64,000 nt of DNA from an uncultured Chryseobacterium sp. (lineage in GTDB: Bacteria > Bacteroidota > Bacteroidia > Flavobacteriales > Weeksellaceae): NCBI GenBank assembly GCA_913778505.1, contig CAJYWD010000032.1, positions 1 through 64,000 of the forward strand, read 5' to 3'. How positions within the stretch are numbered: the first letter of the stretch is position 1; the number at the start of each line of letters is the position of its first letter. The position numbers and the translations under genes are program-made. Positions 1 to 64,000 of the stretch are shown here, piece after piece. The notes under the pieces are model-generated. The model was not told where the DNA came from. It did no database searches and saw only the letters and a program-made list of their open reading frames with translations.

Positions 1-1
1 A

Positions 2-1792
2 GTTCAGAAAGTAGAACCGGCATTCTGGTGGAGCGGCATGAAACATCCAGAACTTCAGCTCTTGGTTTATGGAAAAGATATTCAAAACCTTCAACCCGAA
101 TTCTCTGGTGGAATTAAAATTAAAGAAGTCAAAAAAGTAGAAAACCCAAATTACCTTTTTTTAACCATCGATACCAACGGAGTTCAGCCACAAAAAGCAA
201 AACTGAATTTCAACAACGGAAATAAAACCGTAAAAACCATTGATTACGAATTCAAACAGAGACAGCCAAACTCGGCGAACAGAGATTCTTATACGTCTTC
301 TGATGTGATGTATCTGATAATGCCAGACCGTTTTGCCAACGGAAATCCAAATAATGATAACACGCCAGATACTGCTGAAAAAGCTGACCGAAGCAAAAAT
401 GGAGGTCGCCACGGCGGAGATATTGCGGGAATCGTCAAAAATTTGGATTATCTTCAGGAATTAGGTGTTACAACGCTTTGGAACACGCCTTTGTTAGAGG
501 ATAATGAACCTAATTATTCTTACCACGGCTATGCCCAAAGTGATTATTACAAGATCGACCCGCGATATGGAACCAATGAAGATTACAAAAATCTGGCGAA
601 CGAACTTCATAAAAGAAAAATGAAACTCGTGATGGATTATGTGACCAATCACTGGGGTTCAAAAAGCTGGATTATCAAAGATTTGCCTGCGAAAGACTGG
701 ATTCATATTTGGCCGAATGGTGAGAATGGTTTCCAGAGAAGCAATTACAGAATGACCACGCAGTTCGACACCAACGCAGCGAAAGTTGACGAAGCAGCTT
801 GCATGGACGGCTGGTTTGATACCACAATGCCGGATATGAACCAAAGTAATCCGATGGTGGTGACTTATATGGCGCAGAACGCCATCTGGTGGATAGAATA
901 TGCTGGTCTGGACGGTTTCCGTGTGGACACTTATTCTTACAACGACAAAAAAGGAATAGCCGATTGGACCAAAAAAATTACCGATGAATATCCGAAATTC
1001 AATATTGTGGGTGAGGTCTGGATGCACGATCAGGCACAGATGTCTTATTGGCAGAAGGATTCCAAAATTGCGGCGATAGAAGGTTACAATTCTCATCTGC
1101 CATCTGTGATGGATTTTACGATGCACGACGCTCTAGGTCAGGTTTTCCGTGAAGATTCCGGTTGGGATTCCGGGATGCAGAGAGTTTATGACAATCTGGC
1201 AAACGATTTCCTTTATCCGAATATCAACAATCTTTTGGTTTTTGCCGAAAATCATGATACGAACAGATTCAACCAGATTTTTCCTAAAGTTGAAGATTAC
1301 AAATTAGCAATGAGCTTGATTTTGACCGTTCGTGGGATTCCTCAGTTGTACTATGGTTCCGAAATCGGGATGGCTGGAGACAAAAACAACGGCGGCGATG
1401 GCGAAATCCGAAAAGATTTTCCCGGAGGCTGGGCTGGCGATGCTAATAATGCCTTTACAAAATCAGGAAGAACAGCTTCTCAAAACGACTATTTTGATTT
1501 TACCAAAAAATTGTTGAATTGGAGAAAAACCAACGAAGCGGTTCATACTGGAAAGACTTTGCATTATATCCCGATCAACAATGTTTATGTTTATTTCCGA
1601 TACACAGACAACAAGCGGGTAATGGTTGTAATTAATAATAATAAAGAAGCTCAAAACTTAGATTTGAAGCGTTTTTCTCAAGGTCTGAAGAATTTCACAA
1701 AAGGAAAAGATATTACTTCTGACAAAGATTTTGATTTGAAAACAAATTTGTCCGTCGCCGGAAAATCTTCATTAATTTTAGAACTTAAATAA
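2..1792 (+). CDS. Glycoside hydrolase family 13 alpha-amylase/cyclomaltodextrinase-like protein, 5' end outside window
   Basis: Open frame continues upstream of the listed ATG (VQKVEPAFWWSGMKHPELQLLVYG); GH13 motifs MPDRFANGNPxND, DGFRVDTY, GEVW, FAENHD. Confidence 0.9.
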   Translation, partial: VQKVEPAFWWSGMKHPELQLLVYGKDIQNLQPEFSGGIKIKEVKKVENPNYLFLTIDTNGVQPQKAKLNFNNGNKTVKTIDYEFKQRQPNSANRDSYTSSDVMYLIMPDRFANGNPNNDNTPDTAEKADRSKNGGRHGGDIAGIVKNLDYLQELGVTTLWNTPLLEDNEPNYSYHGYAQSDYYKIDPRYGTNEDYKNLANELHKRKMKLVMDYVTNHWGSKSWIIKDLPAKDWIHIWPNGENGFQRSNYRMTTQFDTNAAKVDEAACMDGWFDTTMPDMNQSNPMVVTYMAQNAIWWIEYAGLDGFRVDTYSYNDKKGIADWTKKITDEYPKFNIVGEVWMHDQAQMSYWQKDSKIAAIEGYNSHLPSVMDFTMHDALGQVFREDSGWDSGMQRVYDNLANDFLYPNINNLLVFAENHDTNRFNQIFPKVEDYKLAMSLILTVRGIPQLYYGSEIGMAGDKNNGGDGEIRKDFPGGWAGDANNAFTKSGRTASQNDYFDFTKKLLNWRKTNEAVHTGKTLHYIPINNVYVYFRYTDNKRVMVVINNNKEAQNLDLKRFSQGLKNFTKGKDITSDKDFDLKTNLSVAGKSSLILELK

Positions 1793-1813
1793 AATTAATT
1801 TTATCGTTTGCAA

Positions 1814-2629
1814 ATGGCGAAAAATAGAAAAATACAAGTTGAAGGAAAAGAGATAACGATTATTTTTGACAATCAGCAGGAATATATTTCACTTACCGAT
1901 ATGTTAAAGGCAAAAGACGGTGATTTTTTTATTTCTGATTGGTTAAGAAATAGAAATACAGTTGAATATCTTGGGATTTGGGAATCTGTATATAATCCAA
2001 ATTTTAATTATGGCGAATTCGCCATAATTAAAAGTCAAGCAGGCTTGAATAGTTACAAACTTAGTGTAAAAGATTGGGTAGAAAAAACAAATGCAGTTGG
2101 ACTAAAAGCTACCGCTGGTCGGTACGGAGGAACTTACGCACATCCCGATATTGCATTTGAGTTCGGAATGTGGATTAGTCCGCAATTCAAAATTTATTTA
2201 ATTAAAGAATTCCAACGCCTCAAAGACGATGAAAACAGCCGACTGAATCTTGATTGGAACTTGCAAAGAACCATTTCTAAAATCAATTATCAAATCCATA
2301 CCGATGCCATCAAAGCTATTTTGATTCCTAAAGAAGTGACAAAACTTCAATCCGGTTTTGTTTATGCTAACGAAGCAGATTTGTTGAATGTTGCTCTTTT
2401 CGGAATCACAGCCAAAGAATGGAGAGACAGCAATCCCGAAAAAAAAGGAAACATTCGGGACGAAGCGACATTGGAACAATTGGTAGTTTTGAGTAATCTT
2501 GAAAGCATTAATGCGTTGCTGATTCTTCAGAATTTGTCTGAAAACGAAAGATTGATTCAGCTCAATAAAGTGGCTATTTCTCAAATGAAATCTTTACTGG
2601 AAAATAAGACCATTGGAAAACTAAAATAA
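1814..2629 (+). CDS. KilA-N domain-containing protein
   Basis: ORF with KilA-N-like N-terminus (SLTDMLKAKDGDFFISDWLRNRNTVEYLGIWE...YAHPDIAFEFGMWISPQFKIYLIKEFQRL); ATG at 1814 preferred over TTG at 1808. Confidence 0.8.
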   Translation: MAKNRKIQVEGKEITIIFDNQQEYISLTDMLKAKDGDFFISDWLRNRNTVEYLGIWESVYNPNFNYGEFAIIKSQAGLNSYKLSVKDWVEKTNAVGLKATAGRYGGTYAHPDIAFEFGMWISPQFKIYLIKEFQRLKDDENSRLNLDWNLQRTISKINYQIHTDAIKAILIPKEVTKLQSGFVYANEADLLNVALFGITAKEWRDSNPEKKGNIRDEATLEQLVVLSNLESINALLILQNLSENERLIQLNKVAISQMKSLLENKTIGKLK

Positions 2630-2635
2630 GACAAA

Positions 2636-2737
2636 GATGAAATCGCCGTTATTAAGTTTGAAAATACGCACCAATGAAGATTGACTTAGTTCAGTTCGAG
2701 CAAATTCTCGTGTTGGCGATAACATATGACCATTAAA
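2636..2737 (+). repeat. ~105-bp intergenic element, copy A
   Basis: Shares atgaaatcgcc, accaa(t/c)gaagatt, gttcagttcg(a/g)gcaa, tctcgtgttggcga and tgaccattaaaa blocks with 26176-26280. Confidence 0.75.
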
Positions 2738-2753
2738 ATAATAAACACCACAT

Positions 2754-3227
2754 ATGAAAACTCAATCCCAATTAGCCAATCGTTTTCGGGAGGTTATCCT
2801 CAATGGAACCTGGATTGCGAATACCAATTTCAAAGACCAGCTGGTAAATTTGGATTATAAAGTTGCAACGGCCAAGATCCAAAATCTGAATACAATTGCT
2901 GTTCTGGCGCAACATATTCATTATTATATCAAAGGAATTAAAAATGTATTTCTTGGTGGCGATTTGGAAATCAGAGATCAATTCAGTTTCGATTTTCCGT
3001 CTGTAGAATCTCAGGAGCAATGGGAAAATTTTCTTGATGATTTTTGGAAAGATTCAGAAGAATTTGCAAAATTGATAGAAAATTTGCCAGAAGAAAAACT
3101 CAATGCAGATTTTGTTGATGAAAAGTACGGAACTTACATCAGGAATATTGATGCAATGATTGAGCATAGTTATTATCATCTTGGTCAGATTGTTTTAATG
3201 AAAAAGATTATCGAAACTCAACAATAA
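2754..3227 (+). CDS. DinB-superfamily protein
   Basis: 157 aa ORF; helical DinB-like pattern with HIHYYIKG and HSYYHLGQIV. Confidence 0.6.
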   Translation: MKTQSQLANRFREVILNGTWIANTNFKDQLVNLDYKVATAKIQNLNTIAVLAQHIHYYIKGIKNVFLGGDLEIRDQFSFDFPSVESQEQWENFLDDFWKDSEEFAKLIENLPEEKLNADFVDEKYGTYIRNIDAMIEHSYYHLGQIVLMKKIIETQQ

Positions 3228-3233
3228 AATTAA

Positions 3234-3752
3234 ATGAAAAAAATATTATCACTCTTTGTACTGTCATTATTCTTATTAACTCCTTTTGCTGTCTTTGCTC
3301 AGAAAAAAGGATTTTATGAGAATGTTCAGAAAAAAAATGTAGCCAAGGTTTTAGATGATCTTAACACATTCGCAGCCTATGCAGATTTCAAAAATTATTT
3401 TGATTTGTTTGCGCAGGAATCTCAGTACATCGGTACGGATGCGACAGAAGTCTGGACAAAACAGGCGTTCAGCGAATGGGCAAAACCATTTTTTGATAAA
3501 AAAACAACCTGGCATTTTAAATCGCTGCAACGGAACATCTTTTTTAGCAAAGACGGAAATTATGCATGGTTTGATGAGATTCTGGATACTCAGATGAAAA
3601 TCTGCAGAGGCTCTGGCGTCCTTGAAAAAATCGGTGGCAAGTGGAAAATCAAGCAATATGTTCTGTCGGTAACGGTTCCCAACGAGGTGATCGATGAAGT
3701 CACTAAAATCAAAGCGCCAATTGAGGACGCTTTTATTCAGAAATTAAAATAA
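3234..3752 (+). CDS. Secreted nuclear transport factor 2/SnoaL-like protein
   Basis: Signal peptide plus SnoaL-like pattern (YFDLFAQESQYIGTDATEVWTKQAFSEWAKPFF...GGKWKIKQYVLSVTVPNE). Confidence 0.65.
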   Translation: MKKILSLFVLSLFLLTPFAVFAQKKGFYENVQKKNVAKVLDDLNTFAAYADFKNYFDLFAQESQYIGTDATEVWTKQAFSEWAKPFFDKKTTWHFKSLQRNIFFSKDGNYAWFDEILDTQMKICRGSGVLEKIGGKWKIKQYVLSVTVPNEVIDEVTKIKAPIEDAFIQKLK

Positions 3753-3775
3753 TATATAAATACCTTAAAAATAAA

Positions 3776-5158
3776 ATGACAAAGAAAATAAAACCGAATC
3801 TTTCCATTGCTCAGATTATCAATATGAGTATGGGGTTTTTGGGAATCCAGATGGCGTTTGGCTTGCAAAATGGTAACGCCAGTAGAATTTTGGCAAACCT
3901 CGGCGCTGATGTTCATGAATTGTCCTGGTTTTGGCTGGTGGCACCGGTTACGGGCTTGGTTGTTCAGCCGATTATCGGGCACATGGGAGACAATACCTGG
4001 AGTCCGCTGGGAAGAAGAAAACCTTATTTTCTAATTGGTGCAGTTCTGTGCGCCATTGGATTGGTTTTACTTCCTAACGCTGCTTCCGTAACACATATGA
4101 TTGCGGCAAATGTTCTGTTGCTGGCTGTTATATTCCTGGCAATGATGGACTTTTCTGTCAACATTGCAATGGAACCATTCCGCGCACTGGTAGGGGATAT
4201 GTTGCCGAAACATCAGGGCACTTTAGGTTTTTCAATCCAAACCATTCTGATTGGAATCGGAGCCGTAATTGGCTCAGAAATGCCGAACTGGTTGACGAAA
4301 TTAGGAATCTCAAATGTTGCGCCGGAAGGTTACGTGGGAGATAACGTCATCTATGCGTTTTACATTGGAGCAACAGTTCTGATTGCCTCAATTCTTTATA
4401 CGATTTTCACTACAAAAGAATATTCTCCGGAAGAATTTGCCGCTTTCGAAGGTGGGAAAGAATTACCTGAAGAACATTCAAAGTTTTCGGATATGTTTAA
4501 GGATTTTGCGAATATTCCAAACCTTATGAAAAAATTAGGACTCGTCCAGTTCTTCTCTTGGTTTGCACTTTTTACAATGTGGGTTTTCACAACCAGTGCT
4601 TTGGCCACACATCATTTCGGACTGTCACCGGAAGATACAACGTCTGTAGATTTCAATAAAGCCGGAGATTTGACAGGCCATTTGTTTGGTTTGTATAATC
4701 TGTTTGCCATTCCGTTTGCATTCCTGCTGACGCCAATTGCCAAGTCGATCGGCAAAAAACAGACCCACGCATTGGCCTTGGCGAGTGGCGGCTTGGGATT
4801 GATTTCGATGTATTTTATCAAAGATACTTCAATGCTCTGGATTTCGATGGTCGGTTTAGGATTTGCCTGGGCGAGTATCCTGGCGATGCCTTACGCAATG
4901 CTGATCGATGCCATTCCCCAAAGGAAAATGGGCGTGTATATGGGGATTTTCAATTTTTTTATCGTCATTCCTCAAATTATTAATGGAATTTTTGGAGGTC
5001 CAATAGTCTCCAACATATTCGGAAAGATGGCCATTGATTACGTAGTGGTTGGTGGAATTTGTATGTTATTAGGCGCTTTCATCACCATGATTTTCATCAA
5101 GTCTCAGGACGAATCTCCAAAAGAAATAGAAGAAGAAATCCAGCAGGTTCATTTTTAA
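3776..5158 (+). CDS. MFS transporter, SLC45/maltose-transporter-like
   Basis: 460 aa multi-TM protein with GHMGDNTWSPLGRRKPYFLIGA; next to the GH13 locus. Confidence 0.8.
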   Translation: MTKKIKPNLSIAQIINMSMGFLGIQMAFGLQNGNASRILANLGADVHELSWFWLVAPVTGLVVQPIIGHMGDNTWSPLGRRKPYFLIGAVLCAIGLVLLPNAASVTHMIAANVLLLAVIFLAMMDFSVNIAMEPFRALVGDMLPKHQGTLGFSIQTILIGIGAVIGSEMPNWLTKLGISNVAPEGYVGDNVIYAFYIGATVLIASILYTIFTTKEYSPEEFAAFEGGKELPEEHSKFSDMFKDFANIPNLMKKLGLVQFFSWFALFTMWVFTTSALATHHFGLSPEDTTSVDFNKAGDLTGHLFGLYNLFAIPFAFLLTPIAKSIGKKQTHALALASGGLGLISMYFIKDTSMLWISMVGLGFAWASILAMPYAMLIDAIPQRKMGVYMGIFNFFIVIPQIINGIFGGPIVSNIFGKMAIDYVVVGGICMLLGAFITMIFIKSQDESPKEIEEEIQQVHF

Positions 5159-5206
5159 TAATAAATTGAATTGTTACACTGAGCTTGTCGAAGTGTCTAA
5201 AATACA

Positions 5207-5233
5207 AAATCCACCAATCCGGTGGATTTTTCG
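5207..5233 (+). terminator. Rho-independent terminator after the MFS gene
   Basis: AAATCCACC-aatc-CGGTGGATTT followed by TT. Confidence 0.75.
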
Positions 5234-5463
5234 TTTTTATTGGAAAGAATTAGGTCAAAAATTAAAATTAAGCATCAAAACCTCATATTCTAAGTAAAAT
5301 TTTAGACATCGTAATTTTCTAAGCTTTCATAAATTGAAAATCAATACTTTATGACTGTTTTTTGTTTTGATGAATATCGTATAAAAATCAAATTTGTATA
5401 GGTTTTTGATACTTTTGAAGTGAAATTTTTGTGAAAACATCAAAGTTTATTGAAATTAGTTTA

Positions 5464-5471
5464 TACATTTG
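5464..5471 (+). promoter_or_regulatory. Candidate Bacteroidota -7 element (TACATTTG) for the ilv leader
   Basis: Matches TAnnTTTG, 19 nt upstream of the leader ATG; no clear -33 element seen. Confidence 0.4.
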
Positions 5472-5490
5472 TACAGTTCAAAACAAACAG

Positions 5491-5547
5491 ATGCATAACT
5501 CAATAATTATTATTGTCATTCTTGTCATTATCGGATTCCGGTGGTGA
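5491..5547 (+). CDS. ilv leader peptide MHNSIIIIVILVIIGFRW
   Basis: 18-codon ORF with ten consecutive Ile/Val/Leu codons (5503-5532) upstream of ilvE; not in supplied ORF track because short. Confidence 0.8.
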   Translation: MHNSIIIIVILVIIGFRW

Positions 5548-5616
5548 GCGATGGCTTGTGATAATTTTTGAAATTGAAATACTACAGACCATTCTCATCA
5601 CGAGGATGGTTTTTTT
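5541..5616 (+). promoter_or_regulatory. Transcription attenuator: antiterminator 5541-5554/5589-5601 versus terminator 5588-5610 plus T-tract
   Basis: Terminator ACCATTCTC-atcac-GAGGATGGT-TTTTTT (9 bp with one G-U). Antiterminator GTGGTGAG(c)GATGG with CCATTCTCATCAC (13 bp, one bulge, two G-U) overlaps the leader stop codon. Confidence 0.75.
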
Positions 5617-5659
5617 ATTTAAAAACAAAACATTTAATAAAATATAAAACCGATACAAA

Positions 5660-6565
5660 ATGTATTACAATGATGACAGTGTTCTCTTCTTTGATGGGGA
5701 ATATGTGAAAGCAAAAGAAGCCAAGACCGACTTGTACGGTCAATCCTTACACTACGGTTATGCTGTTTTCGAAGGAATTAAATCTTACAAAACAGCCAAT
5801 GGAACTAAGATTTTCAAAGCAGTGGAGCATTACGACAGATTGAGGAAATCTGCCGAAACGATGATGATGCCTTTCGACTATTCTACCGAAGAAATGGTAG
5901 ATATTACCTATAAATCGTTGGAAATTAATAATCTGAGCAATGCTTATATCCGTCCGCTGGTGATATGTTCCCCAAATATGTCACTTTCCAAAGGACAAAA
6001 AAGTTATCTCATAATAGAAGTTTGGAATTGGGACAATGGCTACCTTGCTCAAAAAACGAGAGTGATGACATCCTCTTTCCAGCGTCCGAACCCGAAAGCT
6101 TTCAAAATAGAAGCCAAGGTCAGCGGGCATTATGTCAATTCTATTTTAGCCAGCCAGGAAGCCAAGGACAAAGGTTTTGATGAAGCTTTGGTTCTGGATG
6201 CTGATGGAAATGTGGCAGAAAGTTCAGGTGCCAATATCTTCTTCGAGAAAGACGGCAAATTGTTTACACCGGCAAAAGGAAGCATACTTCCCGGAATTAC
6301 CAGAGCGACAGTTTTTGAAATTTGTGATAATCTTGGAATCCCTTACGAAGAAAAATTCTTCAAACCGGAAGAAATGCAGGGTGCAGATGCAGGTTTTTTC
6401 TGCGGTACAGCGGCAGAAATCGTAGCATTGGATTCTATTGACAATGTTCCTTTCAAACTGAACTGGGAAGAGAGTTTATCATCCAAAATTCAGACAGCTT
6501 ATCGCCATCTTGTATTAGAAGAGGATTATTCATACCTAAAAAGTGAGAATTTAATTTTAGAATAA
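5660..6565 (+). CDS. ilvE: Branched-chain amino acid aminotransferase
   Basis: Class IV aminotransferase; first gene of ilv operon (MYYNDDSVLFFDGEYVKAKEAKTDLYGQSLHYGYAVFEGIKSY). Confidence 0.93.
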   Translation: MYYNDDSVLFFDGEYVKAKEAKTDLYGQSLHYGYAVFEGIKSYKTANGTKIFKAVEHYDRLRKSAETMMMPFDYSTEEMVDITYKSLEINNLSNAYIRPLVICSPNMSLSKGQKSYLIIEVWNWDNGYLAQKTRVMTSSFQRPNPKAFKIEAKVSGHYVNSILASQEAKDKGFDEALVLDADGNVAESSGANIFFEKDGKLFTPAKGSILPGITRATVFEICDNLGIPYEEKFFKPEEMQGADAGFFCGTAAEIVALDSIDNVPFKLNWEESLSSKIQTAYRHLVLEEDYSYLKSENLILE

Positions 6566-6599
6566 AATCATAAAGTCCCAACGGTACGATTTATCAAAG

Positions 6600-6618
6600 G
6601 ATAGGATGAAATCCTATC
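6600..6618 (+). repeat. ilvE-ilvD intercistronic hairpin
   Basis: GATAGGAT-gaa-ATCCTATC perfect 8-bp stem. Confidence 0.6.
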
Positions 6619-6635
6619 ATCCAAAAAAATAAAAT

Positions 6636-8318
6636 ATGTCAGAAAATTTAAATAAATATTCCAAAACCCTCACAAAAGACCCGACTCAGCCTGCAACCCA
6701 GGCCATGTTTTACGGGATTGGTTTTCAAAAAGAAGATTTCGACAAGGCGCAGATTGGAATAGCAAGTATGGGTTATGACGGCAACACTTGTAATATGCAC
6801 CTCAATAGTCTTGCTGAGATTGTAAAAAAAGGCATCAGAGACCAGAATTTAGTTGGACTGATGTTCCACACCATCGGAATCAGCGACGGAATGACCAACG
6901 GAACCGACGGAATGCGTTATTCACTCGTAAGCCGAGACATTATTGCCGATTCCATCGAAGCGGTTTGTGCAGGTCAATACTACGATGGATTGATTACCGT
7001 TCCCGGTTGCGACAAAAATATGCCGGGTTCTCTGATGGCGATGGCTCGTCTCGACCGTCCTTCGATTATGGTTTATGGCGGAAGTATTGCGCCGGGTCAT
7101 TACAAAGGCCAGGATTTGAACATCGTTTCCGCTTTCGAAGCGCTGGGAAATAAAATCGCAGGTAAAATTTCTGAGGAAGATTTCCAAGGTGTGATTCAAA
7201 ATTCCTGTCCAAGTGCAGGAGCTTGTGGCGGAATGTACACAGCGAATACAATGGCTTCCGCAATCGAAGCGCTCGGAATGAGTTTGCCTTATTCCTCGTC
7301 TTATCCGGCTCTTAGTAAAGAGAAAAAAGAAGAATGCCAGTTTGCCGGACATTATATCAAAATCCTTTTAGAAAAAGACATCAAACCATCGAACATTATG
7401 ACGCCCAAAGCCTTTGAAAATGCGCTGAGGCTGATTATGATTCTGGGTGGAAGCACCAATGCGGTTCTCCATTTCATTGCGATTGCAAAATCCATCGGCT
7501 ATGATTTGACTTTGGATGATTTCCAAAAAATCAGCGACCAAACACCATTCTTGGCCGACCTTAAACCAAGTGGTAAATATCTGATGGAAGACCTTCATAA
7601 AGTGGGCGGCGTTCCGGCTGTGATGAAATATCTGTTGGATTTAGGCTTGATTCACGGTGATTGTCTGACGGTTACAGGAAGAACCATTGCGGAAAATCTG
7701 GAACACGTCACTTCAATTATCGACAGACAGCAGAATATCATTCACGACATCAAAAATCCAATCAAAGAAACCGGACACATCAGAATTATGTACGGAAATC
7801 TTGCCGAGAAAGGTGCTGTTGCGAAGATCACAGGAAAAGAAGGGGCTTATTTCAAAGGAACAGCTATTGTTTTTGACGGCGAAAAAGAATTCATCAAAGG
7901 CATCGAAGATAAAAAAATTAAGGAAGGAAATGTGGTCGTTATCAAAAACGAAGGTCCGAAAGGCGCACCCGGAATGCCGGAAATGCTCAAGCCGACTTCC
8001 GCTTTGATGGGTTCAGGCTTAGGTAAAAATGTCGCACTGATTACCGACGGAAGATTTTCAGGCGGAACGCACGGTTTCGTGGTCGGTCATATCACGCCGG
8101 AAGCCTTTGCCGGAGGATTGATTGGTTTGATAAAAGACGGCGATGTGATTGAGTTGGATGCCGAAAAAAACACCATCAACGCATTGTTATCAGACGAAGA
8201 AATTACCAAAAGAAAAGCCGAGTTCCAACAACCGGAATACAAAGTGAAAAGCGGTGTACTGTACAAATACGCCAAATCTGTGGCAGATGCCTCGCAAGGT
8301 TGTGTCACCGATTTGTAA
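6636..8318 (+). CDS. ilvD: Dihydroxy-acid dehydratase
   Basis: 560 aa; [46 protein letters not shown]. Confidence 0.97.
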
Positions 8319-8327
8319 ATCAATAGG

Positions 8328-8348
8328 AACGGGCTTTAGCCCGTTTTT
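8328..8348 (+). terminator. Terminator-like hairpin between ilvD and ilvB
   Basis: AACGGGC-ttta-GCCCGTT followed by TTT; second GGC-ttta-GCC hairpin shortly after. Confidence 0.5.
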
Positions 8349-8394
8349 GTAAACAGAAATTATGGGGCTTTAGCCAAAACTTAAAATATTTAGT

Positions 8395-10137
8395 ATGAGT
8401 AATACCATTTCACAAATAGAAAATATAGAATTAGAACAACGAAAAGCGATAGAAATATCCGGTTCCAAAGCTGTTTTGGAAGCTCTGTTGCAGGAAAATG
8501 TACATACAGTTTTCGGTTATCCCGGCGGTGCAATTATGCCAATTTATGATGCCTTGTATGATTATTCCGAAAAACTGAAACACATTTTAGTCCGCCACGA
8601 GCAAGGCGCCATCCACGCGGCACAGGGATTTGCGAGAACTTCCGGAAAAACGGGGGTTGTATTTGCAACCAGTGGTCCGGGAGCAACCAATCTGGTAACA
8701 GGTTTGGCAGACGCAATGATAGACAGCAATCCGATTGTCTGCATTACAGGTCAGGTTTTTGCCTCGCTTTTGGGAACGGATGCTTTCCAGGAAACGGATG
8801 TCATCAATATCACAACGCCGGTTACAAAATGGAATTATCAGGTCACTGACGCCACCGAAATCCCGGAGGCCATTGCCAAAGCTTTTCATATTGCAAGCAC
8901 AGGCCGTCCCGGTCCGGTTTTGATTGATATTACCAAAAATGCTCAATTACAATTATTTGACTATTTAGGATATAAAAAATGCAATCACATCAGAAGTTAC
9001 CGCCCGGAACCGGAAATCAGAAACGAATATATCGAAAAGGCTGCAGAACTCATTAATCAGGCCAAAAAACCATTTGTTCTTTTCGGACAAGGCGTGATTT
9101 TAGGAAAAGCCGAGGAAGAATTCAAAGCTTTTATTGAAAAAATCAATCTTCCTGCGGCAGCAACTGTAATGGGATTAAGCGCACTTCCAACCAATCACAA
9201 ATTACACGTCGGAATGCTCGGAATGCACGGCAATTATGCACCAAACGTAATGACCAACGAATGTGATGTTCTGATTGCGGTTGGAATGCGTTTCGATGAC
9301 CGAGTGACTGGTCGTTTGGACAAATATGCTAAGCAGGCAAAGGTGATTCATCTTGATATTGACCCGGCCGAAATTGATAAAAATGTGAAGACCACCGTTC
9401 CGGTTTGGGGAAATTGTAAAAAGACACTTCCAATGCTGACGGCGCTTCTCAAAGACAACGACCATTCAGCTTGGTTGGGGAAATTCCGTGAGTTGGAAAA
9501 AGAAGAAATCAAGGAAGTCATTCAAAACGAACTTAATCCAACAACGGATGTAATGACAATGGGAGAAGTGATCAAAGTTTTGAATGAATTAACTAATGGT
9601 GATGCAATCATTACAACCGATGTTGGTCAGCATCAGATGGTTGCCTGTCGATATGCTCAATTCAATAATTCTAAATCCAGCGTAACATCGGGAGGTTTGG
9701 GAACCATGGGATTTGGTTTGCCGGCTGCGATTGGCGCTTGGTACGGCGCACCGGAAAAAACAGTGGTTACAATCATTGGCGATGGCGGATTCCAGATGAC
9801 CTTGCAGGAGTTGGGAACCATCATGCAGTTCGGAGCGAAGGTCAAAATCCTGATTCTAAACAATGAATTCCTTGGAATGGTAAGACAGTGGCAACAGCTG
9901 TTTCACGACAGACGTTATTCTTTTGTGAACATCACAAGCCCGGATTTCGTAGCCGTTGCAAAAGGTTATTACATCGACGGACAAAAAATATCAGAAAGAA
10001 AAGACCTCAAAACAGCTTTGGAAACAATGATAAATCACGATGGCGCTTATCTTTTGGAAGTAATGGTAGGAAAAGAAAATAACGTTTTCCCAATGGTAGC
10101 GCAGGGAACTTCGGTATCAGAAATCAGATTAAAATAA
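8395..10137 (+). CDS. ilvB: Acetolactate synthase large subunit
   Basis: 580 aa ThDP enzyme; FGYPGGAIMPIYDALYD, RHEQGAIHAAQGFARTSGK, GDGGFQMTLQELGT. Confidence 0.97.
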   Translation: MSNTISQIENIELEQRKAIEISGSKAVLEALLQENVHTVFGYPGGAIMPIYDALYDYSEKLKHILVRHEQGAIHAAQGFARTSGKTGVVFATSGPGATNLVTGLADAMIDSNPIVCITGQVFASLLGTDAFQETDVINITTPVTKWNYQVTDATEIPEAIAKAFHIASTGRPGPVLIDITKNAQLQLFDYLGYKKCNHIRSYRPEPEIRNEYIEKAAELINQAKKPFVLFGQGVILGKAEEEFKAFIEKINLPAAATVMGLSALPTNHKLHVGMLGMHGNYAPNVMTNECDVLIAVGMRFDDRVTGRLDKYAKQAKVIHLDIDPAEIDKNVKTTVPVWGNCKKTLPMLTALLKDNDHSAWLGKFRELEKEEIKEVIQNELNPTTDVMTMGEVIKVLNELTNGDAIITTDVGQHQMVACRYAQFNNSKSSVTSGGLGTMGFGLPAAIGAWYGAPEKTVVTIIGDGGFQMTLQELGTIMQFGAKVKILILNNEFLGMVRQWQQLFHDRRYSFVNITSPDFVAVAKGYYIDGQKISERKDLKTALETMINHDGAYLLEVMVGKENNVFPMVAQGTSVSEIRLK

Positions 10138-10190
10138 TCTAATTCAAAATTCAAAAGTTATAATTCAAAAGTTATAATTCAAAATTAATA

Positions 10191-10554
10191 ATGAGTAATA
10201 AAATATTTGATATTAAAGAGAGAACATTTCAGTTTTCAAAACAAATCATTTTTCTTATACAAGAAATAGATTATGCACGAAAATATGATTCCATTTTTAA
10301 TCAGTTACTTAGAAGTGCAACATCAGTCGGGGGCAAATGTAGCGGAAGGGAAATCTGGGTCTTCTAAAAATGATTTTCTAAAATTTCAAATTATTGCTCT
10401 GAAATCTGCAAATGAAACCAAATATTGGCTTCGGCTGATTAAGGAATCATTAGCTGTTAATGAAAAAAAGTTTGATGATTTAATCAATGAAATTGATGAA
10501 ATTTCAAAAGTATTAGCTACTATCATAATAAAGAACAAAAACTCAGATTTATAA
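10191..10554 (+). pseudogene. Frameshifted four-helix-bundle (S23/IVP-like) protein gene
   Basis: MSNKIFDIKERTFQFSKQIIFLIQEIDYARKYDSIFNQLLRSATSVG in one frame, continued by ANVAEGKSGSSKNDFLKFQIIALKSANETKYWLRLI in the next; switch at GGGGG 10329-10333. Confidence 0.8.
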
Positions 10555-10593
10555 ATTTTGAATTTTTACTTATAACTTTTTACTTAAACATTT

Positions 10594-11184
10594 ATGGAAA
10601 AACAAGAATTTACCATCACATTATACACCGAAAATTCGGTTGGATTAATCGGCAGAATATCCGGAATTTTCTCAAGAAGAAAAATCAATATCGAAAGTCT
10701 GAATACGTCACCTTCTGAGGTGGAAGGCATTCACAGATTCACAATTCTTATTAATGAAACCGAAGAAGTTGTAAGAAAACTTTGCCGTCAGTTGGAAAAA
10801 CAAATCGACATTCTGAAAGCTTATTTCAATACCGATGCGGAGATTGTCTGGCAAGAGCAGGCACTGTATAAAGTTCCCGCCAACGTCGTTACAGAAAAGG
10901 TTTACGTAGAAAGATTGCTTCGTCAATATGGCGCATCTACAGTTGTGATTCGTCAGGATTACATCGTTTTTGAAACGGCTGGGCATCGTGAAGAAATCGA
11001 CCGGCTGACGGAAGAGCTCAACAAATACGGACTCATCGAATTCGTGCGTGGAGCAAGAATCGCTATCATCAAAAACAGCGCAGGAATCCACGAAAAAGTT
11101 CTTGAATTCGAGAAAAGAGAACCTTCAGCAGAAATTGTGGAAAATGAATATCTCGATAAAAGAGACGATGTTTTCACAATGTAA
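10594..11184 (+). CDS. ilvN: Acetolactate synthase small subunit
   Basis: N-terminal ACT domain (FTITLYTENSVGLIGRISGIFSRRKINIESLN). Confidence 0.93.
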   Translation: MEKQEFTITLYTENSVGLIGRISGIFSRRKINIESLNTSPSEVEGIHRFTILINETEEVVRKLCRQLEKQIDILKAYFNTDAEIVWQEQALYKVPANVVTEKVYVERLLRQYGASTVVIRQDYIVFETAGHREEIDRLTEELNKYGLIEFVRGARIAIIKNSAGIHEKVLEFEKREPSAEIVENEYLDKRDDVFTM

Positions 11185-11286
11185 TTTTTCAAAAAATCAA
11201 AATTTAAAAATCAGAAAAATATTAATCCTAAAAAGTAGTTACGGGTAATCTTTTTACTTCATACTTTTTACTTTTTACTTAAAAAT

Positions 11287-12768
11287 ATGGCAAATTATTT
11301 CAACACCTTATCACTCAGAGACCAGTTGCATCAGTTAGGACAGGCAGAATTTATGGATAGTTCAGAGTTTTCTGATGGCGTTTCTGCATTGAAAGGAAAG
11401 AAAATCGTAGTGGTTGGTTGCGGCGCTCAGGGTCTTAACCAAGGTCTGAATCTCAGAGACAGCGGCCTGGATGTTTCTTACGCATTGCGTCAGGAAGCAA
11501 TCGACCAAAAAAGAGATTCGTGGAAAAACGCAACCGAAAATAATTTCAGGGTCGGAACTTATGAAGAACTGATTCCCACAGCGGATTTGGTAATTAATTT
11601 GACTCCGGACAAGCAACACACTTCGGTCATCAATGCCGTTCAGCCTTTGATGAAACAGGGTGCGACTTTGTCCTATTCTCACGGGTTCAATATCGTGGAA
11701 GAAGGGATGCAGATCCGTAAAGATTTGACGGTGATTATGGTCGCTCCAAAATGCCCTGGTTCCGAAGTTCGTGCCGAATATCTGCGAGGTTTCGGTGTTC
11801 CGACGCTGATTGCCGTTCATCCCGAAAATGACCCTCAGGGAAAAGGCTGGGCAGAAGCAAAGGCCTATTGTGTGGGAACTGGCGGTCACAAAGCCGGTGT
11901 TTTGAAATCCTCTTTCGTGGCAGAAGTGAAGTCCGATTTGATGGGAGAACAAACGATTTTGTGCGGACTTTTGCAAACCGGTTCTATTCTTTCGTTTGAC
12001 AAAATGGTCGAAAAAGGAATTGATCCAGGTTACGCTTCCAAATTGGTTCAATACGGTGTTGAGGTCATTACAGAAGCCTTGAAACACGGCGGTGTAAGCG
12101 GAATGCTGGACAGACTTTCCAATCCTGCGAAACTAAAAGCCTTTGAGTTGTCAGAAGAACTGAAAGATATTATGCGCCCACTTTTCCAAAAGCACCAGGA
12201 CGATATTATTTCCGGCAAATTTTCCAGAACAATGATGGAAGACTGGGCAAATGGTGATGCCAACCTTCTGAAATGGCGTGCAGAAACAGGAGAAACCGCT
12301 TTTGAAAAAACACCGGCAGGCGATGTGAAAATCGAGGAGCAGGAATATTTTGACCATTATCTTTTGATGTCGGCCTTCATCAGAGCTGGCGTTGAATTGG
12401 CGTTTGAAACCATGGTAGAAGCCGGAATCAAGCCGGAATCCGCTTATTACGAATCGCTTCACGAAACCCCTTTGATTGCCAACACCATCGCAAGAAAAAA
12501 ACTGTTCGAGATGAATCGTGTGATTTCCGACACTGCAGAATACGGCTGTTACCTGTTCGACCAGGCTTGCAAACCTTTGTTGGCAGATTTTATGAAGTCG
12601 GTGGATACGGACGTGGTTGGCAAAAACTTCAACCAAGGCAAAACGGCTTCGGTAGACAATGCTCAGTTGGTTCACGTCAACGATATTTTGAGAAATCATC
12701 CGGTAGAGATTGTCGGCAGAAAATTGCGCTCTGCAATGACGGCGATGAAGTCTATCAAAACAGTATAG
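11287..12768 (+). CDS. ilvC: Ketol-acid reductoisomerase (long form)
   Basis: 493 aa; [42 protein letters not shown]. Confidence 0.97.
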
Positions 12769-12773
12769 TTCAC

Positions 12774-12812
12774 ACTTTGTCAAAGTTTAAAATCTTTGAC
12801 AAAGTTTTTTTA
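12774..12812 (+). terminator. Terminator of the ilv operon
   Basis: ACTTTGTCAAAG-tttaaaat-CTTTGACAAAGT plus T-run, 12-bp perfect stem. Confidence 0.9.
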
Positions 12813-12921
12813 GGAGCTTAATCCCGCTTTCCGTTGCAATCTTTTTTGCCACAACGTTTTGTTTACCAAAAGATAGTTGAGTATGGGCAAAAAAGGATTT
12901 CCACTGCAATCGGGGCTATGG
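12811..12921 (+). repeat. Dispersed imperfect palindromic element, family P, copy 1
   Basis: taggagcttaatcccgctttccgttgcaatcttttttgcc...gggcaaaaaaggatttccactgcaatcggggcta. Confidence 0.75.
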
Positions 12922-12961
12922 GATTTGTCATAAAAATAAAAATCCAGCATTAACATCATAT

Positions 12962-13028
12962 TTGTCATTCCACAGGAATCTCAGCAATGAATTTAAAGTA
13001 AATCGTTTAGATTCCTACGGAATGACAA
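12962..13028 (+). repeat. Inverted repeat TGTCATTCC(n)AGGAATCT...AGATTCCTACGGAATGACAA, family Q, copy 1
   Basis: Arms visible by eye; second copy at 30018-30065. Confidence 0.75.
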
Positions 13029-13054
13029 ACTAACTGTTATTTGGTTTATGTTCT

Positions 13055-13132
13055 TTGTTGAGCGAAGTGGCTTTGTGAACTTAAAGCAGTTAGTTAATAA
13101 AAAATCTTTGTGCACTTTGTGTTCAAAATTGA
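13055..13132 (+). repeat. ctttgtgaactt...ctttgtgcactttgtgttc repeat, family R, copy 1
   Basis: Similar to 30112-30202. Confidence 0.55.
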
Positions 13133-13149
13133 TTCAAAAAACTTAAAAA

Positions 13150-14610
13150 ATGTCAACCCCAATCATCCAAATTTCAAACCTCAATTTCCAGTATGATAAA
13201 CCCATTCTGAGAAACTTAGATTGGGAAATCTCTTCCGGAGAATGTTGGATGTTTGGCGGACTAAGCGGGAGCGGAAAAACAACCTTAGCCAAAATCATTT
13301 CCGGAGAAATCAAGAATTTTGAAGGAAAAGTTGAGGTCAATTTTAATGAAAATTTAAACTTGAAGAGGAAAGTTCTCTACGTTTCCAATTGGTTTCAGTT
13401 CAGCAACTTGGAAGGCGACCGCAATTTTTATTATCAGCAAAGATATAATCAATTTGCTAAAAATGATACACTCACTGTATTTGCGGAACTGAATCATTTT
13501 GGAAAAGAAGAAAATCTTGATTTTGAAATTTTGGAATCCTATTTAGAACCGTTTGGATTTGAGAATTTCAAAAATCAGCAATTGATAGAATTGTCAAGCG
13601 GCGAACACAAGAAATTACAATTACTGAAAGCACTTTGGCTAAAACCTCAGGTTCTGATTATCGACCAGCCTTACACAGGATTGGATACTAAATCGAGACA
13701 GTTTTTGAATCAGGCTTTTGATAATTTAATTCAGGAAAATGTCACATTGATTTTGATAAATAACGATGACGAATATCCTGAAAGTGTTCAGTATTTTGTA
13801 GAAATAGAAAACGGAAAATTAGTTCATAAGAATTCTCCAAAAGACTTTTCCAAAGGAGAAGAAAGAATGCCAAAATCGCTTCCTTTTTTCCTTAAAAGTA
13901 ATAATGGAAATCAGATAGAAAATTTAATCAAATTAAAAAATATCAATATTTGTTACGGCGAAAAACAAGTCCTGAAAAACATCGATTGGGAAGTCAATTC
14001 CGGTGAACAATGGCTGTTGCAAGGTCATAATGGTTCAGGAAAATCAACCTTATTAAGTTTGTTAAATGGCGACCATCCGCAGGCTTATGCCAATGAAATT
14101 TATCTTTTTGGACAAAAGCGGGGAAGTGGTGAAAGTATTTGGGATATCAAAGAAAAAATCGGAATGATTTCGCCCGAATTGCATTGGTATTTTGATATGA
14201 ATGCGAATGTCGGACAAACCGTTGCTTCCGGTTTTTTTGATTCGATGAGTTTGTATCAGAAACTGAGTTTTGAGCAGCAACAAAACTTGGAGAAGATGCT
14301 GTATTTTTTCGATTTGAAAGATGATAAAAACAAAAAGTTGAGCACACTTCCATTAGGAAAACAACGTTTGGCTTTGCTCGCAAGAACATTGATTAAAAAA
14401 CCAAAACTTCTGATTCTGGATGAGCCTTGTCAGGGAATGGACAATGAACAAACACGATATTTCAATCAGGTCATTGATGATTTGGCAAGTCAGGGACAAT
14501 CATTGATTTATGTCGCACATTTTGAATCTCAATTGCCAAAAAAACTCAGTCACAAACTCGTTCTGGAAAACGGAAAAATTAATAGTTCATTTGAATTATT
14601 AAAACATTAA
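13150..14610 (+). CDS. Tandem ABC ATP-binding protein, ModF-like
   Basis: Two Walker A motifs (GGLSGSGKTTLAK, GHNGSGKSTLLS) and two ABC signature/Walker B regions. Confidence 0.85.
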   Translation: MSTPIIQISNLNFQYDKPILRNLDWEISSGECWMFGGLSGSGKTTLAKIISGEIKNFEGKVEVNFNENLNLKRKVLYVSNWFQFSNLEGDRNFYYQQRYNQFAKNDTLTVFAELNHFGKEENLDFEILESYLEPFGFENFKNQQLIELSSGEHKKLQLLKALWLKPQVLIIDQPYTGLDTKSRQFLNQAFDNLIQENVTLILINNDDEYPESVQYFVEIENGKLVHKNSPKDFSKGEERMPKSLPFFLKSNNGNQIENLIKLKNINICYGEKQVLKNIDWEVNSGEQWLLQGHNGSGKSTLLSLLNGDHPQAYANEIYLFGQKRGSGESIWDIKEKIGMISPELHWYFDMNANVGQTVASGFFDSMSLYQKLSFEQQQNLEKMLYFFDLKDDKNKKLSTLPLGKQRLALLARTLIKKPKLLILDEPCQGMDNEQTRYFNQVIDDLASQGQSLIYVAHFESQLPKKLSHKLVLENGKINSSFELLKH

Positions 14611-14861
14611 TCATATTAATTGAAATTGATTTGTCAAAGTTAAAATTTTGTATTTCGAAAATAAGTGTAACGCCTTTGTTTATCTTAATTTTTGGAGAAT
14701 AGAAAATCAATTCTTTGTCTGTCTTTGCGTTTAATTTTATCGCAAGGTTAAACAAAGTTTCTTTTTAAATGATAATTTTTTAAAGATTTACAAAGGCATT
14801 TCATTTAAGAATGAAAAACAAAATAGTTAACCTATAAAAAATCAAAGAATCTGTAATATAA

Positions 14862-16130
14862 ATGGAGATGAATGAAACAATGATATTTCCAACATTGGAA
14901 GCGGTAAAAGAAGCCCGAAAAAGTATAGAAAATGTCGTGAATTACACGCCTTTGCAATACAATGCAAGATTATCAGAAAAATTTGGAGCTAATATTTTCC
15001 TTAAGAGAGAAGATTTGCAACCTGTGAGGTCGTACAAATTGAGAGGTGCTTACAATAAAATCAAAACGCTTTTTAGTGAAGGCAAAGTTTCGCAAGGAAT
15101 TGTTTGTGCAAGTGCGGGAAATCACGCCCAAGGAGTGGCTTTTTCTTGTAAACAGCTTCAGATTAAAGGAACGATTTTTATGCCCGTGACAACTCCGAAA
15201 CAAAAGCTGGAACAGGTTGAAATGTTCGGCGGAAACTTTGCCGAAATCAAGTTGGTTGGAGATACTTTCGATGCTTCAAAAAATGCAGCCTTGGAGTTTG
15301 CAAAAACTTCTGGCGCAGCTTTTATTCATCCTTTTGATGATGTTCAGATTATCGAAGGACAGGCAACGTTGGCTTTGGAAATTTTGGAACAACAGAAAGA
15401 AGAGATTGATTATATTTTCATTCCGATTGGCGGTGGCGGTTTGGCTTCGGGAATTTCTACGGTTTTTAAAGAATTGTCAAAAAAAACTCAGTTAATCGGT
15501 GTTGAGCCAAAAGGTGCGCCTTCTATGAAAACTTCCATCGATAATAACCTTAATACAGAATTACTTGAAGTCGATGGTTTTGTCGACGGCGCAGCGGTGA
15601 AAAGAGTAGGGGATTTGACCTTTGAGATTTGCAGAAACTCGCTTGCAGACTGTATTCCTGTGGATGAAGGGAAGATTTGTGATACGATTCTTCAACTTTA
15701 TAATAAGGATGCAATCGTTTTGGAACCGGCCGGAGCATTGTCTATTTCGGCATTGGAACAATGTAGAAATCAGATTAAGGGCAAAAATGTGGTTTGCATT
15801 GTCAGCGGAAGCAACAACGACATTACCAGAATGGAGGAAATCAAAGAACGGGCATTGCTTTACAATGGTTTGAAACATTATTTTATGGTCAAATTTCCGC
15901 AGCGTCCCGGTTCTCTGAAAGATTTTGTGCTGAATGTTTTGGGAGAAAATGACGACATCACGCATTTCGAATATACTAAAAAAAACTCACGGGAAACTGC
16001 TTTGGCAGTCGTTGGAATAGAGCTTTCCAGTATTTCTGATTTCAATGGTTTGAAACAAAGAATGCAAAACCTCGGTTATTTTGAATCTTATTTGAATGAC
16101 AATCCTGATGTGCTGAATATGCTTGTTTAG
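14862..16130 (+). CDS. ilvA: Threonine ammonia-lyase
   Basis: PLP motif FLKREDLQPVRSYKLRGAYNKI, CASAGNHAQGVAFSCKQ, C-terminal ACT-like region. Confidence 0.93.
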   Translation: MEMNETMIFPTLEAVKEARKSIENVVNYTPLQYNARLSEKFGANIFLKREDLQPVRSYKLRGAYNKIKTLFSEGKVSQGIVCASAGNHAQGVAFSCKQLQIKGTIFMPVTTPKQKLEQVEMFGGNFAEIKLVGDTFDASKNAALEFAKTSGAAFIHPFDDVQIIEGQATLALEILEQQKEEIDYIFIPIGGGGLASGISTVFKELSKKTQLIGVEPKGAPSMKTSIDNNLNTELLEVDGFVDGAAVKRVGDLTFEICRNSLADCIPVDEGKICDTILQLYNKDAIVLEPAGALSISALEQCRNQIKGKNVVCIVSGSNNDITRMEEIKERALLYNGLKHYFMVKFPQRPGSLKDFVLNVLGENDDITHFEYTKKNSRETALAVVGIELSSISDFNGLKQRMQNLGYFESYLNDNPDVLNMLV

Positions 16131-16267
16131 TAAATCAAACATTTTAAAATATAAACTCCGACAATCGTCGGAGTTTCTCATTCTTACCGTACATCAATGC
16201 ATAAGGATTTTGAAAGCTGGAAATTTGTTTCATAAAAAAATCAATTATCAATTATAATTCATCATTT

Positions 16268-16987
16268 ATGAAAACAGTATATCACAAATCCGACAGCAGA
16301 GGCTACGCAAACCACGGTTGGTTGAAAAGTCATCACACCTTTAGTTTTGCCAATTATCACAATCCGGAAAGAACGCATTTCGGTGTTCTTAGGGTTTTGA
16401 ATGACGATTATGTAGAAGGCGGAATGGGATTCGGGAGACATCCGCACCGAGATATGGAAATTATTTCGATTCCGTTGGAAGGAGAATTGAGACACGGCGA
16501 TAATATGGGCAATTCCGGAATTATTAAAAAAGGAGATATTCAAGTGATGTCTGCAGGAACTGGAATTATGCACAGCGAGGAAAATGCGACCGAACAACCT
16601 GTGAAATTTCTGCAAATCTGGATTATCCCAAACAAAACCGATGTGACGCCGAGATATGACCAAATCAACATCGAAGAAAACTCAGTTCAAAATGATTTTC
16701 AGCAAATATTATCTCCAAATCAACATGATGCCGGCGTTTGGATCCATCAGGATGCTTGGTTCAATGTGGCAAGATTTAACAAAGGTTTTTCTAAGGAATA
16801 TAAAATCAACAAATCGGGAAACGGAGTTTATGTTTTCGTCATCAAAGGAAAGGCGAAAATTGGCGACCAAATCCTTAATGACAGAGACGGTTTTGGGATT
16901 TGGGAAATAGAAAGTTTTGTATTGGAAGCTGAAGAAAATTCAGAAATATTATTAATGGAAGTTCCAATGCAGTTACCACAATCTTAA
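16268..16987 (+). CDS. Pirin family protein
   Basis: SRGYANHGWLKSHHTFSFANY, GFGRHPHRDMEIISIPLEGEL, GTGIMHSEEN. Confidence 0.92.
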   Translation: MKTVYHKSDSRGYANHGWLKSHHTFSFANYHNPERTHFGVLRVLNDDYVEGGMGFGRHPHRDMEIISIPLEGELRHGDNMGNSGIIKKGDIQVMSAGTGIMHSEENATEQPVKFLQIWIIPNKTDVTPRYDQINIEENSVQNDFQQILSPNQHDAGVWIHQDAWFNVARFNKGFSKEYKINKSGNGVYVFVIKGKAKIGDQILNDRDGFGIWEIESFVLEAEENSEILLMEVPMQLPQS

Positions 16988-17090
16988 ATTTTTAATAAAT
17001 TTTTAAGAAAAATACATCAGACTCGGTATAAGATTTGTCCTCAAAAAAACTTAAATTTGGCACTTTAAAAAGTTAAACTGAAAACATAAT

Positions 17091-18329
17091 ATGAGATTAC
17101 TTATTGTAGGAAACGGTGGTCGTGCTTCGGCTCTAGCAACTAAACTAAGCGAAGACAGCAGAATTACAAAGATGTTTTTCGCACCCGGAAACGCCACTAC
17201 CGAAAAATTAGGAGAAAACATCAACGAGACAGATATCATCCTACTTAGGGATTTTGCCATCAAGAATAAGGTGGATTTGACAATTGTTGGTCCGGAAGCG
17301 CCTCTTGTAGAAGGAATCGTGGATGAGTTCAAAAAAGTTGACCTTAAGGTTTTTGGTCCTACAAAAAAAGCGGCTTCTTTGGAAGGAAGTAAGGCATTTT
17401 CTAAGAAGTTTATGAAAACTTATGGCATCAAAACAGCTGAGTCTGTAACATTTGATTCTTATGCAGATGCTAAAGAATATCTTCAAAATCAGAAATTCCC
17501 GATTGTTATCAAGGCTAGCGGTTTGGCTGGCGGAAAAGGTGTTGTGATTGCTGAAGATCTGGAAGAAGCAGAAGGAACGATTCACGACTTTATGATTAAA
17601 AGAATTTTTGGCGATGCCGGGATTCAGGTAATTATAGAAGAATTTTTGCAAGGTTTCGAAGCTTCAATCATTGCAGTTTCCAACGGGGATAAAATTTTCC
17701 CTTTCATTCCTGCAAAAGATTATAAAAAAGTAGGAAACGGAGATAAAGGCTTGAATACAGGCGGAATGGGTTCTGCAGCGCCAAGTCCGGAATTCAAAGA
17801 CGAGCATTTTCAGGATTTTGTTCAGAATATTATGAATCCAACCGTTCAAGGCCTTAAAACAGAAGGTCTTAGTTTCAAAGGATTTATTTTCTTTGGATTA
17901 ATGGTAACTGAAAAAGGCGCTTATCTGTTGGAATACAATATGAGATTAGGTGACCCGGAAACTCAGGTTCTTTTGCCATTGTTGGAGAACAATTTGGTAG
18001 ATGTTATCGAGGATTGTCTTCACGGAAAGGAATTGGAGTTGAGATTCAAAAACAAAAAGGCTGTTTGTTTGGTGGTTTGTTCAGGAGGTTATCCTCAGAA
18101 TCACGAGACTGGCTACGAGATAACTGGGGCAGAAAAAGTGAAGAACAGTACATTGCTCTACGCCGGAGCAGATTACAGAGGCGGTCGAGTGGTTTCGACA
18201 GGAGGTAGAGTTCTGAATCTTGTTGCACTTGGCGACACGTTCGAGGAAGCTCGCAAGAAAGTTTACGAAGACGCTAATGTTGTGGACTTTGACTACGGAT
18301 TTTTCCGAGACGATATTGCGAAATTTTAA
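17091..18329 (+). CDS. purD: Phosphoribosylamine--glycine ligase
   Basis: MRLLIVGNGGRASALATKL, ASGLAGGKGVVIA, EYNMRLGDPETQVLLPLL. Confidence 0.95.
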   Translation: MRLLIVGNGGRASALATKLSEDSRITKMFFAPGNATTEKLGENINETDIILLRDFAIKNKVDLTIVGPEAPLVEGIVDEFKKVDLKVFGPTKKAASLEGSKAFSKKFMKTYGIKTAESVTFDSYADAKEYLQNQKFPIVIKASGLAGGKGVVIAEDLEEAEGTIHDFMIKRIFGDAGIQVIIEEFLQGFEASIIAVSNGDKIFPFIPAKDYKKVGNGDKGLNTGGMGSAAPSPEFKDEHFQDFVQNIMNPTVQGLKTEGLSFKGFIFFGLMVTEKGAYLLEYNMRLGDPETQVLLPLLENNLVDVIEDCLHGKELELRFKNKKAVCLVVCSGGYPQNHETGYEITGAEKVKNSTLLYAGADYRGGRVVSTGGRVLNLVALGDTFEEARKKVYEDANVVDFDYGFFRDDIAKF

Positions 18330-18337
18330 AAATAACG

Positions 18338-18370
18338 AGAGATGTTGGGCGACCAACGTCTCTTTTTTTT
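18338..18370 (+). terminator. purD terminator
   Basis: AGAGATGTTGG-gcga-CCAACGTCTCT-TTTTTTT. Confidence 0.88.
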
Positions 18371-18480
18371 AGAAGCTTAATCCCGCTGTCCGCTGTATCT
18401 TTTTTTGTTTTATCAGGTTTTGTCATTAGAAAGACATTTGGTCAAAAACAAAAAAAGGATGCCGCTACCATCGGGGCTAG
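18370..18480 (+). repeat. Family P palindromic element, copy 2
   Basis: agaagcttaatcccgctgtccgctgtatcttttttt...aaaaaaaggatgccgctaccatcggggctag. Confidence 0.75.
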
Positions 18481-18649
18481 TTAGCGATTCGGAAATTGAA
18501 TAAGGAATTTAATTTAATATAAAGGCTTCGAGAGCCTCAGCCTGACATCGGCTGAAAAATAATTGTTCAGTATTAGAATTGTCACACGGAGTTTATTAAA
18601 GTTATAAATCAATTATCAACTATCAACTATCAATTATCATTTATAAAAT

Positions 18650-19414
18650 ATGCCTTGGAATCCGGAAATATACGACCAGTTCAAACAAGAACGTTCAGCG
18701 CCTTATTTCGATTTGATAAAATTGGTGGAGAAAGAATCCAATATGTCGGTTATTGATTTAGGTTGCGGAACAGGCGAGTTGACGTCCGGACTTTTGGATT
18801 TCATTCCTAATTCTCAAATTATTGGCATCGATTCTTCTGCAGAAATGCTACAGAAAGCTGAACAATATGCAACTAAAAGATTACAGTTCTTCCAAAGAAG
18901 CGTTGAAGAGCAAGTAGAGTTAAATGAAAAATTTGATTTGATTGTTGCCAACGCATCTCTGCAATGGTGTCAAAATCATCAGGAATTATTCCCAAAACTG
19001 ATTTCAAAACTAAATCCGGAAGGACAATTGGCAGTTCAGGTTCCCTCGAATCATAATTTTATAGTTCATCAGTTATTATCAGTCGTTGCGGAGCACGAAG
19101 TTTATCAGAAGCATTTCAATGGTTGGAAAAGAGAATATTCGGTTCTTAATATAGAAGATTACGCCAAGATTTTGTCAGACAAAGAAGGCAAAAAAATCAA
19201 TGTCTTCGAAAAGGTTTATCCGCACATTATGAAAGATGCAGACGCGGTTTTCGATTGGGCTTCTGGAACAGCAATGATCCCTTTCGTAGAAAAACTTCCG
19301 GAATATTTGAAGGAACAGTACAAACAAGATTATAAAAAAGAATTGAGGAAAGCACTTCCAGGTTCGCCGGTTTTTTATCCATTCAAAAGAACCTTTATTT
19401 ACGCACAATTTTAA
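18650..19414 (+). CDS. SAM-dependent methyltransferase, trans-aconitate 2-methyltransferase-like
   Basis: MPWNPEIYDQFKQERSAPYFDL, VIDLGCGTGELTSGL, ANASLQWCQNH. Confidence 0.8.
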   Translation: MPWNPEIYDQFKQERSAPYFDLIKLVEKESNMSVIDLGCGTGELTSGLLDFIPNSQIIGIDSSAEMLQKAEQYATKRLQFFQRSVEEQVELNEKFDLIVANASLQWCQNHQELFPKLISKLNPEGQLAVQVPSNHNFIVHQLLSVVAEHEVYQKHFNGWKREYSVLNIEDYAKILSDKEGKKINVFEKVYPHIMKDADAVFDWASGTAMIPFVEKLPEYLKEQYKQDYKKELRKALPGSPVFYPFKRTFIYAQF

Positions 19415-19431
19415 AAATATTACAACATTAT

Positions 19432-20961
19432 ATGCAAAACGGAATTATCATTTTAGACTTCGGTTCACAGTACAACCAACTCATCGGGAGAAGAATCCGT
19501 GAAATGGAGGTCTATTCGGAAATAGTACCATTCAATACACCATTAGCAGAAATTCTTGAGAAAAAACCAAGAGGAATCATCCTTTCTGGCGGACCAAGTT
19601 CTGTGAACGCAGAAAATGCGCACCTTGTAGAAAAAGAATTGTATGAGCAGGGAATTCCCGTTCTCGGAATCTGCTACGGAATGCAACTCACCGCACATCT
19701 TTTGGGCGGAAAAGTCGCAAAAGGAGAAAAAGGCGAATATGGAAAAGCACATCTTGAAATCGTTAAAGAAAGTGAATTATTGAAAGGTGTTTATCAGAAT
19801 TCCATAGTCTGGATGAGCCATTTTGACGAGGTTGCAGAATTGCCGGAAGGTTTTGAACTTAATGCAAAATCAGGCGTAATCGCTTCGATTTCAAATCCCG
19901 ACAAAAAGATTTATGCCGTACAGTTTCATCCGGAAGTGTCGCACACAGAGGAGGGCGGCAAGATGCTTGAGAACTTCGTTTTCGGAATCTGTAAAGCCGA
20001 TAAAAACTGGAAACTGACGAATTATATCGAAAAAACCGTTGCAGAAATCAAAGAAAATGTGGGCGACCAGAAAGTGATTCTGGGATTATCCGGCGGTGTA
20101 GATTCTTCTGTTGCTGCGGTGTTGATTCACAAAGCGATTGGTGACCAGCTGAATTGCATTTTCGTAGATACCGGACTTTTGAGAAAAGACGAAGGCAAAA
20201 AAGTAATGGAAAATTACGGCAAGCATTTTCACATGAACATCAAAATGGTAGATGCTTCAGAAAGATTCCTTTCCAAATTAGCAGGCATCGGCGACCCTGA
20301 GGAAAAACGTAAAATCATTGGCAACGAATTCGTCCACGTTTTCGATGAAGAATCGAAACAAATCGAAGGTGCAAAATTCCTGGCGCAGGGAACCATTTAT
20401 CCGGATGTTATCGAGTCTCAGTCTGTGAAAGGACCTTCAGCTGTGATTAAATCGCATCACAATGTAGGAGGACTTCCGGAAGAAATGGAATTCCAACTGT
20501 TGGAACCGTTGAGAGAATTGTTCAAAGATGAGGTGAGAAAAGTAGGAGAGGAATTGGGAATTCCGCACGAGCTGGTTTACAGACATCCGTTTCCAGGTCC
20601 TGGTTTAGGAATCCGGGTTTTAGGAGAAGTAGATGCAGAAAAAGTTAGAATTTTGCAGGAAGCTGATGATATCTTCATCGAGGAATTGTATAAAAATGAT
20701 TTGTACGAGAAAGTGTCGCAGGCATTTGTCGTTCTTCTTCCGGTAAAATCTGTAGGCGTAATGGGCGATGAAAGAACTTATGAATATACAGCTGTCGTTC
20801 GTTCCGCCAACACCATTGATTTTATGACAGCAACCTGGAGCAGATTGCCTTATGAGTTTTTGGATACGGTTTCCAGCAGAATCATCAATGAAGTGCGTGG
20901 CATCAACAGAGTGGCTTATGACATCAGTTCCAAACCACCAGCAACGATTGAGTGGGAATAG
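19432..20961 (+). CDS. guaA: GMP synthase (glutamine-hydrolysing)
   Basis: GICYGMQLTAHLLGG, LGLSGGVDSSVAAVL, C-terminal SSKPPATIEWE. Confidence 0.97.
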   Translation: MQNGIIILDFGSQYNQLIGRRIREMEVYSEIVPFNTPLAEILEKKPRGIILSGGPSSVNAENAHLVEKELYEQGIPVLGICYGMQLTAHLLGGKVAKGEKGEYGKAHLEIVKESELLKGVYQNSIVWMSHFDEVAELPEGFELNAKSGVIASISNPDKKIYAVQFHPEVSHTEEGGKMLENFVFGICKADKNWKLTNYIEKTVAEIKENVGDQKVILGLSGGVDSSVAAVLIHKAIGDQLNCIFVDTGLLRKDEGKKVMENYGKHFHMNIKMVDASERFLSKLAGIGDPEEKRKIIGNEFVHVFDEESKQIEGAKFLAQGTIYPDVIESQSVKGPSAVIKSHHNVGGLPEEMEFQLLEPLRELFKDEVRKVGEELGIPHELVYRHPFPGPGLGIRVLGEVDAEKVRILQEADDIFIEELYKNDLYEKVSQAFVVLLPVKSVGVMGDERTYEYTAVVRSANTIDFMTATWSRLPYEFLDTVSSRIINEVRGINRVAYDISSKPPATIEWE

Positions 20962-20992
20962 TTGATGAATGATAAATTATAATTGATAAATT

Positions 20993-21022
20993 TAAAAACC
21001 AGCATTTCTTTGCTGGTTTTTG
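20993..21022 (+). terminator. guaA terminator
   Basis: AAAAACCAGCA-tttct-TTGCTGGTTTTT. Confidence 0.85.
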
Positions 21023-21035
21023 CTTGAAGGAATAC

Positions 21036-21043
21036 TATATTTG
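21036..21043 (+). promoter_or_regulatory. Candidate -7 element TATATTTG
   Basis: TAnnTTTG 18 nt before ATG 21061. Confidence 0.35.
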
Positions 21044-21060
21044 ATTTTAAAAAAATCATA

Positions 21061-21372
21061 ATGAAAGGGAATAATGAGGAATCGCAAATTCATTCTAACT
21101 ACAAAAAAGCAGCAGATTTAATTTATCTTTCTGGTGCTTTAGGAATTGGGATTTTGATTTGGAAGTCCGATACTTTGGATAATGGATTGAAAATATTTAT
21201 TGCTTCAACTTCTTTAGGTTTTGTTTTCATACTTGGTTATTTTGTAAGTAAGGGTATAGAATGGATTAAGTACGTCCTTGCTGTGCTTCTTTTTTTTGGA
21301 ATAGCAGGATTGCCTTTTATCTTCCAGAATCTTAAGAATGATTTAATCTTAGGAATAGTTAATGTTGCGTAA
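21061..21372 (+). CDS. Small hypothetical membrane protein
   Basis: 103 aa ORF with about three hydrophobic segments. Confidence 0.6.
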   Translation: MKGNNEESQIHSNYKKAADLIYLSGALGIGILIWKSDTLDNGLKIFIASTSLGFVFILGYFVSKGIEWIKYVLAVLLFFGIAGLPFIFQNLKNDLILGIVNVA

Positions 21373-21454
21373 ACTATTTTACAGACTTGGGCTGCATTTC
21401 TACTATTTAAAGTTCCCAAAGAGTTAACATTGTAGATAGTTGAAATTTTTATAC

Positions 21455-21487
21455 AAAAAAGACCTAATCAAATCTGAATAGGTCTTT
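21455..21487 (-). terminator. Terminator of minus-strand FMN glutamate-synthase-like gene
   Basis: AAAGACCTA...TAGGTCTTTTTT on minus strand. Confidence 0.75.
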
Positions 21488-21509
21488 CATTTTATTGATA
21501 GTCAAATGA

Positions 21510-23021
21510 TTATCTCTTCCTAACATTCTCCAGAATATCAGGAAAATAAGTGTCAGAAAGATGTTCGAACTCATCACCTCTCATAAACATTGATGCATCC
21601 ACTTGGTCGTAAGATTCTCTTCCTGCTGCGGCAATCAACTCATTGCAGGTGTGTAAAGTATTTTTGTGAAACTGATAAACACGTTCGGTTTTATCATTGG
21701 TGTCCAATCCTTTGATGAGCATTTTGTCTTGGGTTGCCACTCCTGTTGGGCAAGTATTGGCATTGCATCGCAGCGCCTGAATACAGCCCAGGGAAAACAT
21801 AAATCCTCTGGCATTGTTACAAAGGTCTGCACCCATGGCAATGGCTCTTAGAATATCCAAAGATGTCAAAACTTTTCCGCTGGCAATGATTTTTAATTTG
21901 TCTCTTAATTCATAATTGATCAAAGTCTTATTCACAAAAATCAATGCAGGTTCCAATGGCATGCCGACACCGTCCGAGAATTCTGGTGGCGCAGCGCCGG
22001 TTCCGCCTTCCGCACCGTCTATGGTGATGAAATCCGGATAAATATTCAGGACGTTCATTTGTTCGCAGATGTCTTCAAACTCTTTAGTGTCGCCGATGCA
22101 CAGCTTGAATCCAACGGGTTTTCCGCCAGAAAGTTCACGCAATTGGTCTACAAATTCCAGCAAACCAGCGGCATCAGAAAATGCGCTGTGAGAAGGTGGC
22201 GAAAGAATTGTCACTCCCGGCGGCACGTGACGGATTTTGGCAATCTCGGGCGTGTTTTTCACAGCTGGCAATACGCCACCGTGACCAGGCTTCGCACCTT
22301 GAGACAATTTGATCTCGATCATTTTCACATTCTCCAGCGTCGCATATTTTGTGAACAGTTCCGGGCTGAAGTTTCCGCTCTCATCACGACAGCCAAAATA
22401 ACCTGTTCCAATCTGCCACACCAAATCGCCGCCTTGCAGATGGTGCGGCGAAATGCCTCCTTCACCTGTGTTATGATAAAAGTTTCCTTTTTTGGCACCG
22501 CGGTTCAGCGCCATCTGAGCACGGTCGCTCAGGGCGCCAAAACTCATCGCCGAAATGTTGAGAAGGGAGGCGTAATAAGGCTGTCTGCAATTCTTGCCAA
22601 TCCATACTCTCGGTAATTCTTCTTTAGGATGTTTGGCGTATATAGAATGTTTGATGCCCTCATATTTCCGATGATTGATTTCCAGCTGAGTTCCGAATGG
22701 CACGGTGTCGCTCAGGTTTTTTGACCTTCTGTAAACAGCAGACCGCTGATTTCTCGGGAAAGGTTTACCGTCCGTCTCGCGCTCAATAAAATACTGCTGA
22801 ATTTCCGGTGAGATCTCCTCAAAGAAATAGCGGAAGTAGCCGAGAACCGGAAAGTTCCTCAGAATGGCATGCTTGGTTTGATACGTATTGTAGATACCGA
22901 CAATGTACAAGAAAGTCAGGAAAATTGGAATCCAGTAATGCGCTTTTATCAATAGTGCCGTTGTCCAGGTCACAATCAGAACCACTATGCCCCAAATGAT
23001 GAATTGTTTTCTCATAGTCAA
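21510..23021 (-). CDS. FMN-binding glutamate synthase family protein
   Basis: GEGGISPHHLQGGDLVWQIGTGYFGCRD, KLSQGAKPGHGGVLP, ITIDGAEGGTGAAPPEF, CNANTCPTGVATQD. Confidence 0.92.
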   Translation of the reverse strand: MTMRKQFIIWGIVVLIVTWTTALLIKAHYWIPIFLTFLYIVGIYNTYQTKHAILRNFPVLGYFRYFFEEISPEIQQYFIERETDGKPFPRNQRSAVYRRSKNLSDTVPFGTQLEINHRKYEGIKHSIYAKHPKEELPRVWIGKNCRQPYYASLLNISAMSFGALSDRAQMALNRGAKKGNFYHNTGEGGISPHHLQGGDLVWQIGTGYFGCRDESGNFSPELFTKYATLENVKMIEIKLSQGAKPGHGGVLPAVKNTPEIAKIRHVPPGVTILSPPSHSAFSDAAGLLEFVDQLRELSGGKPVGFKLCIGDTKEFEDICEQMNVLNIYPDFITIDGAEGGTGAAPPEFSDGVGMPLEPALIFVNKTLINYELRDKLKIIASGKVLTSLDILRAIAMGADLCNNARGFMFSLGCIQALRCNANTCPTGVATQDKMLIKGLDTNDKTERVYQFHKNTLHTCNELIAAAGRESYDQVDASMFMRGDEFEHLSDTYFPDILENVRKR

Positions 23022-23103
23022 TTTTGTGTAGGGTGTTAAAACAAAACCATCTCAAACCTTGATTTGAAATGGCTTTTTATAAGGAAATAAAGTTACTGAA
23101 ATA

Positions 23104-24732
23104 TTAATTAACAGCCTTGACTTTGATATAATAATTTTTATCAAACTCTACAGGCTTGTCAGATTTCAAAGTCGTGGTCTGGTTTTGTTCTGTTGGTTTT
23201 AATTCCTGTCCATCAGCTAATCGGATTGGAAGTTTAAGGTTCGGAACAACATTCGTCCATTTGTAAGTCAACTGATTGCCGTTTTGCTTGTATTCCAAAG
23301 TCGGAATTTTTACCGTTCTCAGATATTGGTCAAAAATCGATTGCAAATCGATGCCTGATTTTTGGATGAAATAATCTTCTATTTGTTTCGTAGTAACGGT
23401 TTGATGATAAAAATCCTTGTTCATTCCTCGTAATATCTGGCGGAATTTTTCATCATCGTTAATAACCTGACGAATCGTATGAATCATATTGGCACCTTTA
23501 GGATACATATCACCACTGCCTTCATTGCGGATGCCATACGAGCCGATAATTGGCTTATCATTCTGGATATTTTGCCTTAAACCCTGAACATAACGGTCGC
23601 CCTCGGCTTTACCATAATTGTAATCTACGAAGATCGGTTCGGAATAAGTCGTAAAACTCTCGTGAATCCACATATCGGCCTGGTCTTTTGCTGTGATGTT
23701 GTTCGCAAACCATTCGTGGCCGGACTCATGGATGATGATATAGTCCCATTTCAGCCCGATTCCGGTTCCCGAAAGGTCTCTCCCGAGATAACCATTTTGG
23801 TACTTGTTACCGTAGGCCACATTGCTCTGATGTTCCATTCCAAGATGTGGCGATTCCACGATTTTGTAAGAATCTTCATAAAAAGGGTAAGGCCCAAACC
23901 AATATTCAAAGGCTTTCAGCATTGGCTTGGCTTGCTGAAATTGTTTTTTGGCTTTGTCAAGATTATAATCTAAGACCCAATAATCCAGGTCAAGTTTTCC
24001 TTTTTCGCCGTTAAAAGTGTCTTTAAAATTCACATATTTTCCGATGGAAGGGATGATAGAATAATCGTTGATTGGATTTTTCACTTCCCAAAGCCAGGAT
24101 TTTTTATCGCCAAGATTTCCTTCTTTGATTAATCTTCCGTTGCCAACGCCCACCAAATCTTTTGGCGTAATGATTTTGAAAGTGATGCCATTCTCCGGTT
24201 CATCGCTCCAGATGTCTTTTACAGGAAGCCAGATGCTGGCACCAATTCCTTCGTCCGCAGCGGTCATCCAGGGATTTCCATTTTTATCCTTAGTGAAAAT
24301 CCAACCGCCGTCCCAGGGTGCATGTTTGGCAATCAGCGGATTTCCGGAATAATCAATATCAATCGTATATTTTTCGCCTTTTCTGAAGTTCTTTTTCGTA
24401 GATAAGAAAATAAAATCGCCATCAGTCTTTTTTCCGGCAATAGGAAAGCTTGCCGAGATTTTGTCCGCTTTCATCGGTTGTTGCAAATCGATTTGAAACG
24501 TTGGGTTTTTGATGTCTTTTTCAATCGTCAGGCTGATTTTATTGCTACCTTTGATACTTTTGGTTCCGAAATCCGGCTCCACAACAATATCATATTTTTT
24601 GACATCCCAAAAGTTCCTGAATTCTGTATTAGAACCCTTCAGCGTATCGGTTTTGGTTGGATTGGCATCCTCAAACATCTGAGCTTGAGAAACTCCGGAG
24701 ATTAATATAGCAAGCAGTAAGATTTTTTTCAT
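23104..24732 (-). CDS. M1 family metallopeptidase, secreted
   Basis: Signal peptide; HESGHEWFANNITAKDQADMWIHESFTTY (HExxH...E). Confidence 0.9.
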   Translation of the reverse strand: MKKILLLAILISGVSQAQMFEDANPTKTDTLKGSNTEFRNFWDVKKYDIVVEPDFGTKSIKGSNKISLTIEKDIKNPTFQIDLQQPMKADKISASFPIAGKKTDGDFIFLSTKKNFRKGEKYTIDIDYSGNPLIAKHAPWDGGWIFTKDKNGNPWMTAADEGIGASIWLPVKDIWSDEPENGITFKIITPKDLVGVGNGRLIKEGNLGDKKSWLWEVKNPINDYSIIPSIGKYVNFKDTFNGEKGKLDLDYWVLDYNLDKAKKQFQQAKPMLKAFEYWFGPYPFYEDSYKIVESPHLGMEHQSNVAYGNKYQNGYLGRDLSGTGIGLKWDYIIIHESGHEWFANNITAKDQADMWIHESFTTYSEPIFVDYNYGKAEGDRYVQGLRQNIQNDKPIIGSYGIRNEGSGDMYPKGANMIHTIRQVINDDEKFRQILRGMNKDFYHQTVTTKQIEDYFIQKSGIDLQSIFDQYLRTVKIPTLEYKQNGNQLTYKWTNVVPNLKLPIRLADGQELKPTEQNQTTTLKSDKPVEFDKNYYIKVKAVN

Positions 24733-24812
24733 TTTTAATTTTCTTTAGAATTAGTTTCAAATTGGAAACAAAACGTTACAAAATTAAATAAAAGTATTAT
24801 ACAAAATCATTA

Positions 24813-24893
24813 TTAGGAGCTATATCCCGCTATCCGCTATATCTTTTTTTTTTGGCAAAAAAAGAAAAAGGATGCCGCTGCTATGGGGCTATG
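24813..24893 (+). repeat. Family P palindromic element, copy 3 (compact)
   Basis: ttaggagctatatcccgctatccgctatatcttttttttt...aaaaaggatgccgctgctatggggcta. Confidence 0.7.
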
Positions 24894-24950
24894 GATTTTG
24901 TCAGTCAATCAACTTTTTGTCGACATTGTTTGATTTTGAGATAAAATTAA

Positions 24951-25005
24951 AACCCTTTCAGAAATCGAAGATTTGGCTTGGCCAATTTCAAACTCTGAAA
25001 GGGTT
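24951..25005 (-). terminator. 12-bp inverted repeat downstream of dusB, possible minus-strand terminator
   Basis: AACCCTTTCAGA...TCTGAAAGGGTT; T-rich on the minus side. Confidence 0.45.
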
Positions 25006-25023
25006 AAAATATTATTCATTGAG

Positions 25024-25090
25024 AAGCTCCGTAGGAGCGAAATGTTTGTAGCAAATGAGTCCGTAGGGAATGTCAAGCTCCGTAGGAGCG
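25024..25090. repeat. Repeated short palindrome GCTCCGTAGGAGC
   Basis: Perfect copies at 25026-25038 and 25077-25089 with degenerate gtccgtaggga between. Confidence 0.65.
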
Positions 25091-25101
25091 ATACTTCTAG
25101 C

Positions 25102-26091
25102 TTAAATTACATTTTCCTGATAAAAATGCTTCGTCTCTTCAATAATTTCATCAATTTGTTCAAGCGTCAAAGCCTGAAGAAACTTGGTCTTAAATTCTTT
25201 AAAATGAGGAATTCCACGGAAATAATTGCTGTAATGCTGGCGCATCTCCACGATTCCCGGACGTTCACCTTTCCATTCTACAGACCAAAGCGCATGGTTT
25301 TTCACCGCTTCCAGTCTTTCGGCAATCGTTGGCTCAGGAAGAATTTCTCCGGTCTCGAAAAAATGCTTGATTTCGTTAAAAATCCAGGGATAACCAATCG
25401 CTCCACGACCAATCATGATGCCGTCGCAGTTGTATTTATTTTTATATTCCAAAGCTTTTTCGGGAGAATCTACATCGCCGTTTCCAAAAATCGGAATTTC
25501 GATATTCGGATTATTTTTGATTCTTGAGATGTGTTCCCAGTCTGCCTGACCTTTGTACATTTGAGCCCGCGTTCTGGCGTGGATGGTCAAGGCTTTGATG
25601 CCTGTATCTTGCAATCTTTCGGCAACTTTATCAATATTGATGCTGCTATCGTCCCAGCCCAATCTGGTTTTTACAGTAACAGGCAAATGGGTAGAACTCA
25701 CAACCGCTTTCGTCAATCGAACCATTAAATCAATGTCTTTCAAAACCCCGGCTCCGGCTCCTTTGCAAACCACTTTTTTCACGGGACAACCAAAATTAAT
25801 ATCCACCAAATCCGGCTCTACGGTCTCCACAATTCTTGCCGACATCGCCATGGCTTCCTCATCGCCACCAAATATCTGGATCCCGACAGGTCTTTCGTAA
25901 TCGAAAATATCAAGCTTCTTGCGGCTCTTAATTGCGTCACGAATCAGTCCTTCCGAAGAAATAAACTCGGAGTACATCAGGTCTGCGCCGTGCATTTTGC
26001 ACAATTTCCGGAAAGGTGGGTCACTTACATCTTCCATTGGCGCCAGCAAAAGCGGAAAGTCAGGAAGTTCTATGTTGCCAATTTTTACCAT
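25102..26091 (-). CDS. dusB: tRNA-dihydrouridine synthase
   Basis: LLAPMEDVSDPPFRKLCKMHGADLMYSEFIS, DINFGCPVKKVVCKGAGA, FGNGDVDSPEKALEYKNKYNCDGIMIGRGAIGYPWIF. Confidence 0.93.
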   Translation of the reverse strand: MVKIGNIELPDFPLLLAPMEDVSDPPFRKLCKMHGADLMYSEFISSEGLIRDAIKSRKKLDIFDYERPVGIQIFGGDEEAMAMSARIVETVEPDLVDINFGCPVKKVVCKGAGAGVLKDIDLMVRLTKAVVSSTHLPVTVKTRLGWDDSSINIDKVAERLQDTGIKALTIHARTRAQMYKGQADWEHISRIKNNPNIEIPIFGNGDVDSPEKALEYKNKYNCDGIMIGRGAIGYPWIFNEIKHFFETGEILPEPTIAERLEAVKNHALWSVEWKGERPGIVEMRQHYSNYFRGIPHFKEFKTKFLQALTLEQIDEIIEETKHFYQENVI

Positions 26092-26175
26092 TCTGCAAAG
26101 ATAATCATTCCTGCAATTTCTTATTTAAATTCAGTCTTAATTCCTTATTCGGTAAATTTGTAGGATAATCAAAAT

Positions 26176-26280
26176 AAATGAAATCGCCATTAACCAATTT
26201 GCAAAAAAACACCAACGAAGATTAACTTTGTTCAGTTCGGGCAAGCTCTCGTGTTGGCGACAATTTGTGACCATTAAAAA
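26176..26280 (+). repeat. ~105-bp intergenic element, copy B
   Basis: About 80% identical by eye to 2636-2737, no obvious gaps. Confidence 0.75.
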
Positions 26281-26287
26281 ATTAAAT

Positions 26288-26668
26288 ATGAAAAGACTAT
26301 TTCTGGCGTTTGCTCTGGCTTCAATTGTGGCTTGCTCCAAAACTGATAATTCTGGAAACAAAGATGTTCTGAAAGAAGAACCCGAAGCTGTGCCAAAAGT
26401 TGTAACCGACCCAATTGCAGAAGGAAAGTCACTTATTGAAGGCGCAGATTGTTTAGGATGTCATAATATGGACGAACGGATGATTGGCCCGTCATACAAA
26501 GAAGTGGCAGCGAAATATGAAAATACACCAGAAAATGTGGAAATGTTGGCGGCTAAAATCATTAAAGGAAGCTCAGGTATTTGGGGCGATGTTCCGATGC
26601 CTGCTCACAATGGAATGAGCAAAGACAATGCGAAGTTTATGGCGCAATACATTTTGTCCTCGAAATAG
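26288..26668 (+). CDS. Lipoprotein c-type cytochrome
   Basis: Lipoprotein signal (MKRLFLAFALASIVACSK), heme motif CLGCH; ATG 26288 preferred. Confidence 0.85.
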   Translation: MKRLFLAFALASIVACSKTDNSGNKDVLKEEPEAVPKVVTDPIAEGKSLIEGADCLGCHNMDERMIGPSYKEVAAKYENTPENVEMLAAKIIKGSSGIWGDVPMPAHNGMSKDNAKFMAQYILSSK

Positions 26669-26694
26669 ATATCATTGTTAAAAGAATAAGTTAT

Positions 26695-26719
26695 AGGCAG
26701 TTTTTCAACTGTCTTTTTT
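26695..26719 (+). terminator. Terminator after cytochrome gene
   Basis: GGCAGT...ACTGTC followed by TTTTTT. Confidence 0.6.
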
Positions 26720-26770
26720 GTTGATATCTCTTTTGGGGAAAATGACTATCTTTTCAAAAATAAAAATCCA

Positions 26771-28909
26771 ATGAAGTCTATTTTATATTCTGCTATGTTG
26801 TTTTCCACATCGCTATGTGCGCAGGAACATCTCTATGATTATACTTTTTTCACGAACAGTTTGATGAAAGATAATTTCTTTTATGGAAATGTAAAATATT
26901 CAGGTTCAGCTTCTGTGAAAAATCAGAATAATAAATTGCTGGTAGATAAAAATGAGTTCCATTCTCCTGGAAATTCCCTTTTACTGGATTATAGAAATGC
27001 CAAAGACGGAAAATGGGAAGCATCAGTAGAATATGAAGATGTAAGAGGAAAGGATTTCTTTACCAAAGCTAATTTCCTGAGTTTTTGGATTAAATCTGAG
27101 AAAAATAATTCTAATATTCTACCAGCTGTAAAACTTCAAAAAACTGACGGAAGCTTTTCCAAACCGATAAAGCTTAATCTGACGAAAAAAAATCAATGGG
27201 AAAATGTATTGATTGATATTTCAAGTTTGGATACTTCGGTAAAAGATAACCCGAAATCAGTCAAAGCAATTGTTTTTTCTCAAGCGGAAAATTCGGATTC
27301 GAATAACAAAATTTGGTTGGATGATATTGCTTTCATCGATTCAAAAGACAAGAAAACGATTGCTGAGACTGCTAAAATTTCAGTGGCGAAAGGTTATATG
27401 AAACACGTGGATTTGAAATGGAATACAATCTCTGGCAATAACATCAGATATGTAAAAATCTACCGTTCGGAAAATGGAAAAGAGTTTAAACCAGTCGGTA
27501 TTCAGGATGCTTATATCGATAGATTTGCAGATTTTACTAATGAAACAGGAAAGAAATATTCCTATAAAATCAGTTTCCTGGACCAACTTTTTAATGAATC
27601 AAAATTATCAGAAATCGTCTCTGCAGAAACTAAAAATATGTCGGATGAAGAATTGATGACGATGGTTCAGGAAGCGTCTTTCAATTATTATTGGGATGGC
27701 GCAGAACCGGAAAGTGGTTTGTCAAAAGAAAATACCAACGGAAGACAGAATATGATTGCAACCGGCGCTTCGGGTTTCGGAATTATGGCGCTGATTGCAG
27801 GAACCGAACGTGGATTTATTACAAGAAAAGAATCTGTTGAACGATTTACAAAAATTGTAAATTTCATAGAAAAAGCCGACAAGTATCACGGTGCAGTCGC
27901 CCATTTCATCGATGGAAAAACAGGGAAAACCGAACCTTTTTTCGGAAAGAGAGATAACGGAGCAGATTTGGTGGAAACATCGTTTTTCGTTCAGGGATTG
28001 TTGGCAGCCCATCAATATTTTAATAAAGACAATGCTGAAGAAAAAAATATCAGACAAAAAATTGACAAATTCTGGAAAGGAATAGAGTGGGATTGGTTCA
28101 AGCAAACGCAAGATAGCAAATATCTATATTGGCACTGGTCGCCTGACCAAGGTTGGGTAATTAACCATAATCTGATTGGCTGGAACGAGACGATGGTCAC
28201 TTATCTGATGGCAATCGCTTCGCCGACACATTCTGTTCCGGCGAGTATGTATTATTCAGGTTGGGCAAGTCAGGATAAATTGGCACAGGATTACCGTAAA
28301 GATTGGGGAAAGTCTGATGAAGGTGCAATGTACACCAACGGCAATACTTATTACGGAATCAAACTGGATGTTGGCGTGAACAAAGGCGGACCGCTGTTTT
28401 TCGCACATTATTCTTTTATGGGTTATGACCCGCACGGATTGACGGACAGATACACCAACTATTTCAAAAACAATCAGAATATTGCTAAAATTAATTACCT
28501 GTATTGTGTTGAAAATCCGAAAAAACAAAAGGGTTATGGTAAAGACGGTTGGGGTTTAACAGCTTCCGATGGACCAAATGGTTATAATCCTGATGAGCCT
28601 GTGGAAAGAGAAGATACAGGAAAATTGACTCCGACTGGCGCAATTGCATCTTTCCCATACACACCAACGGAATCGATGGCGGTTTTGAAAAATTTCTACC
28701 TCAATTACGGCGATTTTCTTTGGGGAGAATATGGTTTCCGGGATTCATTTGATTTGAATAACAATTGGTGTTCGCCAATTTTTATGGGACTGAATCAGGC
28801 GCCAATGACCGTGATGATGGAAAATCACAGAACGGGCTTAATTTGGAATTTATTTATGAGTCATCCTAACGTGAAAGCCGGAATCGAAAAATTGAACAAA
28901 GAGAAATAA
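26771..28909 (+). CDS. Secreted glucoamylase-family protein (glycoamylase/GH144-like)
   Basis: C-terminal part with NGRQNMIATGASGFGIMALIAGTERGFITR, HFIDGKTGKTEPF, DNGADLVETSFFVQGLLAAHQYF. Confidence 0.8.
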   Translation: MKSILYSAMLFSTSLCAQEHLYDYTFFTNSLMKDNFFYGNVKYSGSASVKNQNNKLLVDKNEFHSPGNSLLLDYRNAKDGKWEASVEYEDVRGKDFFTKANFLSFWIKSEKNNSNILPAVKLQKTDGSFSKPIKLNLTKKNQWENVLIDISSLDTSVKDNPKSVKAIVFSQAENSDSNNKIWLDDIAFIDSKDKKTIAETAKISVAKGYMKHVDLKWNTISGNNIRYVKIYRSENGKEFKPVGIQDAYIDRFADFTNETGKKYSYKISFLDQLFNESKLSEIVSAETKNMSDEELMTMVQEASFNYYWDGAEPESGLSKENTNGRQNMIATGASGFGIMALIAGTERGFITRKESVERFTKIVNFIEKADKYHGAVAHFIDGKTGKTEPFFGKRDNGADLVETSFFVQGLLAAHQYFNKDNAEEKNIRQKIDKFWKGIEWDWFKQTQDSKYLYWHWSPDQGWVINHNLIGWNETMVTYLMAIASPTHSVPASMYYSGWASQDKLAQDYRKDWGKSDEGAMYTNGNTYYGIKLDVGVNKGGPLFFAHYSFMGYDPHGLTDRYTNYFKNNQNIAKINYLYCVENPKKQKGYGKDGWGLTASDGPNGYNPDEPVEREDTGKLTPTGAIASFPYTPTESMAVLKNFYLNYGDFLWGEYGFRDSFDLNNNWCSPIFMGLNQAPMTVMMENHRTGLIWNLFMSHPNVKAGIEKLNKEK

Positions 28910-29845
28910 ATGTCAGAAAAATCCAGCTTACATCCAAGAAATCTCCATCGCAATTCTTACGATTTTGAAGAATTAATTTCTGTTGTTCCAGAGTTGAAAC
29001 ATTACGTTTTCAAAAATGATTACGATACTTTGACGATTAATTTCAGCATCCCAAAAGCCGTTAGATTGCTGAACAAAGCCTTGCTTCTTAAATATTACAA
29101 CGTCAGGGATTGGGATATTCCGGAAGGCAATCTTTGTCCACCGATTCCGGGCAGAGCAGATTATGTTCATTATTTGGCGGATTTGTTGGCGGAAGATAAT
29201 GGCGAAATCCCAAAAGGAAATTCGGTGAAAGGTTTAGATATAGGAACGGGAGCCAATCTCGTTTATCCGTTGATTGCGAATCATTCTTATGGCTGGGAAA
29301 TGACTGGAACAGACATTAATCAGGATTCTTTGGAGAATGCTCAAAAGATTTTGGAAAGTAATCCTGATTTTAAAGAAAATATCCAACTGAAACTTCAACC
29401 TCAAACAGATTTGATTTTTAAAAACATCATTTCAAAAGACGAGAAGTTCACATTTTCGATGTGCAATCCACCGTTCCACGATTCCGAAGAATCAGCTTTA
29501 CAAGGTAATCGGAGAAAGAATAACAATCTCAGAAAATCAAAAACTCAGAAACCTAATCTTAATTTCAGTGGACAACACTCCGAATTGTGGTGCGAAGGTG
29601 GCGAAATGGCTTTCATCAAAAAAATGATTAATGAAAGTGTAGAATTTTCCTCCAACGTTCTTTGGTTCACAAGTTTGGTTTCCAAAAAGGATAATCTTCA
29701 TCAGTTGACTACACTTCTGAAAAACCTCAAAGTGCCCGAATTCAAAACAATTGATATGGCGCAAGGGCAGAAAATCAGCAGGATTTTGGCTTGGACGTTT
29801 ATTCCGAAAGAAAATAGGAAAGATTGGTTTTCTAGTTTTAAGTAA
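28910..29845 (+). CDS. rlmF: 23S rRNA (adenine(1618)-N(6))-methyltransferase
   Basis: LHPRNLHRNSYDFEEL, GLDIGTGANLVYPLI, MCNPPFHDSEESA. Confidence 0.92.
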   Translation: MSEKSSLHPRNLHRNSYDFEELISVVPELKHYVFKNDYDTLTINFSIPKAVRLLNKALLLKYYNVRDWDIPEGNLCPPIPGRADYVHYLADLLAEDNGEIPKGNSVKGLDIGTGANLVYPLIANHSYGWEMTGTDINQDSLENAQKILESNPDFKENIQLKLQPQTDLIFKNIISKDEKFTFSMCNPPFHDSEESALQGNRRKNNNLRKSKTQKPNLNFSGQHSELWCEGGEMAFIKKMINESVEFSSNVLWFTSLVSKKDNLHQLTTLLKNLKVPEFKTIDMAQGQKISRILAWTFIPKENRKDWFSSFK

Positions 29846-29851
29846 TAATTT

Positions 29852-29976
29852 TTAGGGCAGCTTAATCCGCCTTCCGTTCCCGCTTTTTTCTGTCATTGCG
29901 AACGAAGTGAAGCAATCTGTTGAACTCTAGCACAATCGCAATAACAAAAAAAGAGCTCCACTCAAGTCGGGCTGCA
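29852..29976 (+). repeat. Family P palindromic element, copy 4
   Basis: gggcagcttaatccgccttccgttcccgctttttt...aaaaaaagagctccactcaagtcgggctgc; terminal GCAGC/GCTGC. Confidence 0.75.
29891..29946. repeat. Inverted repeat nested in loop of family P copy 4
   Basis: TGTCATTGCGA...TCGCAATAACA (one mismatch in arms). Confidence 0.65.
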
Positions 29977-30017
29977 GATTGAACATATAATCAAATTTTC
30001 TGTAAAACTTCACGATT

Positions 30018-30065
30018 TGTCATTCCGTAGGAATCTATGTTGTTGAGATTCCTACAGAATGACAA
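30018..30065 (+). repeat. Family Q inverted repeat, copy 2
   Basis: tgtcattccgtaggaatct...agattcctacagaatgaca. Confidence 0.75.
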
Positions 30066-30111
30066 GATTGTATTGAAAATGAATCTGCAAAATCAGCTTA
30101 ATCAGCGAGAA

Positions 30112-30202
30112 ACCTAAAACCTTAGCTGAGCAAAGCGCCTTTGCGAACCTTAAGATAGCTTCAATAATTTTAAAGATCTTTGCGTTCTTTGCGTTTAAAT
30201 GA
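30112..30202 (+). repeat. Family R ctttgcg repeat, copy 2
   Basis: gagcaaagcgcctttgcgaacctt...atctttgcgttctttgcgttt. Confidence 0.55.
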
Positions 30203-30242
30203 CTCATCAAAATTTAACTTCCGCAACCAATTTAAAAATCAC

Positions 30243-30250
30243 TATTTTTG
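30243..30250 (+). promoter_or_regulatory. Candidate -7 element TATTTTTG upstream of lysS
   Basis: TAnnTTTG 24 nt before ATG. Confidence 0.4.
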
Positions 30251-30273
30251 CAGTTCGAAAAAATTGAATTAAA

Positions 30274-31974
30274 ATGTCATTATCAGAACAGGAAATTATC
30301 CGTCGCGAAAAATTGCAGAAACTGACCGACTTGGGAATCGACTCGTTCCCGGCCGCTGAATACAAAATCACGGACACCACAAAATCTATAAAAAAGCATT
30401 TTGAAGAAGGTAAGAAGGTGGTGATTGCCGGACGATTGATGTCCAGAAGAATTCAGGGGAAGGCAAGTTTTGCAGAATTGCAGGATTCCGAAGGCAGAAT
30501 TCAGGTTTATTTTAACCGTGATGAGATTTGTACTGGTGATGATAAAACTTTATACAACGAGGTTTACAAGCATCTTTTAGACATCGGTGACATCATCGGA
30601 ATCGAAGGTGAATTGTTCAAAACTCAAGTTGGAGAGATGACAGTAATGGTGAAAAACTTTACTTTGCTGACAAAAGCTCTTCGCCCGCTTCCGCTTCCAA
30701 AAGTAGATGCTGAAGGTAATGTTTATGACGGATTCACCGATGCGGAATTACGTTACAGACAACGTTATGCGGATTTGGTTGTGAATCCTCATGTGAAAGA
30801 AATCTTCGTAAAAAGAACAAAATTGTTCAATGCGATGAGAACGTTCTTCAATGATGCCGGATATTTTGAAGTGGAAACACCAATTTTACAGGCCATTCCC
30901 GGCGGTGCAGCAGCGCGCCCGTTCATCACGCATCACAATGCTTTGGATATTCCTTTGTATATGAGAATTGCCAACGAATTATATCTGAAAAGACTGATCG
31001 TTGGTGGATTTGACGGTGTTTATGAGTTCTCGAAAAATTTCAGAAATGAAGGAATGGACAGAACGCATAACCCGGAATTCACGGCGATGGAAATCTACGT
31101 GGCTTACAAAGATTACAACTGGATGATGGATTTCACGGAAAAATTGTTGGAGTTCTGCGCAACTTCGGTCAACGGTTCTGCTGAATCCACTTTCGGAGAA
31201 CATCAAATCAGCTGGAAAGCGCCTTATCCAAGGGTTTCTATGACAGAAGCGATTTTGAAATATACAGGATTTGACATCACTGGAAAATCTGAGCAAGAAT
31301 TGTTTGATTTTGCAAAATCTATCGGAATCGAGGTGGATGAAACAATGGGCAAAGGAAAATTGATTGATGAGATTTTCGGAGAAAAGTGTGAAGGAAACTT
31401 CATTCAGCCGACTTTCATCACAGATTATCCTGTGGAGATGTCGCCATTGACCAAAAAACACAGAAGCAAAGAAGGTTTGACGGAGCGTTTCGAATTGATG
31501 GTTTGTGGTAAAGAAATCGCCAATGCTTATTCGGAGCTGAATGACCCGATTGACCAAAGACAGCGTTTTGAACATCAGTTATTGTTATCAGAAAAAGGCG
31601 ATGATGAAGCAACGGGATTCATTGATGAAGACTTCCTTAGAGCTTTGGAATACGGAATGCCGCCAACGTCTGGTCTTGGAATCGGGATGGACCGTTTGAT
31701 TATGTTCCTGACCAATAATCCGTCCATCCAGGAAGTGCTTTTCTTTCCGCAAATGAGACCGGAGAAAAAGTCCCCAACCGTTGAATTAGGCGAAGATGAA
31801 AAAGTGATTCTTGAAATCCTTAATTCTCAGGAAGATGCATTGGAGCTGAATGAAGTAAAAACCCGTTCCCAGCTTTCCGGAAAAAAATGGGACAAAGCAT
31901 CTAAAACCTTAACTAAAAATAATTTGGTAAAAGTTGAGAAAATTGATGAGATTTTATTAATGAAGTTGGTTTAA
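30274..31974 (+). CDS. lysS: Lysine--tRNA ligase, class II
   Basis: RYRQRYADLVVNPHVKEIF, FRNEGMDRTHNPEFT, GLGIGMDRLIMFLTN. Confidence 0.97.
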   Translation: MSLSEQEIIRREKLQKLTDLGIDSFPAAEYKITDTTKSIKKHFEEGKKVVIAGRLMSRRIQGKASFAELQDSEGRIQVYFNRDEICTGDDKTLYNEVYKHLLDIGDIIGIEGELFKTQVGEMTVMVKNFTLLTKALRPLPLPKVDAEGNVYDGFTDAELRYRQRYADLVVNPHVKEIFVKRTKLFNAMRTFFNDAGYFEVETPILQAIPGGAAARPFITHHNALDIPLYMRIANELYLKRLIVGGFDGVYEFSKNFRNEGMDRTHNPEFTAMEIYVAYKDYNWMMDFTEKLLEFCATSVNGSAESTFGEHQISWKAPYPRVSMTEAILKYTGFDITGKSEQELFDFAKSIGIEVDETMGKGKLIDEIFGEKCEGNFIQPTFITDYPVEMSPLTKKHRSKEGLTERFELMVCGKEIANAYSELNDPIDQRQRFEHQLLLSEKGDDEATGFIDEDFLRALEYGMPPTSGLGIGMDRLIMFLTNNPSIQEVLFFPQMRPEKKSPTVELGEDEKVILEILNSQEDALELNEVKTRSQLSGKKWDKASKTLTKNNLVKVEKIDEILLMKLV

Positions 31975-32170
31975 GGTTTTCTTGAAATTGTTGTCGAAAA
32001 CTATTCAGAATAAAATTTAATTTATTAATTATTCAAGCAATTTTATTAATTGATGTTAAATTGTTAAAATTTAATTTTGGTTTTAATTTTTAATTATTAA
32101 AAATAATTTCAGGATGATAGTTCGATGAAAATGTAATATTATTTTAATTGAAATTATGTTTTAAATATTG

Positions 32171-32198
32171 CACCCCTAAATTATTTAGGGGTGTTTTT
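32171..32198 (+). terminator. Strong terminator hairpin in the lysS-gltB intergenic region
   Basis: CACCCCTAAA-tta-TTTAGGGGTG-TTTTTG. Confidence 0.85.
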
Positions 32199-32479
32199 GT
32201 TTTATGGATTGATTTTTAGACTTTACTGGATTTTTTAGAAAAATGAGATTCTATTTCAATCTTTTTTTAACCTAAGTGAAATGTTGATTTAATTAATTAT
32301 CTGATTATGAATATTTTAAGTATTTTAAATGTTAATTTAATTTTAACGAATAATTATTTAATATTAAATTAATGTGAATTATTGCTAAATAAAAGATGTT
32401 TTATTTGTTTTAAATATTATTTGTAGTTTTTATAATTGCTGATTCGGTAATTTAAAATCATTTTTGACTTTTTTTTCAT

Positions 32480-32487
32480 TAAGTTTG
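32480..32487 (+). promoter_or_regulatory. Candidate -7 element TAAGTTTG upstream of gltB
   Basis: TAnnTTTG 22 nt before ATG. Confidence 0.35.
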
Positions 32488-32509
32488 TTAGTATCCAAAA
32501 TTAATGTAG

Positions 32510-35500
32510 ATGAAAAGAGCAAGGAAAATTTCCCAAAAATCCATTCCCGAAAATCAAGGACTTTATTTACCCGAAACAGAATTCGACTCCTGTGGCGTTG
32601 GCTTTGTGGCTAATATCAAAGGAATCAAAAGCTTCAAAATCGTCAGCGACGCCATTACGATGCTCGAAAATATGGAGCATCGTGGCGCAACCGGTTATGA
32701 AAGTAATACGGGTGACGGCGCGGGTTTGCAGATTCAGATTCCGCACGAGCTGTTGTATGATGAGGCGCTTAATTTCGGTTTTGACTTGCCAGAACCGGGT
32801 TTTTATGGCGTTGGAATGTTGTTCTTTCCTCGGAATAATTTCATCCGCGAAGAATGTAAAGAGATTATCGAGCACTCTGCGGATAAACTTGGGCTCAGAA
32901 TTTTAGGCTATCGTCCCGTTCCTGTAAATAATATTGATTTGGGAGATTTGGCAAAAAGCGTAGAACCGGTGATGGAAATGCTCTTTGTGGAACGGCCTTT
33001 CGATGTGGAAACGGATAAAGATTTTGAAAGAAAACTGTTTGTCTTCCGCAATTATATTTCGCATCAGATTACCAGTGTGACGAGCAATGACCCGATTGGT
33101 TTTTATGTGGCTTCGTTTTCTTGTAAGAAATTGATTTACAAAGGACAATTGAGAAGTCTTCAGATTCGTAATTACTTCAAAGATTTGACGAATCCTAAAA
33201 CACGTTCGGCGTTTGGGATGATTCATTCCCGATTTGCAACCAATACTTCTCCGACTTGGAGCTTGGCGCAACCGTTTCGTTTTCTGGCACATAATGGCGA
33301 AATCAACACCATCGGCGGAAATCTCAATTGGCTGAAATCTTCTGAAAAAACTTTTTCAAACCCGAATTTCACGCCTCAGGAAATGGATATGATTTTGCCG
33401 TTGACAAAACCGAATCAATCCGATTCTTCCTATCTGGATAATATGGTGGAATTGCTTTATCATTCCGGTCGCTCGCTGCCACATACGATGATGATGCTGA
33501 TTCCGGAAGCCTGGGATGGAAACAAACAAATGGAAGATTATAAGAAAGATTTCTACGAGTTTCACGCCTGTATGATGGAACCTTGGGATGGCCCGGCTTC
33601 TATTTCTTTTACGGATGGCGAGATAATTGGTGCGACTTTGGACAGAAACGGACTTCGTCCTTCGAGATATTGCGTGACTTCAGACGATTTGGTAATCATG
33701 GCTTCGGAATCGGGAGCCTTGCCTGTCAATCCGAAAAATGTCATCAAAAGAGGCCGTCTTCAGCCGGGTAAAATGTTCTTGGTTGATATGAAAAAAGGTG
33801 TTATCGTAAGCGATGACGAACTGAAAAAAGACATTTGTACCTCACAGCCGTATCGTGATTGGCTGGATAAAATGAATATCAACCTTGAGGAATTGCCAAG
33901 TCCGAAAATCAGATTTAATAAACTGCAATCCGAAGATATTTTCAAATATCAGAAGGCTTTTGGCTATTCCAGGGAAGATTTGGATAAAGTCATCAAAGAA
34001 ATGGCGATTCACGGCAAAGAACCGATTGGCTCGATGGGATTTGATGCGCCTTTGGCGGTTTTGAGTGAAAAACCACAGCATTTCAGTTCTTATTTCAAGC
34101 AATTGTTTGCACAGGTAACAAATCCGCCAATCGACCCGATTCGTGAAAAATTGGTAATGTCATTAACGACGATTATCGGAGGGAACGGAAATCTTCTGGA
34201 AGATGATAGAAACTTTGCCCATTCCATAAAACTCGAACATCCGATTCTCAATAATGAACAATTGGAAAAATTGAGAAGTGTGGATACCGGAAAATTCCAA
34301 TCGAAAACGATTTATACATATTTTAAAGCAGATGGAAAAGAAGGAAGTCTCAAGAAAGCTCTGGATAGAATTTGCCGTTATGCGATGGATGCTGTGGAGG
34401 ATGGTTTTGAGGTAATTATTCTTTCCGACCGTTCGTTGGATTCGCAACACGCTTCGATTCCGTCTTTGCTGGCTTGTTCGGCTGTTCATCATCATTTGAT
34501 AAGAAAAGGTGTTCGCAGGAGAGTTGGTTTGGTCATTGAGGCTGGCGATGTTTGGGAGGTTCATCATTTCGCAAGTTTGCTTGGTTTTGGAGCAACGGCC
34601 ATTAATCCTTATCTGGCTTTGGCAAGTATCAGGCAGATGTTTTATGAGGGCGAGTTCAGTCCGGATTCTGATTTGGAACAGCTTGAATACCATTATAAAA
34701 AAGCGGTTGGCGACGGATTGCTGAAGATTTTTTCCAAAATGGGAATTTCAACTTTGCAATCTTATCACGGAGCGCAGATTTTTGAAATTATAGGTCTTAA
34801 TAAACCTTTGGTTAATACTTGTTTTACCGGAGCGATTTCCAGAATCAACGGAATCGGTTTTGATGAAATAGCGAAAGAAGCTTTGGCAAAACATTATCAG
34901 GCGTTTGAGAAAGATTCAGCGTTTGGAATTCTGGATTCCGGCGGGATTTACCAATGGCGAAAAGACAGCGAATATCATCAATTCAATCCTCAATCCATTC
35001 ATCTTTTGCAACAGGCAACCTGGAAGGATAATTACGAAACGTTCAAAAAATATTCCCGGGCGGTCAATCGTCAAACCGAAAATGCATCGTTATTAAGAGG
35101 TTTGTTGGAATTTAAAAATGACCGTCCATCTATTCCTCTATCAGAAGTGGAACCTGTTGAAAATATCCTGAAACGCTTCGCAACCGGAGCAATGTCTTTT
35201 GGCTCGATTTCCTGGGAAGCACATACGACTCTGGCAATTGCAATGAATAGAATTGGTGCAAAAAGCAATACAGGCGAAGGCGGCGAAGATGAAAACAGAT
35301 ATATCATTAATGAAAATGGCGACAACCTGCGTTCGTCAATCAAGCAGGTGGCTTCAGGGAGATTTGGTGTAACGGCGAGATATTTGGCAGAAGCAGAAGA
35401 GCTTCAAATCAAAATGGCTCAAGGTGCAAAACCGGGAGAAGGCGGGCAACTGTCGGGCGAAAAAGTGGATTCCTGGATTGGAAAAACTCGACATTCTACG

Positions 35501-37042
35501 CCGGGCGTTGGTTTGATTTCGCCGCCTCCGCATCACGATATTTATTCCATAGAAGATTTGGCACAGCTGATTTTTGACTTGAAAAACGCCAATAGACACG
35601 CAAGAATCTCGGTTAAATTGGTTTCTAAAGCTGGCGTTGGAACCATTGCTTCCGGGGTTGCAAAAGCAAAAGCTGACCATATTTTGATTTCCGGTTATGA
35701 TGGCGGAACAGGAGCTTCACCTTTGAGTTCGGTTCGTCATACAGGTTTGCCGTGGGAATTGGGATTGGCAGAAACGCATCAGACTTTGATCAAAAATAAA
35801 TTACGTCAAAGAGTGACTGTTCAGGTAGACGGGCAAATGAAAACCGGACGTGATTTGGTAATGGCAACCTTGCTTGGAGCGGAAGAATGGGGAATTGCAA
35901 CTTCTGCTTTGATTGTGGAAGGTTGTATCCTGATGAGAAAGTGTCATCTCAATACCTGTCCGGTCGGTATTGCGACTCAGAATGAAGAGTTGAGAAAAAA
36001 ATTCACAGGAAAACCGGAACATTTGGTGAGTTATTTCACATTTTTGGCGATGGAAGTCCGTGAGATAATGGCAAGTCTTGGTTTTAGAACGATTGATGAA
36101 ATGGTTGGGCAATCCCAATGTCTGGAAAAGAAAAAAGAAATCAAATTCTGGAAACATCAGAATATTGATTTGAGCGGATTGCTTTATAAAATGGAAACCG
36201 ATTTGCCTATTATAAAAGCCGAAGAACAAGATAGTGGTTTGGATGAATCCTTGTCCTGGAAAATACTGGAAGCTTCAAAATCAGCTTTGCAAAATAACGG
36301 AAAAGTAGAAGCTTCTTTCCCTATTAAAAATACCGACAGAACGGTCGGAACAATTCTCTCACACGAACTCACGAAAATCTATCATTCTAATGGAATGCAG
36401 GAAGATTCGTTGAAATTTAATTTTAAAGGAACGGCAGGGCAGAGTTTTGGCGCTTTTTGTAATAAAGGAATCACGATGATTCTGGAAGGCGATGCCAATG
36501 ATTATTTTGGAAAAGGGCTGTCGGGAGCAAAACTTGCTGTTTTTCCGGATGAAGAAGCGGTGATTAAAGCTAATGAAAATAGCATTATTGGAAACGTGGC
36601 TTTGTACGGAGCAACTTCGGGAAAGGTTTTTATTAATGGAATGGCGGGCGAGAGGTTCTGTGTCCGTAATTCCGGAGCGATTGCTGTTGTGGAAGGAATT
36701 GGCGACCACGGTTGCGAATATATGACCGGCGGAACGGTTGTGATTCTAGGCGAAGTTGGTCGGAATTTCGGAGCCGGAATGAGTGGCGGAATTGCTTATG
36801 TCTGGGATGTCGGAAAAGATTTGGAAAAGAATTTCAATCCCGATATGGCGGACTTGGAAAACTTGACAGAGAAAGATACCGAGCTGGTTTTGGATTTGAT
36901 CAAAGAACATTTTGAAATTACGGGAAGTTATTTGTCGGAATATCTTTTGAGTGATTTTGAGAACAATCTGAAACACTTTGTAAAAGTCTATCCTCGTGAA
37001 TATAAAAAGGTAATAGAGAATCAAATAAATGTAATGAAATAA
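32510..37042 (+). CDS. gltB: Glutamate synthase large subunit
   Basis: 1510 aa; CGVGFVANIKG, HNGEINTIGGNLNWL, GGTGASPLSSVRHTGLPWELGLAE, C-terminal GXGXG domain. Confidence 0.97.
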   Translation: MKRARKISQKSIPENQGLYLPETEFDSCGVGFVANIKGIKSFKIVSDAITMLENMEHRGATGYESNTGDGAGLQIQIPHELLYDEALNFGFDLPEPGFYGVGMLFFPRNNFIREECKEIIEHSADKLGLRILGYRPVPVNNIDLGDLAKSVEPVMEMLFVERPFDVETDKDFERKLFVFRNYISHQITSVTSNDPIGFYVASFSCKKLIYKGQLRSLQIRNYFKDLTNPKTRSAFGMIHSRFATNTSPTWSLAQPFRFLAHNGEINTIGGNLNWLKSSEKTFSNPNFTPQEMDMILPLTKPNQSDSSYLDNMVELLYHSGRSLPHTMMMLIPEAWDGNKQMEDYKKDFYEFHACMMEPWDGPASISFTDGEIIGATLDRNGLRPSRYCVTSDDLVIMASESGALPVNPKNVIKRGRLQPGKMFLVDMKKGVIVSDDELKKDICTSQPYRDWLDKMNINLEELPSPKIRFNKLQSEDIFKYQKAFGYSREDLDKVIKEMAIHGKEPIGSMGFDAPLAVLSEKPQHFSSYFKQLFAQVTNPPIDPIREKLVMSLTTIIGGNGNLLEDDRNFAHSIKLEHPILNNEQLEKLRSVDTGKFQSKTIYTYFKADGKEGSLKKALDRICRYAMDAVEDGFEVIILSDRSLDSQHASIPSLLACSAVHHHLIRKGVRRRVGLVIEAGDVWEVHHFASLLGFGATAINPYLALASIRQMFYEGEFSPDSDLEQLEYHYKKAVGDGLLKIFSKMGISTLQSYHGAQIFEIIGLNKPLVNTCFTGAISRINGIGFDEIAKEALAKHYQAFEKDSAFGILDSGGIYQWRKDSEYHQFNPQSIHLLQQATWKDNYETFKKYSRAVNRQTENASLLRGLLEFKNDRPSIPLSEVEPVENILKRFATGAMSFGSISWEAHTTLAIAMNRIGAKSNTGEGGEDENRYIINENGDNLRSSIKQVASGRFGVTARYLAEAEELQIKMAQGAKPGEGGQLSGEKVDSWIGKTRHSTPGVGLISPPPHHDIYSIEDLAQLIFDLKNANRHARISVKLVSKAGVGTIASGVAKAKADHILISGYDGGTGASPLSSVRHTGLPWELGLAETHQTLIKNKLRQRVTVQVDGQMKTGRDLVMATLLGAEEWGIATSALIVEGCILMRKCHLNTCPVGIATQNEELRKKFTGKPEHLVSYFTFLAMEVREIMASLGFRTIDEMVGQSQCLEKKKEIKFWKHQNIDLSGLLYKMETDLPIIKAEEQDSGLDESLSWKILEASKSALQNNGKVEASFPIKNTDRTVGTILSHELTKIYHSNGMQEDSLKFNFKGTAGQSFGAFCNKGITMILEGDANDYFGKGLSGAKLAVFPDEEAVIKANENSIIGNVALYGATSGKVFINGMAGERFCVRNSGAIAVVEGIGDHGCEYMTGGTVVILGEVGRNFGAGMSGGIAYVWDVGKDLEKNFNPDMADLENLTEKDTELVLDLIKEHFEITGSYLSEYLLSDFENNLKHFVKVYPREYKKVIENQINVMK

Positions 37043-38469
37043 TGGGAAAGACAGATGGTTTTTTGATATACGACAGAGATTTGCCTGCGAAACTTCCTGT
37101 TTCGGAAAGGCTTAAGAGTTATAAAGAATTTTATGAACCGACTTCTGAAAAGTTGTTGAATGAGCAGTCTGCCAGATGTATGGATTGTGGTGTTCCGTTT
37201 TGTCAGAGTGGTTGTCCGCTGGGCAATGTGATTCCGGAATTCAATGATGCGGTTTATAAAGAACAATGGGAAAAGGCCTATCATATTCTGACTTCCACTA
37301 ATAATTTTCCCGAATTTACAGGCCGGATTTGTCCTGCACCTTGCGAGGCCGCTTGTGTTTTAGGAATCAATAATCTGCCGGTTACCATTGAGGAAATTGA
37401 AAAAAATATTATTGAAATCGCTTTTGAACAAGGATTTGCAAAGCCAAAAGTTCCTCAATTCCGAACAGGTAAAAAAGTAGCGGTTGTAGGTTCCGGTCCG
37501 GCTGGTATGGCTGCAGCTTATCAATTGAACCAAGCTGGTCATCAAGTGACGGTTTTTGAAAGAGATTCAGAAATTGGTGGTTTGCTGAGATTTGGGATTC
37601 CTGATTTTAAGCTTGATAAAAATATCGTGGAAAGGCGGGTGCAATGGATGGAGCAGGAAGGTGTCGAGTTTAGAACTAATGTCAACGTTGGCGTCAATTA
37701 CTCAGTTGAAGAATTGAACAGAAGTTTTGATGCGGTTGTTTTGGCCTTGGGAAGTACGGTTCCGCGAGATTTGATGCTTCCGAATCGTGATGCGAAAGGG
37801 GTTCATTTTGCAATGGATTTTCTGGTTCAGAATAATAAAAAAGTCAGCGGAATTGGCTTTGATGAAGAAGAACTGAATGTCAAAGGGAAAAAAGTAGTTG
37901 TAATCGGCGGTGGAGACACCGGTTCGGATTGTATCGGAACTTCGAATCGTCAGGGTGCGGAAATCGTTTATCAGATTTATTATAAACCGGTGCAACCCAC
38001 AAAACGCGACGAAACAATGCCCTGGCCAACAATGCCTATGACGTTACAGGTGACGTCTTCTCACGAGGAAGGTTGCGAAAGAAGATGGTCTGTCAATTCC
38101 AAAGAATTTGTGAAAGACGAAAACGGAAACCTTACAGGCGTTCGCCTTGTGGAAGCGGAATGGACAAAAGATGCCGACGGAAAATGGAATCTCTATACAG
38201 AAAAACCCAACTCAGAATTTGTCATCGAATGTGATTATGCCTTCATCGCTTTGGGTTATACGCACGTAGAGCAGAAAGGCTTGGTGGAAGCTTTGGATAT
38301 CCATTTGGACCCGAAAGGAAATCTTATTGGAAATAATAAAGAGTTCCGAACCAATCAAACCAAATATTTTTCCTGTGGCGATGCGAGAAAAGGGCAAAGT
38401 CTTGTGGTTTGGGCAATTGCGGAAGGACGGGATTGTGCGAAAAAAGTGGATGAGTTTTTGAAAAATTAA
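37042..38469 (+). CDS. gltD: Glutamate synthase small subunit
   Basis: ARCMDCGVPFCQSGCPLGNVIPEFND, GSGPAGMAAAYQL, GGDTGSDCIGTSNRQGA. Confidence 0.97.
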   Translation: MGKTDGFLIYDRDLPAKLPVSERLKSYKEFYEPTSEKLLNEQSARCMDCGVPFCQSGCPLGNVIPEFNDAVYKEQWEKAYHILTSTNNFPEFTGRICPAPCEAACVLGINNLPVTIEEIEKNIIEIAFEQGFAKPKVPQFRTGKKVAVVGSGPAGMAAAYQLNQAGHQVTVFERDSEIGGLLRFGIPDFKLDKNIVERRVQWMEQEGVEFRTNVNVGVNYSVEELNRSFDAVVLALGSTVPRDLMLPNRDAKGVHFAMDFLVQNNKKVSGIGFDEEELNVKGKKVVVIGGGDTGSDCIGTSNRQGAEIVYQIYYKPVQPTKRDETMPWPTMPMTLQVTSSHEEGCERRWSVNSKEFVKDENGNLTGVRLVEAEWTKDADGKWNLYTEKPNSEFVIECDYAFIALGYTHVEQKGLVEALDIHLDPKGNLIGNNKEFRTNQTKYFSCGDARKGQSLVVWAIAEGRDCAKKVDEFLKN

Positions 38470-38493
38470 AACTTTTATCAATGTTAAAATTTA

Positions 38494-38526
38494 GAAAATC
38501 GAGCTTTTGTAGTTCGATTTTTTATT
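38494..38526 (+). terminator. gltD terminator (copy 1 of duplicated terminator)
   Basis: AAATCGA-gcttttgtagt-TCGATTTTTTATTTTTT. Confidence 0.75.
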
Positions 38527-38603
38527 TTTTTTTCTAGAAACTCAAAAATTGTATTATGTATCAAAAAATATGATATTTGTGATTTAACTTTAAAAAAAAA
38601 CTA

Positions 38604-39854
38604 ATGAAAAAGATTTTTATTTTCTTATTTGTAACAATGTCTATTGTTGTGTTTTCTCAATTTAGACAGTCTATTCGAAATATATTTATGCAGACGGGTG
38701 AATATAAAAGTCTCCCAAAAGAATATAATTTTCTTATAGACAATATGAGACTTCATAGCGAAAATATTTATTTCCAAAATCTTCAATTTTCTAAGGCTCG
38801 TAATAGTGGTTTTGTTTCTTTGGACCTTATATTTTTTAATACTGCAAAATATGAGTTTCTGAATACGGGCTTTGAGATTAAGCCAACTGGTAATAATAAA
38901 ATAGGACAAAGAGAGGTTACGATTGTTCCTACAAGAGCTAATGATACTTGGAAAGGAAGTGAGGTTGTGGATTTTAGTAAGTATAATCCTCTGGATAACA
39001 AGGCTAATTTCTTTTTTATGAAATATTTTCTGAATATCTCGGATGCAGATTTACTGGCTCATTTCATCAATAATGCTGATAATGTACAACTTCCCAAATC
39101 TAGAAAAAAGACGGAAAGCGTCGTTGCAATATCTGCAGAAGAGGTAGAACGTGAGAAGAAAAGAAATGAATCAAATCTTAAAATATTTATTGATGATATC
39201 AATAAAGTTAACAATATTAAAATCAATCCGGCTGAGTATGAAAAATCAGGTAAGAGTTTGAATGATTTATGTGAAGAAATTAATAAGCAAATGCCGGATT
39301 CTGACTGTGGATTTTCTGCATATAAAACTTATATTGCTGACATTGATGAAAAGAGGACTAGGGCTAATTTGGATGTTTTTTATAGGGGGCTTTCTTCGCA
39401 AAGACTGGATGAACTTACGGATGATTTTGTACTTCCAAGAGGTGATATTGAGTTTGAAGAGAAGAATTTAAATTTAATTTTTCCGAAAGATTTGTTTTAC
39501 AATAAGGATAAAGGCAATAAATCTGAGTTGAGTTTTTTTATTAATAAAATAGAACATCATTTAACTTATGATTTTAATAAAGAAACCTATGTTTTGATAG
39601 TGAAGCTTTTCCCATATTTCGATTCTCTTTCTTCTGATTTTAAATTTATAGGTCTTTACGATGATGTATTGAAAGGGAAGAATATTACATCGGAAATTTC
39701 TGTGAGTAAAAATGATTTTAAAAATATAGAGTTTTTAATTTATCCCGATAAAATGAAAATCAATATTGTTTTTAAAAATAAAGAATATAATTACGATAAG
39801 AGTTTTGCCCTGAAAAAAGAAATAATTCTTAATAAAGTTAATTCTAAGAAATAA
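38604..39854 (+). CDS. Hypothetical secreted protein
   Basis: 416 aa, signal peptide MKKIFIFLFVTMSIVVFSQ; no family recognised; visibly AT-rich codon use. Confidence 0.7.
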   Translation: MKKIFIFLFVTMSIVVFSQFRQSIRNIFMQTGEYKSLPKEYNFLIDNMRLHSENIYFQNLQFSKARNSGFVSLDLIFFNTAKYEFLNTGFEIKPTGNNKIGQREVTIVPTRANDTWKGSEVVDFSKYNPLDNKANFFFMKYFLNISDADLLAHFINNADNVQLPKSRKKTESVVAISAEEVEREKKRNESNLKIFIDDINKVNNIKINPAEYEKSGKSLNDLCEEINKQMPDSDCGFSAYKTYIADIDEKRTRANLDVFYRGLSSQRLDELTDDFVLPRGDIEFEEKNLNLIFPKDLFYNKDKGNKSELSFFINKIEHHLTYDFNKETYVLIVKLFPYFDSLSSDFKFIGLYDDVLKGKNITSEISVSKNDFKNIEFLIYPDKMKINIVFKNKEYNYDKSFALKKEIILNKVNSKK

Positions 39855-39863
39855 ATATTTGAA

Positions 39864-39899
39864 GAAAAATCGAGCTTTTACAGTTCGATTTTTTTTATT
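39864..39899 (+). terminator. Terminator copy 2
   Basis: AAATCGA-gcttttacagt-TCGATTTTTTTT; differs from copy 1 core by 2 nt. Confidence 0.75.
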
Positions 39900-40049
39900 C
39901 AAAATCCCCAAACATCCCTGTTAAAAACTTATATTTTTCGACTGATTTTAAGGCTTTCATATCTCGATTTTTTTAACGATATTTGTAAGCATTTTTAATA
40001 AAGATTAATCTAAAAAGCTACAGGCAAAAAGCGGGTAGCCAACAGCTAA

Positions 40050-41987
<1,938 letters not shown>

Positions 41988-42010
41988 TTAATTCAAGTGA
42001 AATAGTATAG

Positions 42011-42036
42011 AACCTTCCGATTTTGGAAGGTTTTTT
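42011..42036 (+). terminator. gyrB terminator
   Basis: AACCTTCC-gatttt-GGAAGGTT-TTTT. Confidence 0.88.
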
Positions 42037-42086
42037 GTTATTGTGACACTAATATTTTCTAAATTGCCGATACAAAATCAATTGAT

Positions 42087-42875
42087 ATGAAAAAACTACT
42101 GAGCACAATGTCCATCGGGATTTTGCTGATCTCCTGTTCTAAAAATGACAATAAGTTGATGTCCAGATCTTCGGAATCTGACAGTCTGAAGACAAAAAAT
42201 GAGTTTGTGATAGATTCTGTGAGAGTTCAGGATTCAATGCAGGTGGGCAAGACCCTGACTTTATCGTTTTCAAAACAGGTTCTGGTATTTCCCGACATCA
42301 AAAACAAAACCCTGCTCGATAGCATCTACAAGCCGGCGAATATCAGCGCGGAGGAATATTCCAAACCGGTTCTCACCGCATTTCTGGAAAAATACAAAAC
42401 GGAATCGCTCAAAAAAGATGAATCTCAGGAATATACACCGGAGTCTAAGCAAACCTGGGACGAAGAATCGGCAATGAAAATGGTTTCCAACCAGGATAAT
42501 GTTTTGACTTTAAAATATTTCGGCAGCGGCTATTCCGGCGGTGCGCACGGCTACTATTTTGAAAGCTATAAAGCATTTGATTTAAAGAATAACAAGGTGA
42601 TCTCGCAAGCCGACATTTTCAAAAATCCTGCGGATACCAATTGGGATAAAATTCTGAAAAATCATTTCGATGAGCCTGAACAAAAAGAGATGCTATTAGT
42701 TGATAAGATACAGCTTAACAACAATTTCTTCTTCGACCAGAATAAAATCACATTTGTTTACAACCAATACGAAATCACGGCCTATGCTGCCGGCGTGGTC
42801 TATATCACATTGAATTTTGAAGATATCAAAGACCAGTTGAAGCCGGAATTTGTATCTCAGTTTAAAATCCGGTAA
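42087..42875 (+). CDS. DUF3298/RsiV-like lipoprotein
   Basis: Lipoprotein signal (LLISCSK); GSGYSGGAHGYYFESYKAFDLKNNKVISQADIF. Confidence 0.75.
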   Translation: MKKLLSTMSIGILLISCSKNDNKLMSRSSESDSLKTKNEFVIDSVRVQDSMQVGKTLTLSFSKQVLVFPDIKNKTLLDSIYKPANISAEEYSKPVLTAFLEKYKTESLKKDESQEYTPESKQTWDEESAMKMVSNQDNVLTLKYFGSGYSGGAHGYYFESYKAFDLKNNKVISQADIFKNPADTNWDKILKNHFDEPEQKEMLLVDKIQLNNNFFFDQNKITFVYNQYEITAYAAGVVYITLNFEDIKDQLKPEFVSQFKIR

Positions 42876-42877
42876 CG

Positions 42878-43324
42878 ATGGCTCAGAACTTAAAAAATTA
42901 CCGCAAATTCTACGTGCCTCACCACTTTGTGTTTTATCCTGTGATGCTGGTTCTATTGCTTATCACGCTTTTCGAAGCCTGGGATTATTCGGTGGACGAC
43001 CGGGAACTCGGTTTGGTTTACATCATCTTAGCTGCAGTCATTATTTCCGTCATCGTTCTGTCACTGATGCTTCGTCAGCATTACGCTCTGGGACTTCAGG
43101 ACAGAATTATTATTAATGAATTTAAATTTAGATATTTTGCGTTGACGGGAAATCGTTTGGAAAATTCAACGTATCATTTTTCTGATGCACAGATTTTTGC
43201 GCTGAGATTTGCCAAGGATGACGATCTGATGGAACTGATGCATCAGACTGCACAAAACGACTGGTCACCGTCCATCATTAAACAAAATATCAAAAACTGG
43301 AATGCGGACCTGAAAAGAATTTGA
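42878..43324 (+). CDS. Hypothetical membrane protein, DUF6526-like
   Basis: Two TM segments; pattern NYRKFYVPHHFVFYPVMLVLLLITLFEAW. Confidence 0.65.
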   Translation: MAQNLKNYRKFYVPHHFVFYPVMLVLLLITLFEAWDYSVDDRELGLVYIILAAVIISVIVLSLMLRQHYALGLQDRIIINEFKFRYFALTGNRLENSTYHFSDAQIFALRFAKDDDLMELMHQTAQNDWSPSIIKQNIKNWNADLKRI

Positions 43325-43368
43325 TCCAAATCTTTCCTCTAATTCTCATTTTAAAAAGATTAACAAAA

Positions 43369-43400
43369 AAATACTCTGAAATTCTCAGAGTATTTTTATT
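43369..43400 (+). terminator. Terminator before dagK-like gene
   Basis: AATACTCTGA-aattc-TCAGAGTATT-TTTA. Confidence 0.8.
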
Positions 43401-43409
43401 TTTGGGCTT

Positions 43410-44258
43410 ATGCAATTTGCCTTTATCATCAATCCGTATTCGGCCAGGAAAAACTATCAGCCTTTTCTGGATAATCTGTCGAAAAAGATAGAAAATCCAT
43501 TGTTTTTGATATCCCAATCTCTGGAAGACACGGAAGATTTCATCAAGGCTCATTGGAATCAGGTTGACATTTTTGTGGCAGTAGGAGGTGACGGCACCAT
43601 TTCCGTGGTGGCGCAGAAGCTCATCAATACCGATAAAATTCTTGCTGTATTTCCCGCCGGTTCCGGAAACGGATTTTCCAACGAAACGAATTTCAATAAA
43701 AATCTGGACACGCTTTTGGCTAAAGTGAAATCCGGAAACTGGAAGGCGATTGATACATTTACGGTGAATGGAAGTTTTTCAATTAATGTCTCGGGAACCG
43801 GATTTGACGGTAAAGTGGTGAAGGAATTCGAGAAGACCAGCCGTGGTTTTAAGAATTACATCAAGGTTTCTATCAAGACTTTTTTCAATTATAAACCAAT
43901 CAAAATCAAATTTTTAGAGGAAAATTACAAACCATACAACGGAAAATACCTGATGCTGAATGTGGCCAACACAAGGCAGTTTGGGAATAACGCCTACATT
44001 GCGCCGATGGCCAGCAAAAGTGATGGTTTGGTAGATTTGGTTTTGGTGAAGAAATTTCCTTTGACCTACTCGCCGTTTTTTGCGTTCAGAATGTTCACCA
44101 AACGCTTGAAAGACGATGATTACGTCACTTATCTTCCTGTCTCGGAAATCGAATTTAAGGTCAATACCAAAAATTGGCACATCGACGGCGAATTCAAGAA
44201 AATAAAATCCCCAATTCACATCAAAGTGATGCCGAAGAGTTTGAGGATTTTGGTGTGA
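43410..44258 (+). CDS. Diacylglycerol kinase family lipid kinase
   Basis: FIINPYSARKN, VAVGGDGTISVVAQKL, FPAGSGNGFSNE. Confidence 0.9.
   Translation: MQFAFIINPYSARKNYQPFLDNLSKKIENPLFLISQSLEDTEDFIKAHWNQVDIFVAVGGDGTISVVAQKLINTDKILAVFPAGSGNGFSNETNFNKNLDTLLAKVKSGNWKAIDTFTVNGSFSINVSGTGFDGKVVKEFEKTSRGFKNYIKVSIKTFFNYKPIKIKFLEENYKPYNGKYLMLNVANTRQFGNNAYIAPMASKSDGLVDLVLVKKFPLTYSPFFAFRMFTKRLKDDDYVTYLPVSEIEFKVNTKNWHIDGEFKKIKSPIHIKVMPKSLRILV
44198..44258 (+). repeat. 61-bp direct repeat, copy 1 (3' end of lipid kinase gene)
   Basis: 59/61 identical by eye to 44967-45027. Confidence 0.95.
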
Positions 44259-44663
44259 TTAATTTCTATCGAACCAATTTTCTATTTTAAGATTTTCTAT
44301 GTTTTTGAAATCCTTTGCATTATCTGTAACCAAAGTCAATTTGTGAGTAAGAGCGGTTACACCTAGAATCAGGTCAAATTCATCGTGCAAAGGTGTTCCG
44401 TTTTTTCTTAATTTGACTTTGATTTGAGCATATTTGTCAACGGAACCAATGATAGGAATGATGGAAAGACCACTGACAAATCGATCAACGGCTTCGTGAG
44501 ATTGCTTGGGATTAGCACTGTTTTCAGCGCCAAATTTCAACTCGAAAACAGTCAATTCTGAAATAAAACAATTAGAAATTCCCTTCTTTCGGATGATTTC
44601 GTCAAGTTTGAGCTTTCCTCGCAGAAAGAAAATACAAATATTGGTATCAAGTAGATATTGCAT
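44259..44663 (-). CDS. VapC-family PIN-domain toxin
   Basis: MQYLLDTNICIFFLRG, ELTVFELKFGAE, HDEFDLILGVTALTHKLTLVTDNAKDF. Confidence 0.9.
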   Translation of the reverse strand: MQYLLDTNICIFFLRGKLKLDEIIRKKGISNCFISELTVFELKFGAENSANPKQSHEAVDRFVSGLSIIPIIGSVDKYAQIKVKLRKNGTPLHDEFDLILGVTALTHKLTLVTDNAKDFKNIENLKIENWFDRN

Positions 44664-44668
44664 AGCGA

Positions 44669-44908
44669 CTACAATTTCAAATCCTTTTCTCTGAATTTTC
44701 TACTTTCTTTAATTTCTAAAATAATTTCCTCAGCAGATTTTTCGTCAGAAAATGCACCAAAAGAATTGAAAAAATCCGCTTCTTTAGATATTTCTTCTTT
44801 GTTCAGAGATTTTCTTAGCTTTTCCAATAACTCCATTTTTCCAATAGAACTGAGATTATCTATGAGATTAGAGTAAATTTCAATGATGTTTTTTTCTACG
44901 TAAGTCAT
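44669..44908 (-). CDS. Putative antitoxin of the VapC-type toxin
   Basis: 79 aa charged ORF 5 bp upstream of the PIN toxin, same strand. Confidence 0.75.
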   Translation of the reverse strand: MTYVEKNIIEIYSNLIDNLSSIGKMELLEKLRKSLNKEEISKEADFFNSFGAFSDEKSAEEIILEIKESRKFREKDLKL

Positions 44909-44966
44909 TTCTGTATTTTTATCAAATATAAGAAATTATTGATCCTCTTGAAATTACAAATTGCAG

Positions 44967-45027
44967 GAAAATCAAATCCCCGATTCACATCAAAGTGATG
45001 CCGAAGAGTTTGAGGATTTTGGTGTGA
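44967..45027 (+). repeat. 61-bp direct repeat, copy 2 (non-coding duplicate of lipid kinase 3' end)
   Basis: gaaaatcaaatccccgattcacatcaaagtgatgccgaagagtttgaggattttggtgtga. Confidence 0.95.
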
Positions 45028-45045
45028 ACAAGCTATCTAAAGTAG

Positions 45046-45702
45046 CTATTTTTCTAAAATTTCAGAAAATCTAATCTCGATATTTTCTTTGATTGGTGTA
45101 ATCTTTAATTCAATATTTTTAAATGCCTGAACAGCTTTTCTCATCATTTCTCCATCTGGTCGTTCACCCATTTGTCTATAGAAATGCTGTTCATTGTATA
45201 AATCATAAGCCTCATTAACATCTTTCAAATAATTATCAATTATTCTTTTTGTATCTGAATCAAAATAAAGTCTGTTATTATTGTAATAGGTAATAAATTC
45301 AGAATGCTTACTTAAAAAATTTCTTTGTAAAGAATTGTCATTATCAATAAAGTTTTTATCTTTTTCAAAAAACTTGATTGGATTAATATATCTGTGAAGT
45401 TCTGATAGAACCTCATTGATTAATTTATATGTCAATCCAAATATTTCGAATCTTCTCTCGTGAAGTTTTGTAAATTTGAAATTTTCTCGAGCCTTTAAGG
45501 AATTTATCTCAGCTTGAAATTTTGACATCTCTATGTTGTGAGAGTTTTTAAGTTTTTCAAGCCTTGTATCAAAATTATTTTTGACACTTCCCTTTACTCT
45601 TTCACTTATGTAGAGTGTGAAAAGAGTTCCAAATGTTGTTGGTAATAGTGAATATATTAAAATTTGTAAATAGTCAATGTTCATATAGTAATATATAATC
45701 AA
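45046..45702 (-). CDS. Hypothetical membrane-anchored coiled-coil protein
   Basis: 218 aa; N-terminal TM then charged helical region. Confidence 0.6.
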   Translation of the reverse strand: MIIYYYMNIDYLQILIYSLLPTTFGTLFTLYISERVKGSVKNNFDTRLEKLKNSHNIEMSKFQAEINSLKARENFKFTKLHERRFEIFGLTYKLINEVLSELHRYINPIKFFEKDKNFIDNDNSLQRNFLSKHSEFITYYNNNRLYFDSDTKRIIDNYLKDVNEAYDLYNEQHFYRQMGERPDGEMMRKAVQAFKNIELKITPIKENIEIRFSEILEK

Positions 45703-45769
45703 AATTAAAATAACTTTTTGATTATTCTAAACTCTTTTCATTTATATTTTAAAACCATTTTAATTTCCC

Positions 45770-45777
45770 TATTTTTG
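45770..45777 (+). promoter_or_regulatory. Candidate -7 element TATTTTTG upstream of HD-domain gene
   Basis: TAnnTTTG 22 nt before GTG 45800. Confidence 0.4.
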
Positions 45778-45799
45778 TATCAATCATCACTCATAGATT

Positions 45800-47023
45800 G
45801 TGCAGAACAAACTGAAAATCATCAACGACCCGGTCCACGGTTTTATCAAAATTCCTCACGAGATTTTATTCGATGTCATAGAACATCCTTATTTTCAGAG
45901 ACTCAGAAGGATTTCACAGACAGGCTTGCTTTCACTTATTTTTCCGGGTGCCAAACATACCAGATTCCACCACGCTTTGGGAGCAATGAACCTGATGTTC
46001 AAAGCTTTGGAAACGCTGAAGCTGAAAGGTGTCAAGATTTCGAAAGATGAGGAAAAAGCAGCAATGCTGGCGATTCTGATGCACGATATTGGTCACGGTC
46101 CGTTTTCGCACGCACTGGAAAATATGCTGATGGACGACTGGCATCACGAGAAAATCTCAATTTTATTGATGAATCGGCTGAATCAGGAATTCAAAGGAAA
46201 ACTGAGTCTGGCGATTGAAATGTTTCAGGGGAAATACCATCGGATGTTTTTCAATCAGTTGATTTCTTCTCAGTTGGATGTAGACAGGATGGATTATCTA
46301 AAACGGGACAGCTTCTACACCGGCGTTTCCGAAGGTGATGTGAATGTAGAGCGCATCATCTCGATGATGAATGTCAGCGATGAGCAGCTGGTCATTGATG
46401 CGAAAGGCATTTATTCCATCGAGAATTATCTCACGGCCAGGATGTTTATGTATTGGCAGGTCTATTATCACAAAACTGCTGCCCTTGCAGAGCATATTCT
46501 GGTACAGATTCTGAACAGAGCCAAATATCTGGTATCTCAAGATGTTGAACTAGAAGCGCCTTCTAATCTGAAATATTTTCTCATTAAAAATAAATTTGAG
46601 GAAGCCACGGAAGAAGACATCAGAAGATTTACAATGCTGGATGATATGGATGTTTTTCAGGCGATAAAGGTCTGGACAGAAAGTGACGATTTTATATTGT
46701 CAAGGCTTTGCAGAACAGTAATTTATAGAGATTTTCCTAAAAGTGTCATATCTTCTCAGCCATTCTCTCAGGCGTTCATTGAGGAACATATTGAAAAAGC
46801 CAATCATTTTTTTAAAATTAATAACGGCGAGGAGTTAGTAGGGCAGATTTCCCGCACGCTTCTTCCATACGATACCGAGAAACAGCCAATCTATCTAATG
46901 GATAAAAAAGGCAATAAGCTGAAGCTGGAAGAATCTGAAAACCAGATTCTCTTTGGTTGTATGGAGAATCCGACAAAAAAATACATTTTTTATTGTCCGC
47001 GTGAAATATGGGATTCTAAGTAA
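45800..47023 (+). CDS. HD-domain phosphohydrolase (dNTPase-like)
   Basis: RLRRISQTGLLSLIFPGAKHTRFHHALGAMNL, MHDIGHGPFSHALE. Confidence 0.9.
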   Translation: MQNKLKIINDPVHGFIKIPHEILFDVIEHPYFQRLRRISQTGLLSLIFPGAKHTRFHHALGAMNLMFKALETLKLKGVKISKDEEKAAMLAILMHDIGHGPFSHALENMLMDDWHHEKISILLMNRLNQEFKGKLSLAIEMFQGKYHRMFFNQLISSQLDVDRMDYLKRDSFYTGVSEGDVNVERIISMMNVSDEQLVIDAKGIYSIENYLTARMFMYWQVYYHKTAALAEHILVQILNRAKYLVSQDVELEAPSNLKYFLIKNKFEEATEEDIRRFTMLDDMDVFQAIKVWTESDDFILSRLCRTVIYRDFPKSVISSQPFSQAFIEEHIEKANHFFKINNGEELVGQISRTLLPYDTEKQPIYLMDKKGNKLKLEESENQILFGCMENPTKKYIFYCPREIWDSK

Positions 47024-47073
47024 AAGTAATTTTGAATCGTTATAAAAAATTAAAAGATAATTAATAAAATATT

Positions 47074-47081
47074 TATCTTTG
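47074..47081 (+). promoter_or_regulatory. Candidate -7 element TATCTTTG upstream of lpxD
   Basis: TAnnTTTG ending 6 nt before ATG 47088. Confidence 0.4.
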
Positions 47082-47087
47082 CAAACT

Positions 47088-48107
47088 ATGGAATTTAGTG
47101 CAGAACAGATTGCAGGATTAATCAACGGAAGAATTATAGGAGACTCAAATACTGTTATTACGGGTGTGTCTCCGATAGAGAACGGTCAGCAGGGTCATTT
47201 ATCTTTTGTGGGTCAGAGTCGCTTTGCCCATTTTATGGATGAGACGGACTGCGCAGTTCTGATAGTCTCCGAAAATCTGCTGCAGGACAGGCCATATAAA
47301 CCCGTCATTATTGCTGTGGAAGATGCCTATCTATCCTTTCAGGTTCTGATGAATCTTTATCAGGAGATGCAGGGCCGGAAAACAGGCATAGAGGCTGGTT
47401 CATTTTTTCACGAAACGGCCAAAGTGGGCGAGGGTGTGTACATTGGCGCATTCACTTATGTTTCCGAGAAAGCCAAAATTGGGGACAATACCCAGATTTT
47501 CCCTCATGTTTACATCGGCAAAGGTGTGAAAATCGGGATGAATTGCAAGATTGACAGCGGTGCCAGAATTTATGATTATTGCATCGTGGGTGACAACTGC
47601 GTCATCCATTCCAATACGGTAGTTGGCGGAGACGGATTCGGATTTCAGCCTACTGCGGAAGGCTTCAAGAAGATTCCTCAACTTGGTAATGTGATTATAG
47701 AAGATGATGTGGAAATCGGCTCCAACTGCAGTATCGACCGAGCGACGATTGGCTCCACGATCATCGGTAAAGGAACAAAAATCGACAACTTGATTCAGAT
47801 TGCGCACAACGTGAAAATCGGAGAAAATAATGTGATTGCCGCTCAGGCCGGCATTGCAGGCTCTACGGTTATTGGCGACTGGAATCAGATTGGCGGACAG
47901 GTCGGAATTGTCGGTCACATCAAGATTGGAAATCAGGTAAAAATCCAGGCACAAAGTGGAGTCAATTCTTCGGCAAAAGACGGAGAAACGCTTTATGGTT
48001 CGCCTGCTATCAATTATAGTGATTATAGAAGAAATTATGTTCATTTCCGAAATTTTACGGAGATTGTCAAAAGAATAAACGATTTAGAAAATAAAAAATC
48101 AGAGTAA
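47088..48107 (+). CDS. lpxD: UDP-3-O-(3-hydroxymyristoyl)glucosamine N-acyltransferase
   Basis: Left-handed beta-helix hexapeptides; VVGGDGFGFQPTAEGFKKIPQLGNVIIEDDVEIGSNCSIDRATIGSTIIG. Confidence 0.95.
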   Translation: MEFSAEQIAGLINGRIIGDSNTVITGVSPIENGQQGHLSFVGQSRFAHFMDETDCAVLIVSENLLQDRPYKPVIIAVEDAYLSFQVLMNLYQEMQGRKTGIEAGSFFHETAKVGEGVYIGAFTYVSEKAKIGDNTQIFPHVYIGKGVKIGMNCKIDSGARIYDYCIVGDNCVIHSNTVVGGDGFGFQPTAEGFKKIPQLGNVIIEDDVEIGSNCSIDRATIGSTIIGKGTKIDNLIQIAHNVKIGENNVIAAQAGIAGSTVIGDWNQIGGQVGIVGHIKIGNQVKIQAQSGVNSSAKDGETLYGSPAINYSDYRRNYVHFRNFTEIVKRINDLENKKSE

Positions 48108-48155
48108 AAGTCTCAGGAGAAAGAAGTCTATTCTTCGCACCTCAAAACTAATACA

Positions 48156-49550
48156 ATGAGTGATAAACAAAAAACCATCAAAGAAGACATCCAGCTTTCT
48201 GGAATAGGTCTTCACACAGGAAAAGAAGTCAATCTGACCATCAAGCCGGCTAAGGAAAATACCGGATTTGTGTTCGTAAGAACCGACCTGGAAGGACGTC
48301 CGCAGGTAGAAGCAGACGTGAACTACGTAACCACCACGGAGAGAGGAACTACTCTAGAGAAACTGGGCGTTAAAATCCACACTTGCGAACATCTTCTCGC
48401 GGCGCTTGTTGGTATGGACATCGATAATGCTATTCTGGAAATGAACAGCGCAGAGCCGCCAATTTTGGACGGTTCTTCCAAGTTTTTTGTAGAAGCGATT
48501 GAAAAAGTAGGTGTGACGGAGCAGGATTTGCCAAGGGAATATCTGGTCATCAAAGAAGTGATGAACTACATAGATCCTGCAACAGGGTCGGAACTGACGG
48601 TCATTCCTGCGGAGGACTATGAGATCACGACAATGGTGGACTTCGGTACCAAAGTTTTGGGAACGCAGAATGCCAGTATGAAAAATCTTTCCGAGTTCAA
48701 GGAAGAGATTGCTCCGGCCAGAACCTTCAGCTTCCTTCACGAACTGGAGCAGCTGCTGGATGCCAACCTGATCAAAGGTGGTGACATTAGCAATGCAATT
48801 GTGTATGTAGACAAGGAACTCACACCGGAAATCACCGAAAAACTGAAAGTAGCTTTTGGGAAAGACGAAGTTTCCATTCGCCCGAACGGCATTCTGGACA
48901 ACCTGACACTCAACTTCCCGAACGAAGCCGCAAGACATAAATTATTGGATGTCATCGGAGATTTGGCTTTGGTAGGTGTAAGAATTAAAGGTCGCGTAAT
49001 CGCCAATAAACCGGGACATTTTGTGAACACTCAGTTTGCAAAAAAACTAAACAGACAATACAAATTGCAGAAAAGAAAAAACGTTCCGGATTTTGACCTG
49101 AAGGCAGAACCAGTGTTTGATATCAATGGCATTATGAAACTTCTCCCGCACAGACCGCCGTTCTTATTGGTGGATAAGATTCTTGAACTGTCCGATACAC
49201 ACGTTGTAGGACTGAAGAATGTCACGATGAACGAGCCGTTTTTTGTAGGACATTTTCCTAAAGAACCGGTGATGCCGGGCGTTCTACAGGTAGAAGCGAT
49301 GGCTCAGGTGGGTGGGATTTTGGTTTTAGCCAATGTTCCGGATCCGGAAAATTATTCCACTTATTTCGTGAAGATGGATAATGTAAAATTCAAGAAAAAA
49401 GTAGTTCCCGGCGACCAGGTGATTTTCAAAATCGAACTGATGGAGCCTATCAGAAGAGGAATTGTTCATATGCAAGGCTACGGGTATGTTGGTGACAGCG
49501 TGGTTGTAGAAGGTGAGCTGATGGCTCAGGTTGCAAAAAATAAAATCTAA
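48156..49550 (+). CDS. lpxC/fabZ: Bifunctional UDP-3-O-acyl-GlcNAc deacetylase / 3-hydroxyacyl-ACP dehydratase
   Basis: LpxC N-terminal half (GIGLHTGKEVNLTIKPA, HTCEHLLAAL, EPPILDGSS) fused to FabZ (LLPHRPPFLLVDKI, GHFPKEPVMPGVLQVEAMAQ). Confidence 0.95.
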   Translation: MSDKQKTIKEDIQLSGIGLHTGKEVNLTIKPAKENTGFVFVRTDLEGRPQVEADVNYVTTTERGTTLEKLGVKIHTCEHLLAALVGMDIDNAILEMNSAEPPILDGSSKFFVEAIEKVGVTEQDLPREYLVIKEVMNYIDPATGSELTVIPAEDYEITTMVDFGTKVLGTQNASMKNLSEFKEEIAPARTFSFLHELEQLLDANLIKGGDISNAIVYVDKELTPEITEKLKVAFGKDEVSIRPNGILDNLTLNFPNEAARHKLLDVIGDLALVGVRIKGRVIANKPGHFVNTQFAKKLNRQYKLQKRKNVPDFDLKAEPVFDINGIMKLLPHRPPFLLVDKILELSDTHVVGLKNVTMNEPFFVGHFPKEPVMPGVLQVEAMAQVGGILVLANVPDPENYSTYFVKMDNVKFKKKVVPGDQVIFKIELMEPIRRGIVHMQGYGYVGDSVVVEGELMAQVAKNKI

Positions 49551-49553
49551 TTT

Positions 49554-50342
49554 ATGATTCACCAACTTACAGCAGTAGACCCTCGCGCAAAAATTGGTAA
49601 GAACGTAACCGTAGAACCATTCACCACCATCGCATCCGATGTGGTCATTGGCGCAGGAACCTGGATCGGTTCCAATGTGACCATTATGGACGGCGCAAGA
49701 ATAGGGAAAAACTGCAAAATCTTCCCGGGAACAGTCATTTCTGCCATTCCGCAGGATCTGAAATTCGACGGAGAAGATACCCAAACCATCATTGGAGACA
49801 ATACAACGCTTAGAGAATGCGTCACGATTAACCGTGGAACTAAAGCGCTCGGCTACACCAAAGTTGGAAACGACTGTCTGATCATGGCGACTTCCCACGT
49901 GGCACACGACTGTATCATTGGCGATAATGTGATTATTGCTAATGGCTGTGGTATTGCAGGTCACGTAGAGATTGGTGATTTTGTGGTAATGGGCGGCCTT
50001 TCGGCGGTTCAGCAGTTTGGCAAAATCGGTAAACACGTGATGATTTCCGGTGGTTCACTCATCAGAAAAGATATTCCACCGTATGTTAAAGTGGCGAGAG
50101 AACCTATTTCTTATGCGGGCATCAACTCTGTAGGCCTCAGAAGAAGAGGATTTACCAATGATAAAATCTTTGAAATCCAAAAAGTCTACCGCGCCATTTT
50201 CCAGATGAAGATGAACACCACACAAGCCATCGAATACATCGAAAAAGAAATGCTTCCGACGGTAGAACGAGATGAAATCATTACCTTCATTCAAAATTCT
50301 CCAAGAGGAATCGTGAAAGGCTATGGCTCAACAAAAGAATAG
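49554..50342 (+). CDS. lpxA: Acyl-ACP--UDP-N-acetylglucosamine O-acyltransferase
   Basis: MIHQLTAVDPRAKIGKNVTVEPFTTIASDVVIG, TTLRECVTINRGT. Confidence 0.95.
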   Translation: MIHQLTAVDPRAKIGKNVTVEPFTTIASDVVIGAGTWIGSNVTIMDGARIGKNCKIFPGTVISAIPQDLKFDGEDTQTIIGDNTTLRECVTINRGTKALGYTKVGNDCLIMATSHVAHDCIIGDNVIIANGCGIAGHVEIGDFVVMGGLSAVQQFGKIGKHVMISGGSLIRKDIPPYVKVAREPISYAGINSVGLRRRGFTNDKIFEIQKVYRAIFQMKMNTTQAIEYIEKEMLPTVERDEIITFIQNSPRGIVKGYGSTKE

Positions 50343-50409
50343 TATTAAACTGTAAAACCGAAGAATTGTAAAACTCAATAATAGTGAAACTATCGGATAT
50401 AATTTTCGC

Positions 50410-50481
50410 TTAACGATTTAACAATTTAACAATTTAACAATTTAACGATTTAACGATTTAACGATTTAACGATTTAACAAG
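50410..50481 (+). repeat. 8-bp tandem repeat TTAAC(A/G)AT, nine units
   Basis: Direct count: gat, aat, aat, aat, gat, gat, gat, gat, aag unit endings. Confidence 0.95.
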
Positions 50482-50512
50482 TTAAAAAATAACAATAACG
50501 CAATAAAAATTA

Positions 50513-51076
50513 ATGGCAACAAGCAACGATATCAAAAAAGGCCTTTGCATCGAATTCAGCAATGACATCTACAAAGTCATCGAATTTTTGCACGTAAAAC
50601 CGGGAAAAGGTCCGGCTTTCGTAAGAACAAAACTTAAGTCGGTAACCAATGGAAAAGTAGTGGATAACACGTTTTCTGCAGGTCACAAAATCGATGAAGT
50701 AAAGGTAATTACCAGAAAATTCCAGTACCTTTATGAGGATGACAATGGATTTCACTTTATGAACAACGATGATTTTTCCCAAATCTATCTTGATAAAGAG
50801 ATGATTGAAAATTCCCAGTTTATGAAAGCCGGGGAAGAAGTGACCATCATTTTGAAAGAAGCGGACGAAGTGCCACTTTCTGCAGAGATTCCGCCAACGG
50901 TTTATCTTGAGGTTGTAGAAGCTGACCCAGGCGTAAAAGGAAATACAGCTACCAACGCTCTTAAAAATGCGATCGTGGAAACAGGAGCCAGAGTTATGGT
51001 GCCGCTTTTTATTGAACCAGGCGACAAAATCAAGGTGAATACAGAAGATGGTTCTTACCTGGAAAGAGTAAAATGA
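50513..51076 (+). CDS. efp: Elongation factor P
   Basis: KKGLCIEFSNDIYKVIEFLHVKPGKGPAFVRTKLKS, C-terminal VNTEDGSYLERVK. Confidence 0.96.
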   Translation: MATSNDIKKGLCIEFSNDIYKVIEFLHVKPGKGPAFVRTKLKSVTNGKVVDNTFSAGHKIDEVKVITRKFQYLYEDDNGFHFMNNDDFSQIYLDKEMIENSQFMKAGEEVTIILKEADEVPLSAEIPPTVYLEVVEADPGVKGNTATNALKNAIVETGARVMVPLFIEPGDKIKVNTEDGSYLERVK

Positions 51077-51089
51077 AATTGGACAGATT

Positions 51090-51123
51090 AAAGCTGGAGG
51101 TTATGTCTTCCAGCTTTATTTTT
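51090..51123 (+). terminator. efp terminator
   Basis: AAAGCTGGA...TCCAGCTTT-ATTTTT. Confidence 0.8.
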
Positions 51124-51204
51124 ATGGCAGCTTTTCCGCCCTCCGTTCCCGCTTTTTCCTTTTTTTGAAAAAAAAGAAAAAGAGCTCCACTCAGGTCGGG
51201 CTGC
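51124..51204 (+). repeat. Family P palindromic element, copy 5
   Basis: atggcagcttttccgccctccgttcccgctttttcc...gaaaaagagctccactcaggtcgggctgc. Confidence 0.75.
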
Positions 51205-51268
51205 GTGCGATTCGGCTGTAATATGACTCCAATTACTTAACAATAAATTTCTAAATTCATATCATGTT

Positions 51269-52171
51269 ATGACTTTTAATCAGCCACAAAGCCTCAAGAC
51301 AATTGCTGATATCATCGATGCAGAATTCATCGGAGACGAGAATTTTCCGGTTCTAGGGACCAATGAGATTCACATGGTGCGTCCCGGCGACATTGTTTTC
51401 GTGAATCATCCCAAATATTATGACAAAGCGCTTAATTCCGCTGCAACGATCATATTGATTGACAAAGAAGTAGAGTGTCCGGAAGGCAAAGCACTTTTGG
51501 TTTCCGATGATCCTTTTCGGGATTTCAATAAAATCAATACACATTTCACAAGAATTTCCAATTTCAAAGAGGAACTTCACGATCTGGAAGTAGGTGACGG
51601 CACTTTCATTCATCCTTCCGTAGTCATTGGGAATGATGTCAGAATCGGAAAAAATTGCCACATATTCCCGAATGTTGTGTTGGGCGACAGAACTGTAATT
51701 GGTGATAATGTAGTGATTCAGGCCAATACGGTCATCGGTGGCGATGCCTTTTATTACAGAAAACTCAATGGAAATTTTGACCGGCTGATTTCTGTAGGAA
51801 ACGTGGTCATCGAAAATAATGTGGAAATCGGGAACAGCTGTACCATAGACCGTGGCGTTACAGATTCCACAGTCATTGGCGAAGGCTGCATCCTCGATAA
51901 TCAAATCCAGATCGGTCACGATACAGTGATTGGTAAAAGATGTCTTATAGCATCACAAACCGGCATTGCGGGCTGCTGCATCATAGAAGATGACGTGACT
52001 ATGTGGGGACAGGTCGGTATCGCATCAGGAATTACGATAGAATCCGGAACAGTGCTTCTGGCTCAGGTAGGCGTGAACAGGAATCTGAAAAAAGGGACTT
52101 ACTTTGGCCCCATCGCCGAAGAATTCCGAGATTATCTCAGAAAAGAAGTCAAGGTCAAAAATCTGAAGTAA
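51269..52171 (+). CDS. Second LpxD-like acyltransferase
   Basis: 300 aa, hexapeptide beta-helix; [50 protein letters not shown]. Confidence 0.88.
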
Positions 52172-52230
52172 ATCATATTTTAATTATTCAAAAAAATGGC
52201 GTTTGCAGGAATCTTTTGAATAATTATCAT

Positions 52231-52238
52231 TATTTTTG
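52231..52238 (+). promoter_or_regulatory. Candidate -7 element TATTTTTG upstream of sucD
   Basis: TAnnTTTG 44 nt before ATG. Confidence 0.35.
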
Positions 52239-52281
52239 CGAGTAACAAAATGTTTTTAAAATCAAAAAATTACAATAAAAA

Positions 52282-53154
52282 ATGTCAGTATTAGTAAACA
52301 AAGATTCTAAAGTTATCGTACAAGGATTTACGGGTAACGAAGGTACTTTCCATGCAGGTCAGATGATCGATTACGGAACCAACGTGGTTGGTGGTGTCAC
52401 TCCGGGAAAAGGAGGCACAGAGCATCTTGGCAAGCCGGTTTTCAACTCAGTGGCAGAAGCTGTAGAGAAGGCTGGCGCTAATGTAAGTATCATCTTTGTA
52501 CCGCCGGCATTTGCTGCAGATGCTGTGATGGAAGCTGCAGAAGCTGGAATCAAAGTTATCGTTTGTATTACGGAAGGAATTCCTGTTGCTGATATGGTGA
52601 AAGTTAAGGATTATATCCAGGACAGAGATGTTCGTTTGATAGGCCCTAACTGCCCAGGTATCATCACTTCTGATGAAGCAAAAATCGGAATTATGCCAGG
52701 TTTCGTTTTCAAAAAAGGAAAAGTAGGGATTGTTTCAAAATCAGGAACTCTGACTTACGAAGCGGCTGACCAGGTAGTGAAAGCTGGTTTCGGTGTTTCC
52801 ACAGCCATCGGAATTGGTGGTGACCCAATCATCGGAACAACTACGAAAGAAGCTTTGGAATTATTCATCAACGATCCGGAAACTGAAGCTGTTGTCATGA
52901 TTGGGGAAATCGGTGGTTCTTTGGAAGCTGAGGCTGCAAGATGGTACAAAGAAAGCGGTTCCACAAAACCAGTTGTAGGTTTTATTGCCGGACAGACTGC
53001 ACCTAAAGGTAGAACAATGGGACACGCCGGTGCTATTGTAGGTGGTGCGGATGATACTGCTCAGGCAAAGATGGCTATTATGAAGGAAAACGGCATCCAT
53101 GTGGTGGATTCTCCGGCAGAGATCGGTAAGACTGTTGCTTCAGTTCTTGCTTAA
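52282..53154 (+). CDS. sucD: Succinate--CoA ligase subunit alpha
   Basis: [63 protein letters not shown]. Confidence 0.97.
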
Positions 53155-53210
53155 TACTTTCGGTTCACAAATATTTGAGAAGTTCAATCCGGGCTTCTCA
53201 TTTTTTTATC

Positions 53211-53218
53211 TAAATTTG
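53211..53218 (+). promoter_or_regulatory. Candidate -7 element TAAATTTG
   Basis: TAnnTTTG 26 nt before ATG 53245. Confidence 0.35.
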
Positions 53219-53244
53219 AATCATAAAACTTTAAAGACACTAAT

Positions 53245-53913
53245 ATGAAAAAAATCTTTTTGGGCACTCTTTTGCTTTTCTCTTTCATGTCTCAGGCGCA
53301 GCTTGATCTTCGTTCTACGGAATTTGGTGTAGTAGCGGGCGGCACTTATTCCAGAGTCCGAAACGCGCACAATCCTTCCGGCTCGCGGATTTCAGTTTTG
53401 GGTGGTGTGGTAGCACAGGCGCCAATTGGTACCGAGGAACAGTTCTATCTACAGGGTGAAGTCCTTTACTTTGGTGCCGGAGAAGGCGGCGACCGTGAGT
53501 ATGAAAAGGCCATAGGCCGGTCGCATGCAGTTTACGGTAATGATTACATTAGCGTACCCATTAACTTTAAAGCTTATTTTTCCGAGGCAGAGTCGGAGTT
53601 TTTTGGTTTAATTGGTCCGCGGTTTAACTTCCTGGTTGGTCAGAAAATCAAAAATCCAAGCCGGCTGGTTTACACGGAAAATGGTGATCCGCAATATCCG
53701 GGAATCAATGGCAAAGCCAATTCCTTCAATTTTGGAATTGGGGCAGGTGTAGGATACAGCTACAAAAGACAAGTAGAACTGGCACTGAAGTTTGATGTCG
53801 GTCTTTCTAATGCTTATCCTAATCTTGTTGAATATTATACCAATGATCCGGATACCGAAAAGAAAAAGTCTGAACAGGTGATCAGTCTCGGTCTGACTTA
53901 CTTCTTTAAATAA
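53245..53913 (+). CDS. PorT-like outer membrane beta-barrel protein
   Basis: Signal peptide; FGVVAGGTYSRVRNAHNPSG, YISVPINFKAYF, aromatic C-terminus ISLGLTYFFK. Confidence 0.75.
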   Translation: MKKIFLGTLLLFSFMSQAQLDLRSTEFGVVAGGTYSRVRNAHNPSGSRISVLGGVVAQAPIGTEEQFYLQGEVLYFGAGEGGDREYEKAIGRSHAVYGNDYISVPINFKAYFSEAESEFFGLIGPRFNFLVGQKIKNPSRLVYTENGDPQYPGINGKANSFNFGIGAGVGYSYKRQVELALKFDVGLSNAYPNLVEYYTNDPDTEKKKSEQVISLGLTYFFK

Positions 53914-53943
53914 AAAAAGGCTGTGAATGTTCACAGCCTTTTT
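53914..53943. terminator. Bidirectional terminator between converging porT-like and recA genes
   Basis: AAAAAGGCTGTGAA-tg-TTCACAGCCTTTTT. Confidence 0.92.
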
Positions 53944-53951
53944 CATAGTTT

Positions 53952-54953
53952 TTATTTCTGATTGATCAATTCCTTGATTTTACCTTCAATATCTTCCGAC
54001 AGTTCCGGATTGTCTTTCAGGACATCTTTTACAGCGTCACGGCCTTGCCCTAGCTTGGTATCTTCGTAGCTGAACCAGGATCCGCTCTTCTTCACCACGC
54101 CAAGATCTACCGCAGTGTCCAGAATTTCTCCGACCTTGGAAACACCTTCACCGTACATGATATCAAATTCTGCCATCTTGAATGGAGGTGCTACTTTGTT
54201 TTTCACGATCTTCACCTTCACGCGGCTTCCGATCGCTTCATCTCCGTTTTTGATCGGTGCGCTGGCTTTTCTGATATCGATTCTTACGGAAGCGTAAAAC
54301 TTCAGCGCATTACCGCCGGTAGTAGTTTCCGGATTTCCGAACATCACGCCAATCTTCTCACGAAGCTGATTGATGAAGATCACCGTACACTTGGTTCTGT
54401 TGATGGTTGCCGTTAATTTTCTCAAAGCCTGAGACATTAATCTGGCATGAAGACCCATTTTGGAATCACCCATTTCACCTTCAATTTCCGCTTTAGGTGT
54501 CAGTGCTGCCACAGAGTCGATGACCACAATGTCAATGGCACCGGATCTGATCAAATTGTCTGCGATTTCCAGAGCCTGCTCACCGTTGTCCGGCTGAGAA
54601 ATGATCAGATTTTCCAGGTCGATGCCCAGTTTTGCGGCATAATTCCTGTCGAAGGCATGCTCGGCGTCTATAAACGCTGCGATACCGCCCGCTTTCTGTG
54701 CTTCTGCAATGGCATGCAGAGTCAATGTTGTTTTACCGGAAGATTCTGGTCCGTAGATCTCAATGATTCTTCCTCTTGGATAGCCACCTACACCAAGAGC
54801 CAGATCGATCCCGAGGGAGCCGGAAGGAATCACTTCTATGGAGCTGTCTACAGAATCCTCGCCCAAGGTCATCACAGTTCCTTTTCCGTAGGTTTTATCT
54901 AGTTTTTCCAGCACCAGCTGCAGTGCTTTTTTCTTATCGTCGTTTGTACTCAT
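53952..54953 (-). CDS. recA: Recombinase RecA
   Basis: [70 protein letters not shown]. Confidence 0.98.
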
Positions 54954-55050
54954 TATAACAAAAAATTATTCTCAAAAATAATCATTTTAAGCTAGAATAA
55001 CTAATTTTTTTCCATGATTAAATTCTCTTTTGAAGTCAAAATTTCTGCAA

Positions 55051-55160
55051 TAGGGATGGGCGCGGAAATCCTTTTTTGCGAGAGGCTATGCCGAGCAAAA
55101 AAGATTGCAGCAGACAGCCCGACCCGCGCGGTGGGAAAAGCCTGGCGAGGGGATTGCCCA
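55051..55160 (-). repeat. Diverged family P element, copy 6 (minus orientation)
   Basis: Reverse complement contains gtcgggctgtctgctgcaatcttttttgc...gcaaaaaaggatttccgcgcccatccc. Confidence 0.6.
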
Positions 55161-55170
55161 CATCAACCAT

Positions 55171-55201
55171 AAAAAAGACCTTCCAAATATTTGAAAGGCC
55201 C
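55171..55201 (-). terminator. gap terminator
   Basis: Minus strand GGCCTTTC...GAAGGTCTTTTTT. Confidence 0.75.
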
Positions 55202-55223
55202 TGAACTATTAAAAAGTCGATTC

Positions 55224-56252
<1,029 letters not shown>

Positions 56253-56275
56253 TTATGTTGTTATTATCCTGATGA

Positions 56276-57262
56276 TTACATTGCTAAAATCTCAGAAATC
56301 TGAATCAGATTTTTGTCGATTTCATTATGTTTTTTGATGGCTTCTTCAATAGGGGTGTACGTAATTTTGTTGGACTGCATGCCCACCATCACCTTGTTCT
56401 TGCCTTCCAGAAGTCCGACTACTGCGCCGTAACCAAGATTGCTGGCCAGGACTCTGTCTGCACAGCTTGGCGAGCCGCCGCGCTGAATATGTCCCAAAAT
56501 GGTAACGCGGATATCGTAGGTTGGAAATTCCTCCTTTGTGGCTTTGGCAAGATCGTAGATGCTTCCCAGTTCTTCTCCTTCTGCGACGACGACGATGCTG
56601 GAAGATTTACCCACTTTTTCAGCCATCCGGAATGTACTGAAAAGGTCTTCCATGCTGTCTTTTCTTTCAGGAATAAGAATGTCCAGAGCTCCGGTTGCAA
56701 TTCCGCTGTTCAGGGCGATGAATCCTGCATCACGGCCCATTACTTCCACAAAGAAAACCCTGTTATGGGAGGTTGCGGTATCACGGATTTTGTCAATAGC
56801 ATCCATCGCCGTATTAAGTGCGGTATCATAGCCAATGGTATTATCGGTTCCGAAGATATCATTGTCGATTGTTCCCGGGACACCAATTACTCTGATGCCA
56901 TATTCTTCGTTGAAAACTTTGGCACCGGTAAAACTGCCGTCTCCACCGATGCAGACCAAAGCGTCGATGCCCAGTTTCTGGCATTGTTCAAAGGCTTTCC
57001 TTCGGCCTTCCGGCGTCATAAATTCTTTGGAACGTGCAGATTTGAGAATAGTTCCGCCCTGGTTGATTATATTTTTTACGGAACGAGGTCCCATTTTGGT
57101 AACATCACCTGCAATAAGACCGTTATAACCCTCGCGGATACCATAGCAGTTTATATTGAAATGATTGGCTGTTCTTACAACTGCTCTAAGTGCGGCATTC
57201 ATCCCCGGCGCATCGCCTCCGGAAGTCAGAACCGCAATAGATTTTATGTTGTTTTCTGACAT
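56276..57262 (-). CDS. pfkA: ATP-dependent 6-phosphofructokinase
   Basis: VLTSGGDAPGMNAALRAVVR, CIGGDGSFTGA, PGTIDNDIFGTDNTIGYDTA; ATG 57262 preferred. Confidence 0.95.
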   Translation of the reverse strand: MSENNIKSIAVLTSGGDAPGMNAALRAVVRTANHFNINCYGIREGYNGLIAGDVTKMGPRSVKNIINQGGTILKSARSKEFMTPEGRRKAFEQCQKLGIDALVCIGGDGSFTGAKVFNEEYGIRVIGVPGTIDNDIFGTDNTIGYDTALNTAMDAIDKIRDTATSHNRVFFVEVMGRDAGFIALNSGIATGALDILIPERKDSMEDLFSTFRMAEKVGKSSSIVVVAEGEELGSIYDLAKATKEEFPTYDIRVTILGHIQRGGSPSCADRVLASNLGYGAVVGLLEGKNKVMVGMQSNKITYTPIEEAIKKHNEIDKNLIQISEILAM

Positions 57263-57543
57263 ATTTTTAATTTTTTTCAAAGCAAATTTACGAAATTGGA
57301 ATCAGATTAAAGAATGGCATGATAGATAATGCAACATTTTGTAACATAAGGCTATCATTCAATAGTTGATTGGGGCGACGCAAAATGTCCAGATTAAATA
57401 TGATAAATGTTAGAATTAATTTTTTTTCAGGCTTTGGAAGTTTTATTATATTTACCGTCAGTACAAAAGGAGTTTTAACTTATTGATTTCTTTAAAACTT
57501 CGCTTTATCTGTCGAAATAAATAAACAATATAAAAATCAGATT

Positions 57544-58470
57544 ATGAAAGTTACCGTAGTAGGAGCTGGTGCAGTGGGAGCAAGCTGCGCAGAATATATC
57601 GCGATGAAGGATTTCGCGTCGGAAGTGGTTTTAGTAGACATCAAGGAAGGATTTGCAGAAGGAAAAGCAATGGACCTGATGCAGACGGCTTCACTCAATG
57701 GTTTTGATACCAAAATCACAGGTACTACCGGAGATTATTCAAAAACTGCAGGTTCCAAAGTAGCAGTGATCACTTCGGGAATTCCGAGAAAACCGGGAAT
57801 GACGAGAGAGGAGTTGATCGGTATCAACGCAGGCATCGTAAAAGAAGTTACAGAAAACTTAGTAAAACATTCGCCTGATGTCATCATCATTGTGGTATCT
57901 AACCCGATGGACACCATGGCATATCTGGTACACAAAACCTCCGGACTACCAAAAGAAAGAATCATCGGAATGGGTGGCGCTCTGGATTCTGCAAGATTCA
58001 AATACAGATTGGCAGAAGCATTAGAATCTCCGATTTCTGATGTAGACGGCATGGTAATCGCAGCCCACTCCGATACAGGAATGTTGCCATTATTCAGCAA
58101 AGCTACAAGAAACGGCGTCCCGGTTTCAGAATTTTTAAGCGATGAGCAAAAAGCTTCTGTGATTGAAGAAACCAAAGTAGGCGGAGCAACATTAACCAAA
58201 TTATTGGGAACATCGGCTTGGTATGCTCCGGGTGCGGCTGTCTCTGTGATGGTTCAGTCGATTCTTTGCGACCAAAAGAAAATGATCCCTTGTTCACTGA
58301 TGTTGGAGGGCGAATATGGACAGAGTGACATCTGTCTGGGCGTTCCTGCCATCATCGGGAAAAATGGTGTTGAGAAAATCGTCGACATCACTTTGACCGA
58401 AGAAGAACAAACAAAATTTGCTGAAGCAGCGAAAGCTGTAAGAGATGTAAATGGTGATTTGAAGTTTTAA
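57544..58470 (+). CDS. mdh: Malate dehydrogenase
   Basis: KVTVVGAGAVGASCAEYIA, ITSGIPRKPGMTREELIGINAGI, VVSNPMDTMAYL. Confidence 0.95.
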   Translation: MKVTVVGAGAVGASCAEYIAMKDFASEVVLVDIKEGFAEGKAMDLMQTASLNGFDTKITGTTGDYSKTAGSKVAVITSGIPRKPGMTREELIGINAGIVKEVTENLVKHSPDVIIIVVSNPMDTMAYLVHKTSGLPKERIIGMGGALDSARFKYRLAEALESPISDVDGMVIAAHSDTGMLPLFSKATRNGVPVSEFLSDEQKASVIEETKVGGATLTKLLGTSAWYAPGAAVSVMVQSILCDQKKMIPCSLMLEGEYGQSDICLGVPAIIGKNGVEKIVDITLTEEEQTKFAEAAKAVRDVNGDLKF

Positions 58471-58492
58471 TATTTCAGATCTGATATAAATG

Positions 58493-58530
58493 AAACCGTT
58501 CTGAAAAATTTTCAGAACGGTTTTATTTTT
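58493..58530. terminator. Terminator between converging mdh and oxidoreductase genes
   Basis: AAACCGTTCTGAAAA-att-TTTTCAGAACGGTTTT. Confidence 0.92.
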
Positions 58531-58539
58531 TCAAATTCT

Positions 58540-59448
58540 TCAAAAACTTTCCTTTGTCAATTCTGCATTCACCATTGCGCCGGCTAAATTTCCGGCATAA
58601 ACTGCGTTCGCAACGGAACGCATTGGGCTGGAATTGTCGCCGCAGGCATATATTCCGGCCATGCTTGTTTTCTGAAATTGGTCAGTTTTGACGTGACCCG
58701 TTTCCGTCATTTCACAGCCTAAAGACTTTGGAATATCGGAATGTTGACGAAAAGGAAACGCACCGTAAACCGCCTCGAAATTAAGTTCCTTGCCGTCAGC
58801 TAAAATCAGTTTTTCCACATATCGGTTGTGATGCAGCAATTCCCTGATTTCGGTTTCGATAACTTCGATACTGTTTTGATTTAATTTTTGCGATTGTTCT
58901 TCCGTAAAATCAGCTTTTCCCCTGGTTAAAATGGTAATCTTGTCCGTCAAATTACTCACCAGCAAAGCCATGTGAAACGCTCGTTCACCATTGGCAATAA
59001 TTCCGGTTTCTTTACTTCCGAATTCATAGCCGTGACAGTAAGGACAATGGATCAACGAAATTCCCCAGCAGTCCCAAAAACCCCCGATATCTGGAATTTC
59101 ATCCACAATTCCTGTGGCAAAAATAAGCTTCTGAGCTCCGAAAATTTCACCCCGTTTGGTTCTGATCTCAAATCCATTTTCTACCTTTTTCCCTTCTGTT
59201 GCCAATCCATTACAAAATTCGATAGTGCTGTATTTTTTGACCTGTTCTCTGGCCAAATTCGAAATTTCCTTTGGTGTCTTTCCATCCTGAGTGAGGAAAT
59301 TGTGGGAATGTGGTGTCTGGATATTGCAAGGCTTTTCATTGTCGATAATTAAAACTTTTCTGAGCGATCTTCCCAAAGACATTGCAGCAGAGAGACCTGC
59401 ATAACTTCCGCCAACGATAATGACATCAAATGTATTTTCCTGTTTCAT
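58540..59448 (-). CDS. NAD(P)/FAD-dependent oxidoreductase, thioredoxin-reductase-like
   Basis: VIIVGGSYAGLSAAMSLGRSLR, HCPYCHGYE, AGIYACGDNSSPMRSVANAVYAGNLAGAM. Confidence 0.9.
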   Translation of the reverse strand: MKQENTFDVIIVGGSYAGLSAAMSLGRSLRKVLIIDNEKPCNIQTPHSHNFLTQDGKTPKEISNLAREQVKKYSTIEFCNGLATEGKKVENGFEIRTKRGEIFGAQKLIFATGIVDEIPDIGGFWDCWGISLIHCPYCHGYEFGSKETGIIANGERAFHMALLVSNLTDKITILTRGKADFTEEQSQKLNQNSIEVIETEIRELLHHNRYVEKLILADGKELNFEAVYGAFPFRQHSDIPKSLGCEMTETGHVKTDQFQKTSMAGIYACGDNSSPMRSVANAVYAGNLAGAMVNAELTKESF

Positions 59449-59534
59449 TTTTTGATTTTTATATCTTAAAATTTCGCTTTAAAAGCTATCAGGCAAATGC
59501 CAGATAGGACTTGCCAAAGTTAGAATAAATTTTT

Positions 59535-59559
59535 ATTATTGCAACTTAATCGCATTAAT
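59535..59559. promoter_or_regulatory. Candidate operator dyad upstream of fur-family gene
   Basis: ATTATTGCAACTTAATCGCATTAAT; matches its own reverse complement at most positions. Confidence 0.5.
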
Positions 59560-59563
59560 AAAA

Positions 59564-59938
59564 ATGATAAGAAGAAGTACACCAACAAAAGATGCTGTTC
59601 TGGATGTTTTAGCCAGTTCCAAAAAAGCAATGAGTCAGGAGGCTGTGATGAAGAAAGTGCGTATCAATATGGATAGAGCTACCATCTATCGAGTTCTGAA
59701 TCGTTTTTGTGAAGACGGCATTCTTCATAGAATTGTCGCAGAAGATGGAAAACAGTATTTTGCGGTCTGTATCCGATGTGATGAGAAAAAATTAGCAGAT
59801 CATCATTTTCATTTCAGATGTACAAAATGCGAAACGATAGAATGTCTGCCTATAGAAGTTCAGTTTTCTCTAGAAAAAAGCTATTCTGTGGAGAGTGTGA
59901 ATTGTATTCTGACGGGTGTTTGTAAAGATTGTGCATAA
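59564..59938 (+). CDS. Fur family transcriptional regulator
   Basis: MDRATIYRVLNRFCEDGILHRIV, HFHFRCTKCETIECL, terminal CxxC (CKDC). Confidence 0.92.
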   Translation: MIRRSTPTKDAVLDVLASSKKAMSQEAVMKKVRINMDRATIYRVLNRFCEDGILHRIVAEDGKQYFAVCIRCDEKKLADHHFHFRCTKCETIECLPIEVQFSLEKSYSVESVNCILTGVCKDCA

Positions 59939-59939
59939 A

Positions 59940-60503
59940 TCAGACTTTCAGAAAACCCCGGAAACCTCTTGCGGCGTAATAAGATTCGGCGCCGTTGTGA
60001 TAGAGGAAAACAGTTTTATAACGTTTGTCACAGAAAACAGCACCGCCTAATTTTCGGATGTCGTCCGGTGTTTTTATCCAGCTCGATGTTTTCAGATCAA
60101 AATCGCCGATGCTTTGTAAATTACGGTATTGTTTTTCATTTAAAATTTCGATTCCCATTTGATTGGCCAAATCCATGGCACTGTTAGCCGGCTTATTTTC
60201 CTTTCTGGATTCCAATGCTTTTCGGTCGTAGCAAAGACTTCGTCTGCCTTTTGGGCTTTCTGCGGAACAATCGAAAAAGAGATATTCTTTAGTCTGATGA
60301 TCATAACCGACAACATCCGGCTCGCCTTCGGTTCTTTCCATTTCGCTGAGTGACCAGAGTTTTTCCGGATCAGATTCCAGTTTCATCTGGACATCTTTCC
60401 ACGAGATATTTTCATGACGGTCCGGATATTTCTCAAATCTTATCTTCAGAGTCTCCAATATTAGCTGCTGATTATCAGGTGAAAGGGTTTTTTTAGTGCT
60501 CAT
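59940..60503 (-). CDS. DUF4256-like protein
   Basis: 187 aa; SLSEMERTEGEPDVVGYD, FDCSAESPKGRRSLCYDRKALESRKENKP, GGAVFCDKRYKTVFLYHNGAESYYAARGFRG. Confidence 0.85.
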   Translation of the reverse strand: MSTKKTLSPDNQQLILETLKIRFEKYPDRHENISWKDVQMKLESDPEKLWSLSEMERTEGEPDVVGYDHQTKEYLFFDCSAESPKGRRSLCYDRKALESRKENKPANSAMDLANQMGIEILNEKQYRNLQSIGDFDLKTSSWIKTPDDIRKLGGAVFCDKRYKTVFLYHNGAESYYAARGFRGFLKV

Positions 60504-60628
60504 TGGGAAATTATTGATGTCATTAGAATGATTTCAAATTTAAATAAAATGGATGGAATCTAATTTTAGTTGATCAATGATGTAACAAAAGTCATACAAT
60601 AGTTGTCTTATCATTATAAACAATAACA

Positions 60629-62809
60629 ATGAAGAAAGCTTTATCCATTGCAGGATTGCTGTCTGTAACACTCGGTTATGCGCAGACGCAGGATACCATC
60701 AAGTCCGAAAAAATAGAAGCGGTTACCGTGATCGCCAAAAAACCAACTGTCCAGAGCAAAGCCGACAGAACGGTTTTTAATGTAGAAAACAGTTCTATCC
60801 TTGCCGGGAACACCACTTGGGATATTGTGAGAATGACACCTTTGGTAAGCATAGATAACAATGATAATGTAAAAGCAGAAGGAGAATCGGTAACGGTTTA
60901 CATTAATGACCGAAAGTCGGTTTTCACAGGAAAAGAACTCAAAGAATATCTCAAGACCATTCCGGCGGATAATCTGATGAAAATCGAGGTTATCACCAGT
61001 CCTTCTTCTAGATACGAAGCGACCGGCGCAGTGATCAATATCGTTCTCAAAAAACGTGACGACGAAGGAATGAAAGGCAGTATCTCCCTCACCAATACTC
61101 AGAATACGAAGAACAACCAATACGGAAGTCTGAATCTGAATTACCATAAAAAGAATTTTACACAGACTTTTACAGGAAGCTACAGCGATAATGTTTTTAT
61201 CTCAAAAAGTTCCAACGACTATTCTTATTATGCTAATAAAAATAGACAGTTAATCGATTCTGAAACAGCTTACAAAAACAAAAATCCGTCTTTTTCTTCG
61301 ACTTCGGAATTTGAACTGAATGACAAAAATAATATCGGACTCGTCCTGGAATATTTCCGTGGTAACAACAGTTCAGATTCCGATTCATACGCCAGGTTTT
61401 ATGATGATAATACATTCAAATATTTTAATTATCAAAATACCTTGGGCAAAAATCTGAACAATACTTTGGGAACCAATTTGTTCTACAAGTATTATGATAA
61501 AGAGAAGAACAAAATTCTGGATATTAATCTTGGACTGAATTACGATTCCAGCGAAGGATACACCGACATAATACTCAAAACTTCCAACGAGGAAGATATT
61601 CTGCCGGAAGAATGGAAAAATATCTTAGCTTCAGAACGTACACTGATCAATACATATTCTCAGAACAGGAATTATTACATCAAAGTGGATTACACAACGC
61701 CCTTAGGAAAAGGAGGAACTTTGGAAGTCGGTGGAAAAGCAAATTTCAATAACAATGTGATTCCGAACACTTATCAGGATTTAATAAAAAATACCCAGCT
61801 AAATAGTGATTTCCATTATACGGATAATATCAATTCACTTTACTTTACTTACAGCAAGACCTTTTTTGAAAAACTGGAGACCAGGGTTGGTTTGCGCTAC
61901 GAATATATCAACTATAAAATCAGTGAAAATGTAGGGAACCAGGGACGAAAAGATTCCTACGGAACGTTTTTACCAAACCTCCTGGTGAAATATGCTTTTT
62001 CTCCAAACTATGATTTGAGTCTGACTTACAATCACAATCTGTGGCGACCATGGTATTCGGAATTTAATCCTTTTGAAGTGCCGAATAATAATGGCATATT
62101 TTACCGGGGAAATATGGAATTGCTTCCTAATCCAAGCGATAGAGTGGTGCTGAAATTTGGATTGTTCAAAAAATATTTTATCTCCGCAAGATATATGTTT
62201 ACAGATCAGGACTATTGGGAAAATTACAAACAGGAAACCGACGCCGAGGGAAATCTCAATACGATTGTTTTTCCTGATAACTTCAAAGGAAAAGTGGAAA
62301 AATTCTATTTGTTCGCTAACACCAATCAAAATCTTTTCAAGAATAAACTCAATGTCAATTTCGGGATTGGTTGGTATTATATTGACAACAGCGATTTCAA
62401 CAGAAGAAATAATTTAAGTCAGGACAATAATTACATCAGCTATATTGGCGGTTCTACGAACTTATCCTATACCAATTTATTTAATAAAAATATTAATCTG
62501 AGTGCATGGATGAGTGTTGATAATCAGAATAATGGAAACTCTGTGGCCAATAAATACAACTATTTTCATAATTTTTCCGTGACCAAGATTTTCCCTGGCG
62601 CGCAGATAGAAACCAGTCTGCAGTTTATGAATATTTTCAAAAGACCAAGTATGACGACCACCACTTACAGCCAGATAGGAACTTTTAAAAACTTTAACCG
62701 TTGGGATTGGTATGGCGTATCATTGACATTCGTAAAACGTTTCGGAAACCAGAAAGTAAAGGAGAACACCAAGACCGACGTAGAGAAAAACGCCGGTGGA
62801 GGCAAGTAG
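60629..62809 (+). CDS. TonB-dependent-receptor-like outer membrane beta-barrel family protein
   Basis: Signal peptide; plug-like KIEAVTVIAKKPTVQSKADRTVFNVENS...VYINDRKSVFTGKELKEYLKTIPADNLMKIEVITSPSSRYEATGAVINIVLKK. Confidence 0.88.
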   Translation: MKKALSIAGLLSVTLGYAQTQDTIKSEKIEAVTVIAKKPTVQSKADRTVFNVENSSILAGNTTWDIVRMTPLVSIDNNDNVKAEGESVTVYINDRKSVFTGKELKEYLKTIPADNLMKIEVITSPSSRYEATGAVINIVLKKRDDEGMKGSISLTNTQNTKNNQYGSLNLNYHKKNFTQTFTGSYSDNVFISKSSNDYSYYANKNRQLIDSETAYKNKNPSFSSTSEFELNDKNNIGLVLEYFRGNNSSDSDSYARFYDDNTFKYFNYQNTLGKNLNNTLGTNLFYKYYDKEKNKILDINLGLNYDSSEGYTDIILKTSNEEDILPEEWKNILASERTLINTYSQNRNYYIKVDYTTPLGKGGTLEVGGKANFNNNVIPNTYQDLIKNTQLNSDFHYTDNINSLYFTYSKTFFEKLETRVGLRYEYINYKISENVGNQGRKDSYGTFLPNLLVKYAFSPNYDLSLTYNHNLWRPWYSEFNPFEVPNNNGIFYRGNMELLPNPSDRVVLKFGLFKKYFISARYMFTDQDYWENYKQETDAEGNLNTIVFPDNFKGKVEKFYLFANTNQNLFKNKLNVNFGIGWYYIDNSDFNRRNNLSQDNNYISYIGGSTNLSYTNLFNKNINLSAWMSVDNQNNGNSVANKYNYFHNFSVTKIFPGAQIETSLQFMNIFKRPSMTTTTYSQIGTFKNFNRWDWYGVSLTFVKRFGNQKVKENTKTDVEKNAGGGK

Positions 62810-62860
62810 CGACCGGCTCACAGATTCTGGCTGATGGCTTTTAAAATTGATATGATTGAG

Positions 62861-62888
62861 AAGAACGGGCAATTTCCCGTTCTTTTTT
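62861..62888 (+). terminator. Terminator after outer membrane protein gene
   Basis: AGAACGGG-caattt-CCCGTTCT-TTTTT. Confidence 0.85.
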
Positions 62889-63005
62889 GTTTAATGACGT
62901 TAGATCAAGCGAATCTCCGGAGCAACCTTGGCGCAGTTTGAGTCTAATTTTCGGAAACAAAGAAACTTTAATAAAAATTTCATATCTCAAAACTTTTATT
63001 AGCCT

Positions 63006-63013
63006 TAAATTTG
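63006..63013 (+). promoter_or_regulatory. Candidate -7 element TAAATTTG
   Basis: TAnnTTTG 23 nt before ATG 63037. Confidence 0.35.
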
Positions 63014-63036
63014 AGCTTCCTAAAAGTAAAAATATA

Positions 63037-64000
63037 ATGTTCAGAAAAATTCAGATTTTCTTAGTTGCAGTGCTTGCAATGGGAAATGCAGATGCTCAAA
63101 AAACAAAATTAAATTCAGGAGAAAGACCAAAATTAGTCGTAGGACTAGTTGTGGACCAGATGCGTTGGGACTATCTTTACCGTTTCGAAAAGAAATTCGG
63201 GAAAGGCGGTTTCGAGCGTCTTCTGCGAGATGGTTACTCTTTTAATAATGTCCATATTCCCTATATTCCGACCGTAACGGCGATCGGTCATACTTCTATT
63301 TATACAGGTTCGGTGCCTTCCATTCACGGCATTGCCGGAAACGACTGGACAGACAGAGCTACAGGAAAAAACGTGTACTGCACGCAGGATGACGATGTGC
63401 AGCCCGTAGGAACTACCGATAAAAAGAACGGCAGTCATTCTCCAAAAAATCTGTGGTCCACCACAGTGACCGATCAGCTGAGAATCGCCAGTAATTTCCG
63501 GTCGAAGGTGGTCGGTGTCTCTTTGAAAGACCGCGCTTCCATTCTGCCGGCTGGTCACAATCCTACAGGCGCATTTTGGTTTGATGATACCACAGGGAAA
63601 TTCATCACCAGCTCTTATTATATGAATGCGCTGCCACAGTGGGTGAACGATTTCAATGCGCAAAAAGTTCCGGAAAAACTCTTGGCCAGCGGATGGCAGA
63701 CCATACTGCCTATCTCGGAATATACGGAAAGCACGGCAGATAACGTGGCTTGGGAAAAGCCGGTCGGCAATGCCACAGAACCGGTATTCCCTTACAATAA
63801 TCTTCTGGCAGATTACACCGAGAAGAAAGGTGTCATCAGAACAACGCCTTTCGGAAATACTTTGACTCTGAAATTTGCAGAAGCCGCTTTGGATAATTAT
63901 CAGCTCGGAAAAGGAAATGAAACCGATTTTCTGGCAATCAACCTGGCTTCTACCGATTACGTAGGGCATTCTTACGGACCCAATTCCATTGAGGTGGAGG
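63037..64000 (+). CDS. Alkaline phosphatase family protein (PafA-like), 3' end outside window
   Basis: Absent from ORF track because no stop in window; MFRKIQIFLVAVLAMGNADAQ...LVVGLVVDQMRWDYLYRFEKKFGKGGFERLLRDG...TVTAIGHTSIYTGSVPSIHGIAGNDW...NLASTDYVGHSYGPNS. Confidence 0.9.
   Translation, partial: MFRKIQIFLVAVLAMGNADAQKTKLNSGERPKLVVGLVVDQMRWDYLYRFEKKFGKGGFERLLRDGYSFNNVHIPYIPTVTAIGHTSIYTGSVPSIHGIAGNDWTDRATGKNVYCTQDDDVQPVGTTDKKNGSHSPKNLWSTTVTDQLRIASNFRSKVVGVSLKDRASILPAGHNPTGAFWFDDTTGKFITSSYYMNALPQWVNDFNAQKVPEKLLASGWQTILPISEYTESTADNVAWEKPVGNATEPVFPYNNLLADYTEKKGVIRTTPFGNTLTLKFAEAALDNYQLGKGNETDFLAINLASTDYVGHSYGPNSIEVE

Follow-up and report, generated by a model that had tools for sequence, protein, structure and literature searches.

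The window, by which we mean the whole 64 kb stretch of DNA analysed here, carries the branched-chain amino acid operon ilvEDBNC, with a candidate attenuator upstream of its first gene. The features of this locus are the following.

5464..5471, + strand: TAnnTTTG promoter -7 box, TACATTTG, matching the flavobacterial consensus
5491..5547, + strand: leader peptide ORF, MHNSIIIIVILVIIGFRW*, read from the sequence and conserved in relatives
5500..5571, + strand: protector hairpin (1:2) of the minimum free-energy fold, in which leader codons pair with a segment 3' of the stop codon and bury region 2
5541..5554, + strand: region 2, the 5' arm of the antiterminator, overlapping the leader stop codon
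5586..5616, + strand: intrinsic terminator (3:4), 11-pair stem with a 9-pair core and T7, from the terminator scan
5589..5601, + strand: region 3, common by its pairing to terminator and antiterminator
5660..6565, + strand: ilvE, branched-chain aminotransferase (NCBIfam TIGR01122, above cut-off)
6636..8318, + strand: ilvD, dihydroxy-acid dehydratase (TIGR00110)
8395..10137, + strand: ilvB, acetolactate synthase large subunit (TIGR00118)
10594..11184, + strand: ilvN, acetolactate synthase small subunit (TIGR00119)
11287..12768, + strand: ilvC, ketol-acid reductoisomerase (NF003557 / TIGR00465)

Upstream, a transporter gene (3776-5158) is followed by a bidirectional terminator of its own (5206-5230), and the leader is thus a separate unit. 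Between ilvB and ilvN, at 10191-10554, lies a small gene for a 23S rRNA intervening-sequence protein (23S-IVP, PF05635). Its reading frame is split in two, 10191-10367 overlapping 10273-10554, close to a GGGGG run, and the gene is an insertion within the operon that is either frame-broken or carries a sequencing error. The window also contains four Flavo-1 RNAs (Rfam RF01705, of unknown function), one of them 48 bp 3' of ilvC.

12816-12921, - strand: Flavo-1 RNA
18375-18482, - strand: Flavo-1 RNA
24819-24894, - strand: Flavo-1 RNA
55045-55128, + strand: Flavo-1 RNA

Leader peptide and alternative hairpins

The leader ORF runs from the ATG at 5491 to the TGA at 5545-5547 and has 18 codons, of which codons 5-14 read IIIIVILVII, ten Ile/Val/Leu codons without a break. 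The leader is therefore enriched in codons for the products of the pathway that it would regulate, as expected of an attenuator. On both strands of the window it is the sole ORF of at most 44 amino acids with a run of at least eight such codons, and a terminator accompanies it. The box at 5464..5471 agrees with the flavobacterial -7 consensus quoted in PMC9723704; the start site is predicted to lie a few bases 3' of it, so that very little 5' UTR would precede the leader ATG.

Between the leader and ilvE, a terminator scanner independently recovered the hairpin at 5586-5616. Its core of 9 bp (5588-5596 with 5602-5610) extends to 11 pairs over 5586-5612, and the T7 tract occupies 5610-5616. The antiterminator is formed by pairing of 5541-5548 with 5594-5601 and of 5550-5554 with 5589-5593, giving 13 standard pairs with a single bulge at 5549; this duplex is better than in shuffled sequence (p 0.005). 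Since region 3 provides the 5' side and the loop of the terminator hairpin, terminator and antiterminator are mutually exclusive. The fold of the whole leader region has a z of -4.66, and none of 200 dinucleotide shuffles was as stable. Thus the ten consecutive branched-chain codons, the 9-bp stem with its T tract and the 13-bp exclusive pairing put forward in the preliminary description all hold, the stem being somewhat longer than described, and NCBIfam bears out for all five genes the ilvEDBNC operon of the cognate pathway downstream. The protector hairpin is an addition to that description.

Conservation among close relatives

The clade considered here comprises loci with IlvE identity of at least 76%, which gave 34 distinct leaders; structure statistics refer to an alignment of 33 sequences. 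Among the named IlvE relatives, nearly all Epilithonimonas and Chryseobacterium loci have the leader 154-173 nt and the terminator 36-77 nt before ilvE, and TAnnTTTG is found at most 75 nt 5' of the leader in 34/34 distinct clade leaders. It could be argued that the terminator only ends upstream transcription or limits read-in, and that the short hydrophobic frame arose by chance, given that AT-rich intergenic DNA presumably favours ATT/ATC/GTC runs more than average DNA does. However, the upstream gene already has a terminator of its own, and when the intergenic region was simulated 4000 times with a first-order Markov model, an ORF with a run of eight or more Ile/Val/Leu arose twice, and never together with a terminator. 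Moreover, the leader is present at 41 of the 42 Weeksellaceae ilvE loci examined and in the clade always stands between promoter box and terminator. We therefore regard a chance frame as highly improbable.

The alignment of relatives came out strongly in favour of the preliminary description, with leader ORF, terminator and antiterminator all kept. At the positions of the run, 307 of 336 codons are Ile, Val or Leu, with synonymous exchange among ATT, ATC and ATA, and insertions or deletions there are multiples of three (L022, L025, L028, L083). Just 3' of the run, a one-base insertion (L017, L019, L021-L024) exchanges the tail GFRW* for others, GLPVMSNGS* among them, with no loss of RNA pairing. 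The three-base indels within the run and the frameshifted tails with preserved pairing thus show that the run is maintained for the peptide it encodes, and the sequence 3' of it for its RNA.

The terminator is paired in 98.3% of alignment cells, and two of its pairs changed on both sides (7 cells, versus 2.2 in shuffles). The antiterminator is paired in 95.7% of cells, against 30-60% for slid versions of it; slid versions of the two pairings together reach 30-67%. Variation in the antiterminator is mostly one-sided (G-C/G-U/A-U), and only one pair changed on both sides. As judged from this alignment, covariation within the clade supports the terminator well and the antiterminator modestly. The protector is paired in 89% of cells and its inner helix in 98%, so that such a hairpin is found in the window and in much of its clade.

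Since MHNSIIIIVILVIIGFRW* is short and hydrophobic, it might instead be a functional small membrane peptide that is co-expressed with the operon and has no regulatory role. The exchange of its C-terminal tail by frame shift (GFRW*, GLPVMSNGS*, GIQ*, GSQ*) with the RNA pairing intact argues against such a function, and the peptides of other families have only the Ile/Val/Leu run in common. In addition, peptides rich in other amino acids occupy the same place before other operons of the window's genome (G000): hisG (L131) is preceded by MHHHHHFHVQAGR* and a terminator, thrA (L138) by MNFTTTTTISTTTTISSCRKVCL* and a terminator, and trpE by MKLMNNKNWWWLSNSMSGLEGLSVF*, after which come a hairpin and T tract (L143:733-810; found by eye). 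The His and Thr leaders are shared by most of the genomes of the genus that were examined. A membrane peptide is thus just as improbable as a chance frame, and the genome appears to use one attenuation scheme for Ile/Val/Leu, His, Thr and Trp. A scan for leuA and pheA leaders in the window's genus found none, a soft result because the scan kept the 3'-most ATG only and missed the Trp leader.

No leader was recognisable before ilvE at L026, L027 and L031, which form a Chryseobacterium subgroup, at L034, L035 and L094, or at roughly half of the remoter loci compared at class level. The subgroup retains a terminator remnant resembling GAGAATGGCTTTTTTT before its leaderless ilvE, and it is possible that the attenuator has been lost or replaced there. 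Six genomes of the same genus (G037, G078, G087, G106, G141, G147), which are 99% complete, are without a true IlvE of the ilvEDBNC type and encode only an IlvE paralogue of about 27% identity. This suggests loss of the branched-chain operon, with auxotrophy as a possible consequence.

Ribosome position and the choice of hairpin

To follow the effect of translation on the RNA, a ribosome was put on each leader codon, the last covered base being assumed to lie 11 or 14 bases beyond the first base of the A site, and the free RNA was folded. At equilibrium the probability of the terminator in the window is 0.998 without a ribosome and likewise 0.998 with the ribosome at the stop codon. With a footprint of 11, it becomes 0.27, 0.013, 0.001, 0.001 and 0.23 for stalls at Val9, Ile10, Leu11, Val12 and Ile13, respectively. 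Stalls at Ile5-Ile8 leave the protector unbroken at equilibrium, and the terminator is favoured. The switch proposed at the outset, in which a stalled ribosome allows readthrough and a ribosome at the stop codon permits termination, is accordingly reproduced by computation for the stop codon and for Val9-Ile13, but not for Ile5-Ile8, where termination still prevails at equilibrium. The best control codons would be Val9-Ile10-Leu11-Val12, perhaps with Ile13, and the equilibrium behaviour at Ile5-Ile8 would weaken the response when Ile is severely limiting. The model thus predicts that limitation for Val and Leu should act at least as strongly as limitation for Ile.

Because the terminators of some lineages are very strong, folding of the nascent RNA was added alongside equilibrium folding. 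In the nascent RNA, which does not yet have the 3' arm of the terminator, a ribosome stalled anywhere in the run leaves region 3 paired with upstream sequence, and most of this pairing is lost once the ribosome passes; under this model stalls early in the run could work too. Over 94 units from many lineages, the nascent antiterminator pairing is lost 1-3 codons past the last Ile/Val/Leu codon in 75, and exactly 2 codons past it in 54. Equilibrium folding of whole leaders, uninformative where terminators are very strong, gave any control codon in only 52 of the 94. Within the folding models, the best single evidence for control by the ribosome is that, in unrelated sequences, the nascent pairing is lost just after the coded run ends.

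The pairing itself also recurs. Leaders and terminators of Chitinophagaceae and other Weeksellaceae differ widely in sequence from those of the clade, and here too the 5' arm of the terminator can pair with a segment that lies at the leader stop codon or immediately precedes it. In Chitinophaga this segment, opposite CCTTCCTCC, consists of the final codons of the leader itself, GGA-GGA-TAG. Across 97 units, Chitinophagaceae included, the antiterminator duplex is better than in shuffled sequences at p ≤0.05 in 89% and at p ≤0.01 in 73%. The stronger argument for the antiterminator is therefore its recurrence in unrelated lineages, and not covariation in the clade. For most other lineages, folding predicts no protector hairpin.

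Conserved structure and alternative folds in a 5' region would equally fit a riboswitch, and a riboswitch, a T-box or an RNA-binding protein could govern the terminator with the ORF being incidental. At gathering score, however, Rfam places no family at the leader, the four Flavo-1 RNAs being its only matches in the window; the matches below threshold at the leader are weak, and Phe_leader, one of them, reaches 19.2 bits where its gathering score is 55 and is not significant. Furthermore, the pattern of conservation is that of a reading frame, and even in unrelated sequences the position of the switch moves with the last Ile/Val/Leu codon. Control of this kind is very unlikely, if marginally less so than the two alternatives considered above.

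Taking these data together, we favour a ribosome-mediated transcription attenuator of the trp/his/ilv type that controls ilvEDBNC, with a probability of about 0.93. Transcription would start just 5' of the leader, as the -7 box indicates, and the leader would be translated. When charged tRNA-Ile, tRNA-Val and tRNA-Leu are abundant, the ribosome would reach the stop codon and cover 5541-5554; region 3 could then pair with region 4, the terminator would form and transcription would stop at the T tract. When these tRNAs are scarce, the ribosome would stall in the Ile/Val/Leu run and break the protector, region 2 would pair with region 3, and the polymerase would continue into ilvE. Because of the protector hairpin, a leader that is not translated should terminate by default.

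Tandem units and comparison with known attenuators

A covariance model built from the element was searched in 148 genomes of the family, and its strongest matches lie before ilvE. The next matches elsewhere, with E from 1.7e-9 to 1.4e-5, lie before ilvD (L152, L154) and leuA (L153, L155, L156, L160), genes named by eye from their protein sequences, each with an Ile/Val/Leu leader. All inspected matches at E ≤1.4e-5, a set that does not include one match in genome G097, precede ilvE, ilvD or leuA. The matches at E ≥5e-5 that were inspected outside branched-chain loci (L157-L159, L161, L162) look like unrelated terminators. The four leuA loci belong to another Weeksellaceae genus, in which leuA has a leader, for example MSLFTNIISIILILGQTQGE*, and a terminator.

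Several relatives have two units of leader and terminator before ilvE. They lie about 150 nt apart in Chryseobacterium loci L086-L093 (IlvE about 72% identical) and in other Weeksellaceae genera (L095-L097, L099-L102, L105); two units are also found before ilvE in two genomes from a different family of the order (L106, L107), and before ilvD in L154. Examples of successive leaders are MNFTNQKNIIVISIIAVVINNSKETAF* then MYQLLSVIIIVIIIPLRL*, and MYNSIIISSIIITGVISHSGEE* then MNLYNNNIIISIIISSPP*. At each tandem locus checked, TAnnTTTG stands 12-31 nt before the first leader; before the second it is absent or, in some loci, found only 60-66 nt away, adjoining the first terminator. This placement of the box suggests a single transcript with two attenuators in series. 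Each unit appears to have its own Ile/Val/Leu-rich ORF and terminator, and an antiterminator is usually predicted; in the second unit of L086-L093 the antiterminator is weak in the shuffle test (p 0.1-0.5).

Thus, in many Flavobacteriales the branched-chain operon probably lies behind two complete leader-peptide attenuators in series, responding to the same amino acids on one transcript, and it is likely that the single unit of the window is a simpler form of this design. Such an arrangement would regulate more sharply and with less leakage than a single attenuator does, and would be the leader-peptide equivalent of riboswitches and T-boxes in tandem. With single and tandem forms in the same family, the value of tandem control is directly testable. 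The tandem arrangement is most likely the part that is new to specialists.

Most of what is known of leader-peptide attenuation comes from Proteobacteria and Actinobacteria, and the mRNAs of Bacteroidota largely do not have Shine-Dalgarno sequences. The mechanism proposed here is the textbook one, and the element resembles the enterobacterial ilvGMEDA, ilvBN and leuABCD attenuators in its control-codon leader, its 1:2 protector, 2:3 antiterminator and 3:4 terminator, and the pathway served. It differs from them in that its sequence is unrelated, with no Rfam match, its leader has 18 amino acids with ten contiguous control codons, and region 2 lies on the stop codon. It also has a Bacteroidota promoter box, no evident Shine-Dalgarno sequence and the gene order ilvEDBNC. 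An enteric-like scheme built from unrelated sequences points to ancient or repeated invention, and it bears on the coupling of transcription and translation in Bacteroidota. The element is absent from Rfam, and its covariance model already finds branched-chain operons specifically.

In the same order as the window, the transcriptome of Flavobacterium psychrophilum gave strong clues for leader-peptide attenuation before amino-acid operons, with structured 5' elements before pheA and hisG (PMC9723704); the main text of that paper presents no ilv leader, mechanism or covariation. The comparative paper of Lopatovskaya et al. 2010, as cited in PMC4833913, may take in Bacteroidota. An ilv leader of the present kind was found neither in Rfam nor in the open literature searched, which included the main text of PMC9723704. 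As far as we could find, then, an ilv leader in Bacteroidota belongs to a class suggested by transcriptomics and not worked out. In another phylum, the attenuator/uORF of Corynebacterium ilvBNC likewise has a leader ORF controlling branched-chain genes, the likeness being one of published description (PMC11857589, PMC10272879). As to the tandem relatives, the Salmonella mgtCBR leader also has two leader ORFs on one mRNA. However, these sense different signals, ATP and proline (PMC3641672), whereas in the tandem relatives both units have Ile/Val/Leu codons and each has its own terminator.
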